From the NCBI GenBank assembly GCA_030144725.1, contig JASKMD010000016.1, forward strand, positions 1,477,753 through 1,541,752: DNA of 64,000 bases. The letters run 5' to 3'. The notes beneath the pieces are model-generated. The model had not been told where the DNA came from. It searched no databases and was given only the letters and a program-made list of their open reading frames with translations. A program made the position numbers and the translations under genes. This document shows positions 1 through 64,000 of this stretch, piece by piece. This DNA comes from Haematococcus lacustris. Taxonomy: Eukaryota > Chlorophyta > Chlorophyceae > Chlamydomonadales > Haematococcaceae. Position 1 is the first letter of the stretch. Every line of letters starts with the position of its first letter.

Positions 1-3000
1 TGGTGGGGTTTGCTGACAAGCTGCGGCTGATGACTGTTCTGATGGAGGACTTGAAGACGATGAAGGAGCTAGGCATCAAGGTGGGGGGCCAGGAGGCCGC
101 GGATTAGTGGTGTCACTGGGGCAGTGGAAGCAGAAACAGTGGCGATGACTGATGCAGCAAAGGTGGAAATTCTGGTGATGGCAGCAGTGGCAGCGGTGGC
201 AGCAGTGGCAGCAGCAGCAGCAGGGCAGGAACAACAGCAGCAGCAGCAATGGGGGTGCCAACACTGGTAGTTTCATCCTCCCCTGAAGCTGCATAACCTC
301 ACTGTCTGCCCTCACCGCCTGCCTGACCGCATGGCTTGGCTACAGGGCTGTCGGGAGTGCTGCTTCAGCACTGGTGGCCACTACTTTGCCGCCGTCAATG
401 GCACCACAGTGTCCATCTATAACACCTACACCTGTGAGAATGTGGGCAACCTGCGCGGCCACAACGGCAAGGTGCGGGGCCCAACAGCGTGGCACGGGTC
501 AGGGCGTTGCCTGAGTTTGCATAGGAGGGGCTGGGAAGGAGAGGGCGCGGTGAAGTTGCTGTTATGTTATACTAGGTCATTTCATGTCCTGTTTATTTTG
601 ATCATTTTGTAAAGTGGTAAAATGGTCATTCTGTAAATATGGGCAAATTGTAGGACCACAGCGTCAAGGTGTAGGGCTCCACAGTGTGGCTCAGGCCAGG
701 GCACAAGTGCCACAGCCTTTGGGGTGGTGGGTGGAGCAGGAGCCTAGGAGGGACGGGTCAGGGCGTGGTGTGGGCTGGACAGGATTGTGGTGGGCAGGTG
801 CGTGGCTCCACAGCGTATAGCTCAGGCCAGGTCCCAGCCTGCATAGGTCTCAGCCAGCAAGCATAAGAGGGCAGGGCTGCAAGGGGCGTGGGCTGCAATG
901 ACCTGGTGAGCCTGATGAGCCTGCCCAGTTAGACAATACATCATGATGCCATCATTGTCCTCACCCTCATCTTTTTGTGGCATGTGGCCGCCACTCCTGT
1001 ATGCCCCATTGCCCACCCGCTGCCCACCCCATTGCGAGCTGCTGTCCACCTCCTCCCCCTGCCCCCTTCAGGTTCGCTCCCTGTGCTGGTCTCCGGATGA
1101 CACACGGCTGATCAGTGCCGGCATGGATGGGGCGGTGTATGAGTGGCGCCTCAAGGTGGCTGCCTCTCCTGCCTGCCCCTCCTCACTTACACCCTTCTCA
1201 CTCCTCACACATCTCTGTGGACCCCCCTCCATATGGGCATAGGCATGCTGGCAGTAGAGGGGTCGTCCCAGCTCCTAAGCACTGACAATGATGTAGACTT
1301 ATGAGCAATGCTTATGAGCAATGCTTATGAGCAATGGGCAATAGCGGCTATGGGAGCCCACCCAGTCCCTTGCAGCCAACAACCTGGGCCTGTGCCTTCC
1401 AGCCTCCTACCTGGCCCCTGACCTGCCCCTGGCCTGGCCCCTGCCTGAGCCTGCCCTCATCTCGCTGCCTGATCCTGGGCTTACCCAAGTAGTGCTGGGC
1501 TGCTGCTGGCGCAGGACTTCAAGCGCGACAAGGAGAACGTGCTCAAGGGCTGCAACTACTCCTCTGTCCTAGCCACCCCTGACTGCAAGACACTGTACGC
1601 CACAGGTGCGGCACACTCTCTTCTCCACCCTACCTCTCGCTCTGCCCTCTGCCCTGCACCTGCCTGTATCCTTGCCACCAGCCCTGCCCTTGGCCCTGCC
1701 CCTCGCCCCCAACCCTGCTTGTGAGGCACCTGCTCCTACACTTAACCCTGCACCTGCCTTCAGCCCTACCCTCAGCCCTGCATCTGTCTCCAGCCCTGCT
1801 CTCGAGGCACCTGTCCTCCGCTTGCACAGACCACAGGCCTGCACTTTGGAGCCGCTTTGGAAAAGGCCACAGCAAGCAGTAGCCAAGGCAACATAAGTAC
1901 AGCCACGTATGGTGGCCCACAGTTTGAGTCTACCCTACCTGGGCTTCAGCTGCACACTCAGCTGCACACTCAGCTCGTCTTACCTGCTGGACCCCGCCCT
2001 AGTGTGCCATGTCCCTCGCCTTTCTGCAGCCTCCCGCTCCCGTCCTTGTAGCATCAGGTCACGGGGCTCCAGCCCTGCTGCATCCTCCCGCACCTTCAGA
2101 TGCGTTTGTGGCGAATGGTGGGCCGGGGATGCGCGACCAACCTGCTGCGCCACCTGACCTGCAGGCTCCGACCGAAAAATCAAGGAGTTTGAAGAGGCGC
2201 CTGGCGCCGGCACGCAGATCACAAGGGAAATCGACGCGGGCGTGAACCTGACGCAACTCACGCTGCTGCCCGGCGCAAAAGTCATGATGGCAGCGACTGA
2301 AGCGGGCGGGCTGCGCACCTACAAGTACCCGCTGACCGGGGAGTTTACAGAGATTAAAGTACACCAGGCAAGTGCACCAAGCAAAGGTCACGGGTTCAAA
2401 TCCCGAACATGCCTCTCCCTGCCCCTCCTTCTTCCTCCTTCCACCTTGCTCCCCAGCCCCTGCCACCCACACCCAAATGCGTCTGCTGCTTAGCTACCTG
2501 TGCCGTGTGTCTTCATACCCCCTGCACCCTCGACCCACTCAATGCCCCGACTATGCCACTGTCTGCCCCGTACCCTGACACTGTCTGCTCGCCACCCTTG
2601 ACCCTGACACTGCCACTGCCTGCCCACCACCCTTGACCCTGACACTGCCACTGCCTGCCCACCACCCTTGACCCTGACACTGCCACTGCCTGCCCACCAC
2701 CCTTGACCCTGACACTGCCACTGCCTGCCCACCACCCTTGACCCTGACACTGCCACTGCCTGCCCACCACCCTTGACCCTGACACTGCCACTGCCTGCCC
2801 ACCACCCTTGACCCTGACACTGCCACTGCCTGCCCACCACCCTTGACCCTGACACTGCCACTGCCTGCCCACCACCCTTGACCCTGACACTGCCTGCCCA
2901 CCACCCTTGATCCTGACACTGCCGCTGCCTGCCCACCACCCTGGCCCTGGTCCTGACACCGCTGGCTTTTGTCTGTGCAGGGTGCCATCACTCGCATGCG

Positions 3001-6000
3001 CATGTCCTGGGACGAGCAGCTGCTGGCCACCGCTTCAGATGACGGCTCCATCTCAGTCTATGATGTGCGTGAGCGCGACGCCAAGGCCGCAGCCAGGAGG
3101 GAGCAGGAGCGGCTTGACTGGGCAGCGGAGGTGCTGGTGACGCGAAGGTGGGAGGGAACACAGGACGAGGGTGTAGGGGTGGCAAAGGTGCTGGGAGGGA
3201 GGTTGAGGCAAAGGGGGCAGGAGAAGAGGGAGGGGGGTGGTAAAGGCGGCAGGCAGGTGAGATGGCGAGGGCGAAGGGATGCGGGAAAGGAGGCATGGAA
3301 AGGAAGGCTATGATGGTGAGGGGGTGCACATGGAAACAGATGCAGGAGAGGTACGTAGCGAGGGTGGCATTGACACGTGGGCAAGGAAAGAGTGTGTGTG
3401 CGTGTGTGTGTTTGTGTGAGAGAGAGGCAGGGGAGGCAGGGGCTTCTCACCACAGCACCCTGCTGTGCCTCCCATCCCATTCCATAGCACCCTCCCTGCT
3501 CATTCCGTCCACTGGCAGTGCCATTGCAGCGATTAGAGCCTTTTCCTCCACTCCGCTCAGTGCCCCTCCTGCTGGCTGAGTGCAGTGAGCTTGATGAGAA
3601 GAAGACCCGCACTGCGGAGCTTGAGCAGCAGGTGGCAGAGCTGACCATGCAGACGGAGTACCAGCTGCGGCTGAAGGACCTGCACTTGCAGGAGCGGGTG
3701 AAGGAGCTCACAGGTCAGCAGGCAGGCCTGGGTATGGGTGGGCCAGGGTTTGGGTGGCTTGGGTTTAGTGGGAGGGAGCAGTCAGGCTGGCTGTCAGGGA
3801 GGCTGGCTGTAGGGCAGCTGCAGTGGCAGTAAGTGAGGGCAGGGTGCAGTCTAGGGAGGCTGGCTGTAGGGCAGGCTGCAGTCAGGCCGGGGAGGCTGGC
3901 TGTAGGGCAGAAGGGGAGGGAGTGGCAGGAGAGCTTGGGAGAGCTTGGGTGAGGCAGGGCACAGGTGGGGCACGGCCTGTGGGTATGGGTGTGGTACAGA
4001 TGTGGGGTAGGTTGCTAGCTTTCCTTCATCAGCCTTGATGGGTAAGGGTGGGTTTGGGTTCAGGTAGGGTGGGGTGAAGTGGGGTTAGGGTGACAACGTA
4101 AAACATAGTCTGCTACCTTCATGCCAACTGGGGCCTCCCTGCCCTCCACGGAGGTTTCTACCCACACCATCCCACGACTCCTCCTCCCTCCCCCTCCTCC
4201 TACCCTCTCCCTCTCCCACACCATTTCATGACCCCCCTCCCTCCCCTTACCCTTAACCTCCCTACACCTACCCCTCCCTTCAACCTCCCTACACCTACAC
4301 TAATCCTTGACCCCCCTCTTCTCCATCAACTGTGCTGTGACCTCAGAGAAGTTCAGTGCTGAGCTTGAGGCCGACCGCCAGAAGTTCGAGCTGCTGCTGA
4401 CTGAGAAGAACGAGCAGGAGATGGAGTACGAGGAGAAGCTGAAGGCCGCCGAGGAGCGGAGCCAGGCGCAGCTGGCCGCCCTGGACACCTCCTACCAGGC
4501 CAAGATCATGGCAGAGGTGGAGCGCTTCCAGGTGGGCCTCCTGGAGCAGGCTGCTGCTGGCCTGAGGCACTGAAGCCAACAGCCAGCAGGGTGAGGGTGA
4601 GGTTACAGGCTGCTGGCCTGAGGCACCAGAGCCAACAGCTGCTAGGTTCAGGGTTGGGGTTGAAGCCGACAGGGTTAGGTTTATGGCTTGAGCAGCAGGG
4701 TTAGAGCCAGCAGCTGCACAGCCACACTCCTCCCCTGTCTTGTCCCAGTGTGGGTGAGCATAGCCTGATAGCACCCCCCCCAACCTGGACCCACCTCCAC
4801 ATCTTCATCCCACAAAGCACATGGGACCCTGACTCTCAGAAACCCTGTCTGTGTGACCAGCTTCTGCCCTGCCCTAAGCCCGCGCCCCCCTGACCTGCCT
4901 CCTCCAGAGCCTGGCTGCTGAGAAGGAGGCGCTAGCTGAGCGGTGGGATGAGCAGAATGCCCTGCTGGTGGAGAGCCACGAGCGCGTGATCGGGGAGCTG
5001 ACTGAGGACTATGAGGCCAAGCTGGCAGAGGAGGCACTGAGGATTGAACAGCTGCAGGTGCGGGGTGGGCGGAGAAGGAGCTGGGGTGGGTGGGGTGTGG
5101 GCGGGAAGGGGGTGGGGTGTGTGTGGTGTGGTGGGGGATGGGCGGGAAGGGCGTGGGGTGGGGTGGGGTGGGGTGGGGTGGGGGTGGGCTGGAAGGGGTG
5201 GGGTGTGTGCGGTGGGGGTGGGGGGTGGGCAAAGAAGGAGGTGGAGAGAAGGGGATTGGCAGGGAAGGGGGCCATGCAATGCCGCAACCCTGCTGCTACC
5301 CTTGGCTGGTAGGCCCACAGCAGCTGCAGGGCGCTCTGAATGTAGGGTGGCATGCAAAGCACCAGATATGCACCCAAGCACCAGATGCCGATCTCAACCT
5401 GCCGACCCAGGGCAGCATATGGGGCAGGCAAGGCAGACCCACCGTCCTGTTCTGTTCTGTCAACCCCTATGTTCATCGCTGTGTTCCCTGTGCATCTCAT
5501 TCTACTCAGGCAGAGAAGGCTGAACTAGAGCGGGAGTTTGAGGAAATTAAACGGCAGCTGGAGGAGGACGCCGACAGGGAGATCGAGGAGATGAAGGAAA
5601 AGTACGAAAGCAAGCTGCAGGGCGAGCGGGAAGCCAGCCTGCGCCTCAAGGTAAGCCGGCACCCCTGATTTCTTGCTTGCCTAGACCTGCCGCCTGGACT
5701 ATGCCGGTGTTGTATGCCCTCAGACCCTCTCCTGCAGCCAGGTCTTGCTCCCATCCCCTCCTCCTTGTGGCTGCCGGTATCACTGAGCCTGCCCTCCTTC
5801 GATGCACCCCTTGCCTAGCCCCTTGCAACACTGCAGTTGCCTGGGCCCTTGGCACTGTCTGACCCCTCACATGGCCTGCACCTACTACCACTCCTGCACC
5901 CAAACCCACAGCTTCCCCTCCTGCTACCCCAACCCTACCCACCCCACCCCACCCCTTGGTGCTGCCCTGGGTCTTCAGGGTGAGAATGGCATCATGCGCA

Positions 6001-9000
6001 AGAAATTCAACGCCCTGCAAAAGGACATCGAGGCTCAGAAGGAGGAGATTAAGAACCTGTTCGAGCAGGCAAGCGCAGCATAAGCAACTGTCTAGCCCAC
6101 GACAGGCAAGCATCCAGCAAACCGGGCGAGCTGCCATGGGGGGATAGCTTGAGTGTGTTCGGCACTGGGGAGCCCAGGCTGAGTCCCGCTCGCCTGTACG
6201 CTTGCCTGAACACCGCAGAAACGCGAGCTGTACGCGACCATCGCTAGCCTGGAGAAAGACATCGCCAGCTTGAAGCGCGAGATCCGAGAGCGCGATGAAA
6301 CCATCGGCGACAAGGAGCGGCGCATCTACGACCTGAAGAAGAAGAATCAGGTGCGTGTGACCTAGCGGCGAGGCATGCAGCGGACGGGTGCGCAAACAGA
6401 GACGGAGCAGAGACAGGACAAGGTAGGGACAGGACACAGAGGAAAGGCAGCGACAGAGTAAGGCGAGCAGTAGGAGCGCCAGCGGAGGCAGCAGTTGAGG
6501 GCAACGGGTGTGATGGACCTTCAGCAAGGTACAACAACTGGCCGTATGCAACTTGTACCTGGTGTCAGTTGTGTCTTCCTGCCTTTTTGCCCACCTTGGG
6601 CAAGGGGCACCTCCTCGCACAAGGTTTCAGTCCCCTATGCACAAGGTGGAGGCTCCAGCATGAGGGAGCTCAAGCTTTGCAGCAGGGGCAGCCGCCGAGG
6701 CGAGAGCCATTGTGCTGGTGGCTGCAGGAGCTAGAAAAGTTCAAGTTCGTGCTGGACTACAAGATCAAGGAGCTGAAGAAGCAGATTGAGCCCAGGGAGG
6801 AGGAGATCGCGGAGATGAAGGGACAGATTAAGGAGATGGACGGGGAGCTGGAGAGGTGAGCGCCTCACAGCCCTACCCCTCACAGCCCTACCCCTCACTG
6901 CCCTACCCCTTACTGCCCTACCCCTCACTGCCCTACCCCCTCACTGCCCTACCCCTCACTGCCCTACCCCTCACTGCCCTACCCCCTCACTGCCCTACCC
7001 CTCACTGCCCTACCCCTCACTGCCCTACCCCTCACTGCCCTACCCCTCACTGCCCTACCCCTCACAGCCCTACCCCTCACTGCCCTACCCCTCACTGCCC
7101 TACCCCTCACTGCCCTACCCCTCACTGCCCTACCCCTCACTGCCCTACCCCTCACTGCCCTACCCCTTACTGCCCTACCCCTCACTGCCCTACCCCTCAC
7201 TGCCCTACCCCCTCACTGCCCTACCCCTCACTGCCCTACCCCTCACAGCCCTACCCCTCACTGCCCTACCCCTCACTGCCCTACCCCTCACTGCCCTACC
7301 CCTCACTGCCCTACCCCTCACTGCCCTACCCCTCACTGCCCTACCCCTCACTGCCCTACCCCTCACTGCCCTACCCCTCACTGCCCTACCCCTCACAGCC
7401 CTACCCCTCACTGCCCTACCCCTCACAGCCCTACCCCTCACTGCCCTACCCCCTCACTGCCCTACCCCTCACTGCCCTACCCCTTACTGCCCTACCCCTC
7501 ACTGCCCTACCCCTTACTGCCCTACCCCTCACTGCCCTACCCCTCACAGCCCTACCCCTCACTGCCCTACCCCTCACTGCCCTACCCCTCACTGCCCTAC
7601 CCCTCACTGCCCTACCCCTCACAGCCCTACCCCTCACTGCCCTACCCCTCACTGCCCTACCCCTCACTGCCCTACCCCTCACAGCCCTACCCCTCACTGC
7701 CCTACCCCTCACTGCCCTACCCCTCACTGCCCTACCCCTCACTGCCCTACCCCTCACAGCCCTACCCCTCACTGCCCTACCCCTCACTGCCCTACCCCTC
7801 ACTGCCCTACCCCTCACAGCCCTACCCCTCACTGCCCTACCCCTCACTGCCCTACCCCTCACTGCCCTACCCCTCACTGCCCTACCCCTCACTGCCCTAC
7901 CCCTCACTGCCCTACCCCTCACAGCCCTACCCCTCACTGCCCTACCCCTCACAGCCCTACCCCTCACTGCCCTACCCCCTCACTGCCCTACCCCTCACTG
8001 CCCTACCCCTCACTGCCCTACCCCTCACTGCCCTACCCCTCACTGCCCTACCCCTCACTGCCCTACCCCTCACTGCCCTACCCCTCACTGCCCTACCCCT
8101 CACAGCCCTACCCCTCACTGCCCTACCCCTCACTGCCCTACCCCTCACTGCCCTACCCCTCACAGCCCTACCCCTCACTGCCCTACCCCTCACTGCCCTA
8201 CCCCTCACTGCCCTACCCCTCACTGCCCTACCCCTCACTGCCCTACCCCTCACTGCCCTACCCCTCACTGCCCTACCCCCTCACTGCCCTACCCCTCACA
8301 GCCCTACCCCTCACTGCCCTACCCCTCACTGCCCTACCCCTCACTGCCCTACCCCTCACAGCCCTACCCCTCACTGCCCTACCCCTCACTGCCCTACCCC
8401 TCACTGCCCTACCCCTCACAGCCCTACCCCTCACTGCCCTACCCCTCACTGCCCTACCCCTCACTGCCCTACCCCTCACAGCCCTACCCCTCACTGCCCT
8501 ACCCCTCACTGCCCTACCCCTCACTGCCCTACCCCTCACTGCCCTACCCCTCACAGCCCTACCCCTCACTGCCCTACCCCTCACTGCCCTACCCCTCACA
8601 GCCCTACCCCTCACTGCCCTACCCCTCACTGCCCTACCCCTCACTGCCCTACCCCTCACAGCCCTACCCCTTACTGCCCTACCCCTCACTGCCCTACCCC
8701 TTACTGCCCTACCCCTTACTGCCCTACCCCTCACTGCCCTGCAGCCTAGTGCTGCCTGGCTGGAACCTGCCTGGCTGGATATAGAGACGGGGGAAGGCAG
8801 GGGGGAACAGGGAAAGGCAGGGAAAGGTCGATCTGATGTGTTGATGGCGGAGAGGCAAGGATTGACAAAATGAGTGGAGCGAGGCCTGACTACAACCCGT
8901 CATTAGTTACCTTTCAGTTGTTCCCCGCAGCTGCCTGCTCCTGGAGTTTGCCAGTGTGCCGCCCTGACCTGGCTGCCCTCCCCTGCCCCTGTCAATGTGG

Positions 9001-11946
9001 AGCAGCTAGCACCCCATCCCTTCACCCACTGCACCTCCCCTCCCTGGCCTCCTTGGCTTTGGCGTGCAGGTACCACAAGACAAACAGCGGGCTGGACTTG
9101 CTGATCAGCAACCTGCGGTTGAAGCAGAATGGGCTGAGTGCCGAAGTTCTGACACAGCGGCGAGGCAAGGCAGATGCGCAGGGCGGCCTGCGCCGCATAC
9201 AGCATGACCTGCAGGTGACTGGGCCCTGGTGACATGACCTGGCCTGACCTGGCCTGGCCTAATCTGGCCTAATCTGGCCTGGCCCGGCCCAACCTGCCTA
9301 CTCTAATCTGTCGCTGCCGCTGCCCCGCCTGCCATGGTTAGTGTCAGTGGTGCTGCCGGAGGCTCTCCCGCTGCTGCTGCCGCTGGTCCCACTGCCGCCC
9401 TGCCGCTGCTGTTGCCCTGCAGACGCTGGTGGCAGTCATCCAGGAGCCCAAGGCCTTAAAGGAGCGGGTGAAGGGGCTGTACCAGAAGTACTGCGCAGAC
9501 CTCACTGAGGGTGGGTGGGTGGGTGGACTGCTACCCAGGCCTCAGCTAGTGCACAGCAATTTCTTTTTGTTTTGCTCTGATGCACATTTCATAGCTCGAC
9601 GTTACTTTGACACGTCGCTCAATCAAGAAATCTAGCAAAGTTTCCGCAAAATCGCAGGCCAAAGATCGTGCAGTTTGCAAAGAAACGCGACAGTGCAGTT
9701 CGCAAAGCGACAATTGCATAGCGCGAAACGATCTCTAAAACATGGCATTCCATAGCGAAAGTCAGCTCAGCCCAGCCAGCCCTGGTCAGGCACCTTCAGC
9801 CTAGCAGGAGGTCAAGCTACGCTTCTGCCCGGGCCTGCTGGCCTAACCTGCCCTGGCTTTGCTTGCCCTGGCCTAACCTGCCTTGGCTTTGCTTGCCCTG
9901 GCCTAACCTGCCTTGGCTTTGCCTGCCCTGGCTTTGCCTGCCCTGGCTTTGCCTGCCCTGGCCCGGGCCCGCTGCCCCGGCTGCTTCCAAGGCCCCACGC
10001 CCAGCTCACGTTTTGCCCAGGTAGCCCCTGCCCTTGTCCACAATTCTGGCCTTGAGCCACCCACCAAGGTCCCTGCACCGCAACCCCCTGTGGTGCCTGG
10101 CCTGGGCTGCTGCAGATGGCATGGAGGAGAGCGGCGACCTGGAGCGGGAGGCTGCCCGACAGCGTGAATACCTTGAGAAGACAGTAGACAGCCTGAAGCG
10201 CAAGCTGGCCAAGGACAGTGAGCTGCACCGCACCGACAACCTGCGCATCATGCAGGTCAGCTGCCCGCCAGTTTGGCCCTACGCTGTGCTGCTTGCTAGT
10301 GGGTCGGCCTGGGTCAGCAGGAGGAGTCTGACGTGATGGGTGACCTGGGTCAGCAGGAGGAGACCTGGGTCAGCAGGAGGAGACCTGGGTGAGCAGGAGG
10401 CTGGGTTGACCTGGGTCAGCAGGAGGAGTCTGACGTGCAGGGCTGGCTATTGACAGTTGGCAGTTGGCCAGGCAGTAGGTGTCCAGGGGGGCCAGGTAGT
10501 TACTGCGGTGTGGGAGCAGGCATGGCGGGCAGGGGCGGACATCTCACCCTAACCACCTATAGCCACTAGAGAAGTTAGGGACCAGAGCTCAGGAGTTCTG
10601 TTTTATACTCTGGAGCAACACTCTTCACAGCATAGCGGCTTAGTGGCTCTCACCCACTGGCTGCTGCCTGCCTCCAGCCAGCAACTTCATCAATGCACAC
10701 TCCTTCAGCTTGACACCTGGTTACCCTGCTGCCTGTCTCACTCTGACTGCCTTGCCTACCTTGCCTCCTCCAGGAGAACACAGCCCTGATCAAGGAGATC
10801 AATGAGCTGCGGCGTGAGATCCGTTCGCTGCGAGGCAGAGCTGGCGGCACTGGCCCCACCATGCCTGGCCTGGCTGGAGCCAGCATGGGCCCAGGGGCCA
10901 GTGGTGCAGCAGGCGGCAGGCTAGGGGGCCCGGTGGCTGGACCTCACGCTCATGACATGACAGAAGGACTCCGTAAGGAGCTGGATATGCAGAGGTGAGC
11001 AGGGCAGTTGGGCACATGGAGCTTGTGTGGGTACGAGCAGGTAGAGATAGGTAGGGGATAGGGATGGGTAGGGGTTAGGGCAGGTAGGGGATAGGAGATA
11101 AGGCAGGCAGGGGATAGGGATAGAGACCAAAGGCATCGATTGTAGGCGGGTAGGGGATTGGTATCAAAGGAGAGAGGGGGAAGGGATAGTGGATGGGGGT
11201 GGGTTGTGAGTAATGACAGGAGCATGAAGCAAGGCAGGGATGGGGAAATGCGAGGGAAGGTTCTGGCGCTATCCATCACGGCACGATGTGTTGCTCGCAG
11301 GGAACTGATCAGCCGGATGCGCGACGACGCCAATGCCAAGCAAGCACGCATCCGGCAGCTCGAGGCGATGGCGGCGCCGCGCCCCATGAGTCGCGACCGT
11401 CTGCCGCCGATGCCCGCTCAACCGCCGCCCGTCAACGCTGTGGCTTCTGGCGCCCTCCCCAGAGCTCCCTCGGCAGGGTCGCGACCCAACAGCGGCCAGG
11501 GCTACATCCCTCCCATCGCCCCCTTGCCAGCGCCGTTGCTGCAAAGCTCGTCTAATCAACGCACGGGGAGCGCGGGGTCAGGAGGCCAGCCTGAAAAGCC
11601 AGGAAAGCCATTTGACGGACACGATGACCGCGAAGATGCTGTGGCGTCAGACGAGGTGCAAGCTGCGGAAGCGGAGGCGGCCCGACATGCTGGGTACGAT
11701 GAAGCAGAGGCGGAGGCTGCTGCAGAGCTTGCCGCGGCAGAGGCGGAGGTGGCCGCACAGTACGCAGCGGAGTATGCCAGCGATGAGGACCCGCACCCAT
11801 CGGCATACGAGTCGGACTTGCAGGGAGAGCAGCCGAACTACGAAGCTGGCGCGGACACCCACCAAGAGCCCGAGTCCGCTGAGCAGATGACGGAGCAGGC
11901 GACCGACGAAGCCCTCCCGGGTGATGGGGAAGCGGGCATGGAATAA
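1..11946 (+). CDS. CFAP57: CFAP57/FAP57 (WDR65 family) ciliary WD40-coiled-coil protein, C-terminal 980 codons, 5' end outside window
   Basis: Exons 1-80, 346-471, 1072-1155, 1515-1605, 2165-2367, 2981-3147, 3586-3713, 4347-4531, 4908-5057, 5510-5650, 5979-6068, 6219-6350, 6728-6855, 9070-9214, 9423-9510, 10116-10255, 10774-10994 and 11301-11946 join in frame to a TAA stop. The first six exons give the last WD40 blades (for example [19 protein letters not shown] and [20 protein letters not shown]), matching the CFAP57 propeller; exons 7-17 are almost continuous charged coiled coil. The last exon is a Pro-rich then Glu/Ala-rich acidic tail. In the family this axonemal protein helps anchor a subset of inner dynein arms (established for Chlamydomonas FAP57). 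Two introns, starting at 2368 and 6069, use GC donors (GCAAG). Several introns are swollen by tandem repeats. The N-terminal propeller lies upstream of base 1. Family assignment is confident; exact exon edges are inferred. Confidence 0.9.
2598..2958. repeat. 35-bp minisatellite, about 10 copies, CFAP57 intron
   Basis: Direct repeats with a 35-bp period (starts at 2598, 2633 and so on), C-rich on the gene's sense strand, fill the intron up to the acceptor before 2981. Long open frames here on both strands are products of the repeat. Confidence 0.9.
5090..5235. repeat. G/T-rich simple sequence in CFAP57 intron
   Basis: GGGGTGGGGT-like simple sequence directly follows the donor at 5058. It is one of the few G-rich sense-strand intron tracts in the window. 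Confidence 0.7.
6868..8738. repeat. 15-bp minisatellite of about 1.87 kb, CFAP57 intron
   Basis: About 124 tandem copies of CCCTCACTGCCCTAC, with scattered CACAG and CTTAC variants and a few one-base-longer units. The array begins 12 bases after the splice donor at 6856. The 642-codon open frame across it is a repeat artefact: 15 is divisible by three, so any stop-free frame stays open. Confidence 0.95.
9558..9765. mobile_element. Degenerate short AT-rich MITE, CFAP57 intron
   Basis: An AT-rich patch inside a GC-rich intron resembles the element at 13635-13900 (shared T-run then GTTTTGC, 'catagctcgac', 'tagcgcgaaac' and an end with GCGAAAG). Its terminal repeats and target duplication are eroded, so the edges are approximate. 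Confidence 0.5.
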
Positions 11947-12200
11947 ACCATGGACCAGATACATGCCGTCCTGACTTCCAAATGCCCACCATCCCTCACG
12001 CAACAACAGCCAGCATGTTTCGCTTGTCACCATATACGAGCTCGACCACGCGCATGGCACACATTCTCTGGATTTATATGCATCTTTGCAGCAACCTGAA
12101 TACGACATGAAACCCAGCCCGAAAAGCAGTCCAGGCTCCGGCAACGAGTCAATTCGTTGTTGGCAGTTGGCAGTATCCAGCCCTGGCTAGAAACTGTCTT

Positions 12201-12205
12201 TGTAA
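12201..12205 (+). terminator. TGTAA poly(A) signal of the CFAP57 gene
   Basis: TGTAA, the usual volvocine-type polyadenylation signal, stands 255 bases after the CFAP57 stop, giving a 3' UTR of about 270 bases. It is the first such signal I see after the stop. Confidence 0.6.
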
Positions 12206-12274
12206 CAAACGGATACATCCGTGACGTACTCATTTCACCCATGCATAACCACTTATTTCAATACATGTGCTTCA

Positions 12275-12279
12275 TTACA
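12275..12279 (-). terminator. TGTAA poly(A) signal of the TLC-type transporter gene
   Basis: TTACA on the plus strand reads TGTAA on the minus strand, about 460 bases after the transporter stop codon. It faces the CFAP57 signal; the two predicted cleavage sites are only about 40-50 bases apart. Confidence 0.5.
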
Positions 12280-12741
12280 GTCTTGGCAGGTGGCTCTGGG
12301 AATAGTGTCTACCCAGGCACGAGCGGTCCAGTCATCAGGACTTGAGATGTAATGCGCATCCGCATCTAGCATCGCTCTCACTCCTTTGAACTCTGCGTGC
12401 TGAGGTCGAGCTCTTTGTCCCCACACCGCCATGGGACACATCCATGGGCCTGACCCCACGACCAGAGGACGACGACCACGGTCTCGCATGCTCGATCTCA
12501 CATGCTCGTGGTGGCCACGCCCCACTCCCATGGCCCCGCGCCCATGCTCAATGTGGCCACGCTCCGCACACAGGCACGCTGATTCGGACACGGGCACGGC
12601 TGTCAGCACGTAGACACGAAAAGTTGAGCGACACTGCAGACAGCAAACTACAAGCCATGCATTTGTCGAGGTTGCGCCCACCAGCTCCCAGCGATGTGCC
12701 CGACACCCGACTCCCAGCCTTAGTCCAAATGAGTGCAGCGT

Positions 12742-15700
12742 TCATCGCGGTGGTAGGGGAGGCTGACTTCTTGCCATGCGCTGGTACTGCCAGCCCAGGC
12801 TTAACGACACGAACAGCCATCCTAGACAGGCCACCGAGCCCGCCCAGGCCACGCCAGTAACTCCAAGGTTCAGCCGCACATCTGCAGCACATCCGACCAA
12901 TAAGTGTGGAACGGAGAACAAGATGTCGCTACTTGCTGTAGCTCGGAGACGCCGCGCACCTAGGACCTCGAAGCACGCAGCCGCGAGTGTGTCGCCCATA
13001 CGCTGCACTACAGCGTCGATGGCCAGCTTGGCCTTGTACTTCTCGTCTCGGGTCAGGACGGTGAAGAGCACCTGTGTGCCGCAAAGCGTCGTCCGCGTCA
13101 AGTCGTCGCGTTCCTCGCCTAGAGTCGCATTTCATCGCAGTGTTGGGCCTAGTTACACGGCACGCCGTAGCACCCACCTCTCTGGCGGGGCGCACCAGAC
13201 TGTAGCCGAGCAGCTTGCGGCTCACCTCCGCCCCGGACATTACCTGCGGCTCAACGGCAAATGCAAGGACGGCCCACGCCCCACAGCGAGTGAAGGAGCC
13301 TGCACCGGTCTTAGGCTGAGAGCTGGGTGAATGCAGACTGCCAACCTGGACCAGTCCTTGGCTGGAGGAGAAGACATGTTTGCTTGGCTGGCGGGAGAAG
13401 ACTTGGCCCCTCCCTTGGCAGCCAGCTAACCCAGCTGGCAGGTGTGGCAGTGGTGGGTCAGGGCAAGGTGATGACAGACCAAGGCCAGGGATGGCCAGCG
13501 TTTGCAGAGTGGGGGGCTTAGTTGGGGGGGAGGGCAAGGCTTGACCCTAGATAGGGGAGGATGTTGACCCACCCACACCCATTCACCCACCCTTACCCCC
13601 AAGGCATACACACCCGAGGCAGACATATACACATCAGTTTTTTTTTTCGTTTCGCCCGGATGCATGATCTGACCTGAGTGACATGGCATAGGTTCATACC
13701 CCTGAATTTATAGCTCAACCTTCCTTTAAAACATCGCTCAGGTAGAAAATGTAACGATAACTACGCCAAAATACGCAAAATCTCAGGGTAAATCGCAATT
13801 TTTATAGCGCAGTGCGAGGTAGTGAAGCTCGACAGGCGACCATTTCATAGCGCAATAGGACCCCTGGAATGTCGCTTGGAAAGGCGAAAAATAAACACTG
13901 ATACACATACACCCACACCCACACCCTCATCCCCACCCACCCACACCCGCATACCCACACACCCACACATGAACCAGGCATGGCAGGCTGTTGCCGGGGA
14001 AGGGAGGGGCATGCACTCCAGTCCCTGACGGCTAGTGAGTGACTGACAGTGGCTATGGTAGGCCTGTATGCGGCATGCGCGGCATGGACTCACTGCTGCA
14101 TGGCCTGCATGCTGCATGGACTTACTGCTGCTCCTGGCAGGCTGGTGAGCAGGATGATGCTGGCCAGGCAGGTGACCGGGTACAGGGACAGGCTGGCTGT
14201 GATCCCCAGCCAGCCCAGCAGGCGGCCTGCATGCATGAACACAATGCATGGATGACGTGGGGTCTTGAGTGCATGGCGGGTGCATGGATGTGGCATGCAT
14301 GTTGCACGGAGTCATGACTTGAAACATGCTAGAAAAATGGAACTTAAGTCCGCACGGCTGCATGGCGCATGACGCATGGGACCACCCTCAGTCTCCAGTT
14401 CTCCCCACAGCCTCATATAGCATAGCTCCAGCTTCACTTGCATGGCCTATGCCCTACTGCTCGTTTCGCATGCCTATGTCTTCCTGGAGCCTCCAGCAGC
14501 AGCTGTAACGAAGTATATATACCGAAATAGGTAATACTCATGCATTCCGGATGTCCCTTTGTTACAGCAGCAGTACGCAGCTCCTGCATGCGGGGTGGTA
14601 CCCTTCCCCTGCCGGCCCCTGTTGGCTCCTGCAGCAGCAGGACTTAGCTCCTTTCCGCCCTGCAGCCCCACTGCTGCCCTACAGGGTTAGGGTTAGGGTT
14701 AGGGTTAGGGTTAGGGTTAGGGTTAGGGTTAGGGTTAGGGTTAGGGTTAGGGTTAGGGTTAGGGTTAGGGTTAGGGTTAGGGTTAGGGTTAGGGTTAGGG
14801 TTAGGGTAACCCAGCCCCACTGCTGCCCTGCTGCTCGCCCCCCACGTCACCCGTGGCCAGCAGCTGTAGGACGAAGATGAGGGAGGCGCTGATGGAGTTG
14901 ATGCGGGCAAAGAAGGCCGCCCTGTTGCTGGCACCTTCCACCATTTGGGCAACCAGCAGGGAGCGCTGGAAATACATCAGGCTGCCTGCATGGGCGCATG
15001 GGGGCATGCATGCATGCAAGCCATGCTAGCAAGCATGGTGGCAGAATGTGACCTATGTGTGGGTGTGAATCTTATAAGGCAATGATGTGTGTGGTGTTAT
15101 GCAGGTTTGACCGGGTACACACCGTGTGTAGGGCACTGTGTAGGCATTTATCTGTGTGGGTGGTGTGACCAGGTGTGACCAGGGTGGAGTGTGTGACAAG
15201 TGAGTGAAACCAGAGTGGCAACAACGAACTTGGAGATGCAGCGGAGTACTGGCAAGTAAGGCAGTATTGCTGTGTGGCATGCATCGAGGCCTCCTGCATA
15301 CAGTCACCATGGGTTTGGGGGGAGGTGTGGGGGGAGGTGTGAAGGGAGGTGTGAGGGGAGGTGGCCTCACCAACAGCATAGGTGGCCAACAGGTATGCGC
15401 ACAGCAGCAGCAGGTAGGGGGAGGTGGCAATGAGCATCCAGCCCTCCAGCACCTGCACCTCAGCAGCAGGCAGGAGATCAGGCCGCAGGTCAGGCAGCAG
15501 GCAGCAGGCAGCAGTACCGGCAGTTTCAGCAGTCGACACCACCAGGGCCGGCCTCCTCACCTTGGCCATGGGGCCTTGACGCGGCTTCACTCCAGCACCA
15601 GCTTTGCGCCCGCCTGCTCCGCCTCCCTCACCCCCTGCTGTCCCCACCCCTCCTTCCCCCTCCCCCACACTGCCACCTCTATGGGTGACGGCTGAGGAGG

Positions 15701-18700
15701 CAGGCACGGCGCCAGGGGCTGTGCTTGCTAGGGCGCGGGGGGAGGGGGAGTTCACGCGGGCGCTCAGCCAAGACGTAGCAAAGCTGCAGCCAGAGCGACA
15801 GCAGAGAGGCGAGGAAGTTAAGCCCGCCCCCCTGCCCCCTGCCCCCTGCCCCTGCCCCTGCCCCTGCCCCTGCCCCTGCCCCTGCCCCTGCCCCTGCCCC
15901 TGCCCCCTGCCCCTGCCCCTGCCCCTGCCCCTGCCCCTGCCCCTGCCCCTGCCCTCATGAGAGTACACAAGGCGCAGGGCAGTATCCTATGACCCACATG
16001 AGCATGGAGGAGATGAAGATGAGTGAGGACAGAGTGAGGTGGTGGCGTCCCAGGCCGCTGGTGATTGCCATGCTGGTGAGGGAGCCGGCCAGCTGGCCCA
16101 GGGTAGCGCCTGCAGAGCAGACACACTCAGCCTCTGGGGTGGGTGGTTGTTTAGGTTGTTGCAATTTCAAACACGTTATGGCCGATTACATAATGCGAAA
16201 ACAATGGACGAGTCCGAGACGATGCCATATACACCGAGGCGCAGCCCAGGTGTGCATGGCCGCGGAGACGAGGAAGAGTCCATTAGATTCGCGTAGTGAG
16301 CGAGGTAGAAGCGGGTATCTAGTATATCTGAGGTCCGTGGCCAGAGAAATTATGCAAAAGCGTTCCCCGCGGCCCCGCGACTCACCTGCTGCGATGAAGC
16401 CAAACAGGCGGCGGGCGGCCTCAGCGGCAAACACGTCTGCAGGCAGGGCAGAGGGCAGGGAACCTACTCAGCAGGGCACAGGGCGCCGGCTCAAGGGCAA
16501 TGCCTGCCAGCACAGCACAGCAGTTCAGGTCAGATCCTCTCCTCACATGTTCTTGCCGTTGCTCGAGGGTTGAACACCTTCCACAGAGAGACCACTTTGC
16601 TCCTCCCTGCCCTGCACCACCTGGTCCCCTTGACTTGGCTTCTGACCCTGACCAGGTAGCCCACCTGGCCACCTTGACCTGCTGCTCCCTTCCCTTTCCC
16701 CCAGCCTCCGCCTGACCTCCTCCCACCAACCTTGTCAGCAACCTTACCCACCTTTCAGCTCCTGCTCCTCCTCTCCCTCATCCGAACTATCCCCTTGTGT
16801 TTCCTAACCCCTCCCCTATCAAACCTCCCCTACTCCCCCCTCCCCTTCCCTCCGCAACCACTCCCTGACCTCTCAAGCCCCTGACCCCCTCATCCACCAT
16901 TCCCTCCCGCCCTCACCTTCTTCCCTTGCTCCCGCCCCCCTCCACCCCGCCCCCTGACCTCCCGCCCCCCCTCCCTCCCGGCCCCCTCCCTCCCGCCCCC
17001 CTCCACTCCGCCCCCTGACCTCACCTGCGCACCTGGCCCACATGCTGCTCATGGCCACCAGGTTTTGAACATTCAACCAGACGAAGAATGACACCCGTAC
17101 CTGCACACACCGCACCCGGGGCATGGCACCACACTGGGCCACGCGGCTGCACCCAGATCAGGGTTAGGGTTTGGGGTAGGGGTAGGGGTAGGGGTAGGGG
17201 TAGGGGTAGGGGTAGGGGTAGGGGTAGGGGTAGGGGTAGGGGTAGGGGTAGGGGTAGGGGTAGGGGTAGGGGTAGGGGTAGGGGTAGGGGTAGGGGTAGG
17301 GGTAGGGGTAGGGGTAGGGGTAGGGGTAGGGGTAGGGGTAGGGGTAGGGGTAGGGGTAGGGGTAGGGGTAGGGGTAGGGGTAGGGGTAGGGGTAGGGGTA
17401 GGGGTAGGGGTAGGGGTAGAAGCGACCATGTTATAGCGCAAAACGACCCCTAAAGTATGGCATATCATAGTGAACGCTATATATTGCGCGAAAAAAACAA
17501 CACTGCACCACACCCTCTCAGCTGCCCCCTGACCCTGACCCTGACCCTGACCCTGACCCTGACCCTGACCCTGACCCTGACCCTGACCCTGACCCTGACC
17601 CTGACCCTGACCCTGACCCTGACCCTGACCCTGACCCTGACCCTGACCCTGACCCTGACCCTGACCCTGACCCTGACCCTGACCCTGACCCTGACCCTGA
17701 CCCTGACCCTGACACTTACCCTGACCCTGACTATCCAGCCTCAACTGCCCCCTTTGGTGACCTGGACCTGAACCCAGCTGCACCCTGACTAAACACACAA
17801 AGCCTAAGACCACCGCACTGACAAAACCTGTGGCATACGCGGACTACCAATTCCCACTGGCTGCTGCTTAAGCTGTGGGTGTGGGGTGTTGGGGTGGTGG
17901 GATTTGGTGTGGTGTGATGTGGTGGGGTGGGTGTGAGGTGGTTTGGTGTGGTGATGTGGTTTGGTGTGTTGGTGGTGGGTTGGGGTGGGGTGCTGGTGGG
18001 GTGGATGGTGGGGTGGCATCGCTTGGCACTGAGCGCCATGTACAGGGCATGACTGCTCCCTTGCACCGCCCCATGCCAGCCCCAGACCAGACCCTGCCCA
18101 TCATCTGACCCTGCCTTGGACCAGCCCCTGCCCCTGACCAGCCTCCGCCCCTCATCAGCCTCCACCCTACCGCTCTCTGTACACACACCCTGTAGCGCAC
18201 ACACACCCTACCGCTCTCTGGAAGGAGTCCAAGGAAGGGTCACCATGCTTGGCAGAGGGCCCACTCGGGGGCCTGGCTCCACCCTGCTCTGGACCCTGCT
18301 GCTGCTGCTGCTCAGTCCCCTGCTGCTGCTGCTGCTGCTGCTTCCCTTGCTGCTCCCCGTTATGTTGTAGCTGCTCTTGCTGATGCTGCAGACGTCTAGC
18401 AGCTTGCCCACCGCGGTCAGCATTCACACCCTGACGATGGGCTTCCCCATGCCTTGCTTGCGACTGCTGCTCCCCAGCCACCACCCCCTTGAGACTACCC
18501 AACGACCCAGGTTCTAATCCCGAAGCCGGAACACTTTTACCTGTGCGCCCAAAAACACTGGATGGCTGCGCACCTAAGTCTGGCACTACCCTGTCAGCAG
18601 CAGCCTCATGTGTCTGTTGAGGTGGTTGGGCAGTTGCTGGCAACTGTGCTATGGCGCCCAGCGAGTCGAGCTGGGCCTTGGCATACTCTGCAGTCGTGAT

Positions 18701-19777
18701 GGGATGGGTTCCTGAGGCAGAGGTTTGTGCTGGGGCTGAGTTGGTAGCAGCAGCAGAGGGCAGAGGTGAGGGAGAGGTGGGCCATGGCAGGAGGGGGCCA
18801 GAGGATCCTTGGGGCTGGGCAAGCGCAGCCAGCCCTAGCCACTGCATGCCAGGCTGCCCATGGGCCTGCTCCACTGCCGGGGTCTCTATGCCGCTGCTGC
18901 TGCTGCTGCTGCCGCTGCTGCTGCTGCTGCTGCCGCTGCTGCTGCTGCTGCTGCCGCTGCTGCTGCTGCTGCTGCCGCCGCTGCTGCTGCTGCTGCTGCC
19001 GCCGCTGCTGCTGCTGCTGCCGCTGCTGCTGCTGCTGCTGCCAGCTGGGGGGTCAGGCCGGTTGTGGGCATGGAGCACCGAGCTGTAGTAGAGCAGGTAG
19101 AAGGCTGCACTGGCAGGCGCAAGGGCAGGGGCTCAGGGGCAGGGGCTCAGGGGCAGGGGCAGGGGCTCACAAGCAACCCGGCAGACCCAGACGGGCCTAG
19201 GCACACGGGCGCCGGCACATCGCCCCAGGCCCAAGCAAACACGCTGACAGTCGCAGGCCCACCTGCCCACCTGCCCCTGCCCTCCTGCAGCCTGGCTCGC
19301 ACCAAGCATGACGGCGCCCAGGATAGCGTACAGCTGCCTCAGCAGCCGCTCCTGGGGCTGGCCCGGGCGGGACAGCAGCGCTGAGGTCAGGGGTGTCACC
19401 AGCAGGACGCCAAACAGCGATGCGGTGAACAGCTTGGGCAGCGTGTCGGTGCCTGCGCTGCACCGCAATGGTGGCTCCAGGCGTGATAGAGTGACGGTGA
19501 GGAATGGAGGAGGCGGGGGTGGGTGGGTGGGTGGGTGGGTGGGTGAGGCAGGTGGTGGAGCAGGGGAGGGGTGGAGGTGGCGGGGGGGTGCATGGCACAT
19601 GGTGAACACAAGTTAAGGGTGCACACAGGTTGGGGTGCGAGCGGTGCGAGTGGGGAGATGGTGCTACAGCTGCCGTCCCTGCAGGCCGTGTTTAATGGGC
19701 AAGGCTGCCTGCTGACATTGAACACGCAACACGCAAGGCTGCCTGCTGACATTGAACACGGCCTGCAGGGATGGGGT

Positions 19778-19812
<35 letters not shown>

Positions 19813-21336
19813 GGTTAGGGTTAGGGTTAGGGTTAGGGTTAGGGTTAGGGTTAGGGTAAGGGTTAGGGTTAGAGTTAGGGTTAGTCGGTGTCGGCTCACC
19901 CTAACCCTAGCCCTAACCCTAACCCTAAACCCCATCCCTGCAGGCCGTGTTGAATGTCAGCAGTCAGCCTTGCCCAGTGGTCTCAACGCCGCACCACCCA
20001 CTGGGCACACCAACAAGGATGTCAGGGTTAGGGTGAGGGTGAGGGTTGAAGTTAAGGTTGAGATTAGGGTTAGGGTCAGGAATTCCGTGTCAGGGTTGTG
20101 TTTGCCTTGCTTTGCCAAGGAAGCATGCGGCCATGGGAACAGGACAAGCATGACATGCCCAGCAGCCATGCAAGGCAGGTGGCTATGCGGCGTACAAAGA
20201 CTGCAAGAGCCAGGGAGGGAAACTACACTGACGGCAGAGTAGGGCGGTGGATGTAGCAGGAACAGAGAGGACTGCAGCACGCACCAAGGGAGATGCCCGC
20301 CTCCTCCCTCAGTGGCACTACCACAAAGTATGAGGCAAGCAGCTGCAGGGTGCGGCGGGGTGCTTCAGATTATGCGGGGAGGCGGGCAGGCTGGGGCCAT
20401 GGGAGGGGAGGGGAGGGGAGGGGAAGGGGTGAGGGAGGGAAAGGGAAGCAAGTGGAGGGGGAAGCAAGCGGATTAAGGGGTGCTCCTTGCACAACGTGTC
20501 AATGTCGACTGATGCTAGTGTTGGCTGTGTGCTGGGGCTGGGGCTGGGGCTGGGGCTGGGGCTGGGGCTGGGGCTGGGGCTGGGGCTGGGGCTGGGGCTG
20601 GGGCTGGGGCTGGGGCTGGGGCTGGGGCTGGGGCTGGGGCTGGGGCTGGGGCTGGGGCTGGGGCTGGGGCTGGGGCTGGGGCTGGGGCTGGGGCTGGGGC
20701 TGGGGCTGGGGCTGGGGCTGGGGCTGGGGCTGGGGCTGGGGCTGGGGCTGGGGCTGGGGCTGGGGTTGGGGCTGGGGCTGGGGCTGGGGCTGGGGCTGGG
20801 GCTGGGGCTGGGGCTGGGGCTGGGGCTGGGGCTGGGGCTGGGGCTGGGGCTGGGGCTGGGGCTGGGGCTGGGGCTGGGGCTGGGGCTGGCGGTCAGGGCT
20901 GAGCAGCTTGTAACACTCACACAAAACATTGCAGCAAAGGAGTACAACGCAGGGGCCACCTGCAGTCACAGTGTGTGTGTGTATGTGACACAGCTCAGGC
21001 CAGGTGGTATGATGCCCATGACAAAAGTGTGTGACATAGCATGTCTCATGGGGCATGGGGCATGGGGCATCATGTCGTAACATATGTCAGGGCAACAATG
21101 TGCCCACAACACAATCAGGGTGCCTCATGCCTACGACATATTCTAGGGGGGCGGCATGTTGCCACTCTCCTGAGAAAAACTATGTGCTGGCTTATGCCCG
21201 CTGCTGAGAGTCCCGTCATGTACATGTTGCTTCAGTACGCCCCAGGGCTGTACCTGTGCCCTCTACTATGGCTGGTCGTCGGTCAACGGACCTCATTGTC
21301 ATGAATGAGCACAAAGCGGCTCAACAGCCCCCGCAT
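12742..21336 (-). CDS. TLC/MFS-type NTP/NDP-exchanger-like membrane protein (820 aa)
   Basis: Fourteen exons read on the minus strand: 21336-21292, 20959-20921, 20342-20285, 19452-19303, 19104-18212, 17100-17025, 16436-16386, 16109-15998, 15783-15371, 14985-14851, 14226-14126, 13315-13178, 13071-12960 and 12881-12742. They total 2463 bases and every junction phase matches. Signature segments follow the ATP:ADP antiporter (TLC) family and its bacterial relatives: [65 protein letters not shown] and [20 protein letters not shown] plus [18 protein letters not shown] count about 12 membrane segments. Insertions unlike the compact bacterial proteins are a loop of about 270 residues after helix 3 (residues 120-390, with poly-Ser and poly-Gln) and one of about 110 residues after helix 6. 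One exon is only 39 bases. An in-frame upstream ATG at 21507 would add 57 residues that could be a targeting peptide. Substrate and membrane are unknown. Confidence 0.85.
13635..13900. mobile_element. 266-bp hAT-like MITE with 8-bp target duplication
   Basis: Begins CAGTTTTTTTTTTCG and ends CGAAAAATAAACACTG, imperfect inverted termini starting CAGT. Flanked by ATACACAT at 13627-13634 and 13901-13908, a perfect 8-bp duplication as hAT elements make. It is AT-rich, has no coding capacity and sits in a transporter-gene intron. Confidence 0.75.
14683..14807. repeat. Interstitial telomere-like (TTAGGG)n, about 20 copies
   Basis: A perfect TTAGGG tract lies in the intron between transporter exons 10 and 11. 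The 18-bp sequence CAGCCCCACTGCTGCCCT occurs as a direct repeat immediately on both sides (near 14664 and 14812). Confidence 0.95.
15833..15955. repeat. (CCCCTG)n microsatellite, transporter intron
   Basis: Hexamer array filling most of the 214-base intron between transporter exons 8 and 9. Read on the gene's sense strand it is G-rich (CAGGGG). Confidence 0.95.
17166..17420. repeat. (GGGGTA)n microsatellite, transporter intron
   Basis: About 42 near-perfect GGGGTA copies preceded by GGGTTAGGGTTTGGGG, suggesting drift from a telomere-like seed. C-rich on the sense strand of the host gene. Confidence 0.95.
17421..17508. mobile_element. Truncated copy of the 13635-13900 MITE family
   Basis: Carries 'tatagcgcaaaacgacccct' and ends GCGAAAAAAACAACACTG, like the right half of the MITE at 13635-13900. 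The left half appears to be lost in the (GGGGTA)n tract. Confidence 0.5.
17526..17718. repeat. (CCCTGA)n microsatellite, transporter intron
   Basis: About 32 copies, G-rich on the sense strand of the host gene. Intron sequence; the open frames through it are not genes. Confidence 0.95.
18893..19042 (-). repeat. Coding trinucleotide tract: poly-Ser with Gly in transporter loop
   Basis: GCTGCTGC runs on the plus strand are read as AGC serine codons broken by GGC glycine on the minus strand, inside transporter exon 5 (19104-18212). The frame stays open across the whole 893-base exon and both splice phases fit, so the tract is translated in this model. A poly-Gln tract lies near 18300-18350 in the same exon. 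Confidence 0.75.
19743..19963. repeat. Inverted repeat enclosing telomere-like (TTAGGG)n / (CCCTAA)n
   Basis: The left arm CTGCTGACATTGAACACGG...GGATGGGG runs into TTTAGGG/TTAGGG repeats. After about 20 unrelated bases, CCCTAA repeats lead into the reverse complement of the same unique sequence, ending ...GTCAGCAG at 19963. Part of the left arm is also duplicated in tandem around 19703-19740. All of it lies in a transporter intron. Confidence 0.85.
20530..20890. repeat. (GGGGCT)n microsatellite, about 60 copies
   Basis: Near-perfect hexamer array in the intron between transporter exons 2 and 3. Long open frames exist in several readings because the period is a multiple of three. C-rich (AGCCCC) on the sense strand of the gene. 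Confidence 0.95.
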
Positions 21337-22335
21337 CGCCTGCCGGGCCTGTCGGCGGTTGCGTGTTAGCCACCCTCCTCTGCCTGAGGCGAAGGCCAGA
21401 GGAGGGGGCTGCGCAGCTCGGCGGTCGCGCAGCTCAGCGATCCGCGCCGCGCCCCATGAGCGGACACCCCAACTATACAACGCAGGTCTTAGTCGATTGC
21501 TGATCACACCGCGAAGCCGACACTCGAGGTTGCAAGTTTACGTTTCAGCCAGTCCTACATTTGGCATTTCTGGTGTTAGGGTGTTTAACCCCCTGATCTT
21601 ATGCAGCAGTGTACATGCTTCCTTCGTACATCCTTCTATACAACTTTCCCGTAACATTGACAACTGCATCCTTACGCTCGCACATCTCTCGTGCCTGAGT
21701 AGTTCATCAGTGCAGCTTCTCCTTCTGTCGTTTTCTCCGCTGTCACTCCTCCAACTTCCACGCCCACTTCACGAAACTGTTCACAACAGCCGCCACTCGT
21801 TGGGGGCAAGTTGGGGGGCAGCTGGTGGATTTATGGTAAAAGGTGGGCAGGGCAGCAGCAGGTGGGCAGGGCAGCAGGTAAAAGGTGGGCAGGGGACCGG
21901 CAGCTGACCTACTACTGCATCAAAACATCATAGACCCCATGAAGCTGAATAGTGTTATCTCTAGATATAGATATATATAGGCATGAAAGCAGCTGCAGCA
22001 GTTGCAGTAGCACCGAGGCAGGATATGGCTCTGCAGCCAGTCTGTTGCGTCTGCTTGCCTGTCAGACTTGAAGATGGTCTTCATGGCCACCTTTGGCTGT
22101 GAGCCTATGCGTGTGACCTACCCTCACGGAACTAGAGTGACCCATGTGCCCATGTGACTCATTTGATATTGTGGGTGGAGCCACCGGGGTGCAGGAGCCT
22201 AGCCCAGTCGCTGAGCCCGGTGCAGTGGCTAGGTCGGGAGGCAGCCGACTTGCCACCCTGTCTGCTGTGAGGGGGCTTGCTGCTGTGCGGGGCAAGGCGT
22301 GGCAGGGGCACGCTGTGCTGGTTCAGGTGGTGCTG
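21337..22335. other. Upstream region of the transporter gene; no gene seen
   Basis: About 1 kb with no convincing coding frame. Bases 21337-21507 continue the transporter reading frame upstream to another ATG, so the 5' end may lie here. Bases 21545-21790 are less GC-rich. I see no promoter motif I can defend. Confidence 0.5.
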
Positions 22336-22935
22336 TAGCCAGCGGCGCTGTGCCTCAGGGTGGGTCCAGGGCTGGCTCAGTGTCACTCCTACAAATTAAT
22401 CCCTGCGTCCGTCCCTGAGTGTTGACCGACCTTGTCTGATCGGGCTGAAATTTTGATAGATGGTAGTTTGCAGAAATAAAAACATATTTTTCAGAATAAA
22501 TAAATATTCTAAAAAAAATCAAAGGCGGCTGCGCTGTGGCCCTGTGGCTAGAGTGCAGGGATGAGTGCAGGGATAGGTTGCGGGCCACAGCGCCTCAGCT
22601 GTTGATTGTTCCAAAATATTTTTCTTGCAAAATATGTTTTATTTTTTGCAAACTACCATCTATTAAAATTTCAGCCCGATCGGACAAGGTTGGTAAACAC
22701 GCAGGGACGGACGCAGGGATTCATTTGTAGGAGTGGTGGGGTCATGTAAGTAGTTAGGCTGCAGGGGCTTGTGAGTTGAGTCTGGTTCAAGTGGTGCTGT
22801 AGCGGCCTGGTCAGCGCTGCCTGCCGCTCTCGGCCCTGCTTGCCCTTGCCCGTGTGCTGGGGTGGGACGTCATAGGCTGTAGGCCAAGGCTGGTGGAAGT
22901 GAGGCAGGGGGCAGGGGGAGGCAGGGGGCAAGGCA
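22336..22935 (+). repeat. Dispersed repeat, copy A (interrupted by a MITE)
   Basis: Starts TAGCCAGCGGCGCTGTGCC. Once the MITE at 22384-22735 is removed, it runs through GGTGGGACGTCATAGGC into the minisatellite. It matches 27075-27344 in opposite orientation at roughly 90% by eye. Confidence 0.85.
22384..22735. mobile_element. 352-bp MITE with long inverted termini (CACTCCTACAAAT)
   Basis: Left end CACTCCTACAAATTAATCCC and right end, reverse-complemented, CACTCCTACAAATGAATCCC. The similarity continues inward for about 130 bases on each side. The uninterrupted sequence survives in the inverted copy at 27290-27305, which defines the insertion exactly and leaves a 2-bp GT duplication (22382-22383, 22736-22737). 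CACTA-like by its first bases, but that superfamily usually duplicates 3 bp, so the class is open. Confidence 0.8.
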
Positions 22936-25240
22936 GGGGGCAGGGCGAGGCAGGGGGCAAGGCAGGGGGCAGGGGGAGGCAGGGGGCAAGGCAGGGGGCA
23001 GGGCGAGGCAGGGGGCAAGGCAGGGGGCAGGGGGAGGCAGGGGGCAAGGCAGGGGGCAGGGCGAGGCAGGGGGCAAGGCAGGGGGCAGGGCGAGGCAGGG
23101 GGCAAGGCAGGGGGCAGGGCGAGGCAGGGGGCAAGGCAGGGGGCAGGGGGAGGCAGGGGGCAAGGCAGGGGGCAGGGCGAGGCAGGGGGCAAGGCAGGGG
23201 GCAGGGGGAGGCAGGGGGCAAGGCAGGGGGCAAGGCAGGGGGCAAGGTAGGGGGCAAGGCAGGGGGCAGGGCGAGGCAGGGGGCAAGGCAGGGGGCAGGG
23301 GGAGGCAGGGGGCAAGGCATGGGGCAGGGCGAGGCAGGGGGCAAGGCAGGGGGCAGGGGGAGGCAGGGGGCAAGGCAGGGGGCAGGGCGAGGCAGGGGGC
23401 AAGGCAGGGGGCAGGGCGAGGCAGGGGGCAAGGCAGGGGGCAGGGCGAGGCAGGGGGCAAGGCAGGGGGCAGGGGGAGGCAGGGGGCAAGGCAGGGGGCA
23501 GGGCGAGGCAGGGGGCAAGGCAGGGGGCAGGGGGAGGCAGGGGGCAAGGCAGGGGGCAAGGCAGGGGGCAAGGCAGGGGGCAAGGCAGGGGGCAGGGCGA
23601 GGCAGGGGGCAAGGCAGGGGGCAGGGGGAGGCAGGGGGCAAGGCAGGGGGCAGGGCGAGGCAGGGTGCAAGGCAGGGGGCAGGGGGAGGCAGGGGGCAAG
23701 GCAGGGGGCAGGGCGAGGCAGGGGGCAAGGCAGGGGGCAGGGCGAGGCAGGGGGCAAGGCAGGGGGCAGGGCGAGGCAGGGGGCAAGGCAGGGGGCAGGG
23801 GGAGGCAGGGGGCAAGGCATGGGGCAGGGCGAGGCAGGGGGCAAGGCAGGGGGCAGGGGGAGGCAGGGGGCAAGGCAGGGGGCAGGGCGAGGCAGGGGGC
23901 AAGGCAGGGGGCAGGGCGAGGCAGGGGGCAAGGCAGGGGGCAGGGCGAGGCAGGGGGCAAGGCAGGGGGCAGGGGGAGGCAGGGGGCAAGGCAGGGGGCA
24001 GGGCGAGGCAGGGGGCAAGGCAGGGGGCAGGGGGAGGCAGGGGGCAAGGCAGGGGGCAAGGCAGGGGGCAAGGCAGGGGGCAAGGCAGGGGGCAGGGCGA
24101 GGCAGGGGGCAAGGCAGGGGGCAGGGGGAGGCACGGGGCAAGGCAGGGGGCAGGGCGAGGCAGGGGGCAAGGCAGGGGGCAGGGGGAGGCAGGGGGCAAG
24201 GCAGGGGGCAGGGCGAGGCAGGGGGCAAGGCAGGGGGCAGGGCGAGGCAGGGGGCAAGGCAGGGGGCAGGGCGAGGCAGGGGGCAAGGCAGGGGGCAGGG
24301 GGAGGCAGGGGGCAAGGCAGGGGCCAGGGCGAGGCAGGGGGCAAGGCAGGGGGCAGGGGGAGGCAGGGGGCAAGGCAGGGGGCAAGGCAGGGGGCAAGGC
24401 AGGGGGCAAGGCAGGGGGCAGGGCGAGGCAGGGGGCAAGGCAGGGGGCAGGGGGAGGCACGGGGCAAGGCAGGGGGCAGGGCGAGGCAGGGGGCAAGGCA
24501 GGGGGCAGGGGGAGGCAGGGGGCAAGGCAGGGGGCAGGGCGAGGCAGGGGGCAAGGCAGGGGGCAGGGCGAGGCAGGGGGCAAGGCAGGGGGCAGGGCGA
24601 GGCAGGGGGCAAGGCAGGGGGCAGGGGGAGGCAGGGGGCAAGGCAGGGGGCAGGGCGAGGCAGGGGGCAAGGCAGGGGGCAGGGGGAGGCAGGGGGCAAG
24701 GCAGGGGGCAAGGCAGGGGGCAAGGCAGGGGGCAAGGCAGGGGGCAGGGGGAGGCAGGGGGCAAGGCAGGGGGCAGGGCGAGGCAGGGGGCAAGGCAGGG
24801 GGCAGGGGGAGGCAGGGGGCAAGGCAGGGGGCAGGGCGAGGCAGGGGGCAAGGCAGGGGGCAGGGGGAGGCAGGGGGCAAGGCAGGGGGCAAGGCAGGGG
24901 GCAAGGCAGGGGGCAAGGCAGGGGGCAGGGCGAGGCAGGGGGCAAGGCAGGGGCAGGGCGAGGCACGGGGCAAGGCAGGGGGCAGGGCGAGGCAGGGGGC
25001 AAGGCAGGGGGCAAGGCAGGGGGCAAGGCAGGGGGCAGGGCGAGGCAGGGGGCAAGGCAGGGGGCAGGGGGAGGCAGGGGGCAAGGCAGGGGGCAGGGCG
25101 AGGCAGGGGGCAAGGCAGGGGGCAGGGGGAGGCAGGGGGCAAGGCAGGGGGCAGGGGGAGGCAGGGGGCAAGGCAGGGGGCAGGGCGAGGCAGGGGGCAA
25201 GGCAGGGGGCAAGGCAGGGGGCAAGGCAGGGGGCAGGTGA
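22905..25240. repeat. 2.3-kb higher-order minisatellite (GGGGGCAAGGCA-type units)
   Basis: Units GGGGGCAAGGCA, GGGGGCAGGGCGAGGCA and GGGGGCAGGGGGAGGCA alternate, and blocks of four GGGGGCAAGGCA units recur at irregular spacing (near 23220, 23550, 24050, 24385, 24710, 24890, 25010 and 25205). This gives a higher-order structure. Open frames of 470-865 codons occur in all frames and are artefacts. Confidence 0.95.
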
Positions 25241-25513
25241 GGGGGCAAGGGCCCCAGCTGGTTTCCACTTGTCAGCCTGAGCAGCTTTTACTTCGGGTCA
25301 TGTAAGCCTCCAGGCTCAGGCCTGACTAATTAGGATAAAGGAAACGGGGAGTCTTAGCTCTGCTGGTGATTTAATGGGGCTTTGACTACCCAAGTGATTG
25401 TGCCACGCTGACCCACATGGGTTAGCTAGTTAGCTAGTTAGCTAGTTGAGTGAGAGTAGTGAGAGTAGTGCAAGCTGGAGCAAGCTGTTTGAGGCGCCTG
25501 TGCGGGGGCTCAT

Positions 25514-25756
25514 GTGGTGCCCTTGGCTGGCACAGGCTACCCCTGGGGACCTTGGCAAATGGGCAACGCAGCCCTCAACCTCCTGCGGGCAGGGGAGGCC
25601 AAGTGGCGCCCACTGGAGCTGTGCAGGTGGCCACACCGAGGAAGGCTTGCTGCCCAGGGCAAGGAGTACCCAGCATTGGGCTTCAAGAAGTTGCGAGACC
25701 GAGCCCCCAAGGCCCTAGCTCAGCAGCCTGTAGCCCAGCAGCCTGTAGCACAGTAA
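25514..25756 (+). pseudogene. Fanzor/TnpB-like C-terminal remnant
   Basis: The frame ends NAALNLLRAGEAKWRPLELC, then KGKEYPALGFKKLRDRAPKA and a Gln/Val-rich tail before TAG/TAA. It is clearly related to the minus-strand fragment at 52585-52965, which keeps DRDCNAALNM. The NAALNL motif resembles the C-terminal end of TnpB/Fanzor RuvC domains, but here the DRD is lost and nothing upstream is recognisable. Family assignment is from motif memory, not a search. Confidence 0.5.
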
Positions 25757-27074
25757 CATGTGTGCTCCGCGCAATGCTTAAGCTGTTGCTTACATCAGAG
25801 CATGTGTTTCATGCCAACATCGATTGCCCGACTCTCGTAAGGGGGTAGGGGTAGGGAGTTCGGTATTGGTACCGGCTGTAGGTCGCAGTTACTCAGTCCA
25901 ATTACAGATAACACAGCCCTTACCCATTAGTGAGGGATAATGTGCTGGTGATGTAATGGATCCCATTTGCAGCAGGTCTCCAGTTCTCAAGCCCGAGTCG
26001 TCCGAGCAAATACGGCTGATGGCTACAACCCTCCAGTACCACCCCTCGACCAGTCCGGTGGCGCCTGCTCAAATGGTTGGTCATGACTCATAAGGCATAC
26101 GGAGCGACGCGAAACATGTTCAGTGCCGACTGACCTGCGCGCCGCAGTGCTCGCCACGCGGGTTGCGACCATTATAACCAAGGCTTGCATCGACAGGCGC
26201 GTGATGAGAGGCGGGGACAGCGACCGTCACGTAGGGTCTCCCAAGTCGGTCCCGTCTGTCAGTTGTATATCAAGCCGGAACGGCATGCGCTTTGTTCCTT
26301 TTCGTGCAGGTGCAGCAACGGAAAGGCCCGTCTTATCATTGGACATCGTCACTCCGTGATCGCTACAGACTTCTCGGCTTGCACTTGGTGCAGTGACAAG
26401 CGGCTCGAATTGCTCCTTGTCACCGAGGCAACTCAACCCCCTTCCCAGGAGACACGACATAGTTTGATTCACATCACGCCCAGGGAAGTCACGAGGCCAC
26501 TCGTCAGTCTAACAACAACGCTAACCCGGCGCGGTGTTTCCGTCCCCATGCACCCGTGCACTCCACGCAGCTGGGCGGGGCGCCCGACCGCGTCGACGCA
26601 GCTTCCAAATCACAGTCCGCTTGCTGCCGGAAATGCCTGTCACGTTGCGAAGACTCCCCGTCGCAAAGAACGCCACACGCCCCCACGGGGCCATGCCAAT
26701 CCTGCGCTGACGTTCCGATGGGGGTCGTGTTCCCGTCCTTGCCCGATCTGCAACGCAACAGGTAGCCGCACGTCGCTATGGTTCCACATGCGCCGGTTGC
26801 CAGCTCAAGGCATCCCGAGGACTTGACAGCGGGTTCAGCAACTGATGCCGCCTTGATCGACGCCCCGGTCGCGGTGCTATTGCCGGTGTCAGCAACGGGC
26901 GCGGTGCTCGGGCCCAGTAAAGACGCCAGTGCGGAGGTAAGCTGCGCTGACACGGAGTCCCATAAACTCAAGCCACTCTCGAACTGTGACGATAGCAGGG
27001 AGGGGTCACCTGGGAGCAGGCAGCAGGCTCCGCATAACGATCCACGGCCTGTTCTTTGTTAAGCTGCTGTCAGT
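25757..27074. other. Intergenic sequence without a recognised gene
   Basis: Open frames of 155-213 codons exist on both strands (for example 26504-26971 minus, 26185-26826 plus), but neither matches a family I know and they overlap each other. Base composition here is less repetitive than its surroundings, so a decayed element is possible. Confidence 0.4.
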
Positions 27075-27276
27075 CCCCCTGCCTCCCCCTGCCCCCTGCC
27101 TTGCCCCCTGCCTCCCCCTTCCCCCTGCCTCACTTTCACCAGCCTTGGCCTACAGCCTATGACGTCCCACCCCAGCACACAGGCAAGGGCAAGCAGGGCC
27201 AAGAGCGGCAGGCAGCGCTGACCAGGCCGCTACAGCACACCACCTGAACCAGACTCAGCTCACAAGCCCCTGCAGC

Positions 27277-37000
<9,724 letters not shown>

Positions 37001-37621
37001 CCCTGAACCAGTCAGCTCCTGAAGGTCTAAAAGACGCCCTGATCAACACACTGCATGGGTTGTTCTCCATGTTTGCTTCTTGCGAGCCTCCATGTAAAAG
37101 GCACGTTATGATAGCCACGAGACATCGCTGGTAGAAGCCCTAGCACGAGCTTCTAAGAAAACAGTATATCAGCTTGTAGCTGGCGCAGGGTAGCCGCCTC
37201 GGTCCTAGTCGGCGGTCTAGGCAGCACGTCGGCATATGACCTAGTCGTTACCAAGATGATGGCTTGAAGATGGCTGTGGCACATTCTGGTGACAGGTGCT
37301 TCTTATCATCCTGGCCGCCCCCCTCATCCACCCCTGGTCACCCCTCCGTCACCACGTCAGGGACATTTGACTTTGCGGCGTGCCTGGTGAGAGTTGAGTT
37401 GTCATTTTAACGCGGAACGCCTTATTTCTGCGCCGCGCTTACACCTGCGCGCCCGAGCTGCTGGCACCCACGGTGACCGGCAGTCTGCCAGGCACGCGAA
37501 CGGTTCCACTCTGCGCGATGGGGCTTTCACGTGCTGCTTTACAATACCCACAACGTAGAAGCACAGTTCTCCGCTGCGCTACACTTTACGCATGGAGCCC
37601 AGTTTTCTCAACATCATCTTA
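37001..37621. other. Upstream region of Miro; no gene seen
   Basis: The region 5' of the Miro ATG (37000 on the minus strand) presumably contains its promoter and 5' UTR. I find no second gene reading away from it; the 145-codon frame at 37531-37968 runs into the transposon at 37622. Confidence 0.5.
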
Positions 37622-38619
37622 GGGCGCTATTCCAATGTCGAGGCGAGGCGAGGCGAGGTGCATGGGGTGCTTTTTCGAGGGGAGGCGGCGAGGCGAGGCG
37701 GCGAGGTCTCCATGTCCCTCTAACCGCCCCCAACTGCCCTACCTCGCCCCTCGCGGTTCCAATGGCGACGCGAGGTCGAGATGCCCATGCCACCATTTTG
37801 CGTGCATGGGGCCTCGCGGTCTCGCCAAGCCTATGGGCGCTATTCCAATGGGGCGAGGCGAGGCAGGCGAGGCTCCATGTGGCTCCATGTGGCGATTTGA
37901 ATTTTTGCGATTCCAATGCGGCGAGACAGGCGAGGCGAGGCGAGGCGAGGTGTTCACGTTTTGACTAACCTCTTCGCTCATTTCACTGCGTGCGCCCATC
38001 GCAATGGAGTCCTCATCCGATAACAGTCGGCCCAGCAGCAGCAGCAGCAGCAGTGGAAACAGCTAAGCTGCATGGACCCCCCGCCGACCACCCCGCGCCT
38101 TGCGCATAGTCACGATGTTGCTGTCGCTGCCGTCGCTGGCTAGTTGTGTTTGTGCACCCACCAGCAGAGTCCCAACATAGCCTGCCCAACGCAGAGCATC
38201 ATTATCAACACACGTCTAAAGCCCAACCACTTAAGCCTAGCAAAGGTGCACAAACACAACTTGCCAGCGACGGCAGCGGCAACAACATCGTAACCATGCG
38301 CAAGGCGCGGGGTGGTCGGTGAAGGGTCCATGCAGCTTCGCTGTTACCACTACTGTTGCTGATGCTGCTGGGCCGACTGTCATCGGATGAGGACTCCATT
38401 GCGATGGGCGCACGCAGTGAAATGAGCGAAGAGGTTAGTCAAACTTTGAACACCTCGCCTCGCCTCGCCTCGCCTCGCCTCGCCTCGCCTCGCCTCGCCT
38501 CGCCTCGCCTCGCCTCGCCTCGCCTCGCCTGTCTCGCCGCATTGGAATCGCCAAATTCAAAAACGCCACATGCAGCCACATGGAGCCTCGTCTCGCCTCG
38601 CCCCATTGGAACAGCGCCC
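37622..38619. mobile_element. 998-bp Harbinger-like palindromic element, TTA duplication
   Basis: Termini GGGCGCTATTCCAATG (left) and CATTGGAACAGCGCCC (right, inverted) are flanked by TTA at 37619-37621 and 38620-38622, the 3-bp duplication typical of PIF/Harbinger. Inside, 37838-38150 and 38210-38619 form a long inverted repeat with CGAGG/CCTCG pentamer runs. Each arm contains the reverse complement of the other, including a short Ser-rich frame starting MESSSDDSRPSS (minus, from 38399) that could be the start of a lost transposase. A further internal copy of the terminus lies at 37838. Confidence 0.75.
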
Positions 38620-38633
38620 TTACACAACCTCCC

Positions 38634-39035
38634 TGTTACAGTCCTGCTTTGAATCCAGAATGCATATGTTTTGAAATGCGCATGCAGATCTTTTCAACCC
38701 TGCATGCGAGATCTGGGTTTGTCATGTCTTACTTTGTCATGACGGTTGTTAGTTATTCTGGGCTTACTTATGCCTGAGCGCTGCTTAGTGTCGGGGATTC
38801 AAAGACTTCTGGGGACTCTGGATCGGATGACTGGTTCAGTGACGTAGGAATGCGATGAGAACTGTTTTTACTGATGCCATCTTCTTGACGATGTAAGTAC
38901 AAAGCACTGCCACGCTAGTCGGAAGCTGTCTACGAGTACGTAGTCAGCCACAGCGGCAACATGTCTCTGGCGGCTGCAGCCGGAGTTTAGTTCGCAGCCA
39001 GCCATGCATCCTGACCGCGCAGCAGCACTGTAACA
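38634..39035 (+). repeat. 5' LTR, 402 bp
   Basis: TG...CA-bounded direct repeat of 40917-41318, no difference seen by eye. It contains TTACTTTGTCATGACGG and other less GC-rich sequence than the surrounding host DNA. Confidence 0.88.
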
Positions 39036-40175
39036 TTTGGTTTCCTCGCATCGATCATCGGCCTGTGCTCTTGCCTCACGCAACGCAGTAATCGAGCTTT
39101 TGAGGTACTTTAGGGCAGTACCTCCGGTGCAAGAACGCCGAAGGCTCAAGCTAACCCATTAACGCCATCGCAACGTAAGCTTGCCCAGCTGCTCTAACCG
39201 CTGACCTGCAGTGTTTGTACCTGCAGTGTTTCAAATGCCTACCCGCGAAAGCGGTGCCCACCTGCGCAAGCAGTGCCTACCCGCGAGAGCGGTGATTACC
39301 TGCGCAAGCAGTGCTATACCTGCTATATGCAGTGCTACCTGCTCTTTGCAGTGAACTCTGGACTTCCGTACCTCGCGGGACCTCAGTACCTCGCGGGACC
39401 AGCCCGGCAGCTTAGCTTACGCTTCTTGCCGAGTTGACATGCAGCACACCACCGTCAACCCCACCACCACCCTCAACGAGACGTTGACATTGTAAAGCCA
39501 GCCATGTTTCATTGGCTGTGTCTCAGCTTCTACCAGTCCAATAGGGCACACAGTTGGGCCAAAGCACCAAGCACGGTGCCTCCAGCTACAAAGCCATCAA
39601 CATAGTTACAAATCATTACCACTGACTCAATCTACCATCATGCCATATCACTGCCATGACCCTCACCCCCCAACCCACCCTAATAGCACACATTACCACT
39701 TGCTGTTGAGCTGTGAGCACATCCCTCTGCTTACATAATGCTGACACTAGCTAACCCATTAACCAGCTGACCCACTGACACCAGCCGCTGGGCTGTGCGC
39801 ATACACAAGACACATTTCCCGCTACCCACAATCCACACCAAGGACAACCTGCAACAACAGGTCAGCACATCATTGGCATGACAAGCAGAGCTAGACCAGC
39901 TCAGCAGCCAGCCACAGCTCTCTAGCCGCTAGCGACACAGCTAGTGCACACTCTCACAACCCAGGCAACACCTAGGGAAGCACACAATGGCACATGGCAG
40001 GGCAGACGCACCTTCCCGGGCGACCACACACATTGAGTGTAAAGGCTTCAGCCTCAGCACAGCAACAACCAAAGCACAACCCGCAGTTGCACAACAAGAT
40101 AACGAGAAGTCAAGAACAAGCAATCATACACACAGAGGAGGGCGCGACGACCGCCAACGAAAACACACGCAGAGG

Positions 40176-40430
40176 GCGCGTCTAACGTCCTGGGCAATGA
40201 GATCCCGAACAAATACAACACAACGCAGGGGAAAGAAAACCCGAACACACACAGCAAGGGGCGCGTCTAACGTCCTGGGCAATGAGATCCCGAACAAATA
40301 CAACACAACGCAGGGGAAAGAAAACCCGAACACACACACGCAGAGGGCGCGTCAAACGTCCTGGGCAATGAGATCCCGAACAAATACAACACAACGCAGG
40401 GGAAAGAAATCCCGAACACACATAAACACG
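40176..40430. repeat. Three 85-bp tandem repeats inside the LTR element
   Basis: The segment starting GCGCGTCTAACGTCCTGGGC recurs at 40176, 40261 and 40347, each containing AACACAACGCAGGGGAAAGA. It keeps one plus-strand frame open (39987-40439, 150 codons), which looks like repeat-driven openness rather than a gag gene. Confidence 0.85.
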
Positions 40431-40916
40431 AAGGAGTAACTCTCCACACGCAGATGTACAGTACCAGCGCCACCGAGCGGCTGCACTGGCTGGCAAGAAG
40501 GCCGGTTGACGTCGAGAATACCACATGTGTCGCACAATGGTGTCTTCCATGTGCACAACAGTTCGGTTCACCCAACTGTTCACGTTCACCACCACCTCTA
40601 TCAATCACAACATATATCAACGCCTCCTACTACCACCCTGCCTTCTTATGCATCACGTCATTCGGCTGCTGATTTCACGTCTGGACATGTCATCACCGCG
40701 AGCTGAAGCCAGCTCTGGAGTGGAGAACAAGACAACATCGAGACACTTAGCTCGTGCTCTCTTGCACGTGGTGTGCATGTAGCGCGTTGCATGACTGCTT
40801 GTTTGCATGTAGCCTGTGCATGTCTGCTTCTAACTGCCTGCCTGCTTTGTGTTCGAATGACTGTCTCACCCAGACAATGCAAGCTCCGGGACGTAGCTTT
40901 TTGGAGTGGGGGAGAG

Positions 40917-41318
40917 TGTTACAGTCCTGCTTTGAATCCAGAATGCATATGTTTTGAAATGCGCATGCAGATCTTTTCAACCCTGCATGCGAGATCTGGG
41001 TTTGTCATGTCTTACTTTGTCATGACGGTTGTTAGTTATTCTGGGCTTACTTATGCCTGAGCGCTGCTTAGTGTCGGGGATTCAAAGACTTCTGGGGACT
41101 CTGGATCGGATGACTGGTTCAGTGACGTAGGAATGCGATGAGAACTGTTTTTACTGATGCCATCTTCTTGACGATGTAAGTACAAAGCACTGCCACGCTA
41201 GTCGGAAGCTGTCTACGAGTACGTAGTCAGCCACAGCGGCAACATGTCTCTGGCGGCTGCAGCCGGAGTTTAGTTCGCAGCCAGCCATGCATCCTGACCG
41301 CGCAGCAGCACTGTAACA
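40917..41318 (+). repeat. 3' LTR, 402 bp
   Basis: Second copy of the LTR, preceded by a purine tract and followed by the CTCCC target duplication. Confidence 0.88.
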
Positions 41319-41323
41319 CTCCC

Positions 41324-42889
41324 CCTCCATATGAATCTCCACCCAGCCAGTGTTGCCAGCTGGCGTAGACCTCACACAACACGCACAACGGGCAGTCTGG
41401 CCCCCCTGCCGTCGGTAGGGGTGGTACTTGGATGTCAGCATGCTTCAGGCATGTGCACACACCAGCTTCTAAAACACCTCTTGGGATAACTCAGGATGAG
41501 TTGAGAACTTGATAGGGGGTTCACAATGAGTTCCCTAGCCAGTGACGCAAGGCTGGAGAGTTGCATTGAGTTGCATGGTAGTCAGCCGGGCATCAGCAGA
41601 GTGAGCAGCATGGAGGATGGTTAGCCCACCTCTTGGAGCCTAATCAACAAAGGATTGATGCAGTTGCCACTGCTGTGCTCCTACTGTGGTCTCCTCCTAG
41701 TTCCAGAGCCCCAGAGCCTAGTTATAGAGCCTCAGAGCCAGCGCTGTTGGTTTTCATGTTGGACATGAGGTCGGGCTCCTCGCACATCGCGCACTATCCA
41801 TCGCGTTAATTGGGGACTCATTGCTACTCTGGGTACTGGGTCAACGTACATCAAGACCGCAGGCTCGGTAGGGTCGGATACCCGGCAACATGCCCGACCG
41901 CTCAGCGTGTGGCTCAGCGCGACCGCATTCCGACGATACCCCTCATCCACCCAGTGCTGTTCCACGTCCATTCATGCTGATCCCGCTAGTTTCGTCTAGA
42001 GCTTGCCTGGCAGATGCACGGTAGGTGTAGGTCAGGGTGTGGGTGACTATTGAGCGCTCGGAGCCCATGGAAGACGGGCCTAAGCAGACGTCCCACACTG
42101 CCCCACACTACATCCGATGCCAGGCGCCGTCGTTTCCTTCTGAACATGCAGCTATCGAAATCAACGTCGCAGATGTCCCCAACGGCGATGCAGTTGTTTC
42201 TGGACTTATACTTCTACATCGAAGCAGCCTTCAGTCGTATGTTGCAGCCGCGCGGACGCCCCTGCGGACGATTTGCCTTGTGCAGACGACGGTGAGGTCA
42301 TGTGTCATCAGTGGTTGGTTTCGGAGCACATGGCGCAGTACAAGTGCAAGATGCTGTTGCCAATTACCACTGCAGCCTTCGGTGCTCTGCAAAGAGGAAA
42401 GCGACCCATCCACTATCACAGGGGCATCCATAACTCTCACCCCACCTGCCTTGACCACATAGCGCGTGCCCAGCATACCCGCCCCACCTGCCTTGCACCC
42501 CAAAGTCTGAAGGTGGAGCTGTTCAGAAAGGCAGCGGATCACCCAGCAAGCCTGAGCTGCACGGTATTTGCACTTGAGAACTACACATGTATTAACCTAA
42601 CCCTAACCCGTAGTTTTTCTAACCCTAACCCTGCCTGCAAAGGGAGTCAAAGAAAGAAAGAAAGAAAGAAAGAAAGACTACGCCCTCGCCGATGGACTTG
42701 CATTAAGAGAGGAGAGTAGCCTCGGGGCCACTCGCGCCGATTAAGGCCGGAAGTCACCAGGACCATTTCTCCCGGGAGGCATACCGCAGATAGCCCCAGG
42801 AAAGGCCGACTCAACGCCGTTGTTGTCATTGAAAAACTCAAAGTTCGTGCGATGTTATAACCATTTGAAATCCGAAAAAACCCTGCGCA
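41324..42889. other. No recognised gene; decayed sequence
   Basis: Short frames on both strands (for example 42231-42542 minus, 41732-41971 minus) have no motif I recognise. A short CTAACCCTAACCC patch lies near 42596, and an (AAAG)n run at 42651-42676. Confidence 0.4.
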
Positions 42890-43378
42890 GGGTCCTGGCG
42901 ACCCTGCGCAGGGTCCTAGCGCATCGGCCATTTGCAGGGTCCTGACGACCATTTGCAGGGTCCTGGTGACCCTGCGCAGGGTCCTGGTGACCCGGCGCAG
43001 GGTCCTGGCGACCCTGTGCAGGGTTTTGATGGCAGTTTTTACAGGGTCCTGCTGACCATTTGCAGGGTCCTGGTGACCCTGCGCAGGGTCCTAGTGACCC
43101 GGCGCAGGGTCCTGGCGACCCTGTGCAGGGTTTTGATGGAAGTTTTTACAGGGTCCTGCTGACCATTTGCAGGGTCCTGGTGACCCTGCGCAGGGTCCTG
43201 GTGACCCGGCGCAGGGTCCTGGCGACCCTGTGCAGGGTTTTGATGGCAGTTTTTACAGGGTCCTGCTGACCATTTGCAGGGTCCTGGTGACCCTGCGCAG
43301 GGTCCTGGTGACCCGGCGCAGGGTCCTGGCGACCCTGTGCAGGGTTCTGATGGCAGTTTTACAGGGTCCTGCTGACCT
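42890..43378. repeat. 107-bp tandem repeat, about 4 copies, rich in GACCCTGCGCAGGGTC
   Basis: TTTTGATGG recurs at 43024, 43131 and 43238, and a variant at 43345, exactly 107 bases apart. Within each unit a shorter motif CAGGGTCCTGGTGACC is itself repeated about five times, giving nested periodicity and frequent palindromes. Confidence 0.92.
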
Positions 43379-43502
43379 GATAACATGGCATGATTCTTGT
43401 ACTTGCTACTACAACATTACCCCTCATGCACTCTCCCTCTTGTTGCTCACGTGCATGTCATCTAAGCCATCATGACATTCACCTTGCACGCGCAAACCTG
43501 CC

Positions 43503-43830
43503 ATGTCATGTCTTATGGTACAACGTATGCAACACCACTACAAACGACATGTATTGCTGATGCTAAGCACATGCATTGATGCCAGATGGCCACACCACAC
43601 AACACCACAACACAATACCACTGCAACAACAACAACAACACAACGACTCATGCCTTACTCACAACCTGTGCGATGTGCACAACCACAAGGATTGGATGCA
43701 TTTCATTGCTATGGGCTAACCCCTCATCACGGGACTGCTAAGCACTTTGCCTTGCTGCCTATGCCCCAAGGCACCAAATCAGGTTGATCTAGGCTAGGCT
43801 GGGCTAGGCTAGGCTAGGCTGGGCTAGGCT
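43503..43830 (+). repeat. Dispersed repeat with GGCTA/GGGCT tail, copy 1
   Basis: Contains GCAACACCACTACAAACGAC and CACGGGACTGCTAAGCACTT and ends in GGCTAGGCTGGGCTAGGCT. It matches 62120-62600 in inverted orientation at about 75-80% by eye. Confidence 0.75.
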
Positions 43831-45430
43831 TGGCTCCAGGTTGCCCGCTCCAGGCTGCCCGCTTCAGGCTGGCCGCTCTAGGCTGCTCGCTCCAGGCTGC
43901 CCGCTCCAGGCTGCCCGCTCCAGGCTGCTACGCCAAGGGCTGCTGGGTGCCATGGGGTGGGGGAGAGGAGAGGGGAGGGGAGGAGGGGAGGAGGGAAGGA
44001 GGGGAGGAGGGGAGGAAGGGAGGAGGAGGATGGGAGGAGGGTAGGTAGGTGGCAGACTCGGAAGTGGTGGTGGTGGGATTGGGCAGGGAAGGGGGACGGG
44101 AGAAGGGGTCAAGGGGCAGCAGTGTGACCATCAGACCTGCGGCAGCAAGAGGCATCCTTGCAATTAGGCTTGGCATTGGTGACAACTCATGTGCAGGGAC
44201 TGGCCACTTACAGCTATGCTCCATGCCCCCCTCCATGTCACGCCGCTACCGCCTTGCTTGCAATCACCAAGCCATGTTACACCTGTCATGCTCCAGCTGT
44301 CAACAACTGCAAGCAAACATAAGCCAGCAAGCAGATGAATAAGGACATGCATGACGAGAAATGGGCAGGCTAGGCTGACACCACCAGAGCATGTGCACTC
44401 ACCGGTGTACAAGCGCTCAAACCTTGTCGTATCCTTGCTGGTGGCTTCTCTGATGCAACCCAGCACAAGCTCCCCAATGCAAGACAATACGAACCACAAC
44501 ATGCATGCTTACTCACCTGCCAAGGTGAGGGTGAGGGTGAGGGTGAGGGTGAGGTCAAGGGCGAGTGGGAAGGGAAGGGGAATGATAGGGCAGTAAGGTA
44601 AGGGGACCTGTAGCCACCTGTAGAGACATGTAGAGGGAGGGAGGGCGTGAGGGAGGGCGCGAGAAAGGGCGTGAGGGAGGGAGGGAAGGAGGGAGGGAAG
44701 GAGGGAGGGAAGGAGGAGGTTGCAAGGAAGGATAGGGAGTGGGGCAAGGTGCGACGACGGCCTGGGAGGTGGTGGTGGCAAAGGGGAAGGGTCAAACCAT
44801 CAATCTTGCAGCAGCTCAAAAGGCATGCCAGATGTTAAGCGGTGCTACATACTTGCAGAGGGATAGCCACTCACCTTGACAAATGCGCATGGCTGACGGC
44901 GAGGCTCGCTCGTTGTGTGTCGCTGTGTGGCTAGGCTTGCTACGTTGCCTTTTTGCGTTGCTGCGTGGCTGTAACGTTTCGAGAATGCGAGGTTGTGTGG
45001 ATGGCTGCGATGCTGGTGAACTAGCTGGACTGCGTGGCTGAGCTAGCGACGTAGATGGTTGTATGCCTAGCATCCGGGTTAGCTGCCTCATGGTAGGAGA
45101 AGTGGCTGGGGCTGCACTGCTGGCTAGGCTAAGTTGCGGCTAAGTTGCGTGTCGCGTGTGGCTAAGTTGCGTGTGAGCTAGCTAGCTAGGTGCGATGTGA
45201 CTGGAAGCGAGCATAGTTTCGGGCCTGGCTGCGAGCTGAGTTACGAGGCTCTGAATGCGTGGAGCTGACTCATTGCAATTGGAAGTCGCTACTAGCTAGA
45301 GACGCACCTTCGGCGTTGTTCATCGACTTGGCAGTACGAGATGTCGCAATGTAGAGCACGTACATCGCGTTTGTGCTAGGCGTGTTGTAGAGCAGGGACG
45401 TTGCAAGTTGGCTAGGGTCATAGGGTCAGT
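43831..45430. other. Noncoding, simple-sequence rich; no gene seen
   Basis: Holds GGCTGCCCGCTCCA repeats (43840-43925), purine-rich GGAGGGGAGG tracts (43960-44045, 44640-44720), a short (GGTGAG)n at 44523-44553 and CTAGCTGCG-like patches to 45200. No frame has recognisable homology. Confidence 0.5.
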
Positions 45431-45553
45431 AGGACCCTGCGCAAGTTGGCTAGGGTCATAGGGTCAGTAGGACCCTGCGCAGGGTCGCCAGGACCCTGCG
45501 CAGGGTCCTACGACCATGGTGACGCTAGGACCCTGCGCAGGGTCCTAGGACAC
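45431..45553. repeat. Cluster of GGACCCTGCGCAGGGTCC palindromes
   Basis: Three complete or near-complete copies of the 18-bp palindrome (near 45472, 45490 and 45528), after a 36-base direct duplication of AGTTGGCTAGGGTCATAGGG. The same core builds the 107-bp repeats 2.5 kb away. Confidence 0.9.
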
Positions 45554-46027
45554 GGGCCATAGCTCATCACTGGCTTGGACTTTTTGCATGCTACCTACTA
45601 GGTTGGGCAGCTGTAACCACCCTCTACAACCTCTCATACTCACATTTCATGAAAAGACACTTTGATCACTCGGTGCCAACTCCCTTAGCCAAAATCAGGG
45701 TCACAGCCCCACACCTGGTCCAACAACTCGACACCGAGTGAGAATTACACTTTGGCCCAAGAGAGTCTTGACCTCCCCTAGGTCTCAACAACCTACATGC
45801 CAAGTTTCAGACCTGAACTCTCAAGTTTTTCAAGCCAGCCAGCCCTTAATTTGCACGAGTGGCGTGCCCTTAATACCCTCCCACCAGTCCACAAGGAAGT
45901 CGTAACAGGGAGGGCAGGACCCATGAGAAAGGCACTGAACTAACCAGCTCCCTCGTCCCTCACTAGGGCCTCCAAATGAGCCGGACCACTGTGGAGCACT
46001 AGGGACTACTAGCGGGACTACTCAAAT
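45554..46027. other. Left flank of the recombinase transposon; no gene seen
   Basis: Single-copy-looking sequence with moderate GC and no coding frame. Ends in the AAAT target duplication (46024-46027). Confidence 0.5.
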
Positions 46028-46583
46028 GGTCACCCCCGCCATTGGCTGCACCCCCGTGGCTCAAGAGATAAAAACTTTCTCATTTCTGCACGGATGAGGC
46101 CGCTGATTCGTGCGATGAGCAGCTTATGGCCTGACTAGAGTGCGGCCAGCCCCAGCGGTTTGCCGGGTGGCTGGTCCCCAACACGCGACGTGTTCTGGAG
46201 CTTCGCAGACACTCTTAGCAACCGCTGTAGGCAGCTTGGACCCAGCGCGGCGTGAACGGCGCATCCAAACTATTTTTTAAACCAGCATGCAACAGCGCTT
46301 TAAATCGCATTCTTCAACACGGGTTCAGTCCACATGTGACAGCAATGTCAAGGTGGTTTCCACATCGGTGTTTGTGGTTCTTTTGCAGCCAAACGCAGCT
46401 AGAATCACTCAAAAAGATGCAGAAACTGAGCTGATAACTATGTTTTCCGCTTACACCGAAACGGCTTGAAACGGCCCACATTTGAAGGCAACGCGTATCT
46501 GTCTTCCGGAACTTATAATGTACCACACAAGGAGCCGCACAGAACTTGCAGTCCATCATTCGACGTCCTGGTTGGATAGATAA

Positions 46584-46769
46584 CCGGCCGAGAAAAATGC
46601 CCACATCGAGGATATTTGACATGGGGTGACGTGACACGAGTTGCACGCTGTTCGGGTGCAGGGACTGGCACAAGCCATACCACCACTCTTAAACACGTCA
46701 TCAGCACTAGCACTAGCACTAGAACACATGTCAAGGAGGGTACTGCGCCCGACGAAAATTCAAACATTT
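46584..46769 (+). repeat. 186-bp direct repeat, left copy
   Basis: Runs from CCGGCCGAGAAAAATGCCC to CAAACATTT. No difference from 51533-51718 is seen by eye. It contains GCACTAGCACTAGCACTAG and ends about 60 bases before the putative recombinase start. Confidence 0.9.
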
Positions 46770-46827
46770 TTGCCGCCGCGGCGCTGGCGGGCAGGCGGGC
46801 CGGCGTACGGGCTTGCATTGACCTGCT

Positions 46828-49800
46828 TTGTACCGCTGCGGCCTGCAGGCATGGTGCCTTCTAGAGGAGCGCAACCCGAAAGACGTTGTCAACAGCGGCA
46901 CGATGTACCTCGTCCACGTCTTGACGATCTACGGAAAGATTAAAGACTTGAGAAGCCAACCAACCCGCACACCGGCACAACAACAAGAGCTGCAGGAGCT
47001 GGAAGAGGGGCCAGGATCACCCCACCTTGTGGGTGCATGTAACCTTGTGCGTGATGTGTGTGCAGATGCCTCCTACCGATGCTCACTGATTGGTGTCATG
47101 GCGTGCTTGCAGAGGATTTCAGCCCTGAAGCAGCTCCATGCTGGCTTGCAGAAAGCCTACCGAAAAGCTTGCCAAGAGGCGCTCGTCCCACAGGCTGTGG
47201 ACCTTCTGGGTGTTGCTGTGTACAAGAAGACGTACCATGAGCTAGTGCGGCGCGTCATGGGAGGTGACAAGATCTGGTGGGTGGGTGCACAGGGTGGCTC
47301 CCACCTCTTCCCCCCCCCTTGGCAGCAGCTGGCTGAATGACATAGGCATGGCCCAGCTGCCTCATGTGGTGATGTAGCAAGACTTATGTGACTCATCCTG
47401 ATTGCAGTGACCCAAGCCTCTTGGACATATGCGAGGCAGGCACCCTCCTCAGCAGAGAAGACATGGATGGCATGATGAGCACAACCCTGGCAGTCAAGAC
47501 AAACGAAGCTGCCACGCGCAGGTGGGTCATGCATGGCATTGAGCACATTAAGCATGTGCATGAACTTATCAATGCTAATCTGCAGGTGTCTGGCGCTCCT
47601 GCTGTGGACTGGCGTGGCAAGGGGTGACAGTATCAGACAGTGCAAGGTGCATGGCATCTCAGCAAAGCCAGTCAAGTCGATTGGTCCCTCAGCCTGTGTA
47701 AAGTTCACCATCAACTACAGATCTGGCAAAACCACAGTGGTGAGTTCTGCATTCTGCATCAGCATACCAAGTGAAGTCATGCATCATGCACTCAGCACAG
47801 GTGCCTGCGTGTGAATGCAGGCGGGCAGTATGGACCACATCAGCTTTGTGCGCAGCCATGACATCCACATGTGCCCGGTGCATGCGCTGGGGGTATACTA
47901 CCACCACAGGTTCACAATGCGCCATGCGCCACTGTACCTCGATACCCCCCTCCTATTTACCCAGGTTCCACTGATTGCTGGCCACAAATCACTGCAGTCC
48001 ATGCAGTACGACGGCATGAGAGACATGGTGAAGCAGCTATTTGTCGAGTTTGGCCTGGAGCCAGCTGCCATTACTCACGCCTTCCGCAAGGGTGGAGCCA
48101 TGGATCTGGCATTGTCTGGGTGGGTGTGATCCTTTTATCTATGACAACATGTCCTCCATTGTCATTCTATTTAAGACAACATGTCCTGTGGCATGTGATG
48201 CAGTGTGGATGCCGGGCAGATCAAGAGCCATTGCCACTGGGGAAGAAGGGATGTGTCAGAGGCGCACTACCTCAATGCAGAGTCGCGCTTGGAACCTCTG
48301 CTGGCCGTGGGTGGCTGGGATTTCAGCATCCAGAACCGGAAGGCAGCATTCTGGCATCCCAGGTGGCACCCCACTCTGCCCCACCCCACCCCACCCCACC
48401 CCACCCCACCCCACCCCACCCCACACTGCCCCACCCCACCCCACCCCACCCCACCCCACCCCACCCCACCCCACCCCACCCCACCCCACCCCACCCCACC
48501 CCACCCCACCCCACCCCACCCCACCCCACCCCACCCCACCCCACCCCACCCCACCCCACCCCACCCCACCCCACCCCACCCCACCCCACCCCACCCCACC
48601 CCACCCCACCCCACCCCACCCCACCCCACACCACACTGCCCCACACTGCCCCACACTGCCCCACACTGCCCCACACTGCCCCACACTGCCCCTCCCTGCC
48701 CCAGATATGAGGTCATCCTGCTTGGGCCATTCCTGGACGAGGCAGCTGTGCACATCTTCAGCTTCCTGCCTGCCCTGAAAGAGGCCAATGACAGCGCTAC
48801 CATCACCAAGAAGATCAAAGCATGCTTTGCAGCACTGTTGGCGGCTCTCCTTGAGCTCACAGTCGTGCTCTGCCAAGACTGCATCTGGCTCCAGCTGACA
48901 GCTCCGGATGTAAGCTCCCAGGATCATCTGTGCCAGCACATCCAGCGCTGCCATGGCTACCAGGAGGTGGCGGAGAAGGCAGCACAGCAGCTGGCCAATG
49001 GAGAGCTTCTTCGTCGCAGACCTCGAGGGACGATGGAGGTCTTGAACGACATGTACAACCTGCAGCTGGCTGGTCCTGCCATGACAGCTGCCTTGACAGC
49101 ATCAGCAGCAAGAGCAGCAGTTGTGCAACACAACACAGCAGCAGGAGGAGGAGCAGCAGCTGGGCAGCACAGCCCTGCCCCCGGCCTGCTGGGCCCCTGG
49201 CCTGCAGCAGCAGCAGCAGGAGGAGGAGCAGCAGCTGGGCAGCACAGCCCTGCCCCCGGCCTGCTGGGCCCCTGGCCTGCAGCAGCAGCAGCAGGAGGAG
49301 GAGCAGCAGCTGGGCAGCACAGCCCTGCCCCCGGCCTACTGGGCCCCTGGCCTGCAGCAGCAGCAGCAGGAGGAGGAGCAGCAGCTGGGCAGCACAGCCC
49401 TGCCCCTGGCCTGCTGGGCCCCTGGCCTGCAGCAGCAGCAGCAGCAGCAGCAGGAGCAGCAGCTGGGCAGCACAGCCCTGCCCCTGGCCTGTGGGGCCCC
49501 CGGCCTGCATCAGCAGGAGGAGCAGCAGCTGGGCCGCACAGCCCTGCCCCTGGCCTGTGGGGCCCCCGGCCTGCATCAGCAGCAGGAGCAGCAGCTGGGC
49601 AGCATAGCCCTGCCCCTGGCCTGTGGGGCCCCTGGCCTGCAGCAGCAGCAGCAGCAGGAGGAGCAGCTCCTGGGCAGCACAGCCCTGCCCCTGGCCTGTT
49701 AGGCCCCGGGTCTGCAGCTGCAGCAGGGGCCGAGCTTCCATACACAGCAGAACAGTTACAACAGCAAGCACCAGTGACAGAGGCCATGAAGCTGTATCGG

Positions 49801-51045
49801 GAAGGAAGGTACGGTAAGCCTCCATTGTGCCAGTTGGAGAAAGACCCCAGCTGGAGGAAGGGCCGCAAAGATTTGGCTAGAAGGGTTTGTGAGATTAAGA
49901 AGCTGATCAGGCTCAGTGATTGGTATCTAGAGTCTCAGTGCTCTGTGGCCAAGAGCAAGCAGGAAGCTTTGGACCAACTGTGCCATGCGACCAAGGGCAT
50001 AGGAGCATGGAGTAGCCAGTTGAAGTGGCTAGAAGCACTCCAGGGGCAGCTGCAGCCCCCCACCTACCCCACATCCCTGGCAGCAGCTGCCAGGCTGACA
50101 GGGCTGATGCAGCCTCCCACCTCCCCCACACCCCTGGCAGCAGCTGGCAGTGGGGCAGGGCAGCTGCAGCCTCCTACCTCCCCCACACCCCTGGCAGCAG
50201 CTGGCAGGCTGACAGGGCTGCAGCAGCCTCCCACCTCCCCCACACCCCTGGCAGCAGCTGGCAGGCTGACAGGGCAGCTGCAGGCTCCCACCTCCCCCAC
50301 ACCCCTGGCAGCAGCTGGCAGTGGGGCAGGGCAGCTGCAGCCTCCCTACTCACCCACACCCCTGGCAGCAGCTGGCAGTGGGGCAGGGCAGCTGCAGCCT
50401 CCTACCTCCCCCACACCCCTGGCAGCAGCTGGCAGGCTGACAGGGCTGCTGCAGCCTCCCACCTCCCCCACACCCCTGGCAGCAGCTGGCAGGCTGACAG
50501 GGCTGCTGCAGCCTCCCACCTCCCCCACACCCCTGGCAGCAGCTGGCAGGCTGACAGGGCAGCTGCAGCCTCCCACCTCCCCCACACCCCTGGCAGCAGC
50601 TGGCAGGCTGACAGGGCAGCTGCAGGCTCCCACCTCCCTACTCCCCCACACCCAGCAGCCTCCCTACTCCCCCACACCCCTGGCAGCAGCTGGCAGTGGG
50701 GCAGGGCTGCTGCAGCCTCCCACCTCCCCCACACCCCTGGCAGCAGCTGGCAATGGGGCAGGGCTGCAGCTAGGGCTTGGTTGCCCTATGCCATGCACAG
50801 TGGAGCATGCAGTGTCAGCCTTTTTGTCCCACAGTGCCAAGAACCTCAAGAAGACCACGGGCTTAATGACTGGCTGCAATGGGTTTGTCTGCTTGGCTGG
50901 AGCTGTTGGTGAAAAGCAGCCAATGGCGCTATGGCCTCCTTCTGCAGAGGCCACCAAAGATGTCTACAAGAAGGCAGCTGCCAAAATCAATCAGCTGCAA
51001 GGGAGAGAGCGCAAGGCTACTCGTGTTGCTACTAAGAAGCACTAG
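46828..51045 (+). CDS. Crypton-type tyrosine recombinase with GCR1_C-like segment (about 1171 aa)
   Basis: Six exons join in frame: 46828-47276, 47408-47521, 47586-47739, 47821-48119, 48204-48362 and 48705-51045. Catalytic tyrosine-recombinase positions can be read: first Arg in CLALLLWTGVARGDSIR (about R200), Lys in NYRSGKTT, HxxR in THAFRKGGAMDLALS (about H325/R328) and Tyr in QIKSHCHWGRRDVSEAHYL (about Y361). The following FWHPRYEVILLGPFLDEAAV resembles the stretch after the catalytic Tyr in Crypton proteins. LYREGRYGKPPLCQLEKD...WRKGRKD near 49790 resembles the GCR1_C DNA-binding domain. The last exon also encodes two tandem-repeat blocks: about 8 x 72 bases (Ala/Gly/Pro-rich) and about 12 x 60 bases (PPTSPTPLAAAG). 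The start Met is a guess; an earlier exon may exist. No inactivating stop is seen. Confidence 0.75.
48363..48704. repeat. (CCCCA)n intron of the recombinase gene
   Basis: About 50 CCCCA pentamers followed by CCCCACACTG units lead straight into the acceptor at 48704. The surrounding frame happens to stay open, which makes a false 946-codon single-exon ORF. Confidence 0.85.
49138..49700 (+). repeat. 72-bp coding tandem repeats, about 8 copies
   Basis: Units such as GQHSPAPGLLGPWPAAAAAG, in frame with the recombinase ORF. Unit length varies in multiples of three (CAG/GAG runs), so the frame is preserved. Confidence 0.9.
50038..50760 (+). repeat. 60-bp coding tandem repeats, about 12 copies
   Basis: Each unit encodes a variant of LQPPTSPTPLAAAGRLTG (or AAGSGAGQ). 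All length differences preserve the frame up to the C-terminal domain that ends at the stop 51043-51045. Confidence 0.9.
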
Positions 51046-51532
51046 ACTTAAACCAAGCATACTAAGCACTTGGATACTCTGGCGCTTTGCGTCATGCTTG
51101 TTTCTCGCGTGTTTCTTGTGTGTTTCGCGTCCTGCTTGCGTTTGCATGTGACCTGACTGGGTTCAACACATGTCCAACACATGTCCACATGTCAACAACA
51201 TCTCCTTGAATCGATCGTTCCGCTGCAATTGCAATATTCACTGCAACCCGCTTATCGAAGTCGAGGCTACGTAACGTCGAAGTCGAAGTCACCTAACGTC
51301 GAAGTCAGAGACACGAGACAAGCAGACAGGCAAACAAACGTCCGCAGACATTAGTGCGAGCATGTATGCGAAACAGCGAAACAGCAAGTCCGTCTCCAGA
51401 CCTGTCTCCAGCCCTGTCAAAAATATCGGGCTGACCCCAGCAGTGGCTGGGCTCCTGCTCAGACCTGGGTCCGGCCCAGACCACCTCACTTTTCCTCACT
51501 CCGCCCGAGCCTGGTCCGAGCGCCCGTTCTAC

Positions 51533-51718
51533 CCGGCCGAGAAAAATGCCCACATCGAGGATATTTGACATGGGGTGACGTGACACGAGTTGCACGCTGT
51601 TCGGGTGCAGGGACTGGCACAAGCCATACCACCACTCTTAAACACGTCATCAGCACTAGCACTAGCACTAGAACACATGTCAAGGAGGGTACTGCGCCCG
51701 ACGAAAATTCAAACATTT
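51533..51718 (+). repeat. 186-bp direct repeat, right copy
   Basis: Same orientation and length as the left copy, 490 bases after the recombinase stop and 243 bases before the right terminus of the transposon. Confidence 0.9.
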
Positions 51719-51997
51719 GAAAAGCTGGGCCGCTGAGCGCGATAGCTGTTCTCTGATCACAGCCCCACTAAGTAGGCTATTCCTAACAAAACGCGACCTA
51801 ATCTCTCAGCACCCCCGCCCGCCCCGGCACAGGTGCACATCAGCCCGAGCAGCCCGCTAGCTTCGCTTTGATGAGCTGCACCGCCCTGTGCAAGAATCGC
51901 TGTAAAACTCTCAAAGACCGGTCGGAGTTTATCAGGGGTGCGGCCAATGGCGGGGGTGACCAAATGGTGTCAAGGAGCTGTGTAGAGTATACGCAAT

Positions 51998-52456
51998 CAG
52001 TGTTGTGAAAATTTCAGATTTTCATTCAGATTTTCAATGAAAATTTTCATCTGAAAATCTGAACGTCTTCACTGAAAATCTGAAAGTGCCGGGTGTTGCC
52101 CCCGGTCAGATCGCAGATCGGGTGTTGCAGAGTGATTGGCTGTGCTGTGATTAACTTGGTTGGCGCTACAGCCACAGCGGAAGAAGCGCAAGCCAGAAAA
52201 CGCCACAGATGGCGGATCCACGGACAGCATCTTTTAAAATGGCTTGCATGTCTGACCTTTGGCAACCTAAGTATTTCTGCATTTCAAACAGTGCAGGCCT
52301 ACAAACAAGTCGCGTGTAAAAGGATAGGCTGAGAACCAGCGGCATCCGCTCAGTTTCACTGACGATGAAACTCTTTCAGTTTTTCAATGAAACACTTTCA
52401 TTTCCACTGAAAATCTGAAAAATGAAAATGTGAAAATATGAAGATTCACAACACTG
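51998..52456. mobile_element. 459-bp hAT-type MITE, perfect 8-bp target duplication
   Basis: Inverted termini CAGTGTTGTGAA / TTCACAACACTG are flanked by TACGCAAT at 51990-51997 and 52457-52464. Subterminal TTTCAGATTTTC/GAAAATCTGAAA motifs recur at both ends. No coding capacity. It inserted 36 bases outside the right end of the recombinase transposon. Confidence 0.92.
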
Positions 52457-52584
52457 TACGCAATGCACATGGACATGGTGCATGAGTGCCTACCACCTGC
52501 ACTATTGCCTGCTTACGAGGGCTATGGTATAGAGTTGGCATGACCTGCATGCACTAATGACAGCTCAAGTGAGGGGAGCACACA

Positions 52585-52965
52585 CTACTGTGTCACAACA
52601 GGCTGCTGCTGCTGGGCCTTAGGGGGCTTGTCTCGCACCCGCTTGTAGCCCAGGCCAGGGTACTCCTTGCCCTTGGCTGGCAGAGCTGCCTGGTCTCGCT
52701 ACCAGCACAGCTCCAGTGGGCGCCACCCACTCTCCCCAATGCGCTGCATGTTCAATGCTGCATTGCAGTCTCGGTCCAGCCACCTGCCTGGCTGTGGTGC
52801 TGGCTTGGCTTTGGCAGCCTTGCCCTTGGTCTCGCCTTTGTCCTTGGTGGGCTGTGTGGGCTCAGCTGCCTGCTCAACCTTGGTGCGCTTGCTGCGCTTG
52901 GCTGGGGTGGGGAGTGCTGGGCCCTGGCTCTGAGGCTGCTGGCTATGTGGCTGCCTAGCTGCTGC
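52585..52965 (-). pseudogene. Fanzor/TnpB-like C-terminal fragment with in-frame stop
   Basis: The minus-strand frame contains a basic linker (PAKRSKRTKVEQ), then GRWLDRDCNAALNMQRIGES, WRPLELCW and, after a TAG at 52701-52699, KGKEYPGLGYKRVRDK and a Gln-rich end at 52585. DRDCNAALNM matches the TnpB/Fanzor 'DRDxNAAxNI' motif that holds the last catalytic Asp. The in-frame TAG and the absence of the rest of the protein mark it as dead. It is related to 25514-25756. Confidence 0.55.
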
Positions 52966-54293
52966 ATGGGGCCTATGGGGCCTTGCGTGGAGCCACTACC
53001 GGGCAGTGCACCACGGCGGGCACCACATCAGGCCCCGCACTGGCTGGTCGCGCTGCTGGCTCCAGGCTGGGCGCCGCAGGCGGTGTTACACCCCACTGAT
53101 CAGCATACACCTGGGCCAGCAGTTGTGTGCAGCAGGTTTACGACCTGGAGCCAGCAGCTGCCAACAGCGCCCTAGTGGACCAGGTTCTTGCAGGCAATGG
53201 CACTCCATTACCTCCCACCCCTGGACTCCTGGCTGCAGCAGCAGCAGCAGGGTTCAGGGTTAGGCCAGGCTCAGGGTCAGGAGCACATTGCCTTCCTGCT
53301 CTTTCCCTGTTTTAGCAGTGTGAAAGTGCGACGACTGGGGGAAGTGGGTTCAAATCGTTAAATGAATTCGTCAAAGCGACCGCGAATAGGGCCATACTCC
53401 ATAGGGCTACAGTACAGCATCGCAACCACCTCGTGCAAGCCATCCTGCATGAAAGGCTGCAAAAAGTCACGCCTTACGCATAAGATGCCACTCGCGTAGC
53501 ACACATGTAGTCACTAGCCCATACAGGAGAAGCATGACATATGACAAAAATGCACACTTGCACTGAATCAAATGACAATTAAACAAGCGTGGCAGGGCTC
53601 ATTGTGCATGATGGATGCCTGTAGTTTCAATGCATGGATGCTGTACATGGAGCCATACACAACTGCATGCAACTCACACACGCATACATCTACTCTCATA
53701 CTTTACCATGTCCCAGCCAAGGCCACACTCTTCCCCTCATTCGAGTGCAACCTAAGCACAACCCAAGGGCCTTGGCCCTGAGCTCCCAGCCCCGACCCTA
53801 CCCAGAGTTTGTCCCAAGCCCTAACCTTGAGAGGGCACTGACAGCTTTGGTGGTGAAGGTAGGCAGAGAGCAGCCCCCCTCCATGATCAGTGCATATCCA
53901 TAACCACCAGGCTACATTAGGAAGCCTAAGGCAGTGCATGCCACTGAATGAGACAGAGGCCAAGGGTCACTGCCCAGCATGGCCAGCAGCATAAGGGGTG
54001 AAGAGCTGTTGCCCTGGCCATTGCAAGCCAGTAAGGCGAGGAAGCGATCACACTCCCAACCCAGGTGCCACATGGATGGCTTGCCTCGCATGCCACATGG
54101 CACATAGCACCACCCCACCACCCTTACTCATGCTGTTCCTCCCCATCTAGGAGCCGGGCATGCACCTACTGCCAGCCGCCATCCACCATTGACCACGTCC
54201 GGCCTCAGGCCTGCTCGGCAGCTACATGGGTGTGGGTGTGGGTAGTGGAGGGTTGCGGCAGGGACCCGGCTGGTGCTAGGGAGGAGGCGGGCG
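52966..54293. other. Intergenic; no recognised gene
   Basis: Contains a GC-rich patch with a frame reading QVYDLEPAAANSALVDQVLA (53127-53315, plus) that may be another transposon fragment, then AT-richer sequence. Bases just above 54200 probably include the 3' UTR of the minus-strand bZIP gene, but no TGTAA signal stood out. Confidence 0.4.
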
Positions 54294-56301
54294 TCATGCC
54301 CAGGGTGGCCAGCAGCTGGTCCAGGAGTCCATGCGGCCTGACGCCATGAAGAGTGATGAGGTGGCTCGCTTGAGTGAGATATGATTTGGTGCGGCAGCAC
54401 CAGGGAGTGAAGGGCCGGCGGGAGCGCCGCCATTGGCTCTAGGAGTGGTGGCTGTGCCGGGGCCAGGGCTGGCAGTTCGGTGGGTTAGGGTGCTGGTGGT
54501 TGTGGCGGTCAGGGGCAAGGGGCCAGTTGCGTAGTCAAGCTGCCTGCCCATGCCAGCGCTCTGGCCTTGAGCTGCCTGGTCGCAGGCCCTGGAGAACGGG
54601 GGCATGCTGGGTGGACACCCTTGGGACAAGGTGGCACAAGTGTGATGGTGGGTGTGGGTGTGACCTAGGTGGCCAGCTGGCAGCACAGTTGAGCCAGTAC
54701 CCAGCCCAGCGCCAGCAGCTGCAGAGCTACCCTCAGCCCCCACCCCACTCTCACCAGCATCAGGGAGCTGGCCAGGTAGGTGGTGGTGGACTCCCCCTGC
54801 CCCTCCCCCTGCTCCTTGCTGGGCCCCTCCTCCTCTTCCTCCCCTGCCCCCCACCCCAGCCCCTTCCCTCCCTCCCCCTGCTCCCTCTTCTTTTGCAGCA
54901 GCAGGTGGGAGGCCCACAAAACCACAAACATTGGCCGACACATTATGAAGGAGGAGGAGACTGTGTGCCCGTGCCAAGCTCGCATCATCCCCACCTGCTG
55001 CTGCTGTGTCTGACGCTGCATTGCCCACCACTGCCTCCCCCCCAGCCCCGCCTAGTGCCTCCCTGGGCGCCATCCCTCCTCCTCCCCCTCGATGCTCTGA
55101 GGGCCACAGCCCTGGCCCCCTCCCCTGCGCTGCTGACCCTGGCCCCTGCCCCAGGCCCAGCTGCCTGCCTGCTGTTGGGGGGGTGGGTGGCAGTTGGGGT
55201 GGTTGGGAGGCTGCGCTGTTGGAGCTGAGGGAGGTGAGGGAGAAGGTGCTGTGCAGGGCGGCTGGGAGAGGACCAGCCTGCCCCCCGCGCCCTGCATCCT
55301 TTGGAGGGGGTGGCAGCATGCTTGGGCGGCCAAAGCGCACAGACCCAGCACCAGGCAGGGGCTGGTGAGGAGGGGGGACTGGCAGCACCGCGCAGGCGGT
55401 GGGGCTGAAGGGGGGAGAGGGGCTGAGATGGTGCGGCCTGCTCAAGGCTGGCCTGCCGCTGTGTGTCACAGGCAGGGAGGATGACTCTGGAGGGACCTCC
55501 ATGAGTGAGGGGTGTGAGAGCGTTGTGGGGGTGGCTGACCGCTTGTACCCCAGTGAGGCCCCAGCTGCTCTTGCTGCTGACCCGCCTCCTGCCGGGGAGG
55601 TGTGGGGCGCATGGCCTGGCATTGGGAGGGGGAGAGGCAGGGCGGCACAAGGGAGGAGAAGGCTGCTGGAGGGGGGGTGGGCCTGCAGGCGCGCCACCAA
55701 CTCGTCCACTTCCAGCTCGCCTGCCTCAATGGCGGAGATGACGTCAGCGGCGGTGTTGAGGCCAGGCAGCAGCAGGCCAGCGAGGCGCATGCTGGCGTCC
55801 TGCCCGTCAGGGCCACAAGGCTCTGCCCACTGCTTGAGGATGACGTTCTGGAGCAGGGAATGGGCATGACAGCCAGTGGGGGGAGGGGGAGGGGGAGGGG
55901 GAGGGGGAGGGGGAGGGGGAGGGGGAGGGGGAGGGGGAGGGGGAGGGGGAGGGGGAGGGGGAGGGGGAGGGGGAGGGGGAGGGGGAGGGGGAGGGGGAGG
56001 GGGAGGGGGAGGGGGAGGGGGAGGGGGAGGGGGAGGGGGAGGGGGAGGGGGAGGGGGAGGGGGAGGGGGAGGGGGAGGGGGAGGGGGAGGGGGAGGGGGA
56101 GGGGGAGGGGGAGGGGGAGGGGGAGGGGGAGGGGGAGGGCTGCACTGACCTTCAGTGCCTCTCTCATCTGCACCTCAGCAGCAAACTTGGCTTGCAGAGC
56201 AGCCAGCTGTGCCCGCAGGTCGGCGTTTGCCTAGACATGACATGAGGCAGGGCAAGAAAGAGCAATGCATAAGGTAAACTGCTAGGAAGGAGTACACAGC
56301 A

Positions 56302-56387
<86 letters not shown>

Positions 56388-56388
56388 C

Positions 56389-56423
<35 letters not shown>

Positions 56424-59400
56424 TTCCCCCACCTCTTCTAGCTGACTACGTCTTGCTTCAGTCTCCTGCATGCATGCAATCTTCTTGGCTCGGCACTTTC
56501 GTGCAGCCAGCCTGTTCTTCTCCCTCCTGCACGGGGCCAGCAAGAGTCAGGCAGGCTGATTCATGCAGCAACATACCCCTGGCATGAGCCACTGCAGCTG
56601 CTGCCGCAGCTGGCAATGTGACGGCGTTGCACACACAGCCTACGTTGCTGCCCCCCTCCACCCTCGACACTACCAACACTGCCAATGACACAGATGAACG
56701 CAGGTTGCAATGTGTGAGCAAGTCAGCGGCAGGAGAGGGGGCAGGCCTACATGCACGGTTCTGCTAACCAGGTTATTCTGAACATGGAAGTGGTGCTGAC
56801 TAGAGTGATGCAGAACCAAGTGATGCAGATCAGAGTGATGCAGGTTTGAGTGACCTGGAGTGTGATGCATGAGATGCCAGAAAGTTTGCTCATGCACCCT
56901 GCGGCACGGATCAGCATGCCACAACCCCCAACAAGCCACAGTGGCAGCAGGCAGGCAGGGTTTCAGGGATGGTTTGCCTGTGCCCACAGTGTGGTGTCAT
57001 ACCCCAAGCAAGCCTGTGCCCAACCAACCTACCTACCTGCCTGCCTGCACCCCTCAGCCCCTGGCCTTGCCCCCGCCCACTCCAAGGGCGTTGCTGCTGG
57101 GCCTACCTGATGCGGGCCATGGCATCATCCCGCTGGTCAGGCGGCAGGTGGGCTGTCAGGTCCCGGGCCGTGGGGGGCAGGGGCTGCTTGCCGTCTTTGG
57201 CGGGCTGAGGCGCCAGCACCATGTGGGGCGGCAGAGGCACCCCTGCGCAGGCAGTGCAGGGCAGCAGGCTGGACACTGGCAGGCAGCATTGTGGGTGCTG
57301 CAGCAATGCTGGCAGGGTATGGCTGGGCTGCAATCGGCGCATGGCGACACTGAGGGTGGTGGTGATGGTGGAGGAGCCAGCACACGGGCTGCTGCTCTGC
57401 ACCCAGTCAGCAGCAGTCGCCACCAACACGGCAGGCAGCTGCAAGAGAGTGAGGCGGCCAATGAGGCTGCGCCCTGTGACGTCATGGCGTGCGTCACTCA
57501 GCGAGCTGGCAAGGCTGCCAGCATCAGCTGGGTGGTCAGGGAGGGGCTCACTGCACCCTGACAGGACACTCTGGCAGGGGCCAGTCACCTACAGCCGCTG
57601 TGACATCCAGGTCGCTGCTGCTGGTGCCTGGATCTGACCTAGCTGGGCAGCTGAGCACATCATGCATGGCAGCATGCAAGCACAACAGCAGTCAGTGGCT
57701 GGGGCCATGCAAGACATCGCCCATAAGTTGCATGGGACACATACTTCTCACACATGGGTGGAAGAGTGGCATCTCACTCAGCAACACCACCCACCAGCGG
57801 CTTTCATGATCTTCACGTTTTCGCGCCATATCGCCATCTCGTCCATGTCCTCATCTTCTTGCAGCAGGTCCTCACTCTCATCCACTGGCTCACCCTGGGT
57901 CACACCTCCCTGGGAGCCTGGGTCACACTTCACTTCCACAGCCGCGCCAGAGAACGCTGCCCCAGACCGAGTCCCCCCAGATGCTTTGCCTGGCGGGCTG
58001 GAGCGGGGCACAGGCAGACTCGCCCCTGCAGGGATGGAGGCTGCAGGCTGGTTCTTGAGAAACTGGCCACCGCTTTTCAGCATGGCCTCTGCAGGGTTTG
58101 AACCTGTGTCTGACTGCCGCCCACGCTTCCTCGTGTTCATCCCTGCCGCTGCCCCTGCCCATGCCACCCCCCCGCTCCCTGTGACACCACCACTGCCGGC
58201 CAGCCCTGGGGGGTCCACCATGGGCTGCCCAGGCCCCCCCGCTGGCCCTGACCCCCAGCCTGGGAGGAGGGGGAACGGCTGATTGAAGAACCCAGACATC
58301 AGACCCTGGCCTGCAGGGGCCCCCTGATGCATTGAGGTGAAGTGCAGCGGGCCAGAGGCAGGGGGGGGCAGCTCCACCCCAGCCAGCCCCAGAGGCCCCC
58401 CCTGATGCCAGCTGAGAGGTGGGACCCCCAGCTGGCCTTGGGCTGCCAAGCCTGGCAGGGCCATGTTGCCTGGCAGCCCCACCAGCTCCTGATTAGGCAA
58501 GCCCATCAGCAGCCCCTTGCCGGCCCCTGGCCCTGCCTCCAGCCCTGCCCCTGCCCCCCCCCTCATGGCTGCCAGCCGCTGGTCCAGCCGCAGAGTGTCT
58601 TCAGGGGGCAGGGGGGGGCCGAGCAGCAGCAGGGGGGGAGGGGGACCCAGGGCGAGGGTGGGTGGCCCAGGGCCAGGAGGGGCGGTGGGGTCACAGCCAC
58701 TGGAGGGGGGAGGTCAGAGCCACAACCTCTGCAGCCAGGGCTAGAGAGTCAGCCCTGGACAGGGCCAGGCAGGAGGAGGCTCGCCGCGCAAACGATAGCA
58801 GGTCCGGGCGCTGGGCTGGGCTGCAGTGCCGTGTGGCCACCCCCTCCCGCCCCCCCACCACAGGCGAGGGGGACAGGCTGCGCACGGTGGCTGAGTTGGT
58901 GGGGTGGGGCGGGGCGGCAGGCGGGTGGGCATGGCTGCTGGTGGCTGGGGTGGCCGAGGCAGGTGCATCAGCAGCAGGGCTGGATGAGACTGGGCCGGGG
59001 GGCGCTGTGGTGTCAGCAGCTGGGCCGTCCAGCAGAGGGCAGGGCCCAGGCCGCTCAGGGGGGTGGGGGCCCTCCTCCCCCCTGATCAGCGCCCCCCCAG
59101 CCCCCCCTGCCATGCTCCAGGACTCAGCCCCAGGCTTGGGCCCTTCCAGGCTCATGTCTGGCAGCAGGAAGGACAGCTGCAGGCTGGGGTGGGGCAGGGA
59201 GGCCTGCAGCTGCAGCAGGCAGCTCACCCCCTCCTCCTCCTCTGCCCCAGTCCCAGCAGCCCGCGCCACGGTGGCATTGCCGGCACCACCTGCACCTGCC
59301 TTGCCAGCCGCCCTCAGCCCCTCTGCCCCAGCTGCATGCCGTCCTGTGCCAGGGCGTGTGGGCCGGACCAGACACCACCCCTGGCTCGCCCCCAGCTGCC

Positions 59401-60508
59401 TGGTCAGCCTCTGCAGCAGCAGGGTAGGGGGGGGCCCGGGTGGGCAGGTGAGTCGAGGCGCCAGCCCCGACACCAACACCCTGGCCACTTCTGCTGTCAG
59501 TGGGGTTTGAACCCCGGTCGTGCCCCTTGACCTGACCTTCCCTCCAAGACCCCTGGCTGGCTCCCTCTTCTTGGGCCCCCGCCCTGGCTCTGGCCCTCGC
59601 CCTGGGCCCCCATGGGCATGGTGGCTGCTGCTGTGTTGGCAGCCCAGGCGGCAGAGGCCACACCACTGCTTGTGTCCCCTGCAGCAGCTGATGGACCACA
59701 GCCTGGCCCTGGGGCAGCCTCTGGCAGCTGCAGCTGGCTTAGGGGGCTGAAGGGGGAAGGGCCAGGTTGAGGCGGTGAGCGTGGCCCTAGCCGCTGCCCT
59801 GACGCCTGGCTCGCAAAGCGGCTGATGGCTGGGCGGGTGTGGGTGTAGGGGGCAGCAGGGTGCCGCAGAGGCTGGGTGCGGGCAGGGGGCGCGCCCAGGA
59901 AGCCCTTGTCTGGCCTGACCGCCTGCTGCAGCAACTGCTGGCTGCAGTGGCAGCGGCTGGGGATGGGCAGGCTGCCCAGCTTGCATCACTGCAGTGGGAG
60001 CTTGCGCTGGCTGCTGGCTGCTGGGGATGTGGGGCGGCAATGGCGCAAACCTTGCTTCCTGCTGCTGCTGCTGCTGTTGATGCCGTTGCTGCTGCTGCGC
60101 AACGTACTCTGACAAGGGCAGCTCCTGGTAGGGGTGAGCTGTGGGGTGCTGTTTGTGGTGTGCTGCAGCTGCCAGCATGTCGTCCAGGTTGATGCTGATG
60201 CTGGGCAGCAGCTGCAGGGATGGCGCTAGGCCCAGGGAACAGCCCCGGCTGCCACCACAGCCAGCCAGGTTGCTGACGCTACAGCTGTCAGGCCCAAAGC
60301 CTGGGAGCCCGGCAGCTCCCCAGCTGCTGGCCCCTCTTTGACCTGAGGAGCTGGCTGCTGCATGCTCAGTTTGCCCAGACGCGCCTGGGGCCCTCGAATG
60401 GGGCACGGAGGCCAAGGTAGCTGATAGCCGGGCAGGGCTGCGGCTGTCCACGTGAGCTGTGGGGCCAAGTGGAGGACCCTGCAGCGAGCGGTTATGCATG
60501 TCATCCAA
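54294..60508 (-). CDS. bZIP transcription factor
   Basis: The 3' half of the model is firm. Minus-strand exons end at 57795, then 57242-57107, 56526-56433, 56230-56150 and 55847-54294, with all phases matching. Exon 56526-56433 gives a bZIP basic region EKNRLAARKCRAKK (N..AA..CR signature). It continues into RSQLEEANADLRAQLAAL with leucines at heptad spacing in the next exon, so the protein should bind DNA as a dimer in the nucleus. Upstream of the basic region is an acidic stretch (DESEDLLQEDEDMDEMAIW); downstream is a long Pro/Ser/Gly-rich tail. The 5' half is uncertain: a 605-codon frame (60508-58691) with Gln-rich and LDDMLAAA-like segments probably holds the first exon(s), then a frame shift near 58690 must be bridged by an intron I could not place. 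Target genes are unknown. Confidence 0.7.
55877..56139. repeat. (GGGGGA)n microsatellite, bZIP intron
   Basis: About 44 perfect hexamers fill nearly the whole intron between the zipper exon (56230-56150) and the last exon. On the sense strand it is TCCCCC. Confidence 0.97.
56302..56424. repeat. (GGCA)n microsatellite, bZIP intron
   Basis: About 30 GGCA tetramers lie in the intron splitting basic region and zipper. One missing base near 56389 breaks the array. Confidence 0.95.
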
Positions 60509-61255
60509 CCTCGGCGGCTGCTTTTACATTCAGCCCGACTGCGTTACGAGGAGCGATCAGACTTGGCGCAAACGACGCTGTAAGTGTGAGCTGCCTGCGT
60601 TGCGTCACCGCCGAACCAAGGCAACGAAGCAGATGTGCGGGGTTGCAAGCCTGGCTACGGATGAAAGCAGCCTATGTATTAGAAGTAGAAGTGCGCCTGT
60701 CAGACTAACCTCGTTAGTGTGACATCTTGTTGTCTCTAGTCTGCCTGTAAGCCATACTCGGGACCTTTGTCTGGTCCGTGCTGCGCTGTACGCTGACAGG
60801 CTTGGGCTATAGTCTGTAACCATAGTCTGATCCTGTTGTGCGCAGTATGCTTGCAGGTCATGGGCCCACCTAGCACAAGCAGCTAGTTCGGGATGCAGTC
60901 GCACCAGTGTCGGCAGTTTGATGCCGTGTTTCCGCGCAGCTCGCGCAGAGGCTCGCATCCAGCATGCAGCCAAATACAGCCGGGCCGGCTTTCCATCTGC
61001 TAAAGAACCAGTTTGGGCCCCAGGACCTCGTTCTCAGGTCAGACATCTGCAGTGAGTACTACAACAGCACCATGCGAAACTAAGCAGGACCCTAGCAGCA
61101 CTCAGCGCCCAACGGTCGGAAAGCATGTAACGCCTAACCCTCAGCTCTAATGTGGTGCTACTAGAGCTGGGTGCAATTACATGCCCAGCATCCCCACCTT
61201 AATGCTGCCTGCACTTGCCACCTTGTTCTAACAGGCTTAAGCAGCAACAACAGCT
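60509..61255. other. Upstream of the bZIP gene; no gene seen
   Basis: Moderate-GC sequence with a 122-codon minus-strand frame (60973-60605) lacking recognisable motifs. Probably includes the bZIP promoter. Ends in the AGCT duplication of the next element. Confidence 0.45.
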
Positions 61256-63096
61256 GGTCACCCCCGCCATTGGCCCCGCAATTCACTTTTTGGCACCGTC
61301 TTTGATCCGCTGCATGTAATTCTTCTACCATTGGGCTCTACATCTCACAACGGTGTCGCTAGCAGGTTAGGCCCTCTTTTGTCGATTGTACTGCACTGTC
61401 TCGACGACATGATTAGCTTCGCAATGCCATTCTCTATCTGTTTATATGCGTGTCGCAACAGGAGAGATGAATTGGTGGCCGGAGGCATTTCCGCGCCGAG
61501 CAGCCTTTGCTGCCATCGGACTGGCAAGTCGCGATTACTTCCCAGGCAAGCACGGGGTGCTGTTTCTTAGTGCGTTTTGCATACAATGTCAACACATGCA
61601 ACCAAATCTGCTGACCTCCACAGGTGCTTGGCAGTTGTGAGGATCAGCATCAAACCCACAGCAGCCCAAGGGTCTTCCAAGCAGGAGTGCAGCAAGGGGA
61701 TCAGCTCTTGAAAACAGTGAGCAAGAGGTGAGTAAGGTTGTAATTTACCTCACCTTGTCTAGGTCAGTTTGATGTTCACGCGCACACTTGCGCAACGCAT
61801 GACAGGCATGAACAGCTGAGGGTAACACACAACTGTCATGAGCCTTAGTTTCGAACTATTTCTACTTTTTTCCAACCATGTTTTGTGGTGTGTGCCCCAA
61901 GACCTTGTCTTTGTGATTGTGTGTGCAGGATGCCAATAAATCACCCCCATCTCCATCACCGAGCAAGGCAGCAGCGGCGTAGAGCAGCAGCCAACAAGGA
62001 GGTAGCAAGGAGTCAGCAAGGCATGACATGGAGCTGGACGTTGTTGTTGTTTGTGTTGTGTTGTGTGTTGTTGTGTTGTGTCACCTTGTTGTTAGGGTAC
62101 CCCCCCCCCTCCCCCCTAAAATCTAGCCCACCCCAGCCCACCCCAGCCCAGCCCAGCCTAGCCTAGCCTAGCCCAGCCCACCCCAGCCCAGCCCACCCCA
62201 GCCCAGCCTAGCCTAGCCCAGCCCACCCCAGCCCAGCCTAGCTTAGCCCGCCCAGCCCAGCCCAGCCCAGCCCGCCCAGCCTAGCCTGGTACCATGGGGC
62301 ATAGGCAGCAAGGCAAAGTGCTTAGCAGTCCCGTGGTGAGTGTTAGCTATAGCAAGGAGGTGCGACCAGTCCTTGCTTGTTGTGCACATAGCATAGGTGG
62401 TGTGTGAGGCATGAGTCATTGTGTTGTGGTGTGTTGTTGAGGTGGTGGTGTTGATGTGTACGAGTGGAGGTGTTGTGGTGTGGTGTTGCCACCTTTTTAC
62501 ATCAATGCATGTGCTTGGCATCAGCGATACATGTCTTTTGTAGTGGTGTTGCAAGGCGTTTGAGCATCGATACATGTATTTCTGTAATGATTTTGCGTGA
62601 CATGTGCCTGCTGAAGTTGAGGAAGAGGGTTGAGGCACCACGGCACATGTAACACTGAAAGCCAGAGCCATCCCGAGCCATCCCGACAACATATCGCCAA
62701 GTGATGATGTGGCGCTGTCATAAGGCAGCTTACATTTGCATAGAGTCATGCCGCAACGTCAGTGAGGTAAGGGGTGCCAGCTGGCTGACTTGTGCGCATA
62801 TTCACCAATTATATGCTCCATGCACTGACATGCAAGCAGGCGTACTGCACTTGTGCCGTTGGCTTACGGCGTGCGTAGAAGGATTGGCAGCCTCGCCTTA
62901 TGATGTGCGTGAGTCTTTTAGAGGCGGAAAGCACAGGTCAGGTTTGGGCGGGCGCCGATCTGAGCTAGTGTTTTGCGGACTGCTGGGTGCCGCATACACC
63001 TGTTACACCCGTCTGCGTCAAAACTTTGTCGCGAGCTTCACTGAGATTCGCGCCCCAGACCGTCTCACATTTGCGGGGCCAATGGCGGGGGAGACC
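61256..63096. mobile_element. 1841-bp TIR element related by termini to 46028-51961
   Basis: Left end GGTCACCCCCGCCATTGGCC, and right end reverse-complemented GGTCTCCCCCGCCATTGGCC; both continue CCGCAA. AGCT stands on both sides (61252-61255, 63097-63100), a 4-bp duplication. No recombinase or other transposase frame was found. A dispersed repeat (62120-62600) is nested inside. It looks like a non-autonomous relative of the recombinase-bearing element. Confidence 0.75.
62120..62600 (-). repeat. Dispersed repeat with AGCCC/AGCCT tail, copy 2
   Basis: Reverse complement of 43503-43830 at about 75-80% by eye. Begins with a long array of CAGCC/TAGCC pentamers on the plus strand. Nested in the TIR element 61256-63096. 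Confidence 0.75.
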
Positions 63097-63344
63097 AGCT
63101 GCTGCTACTGCCTAGCAGCCCCACAGAGAGTGGCGGACCCCCAAAGGTTTTGACCTAACACCGAAGGTTTGGGCAAGGTTTCACGCTAGGTTTAATGCCT
63201 ACGTTTTGGGATCAAATTGGCATTGTGACCTGCAACAAACCTGTATCAGCTCTCTACAAACCTAAGCCGGGAGACCCCAGACTTGAGCTGCTGTAGGTAC
63301 CGACCCAACTGTCCAGTTTCAGTTTGGAGCCAACCTGGCCAACC

Positions 63345-63590
63345 CAACAAACGTAGCCAACCTAGCCAACCTAGCCAACCTAGCCAACCTAACCAACCTA
63401 GCCAACCTGGCCAACCTAGCCGACCTAGCCAACCTAGCCAACCTAGCCAACCTGGCCAACCTAGCCGACCTAGCCAACCTGGCCAACCTAGTCAACCTAG
63501 CCGACCTAGCCAACCTAGCCAACCTAGCCAACCTGGCCAACCTAGCCGACCTTGCCAACCTGATCTACCTAGTCAACATCACTCAGGCAA
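63345..63590. repeat. 9-bp tandem repeat (CCAACCTAG)n
   Basis: About 25 copies of CCAACCTAG with CCGACCTAG and CCAACCTGG variants. The Gln/Pro/Ser-rich frame through it is a repeat artefact. Confidence 0.92.
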
Positions 63591-63865
63591 ATCAATATAA
63601 TAAAAATCGCGTTTTTCGAATCACGGCCCGAGATTTGGAAAATAGCCCTAACCCCGTGATTTTAAGAATGAGGTTTGAGTTGGTGAGATATCGCTGCGGT
63701 GTTGTATTGTACCACTCGGTGTGGTGTAGTATAGCACGATGGGAGGTAATGCAGTAGTGCATTAGAGATAGGTGCAGTACTGCATCTTGAGAAGCAAATG
63801 AGCGTAAAGGGCCAGCAATTTCCAGACCATGAAAACACCAATGCATTTCTTACATAACTACTTTA

Positions 63866-64000
63866 TTACATCATATTGGTACTAGCAGGAGCAGCAGCAG
63901 GAGCTGCAGCAGCAACAGCAGCAGGGGCAGCAGCGGCAGCAGCAGCAGGGGCAGCAGCAGCACCAGAAGGGGCAGCAACAGCAGTAGCAGCAGCAGGGGC
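63866..64000 (-). CDS. Possible C-terminal end of an Ala/Pro-rich protein, partial
   Basis: The minus strand reads a stop-free Ala/Pro-rich frame from the window edge to ...PASTNMM then TAA (63868-63866), and TGTAA follows at 63854-63850. The stop plus an adjacent poly(A)-like signal suggest a gene end, but GCAGCAGG simple sequence alone could give this frame. Nothing identifies a function. Confidence 0.25.
   Translation of the reverse strand, partial: APAAATAVAAPSGAAAAPAAAAAAAPAAVAAAAPAAAPASTNMM

Follow-up and report, generated by a model that had tools for sequence, protein, structure and literature searches.

A left-truncated Crypton lies within a short terminal-inverted-repeat transposon of Haematococcus lacustris, likely through insertion at TAACC

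Within the window, the 64,000-nucleotide stretch of Haematococcus lacustris DNA analyzed here, a tyrosine recombinase gene lies between inverted ends and a 4-bp target duplication. This arrangement is very probably a composite of two elements: a left-truncated Crypton inside a 985-bp terminal-inverted-repeat (TIR) transposon, which it likely entered by recombinase insertion at TAACC. On this reading the short transposon accounts for the inverted ends and the duplication and the Crypton for the recombinase, which makes the arrangement one of ordinary nesting. This removes an apparent exception to the rule that tyrosine-recombinase elements lack inverted ends combined with target duplications. 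The analysis also delimits an algal Crypton family of many copies at both its ends, and the likely target motif YTAHCC should help in annotating other algal genomes.

Structure of the composite and of a second element with the same ends

The sequence-only reading had described exact 19-bp inverted ends with AAAT on both sides, and we recovered both features at the positions below. Absent from it was a 189-bp direct repeat inside the inverted ends (46581-46769 and 51530-51718, one mismatch), which contains the TIR-element segment found twice in the window.

46024..46027, no strand: left target duplication AAAT, 4 bp, belonging to the TIR element
46028..46046, + strand: left terminal inverted repeat, GGTCACCCCCGCCATTGGC
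46028..46585, + strand: left arm of the TIR element (nt 1-558), with the putative TAACC target of the Crypton at its end
46586..46769, + strand: extra copy of TIR-element nt 559-742, identical to 51535-51718
46770..46774, + strand: TTGCC, 5 nt of putative filler, delimited against Crypton locus L033 and the right-hand repeat
46775..51534, + strand: Crypton, its left end and first exon gone, with right end TTCTACCC
51530..51534, + strand: TACCC, right terminal direct repeat of the Crypton, pairing with the target TAACC at 46581-46585
51535..51961, + strand: right part of the TIR element (nt 559-985), beginning GGCCGAG
51943..51961, - strand: right terminal inverted repeat, the exact reverse complement of GGTCACCCCCGCCATTGGC
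51962..51965, no strand: right target duplication AAAT, 4 bp, belonging to the TIR element

The arms of this TIR element hold five further open frames (102-124 aa), none of which matches a Pfam family. The window also contains a second element, likewise missing from the earlier reading, whose longest stop-to-stop frame is 171 codons.

61256..63096, no strand: further element sharing the 19-bp ends (its right end with one mismatch), AGCT on both sides

When the first 100 and last 100 bases of the two window elements were compared, alignment was limited to the 19-20 bp ends. Since these ends are all that aligns in the stretches compared, and the second element has AGCT on both sides, it is a fair inference that a transposase would work in trans on the 19-bp ends. 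When viral contigs were searched for the initial 18 bases of the end, a single match appeared, in AT-rich, unrelated-looking DNA, which we judged to be due to chance.

The inverted ends belong to a short, multi-copy transposon

Genome searches were run against the 307.9-Mb Haematococcus lacustris assembly. Using the left 553 bases of the TIR element as query, we obtained 40 matches (40 of 1704 candidates scored) and fetched 30 loci, the window being one of them. Both ends were present in 23 loci (≤3 mismatches), and the span between them was 972-993 bp in 21 of these 23, the typical element being about 985 bp long. In copies of this size the left and right parts adjoin directly, and the 189-base repeat is single. 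A perfect 4-bp duplication flanks 19 of the 23 two-ended loci, or 18 of 22 when L003 and L004, which are one sequence with identical flanks, are counted once, and the duplications comprise 13 different sequences; those without a perfect duplication are L005, L010, L012 and L017, with L010 and L017 having longer spans and other material within. The right end was out of reach in seven loci, including the window, and several of these are truncated or rearranged. Inverted ends with a variable target duplication, the marks of a TIR transposon, are present in many copies.

None of the 29 other fetched loci carries a Crypton recombinase inside the TIR element. The only match to the Crypton block among them is to its tandem repeats, and it lies in L009 beyond the limits of the TIR element there.

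We also found that the left and right arms of 985-bp copies such as L005, L006, L007 and L020, among others, are close to different subfamilies, so that these copies are mosaics. The window element shows the same behavior, with a left arm nearest to L003/L004 (99.5%) and a right arm nearest to L016 and L022 (98.8-99.2%). Because mosaic arms are common among TIR copies, such similarities single out no donor, and the differing arm affinities of the window element may leave other routes to its present form open.

The Crypton family has ends of its own

For the Crypton, a recombinase query (window 47408-48362) gave 38 matches, several of which are fragments of one copy, and 30 loci were cut so as to reach 1500 bases on either side. 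The 19-bp inverted end (≤4 mismatches) occurs in only two of these 30 loci, the window and L033. In L033 a 103-bp stretch (128-230) lies between the same inverted ends, wholly upstream of the Crypton and without a matching 4-bp duplication; the match of its Crypton to the window stops after about 1.5 kb.

With the right end as query, 44 matches were obtained (40 of 54 candidates scored), and 25 of them extend to the end of the query: the window, L068, L069 and 22 short stretches. Every one of these 25 closes with TTCTACCC, and the sequence beyond it differs from GGCCGAG in all 24 outside the window, L089 and L090 among them having a common flank. One further locus, L070, stops about 17 nt short of the right end.

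At the other side, the left end reads YTAHCC|(T/A)GGTGTTATCATG in 9 of the 11 places that have the left-end motif (a table of 12 rows, in which L051 is the same place as L042); the misfits are L047 and L056. Upstream of the motif, L033 and L034 are alike over a further 57 bases (91%), which may reflect a shared target repeat. Given the two misfits and this upstream likeness, the left boundary is placed with less confidence than the right one. Three loci stand outside the left-end count: L037, in which both the first exon and the left part are missing, and the pair L035 and L043, where the exon is present without the left-end motif. The first exon is joined to the Crypton at element nt 748 in 13 places other than the window, and in L033 it reads MAPARSRKLCIADDD..., as translated by eye.

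Short terminal direct repeats, TACCC and YTAHCC, are the anatomy of a Crypton; these were found here, and the search for inverted ends covered GGTCACCCCCGCCATTGGC only.

These counts bear directly on the two explanations offered by the sequence-only reading, namely an undescribed class that uses inverted ends, or the capture or invasion of a TIR transposon by a recombinase element. The first is contradicted on both sides, by TIR elements without the recombinase at 29 of 29 other loci and by Crypton copies without these ends at the 24 right ends outside the window. The co-occurrence of ends, duplication and gene, which had been proposed as its support, is seen in the window copy and nowhere else among the 30 TIR loci (40 of 1704 candidates scored) and the 25 Crypton right ends. 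As signs of simple nesting, TIR elements without the recombinase or recombinase copies without the ends had been named beforehand, and in these loci we observed both.

The same counts weigh on the idea that the nested composite later transposed as one TIR unit with the Crypton as its passenger, in the manner of MarCry-1_FO. The intact outer AAAT duplication is compatible with this, and the part of the Crypton survey available to us describes a TIR transposon with a Crypton as passenger (PMC3212892). Yet the window is the single composite among the 30 TIR loci and 25 Crypton right ends, and, with no Pfam match in the five arm frames, the transposase would be needed from elsewhere, leaving this route quite improbable.

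The recombinase gene and its product

46849..51045, + strand: tyrosine recombinase gene (Crypton type), without exon 1, in six predicted exons
46849-47276, 47408-47521 and 47586-47739, + strand: three predicted exons of the window gene
47821-48119, 48204-48362 and 48705-51045, + strand: three further predicted exons of the window gene
49780..49925, limits approximate, + strand: GCR1_C-like segment, under the Pfam cut-off

The spliced frame is open over the six predicted exons (46822-51045, 1173 aa); the initial prediction began at 46822, and the start at 46849 was set by eye from P0001. This Haematococcus lacustris record is 99% identical over 83% of the window-protein query and is probably the annotation of the window gene itself. 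The window protein matches Pfam NDC10_II at 30.7 bits (E 2.2e-7; cut-off 26.3), bearing out the earlier claim of a Crypton-type tyrosine recombinase gene within the ends. NDC10_II also exceeds the cut-off in P0001 and in the paralogues P0002 and P0003, with none in P0004, which lacks that part of the protein. A GCR1_C-like segment had been claimed as well: the match is present, but at 15.5 bits it falls under the 23-bit cut-off, and the corresponding score in P0004 is 13.4 bits. DUF3435, which we take to be the domain of Starship captains, appears weakly and under the cut-off, only in P0002 and P0003. The R, K, HxxR and Y positions in the window protein were assigned by eye from the motifs of such enzymes and are putative. 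Searches of PDB sequences gave no relevant match (one irrelevant weak match only), and a predicted structure of P0002 had a mean pLDDT of 33.4 and was left unused.

The predicted intron at 48363-48704 consists mostly of a CCCAC pentamer array and is open in frame. The C-terminal half of the protein is encoded in part by two in-frame tandem arrays with units of about 75 bp (49136-49720) and about 57 bp (50044-50768), which match other Crypton copies too and apparently vary in copy number.

The junctions and a proposed history

At the right junction in the window, TACCC directly abuts GGCCGAG, and at the corresponding place all 30 fetched TIR loci, with the left copy in the window included, read GATAACC|GG. 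Because TACCC|GGCCGAG sits exactly at this conserved site, the Crypton likely inserted at TAACC, and since TAACC fits the left-junction motif of the Crypton family, insertion by the recombinase is the simplest reading; the TAACC|GGCC junction in this way favors the earlier suggestion of invasion. The arrangement in the window recurs at none of the 24 other right ends. With 40 of 1704 TIR candidates scored and Crypton flanks of 1500 bases, further composites could exist.

The two elements also meet elsewhere. In L099, reversed TIR-element sequence (nt 239-158) lies about 22 nt past the Crypton right end, and since both position and orientation differ from those in the window, Crypton-TIR contacts have happened more than once. 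At about 12.75 Mb on C175 (L061 and L009), a divergent Crypton match is followed some 1.5 kb further on by a 977-bp TIR element with the duplication ATGT, in the orientation opposite to that of the Crypton match.

The left junction is less simple. TIR-element sequence overruns the target by 184 bases and is followed by TTGCC and then by the Crypton from its first intron onward (46775), the deficit amounting to 368 bp relative to L038, exon 1 included. As this is not a clean Crypton end, the argument for insertion comes from the right junction and the target match. Among the other fetched Crypton loci (L033-L099), nothing matched the 184-base repeat.

From these junctions, the following three-step history is likely. 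A TIR element would first have inserted, duplicating AAAT, with its transposase presumably supplied in trans. A circular Crypton, which if closed at TACCC would carry a TACCC|TGGTGTTATC junction, would then have used its TACCC repeat to recombine with the TAACC at nt 554-558; the right-hand product of this step, TACCC|GGCCGAG, is itself directly seen. Later, a break at the left junction would have been mended with an empty TIR element as template, from which nt 559-742 were copied, and the repair would have ended in joining to the first intron of the Crypton, with TTGCC as filler. This last step would account for the 184-bp stretch being present twice and for the missing exon 1.

Two alternatives were weighed. 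The circle could already have borne TIR-element sequence when it arrived, making later repair unnecessary, and the identity of the two 184-bp copies agrees with this; we nonetheless consider it very unlikely, as the repeat is unmatched in the other fetched Crypton loci, and a left side with filler in place of the Crypton left end points to end joining. Alternatively, the window could hold one autonomous element whose recombinase moves the inverted-end unit, the 985-bp copies being deletions between the internal direct repeats. Deletion between the 189-bp repeats would indeed yield the 985-bp form exactly, and recombinase and inverted ends do occur together in the window. Against this, each of the other recombinase copies examined ends in boundaries of the Crypton family, with none seen enclosed by these inverted repeats, the 184-base repeat has no counterpart in L033-L099, and the window recombinase lacks its first exon, so that we give this explanation next to no credence.

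Returning to insertion followed by repair, the break itself might have been made by the recombinase at the Crypton TAACC junction and mended by copying another TIR element. This proposal is unlikely, if conceivable; were it true, failed Crypton excision would swap sequence among dispersed TIR copies and help to build their mosaic arms.

Comparison with known systems

A literature search joining Haematococcus, Crypton and transposable elements turned up no paper, and no description of a Haematococcus lacustris Crypton family was found in the literature searched. The Crypton survey that serves for comparison here is presumably the work of Kojima and Jurka. In the parts of this survey available to us, Cryptons are described as having no inverted ends and terminal direct repeats of 4 or 6 bp, and the species abbreviations include Chlamydomonas reinhardtii (PMC3212892). 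As far as those parts describe CryptonF (YR plus GCR1_C; PMC3212892), the Haematococcus family resembles it in its NDC10_II-type recombinase, putative GCR1_C-like tail and TA(A/C)CC terminal direct repeats, and in having no inverted ends of its own (searched for GGTCACCCCCGCCATTGGC ends). It differs in its green-algal host, in a window copy without left end and first exon, and in a GCR1_C match under the cut-off; the likeness is one of domains and end anatomy, and the assignment to CryptonF is tentative.

MarCry-1_FO is described in the same parts as a Crypton fused with a Mariner transposon, of which four copies were analyzed (PMC3212892). The window is similar in having a Crypton within inverted ends and a target duplication; unlike MarCry-1_FO, with its Mariner-type DDE transposase and four copies, it is one composite in which no transposase was recognized. 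The TIR element itself, with its many short copies and variable duplications, is like non-autonomous TIR transposons with 4-bp duplications, a match made by ends and duplications and not at the level of a superfamily. As a eukaryotic tyrosine-recombinase element, the Crypton also invites comparison with Starship captains, from which it differs in that DUF3435 is weak, under the cut-off and confined to P0002 and P0003. Both elements in the window are thus of known kinds, and the algal Crypton family is an addition to them rather than a new class.
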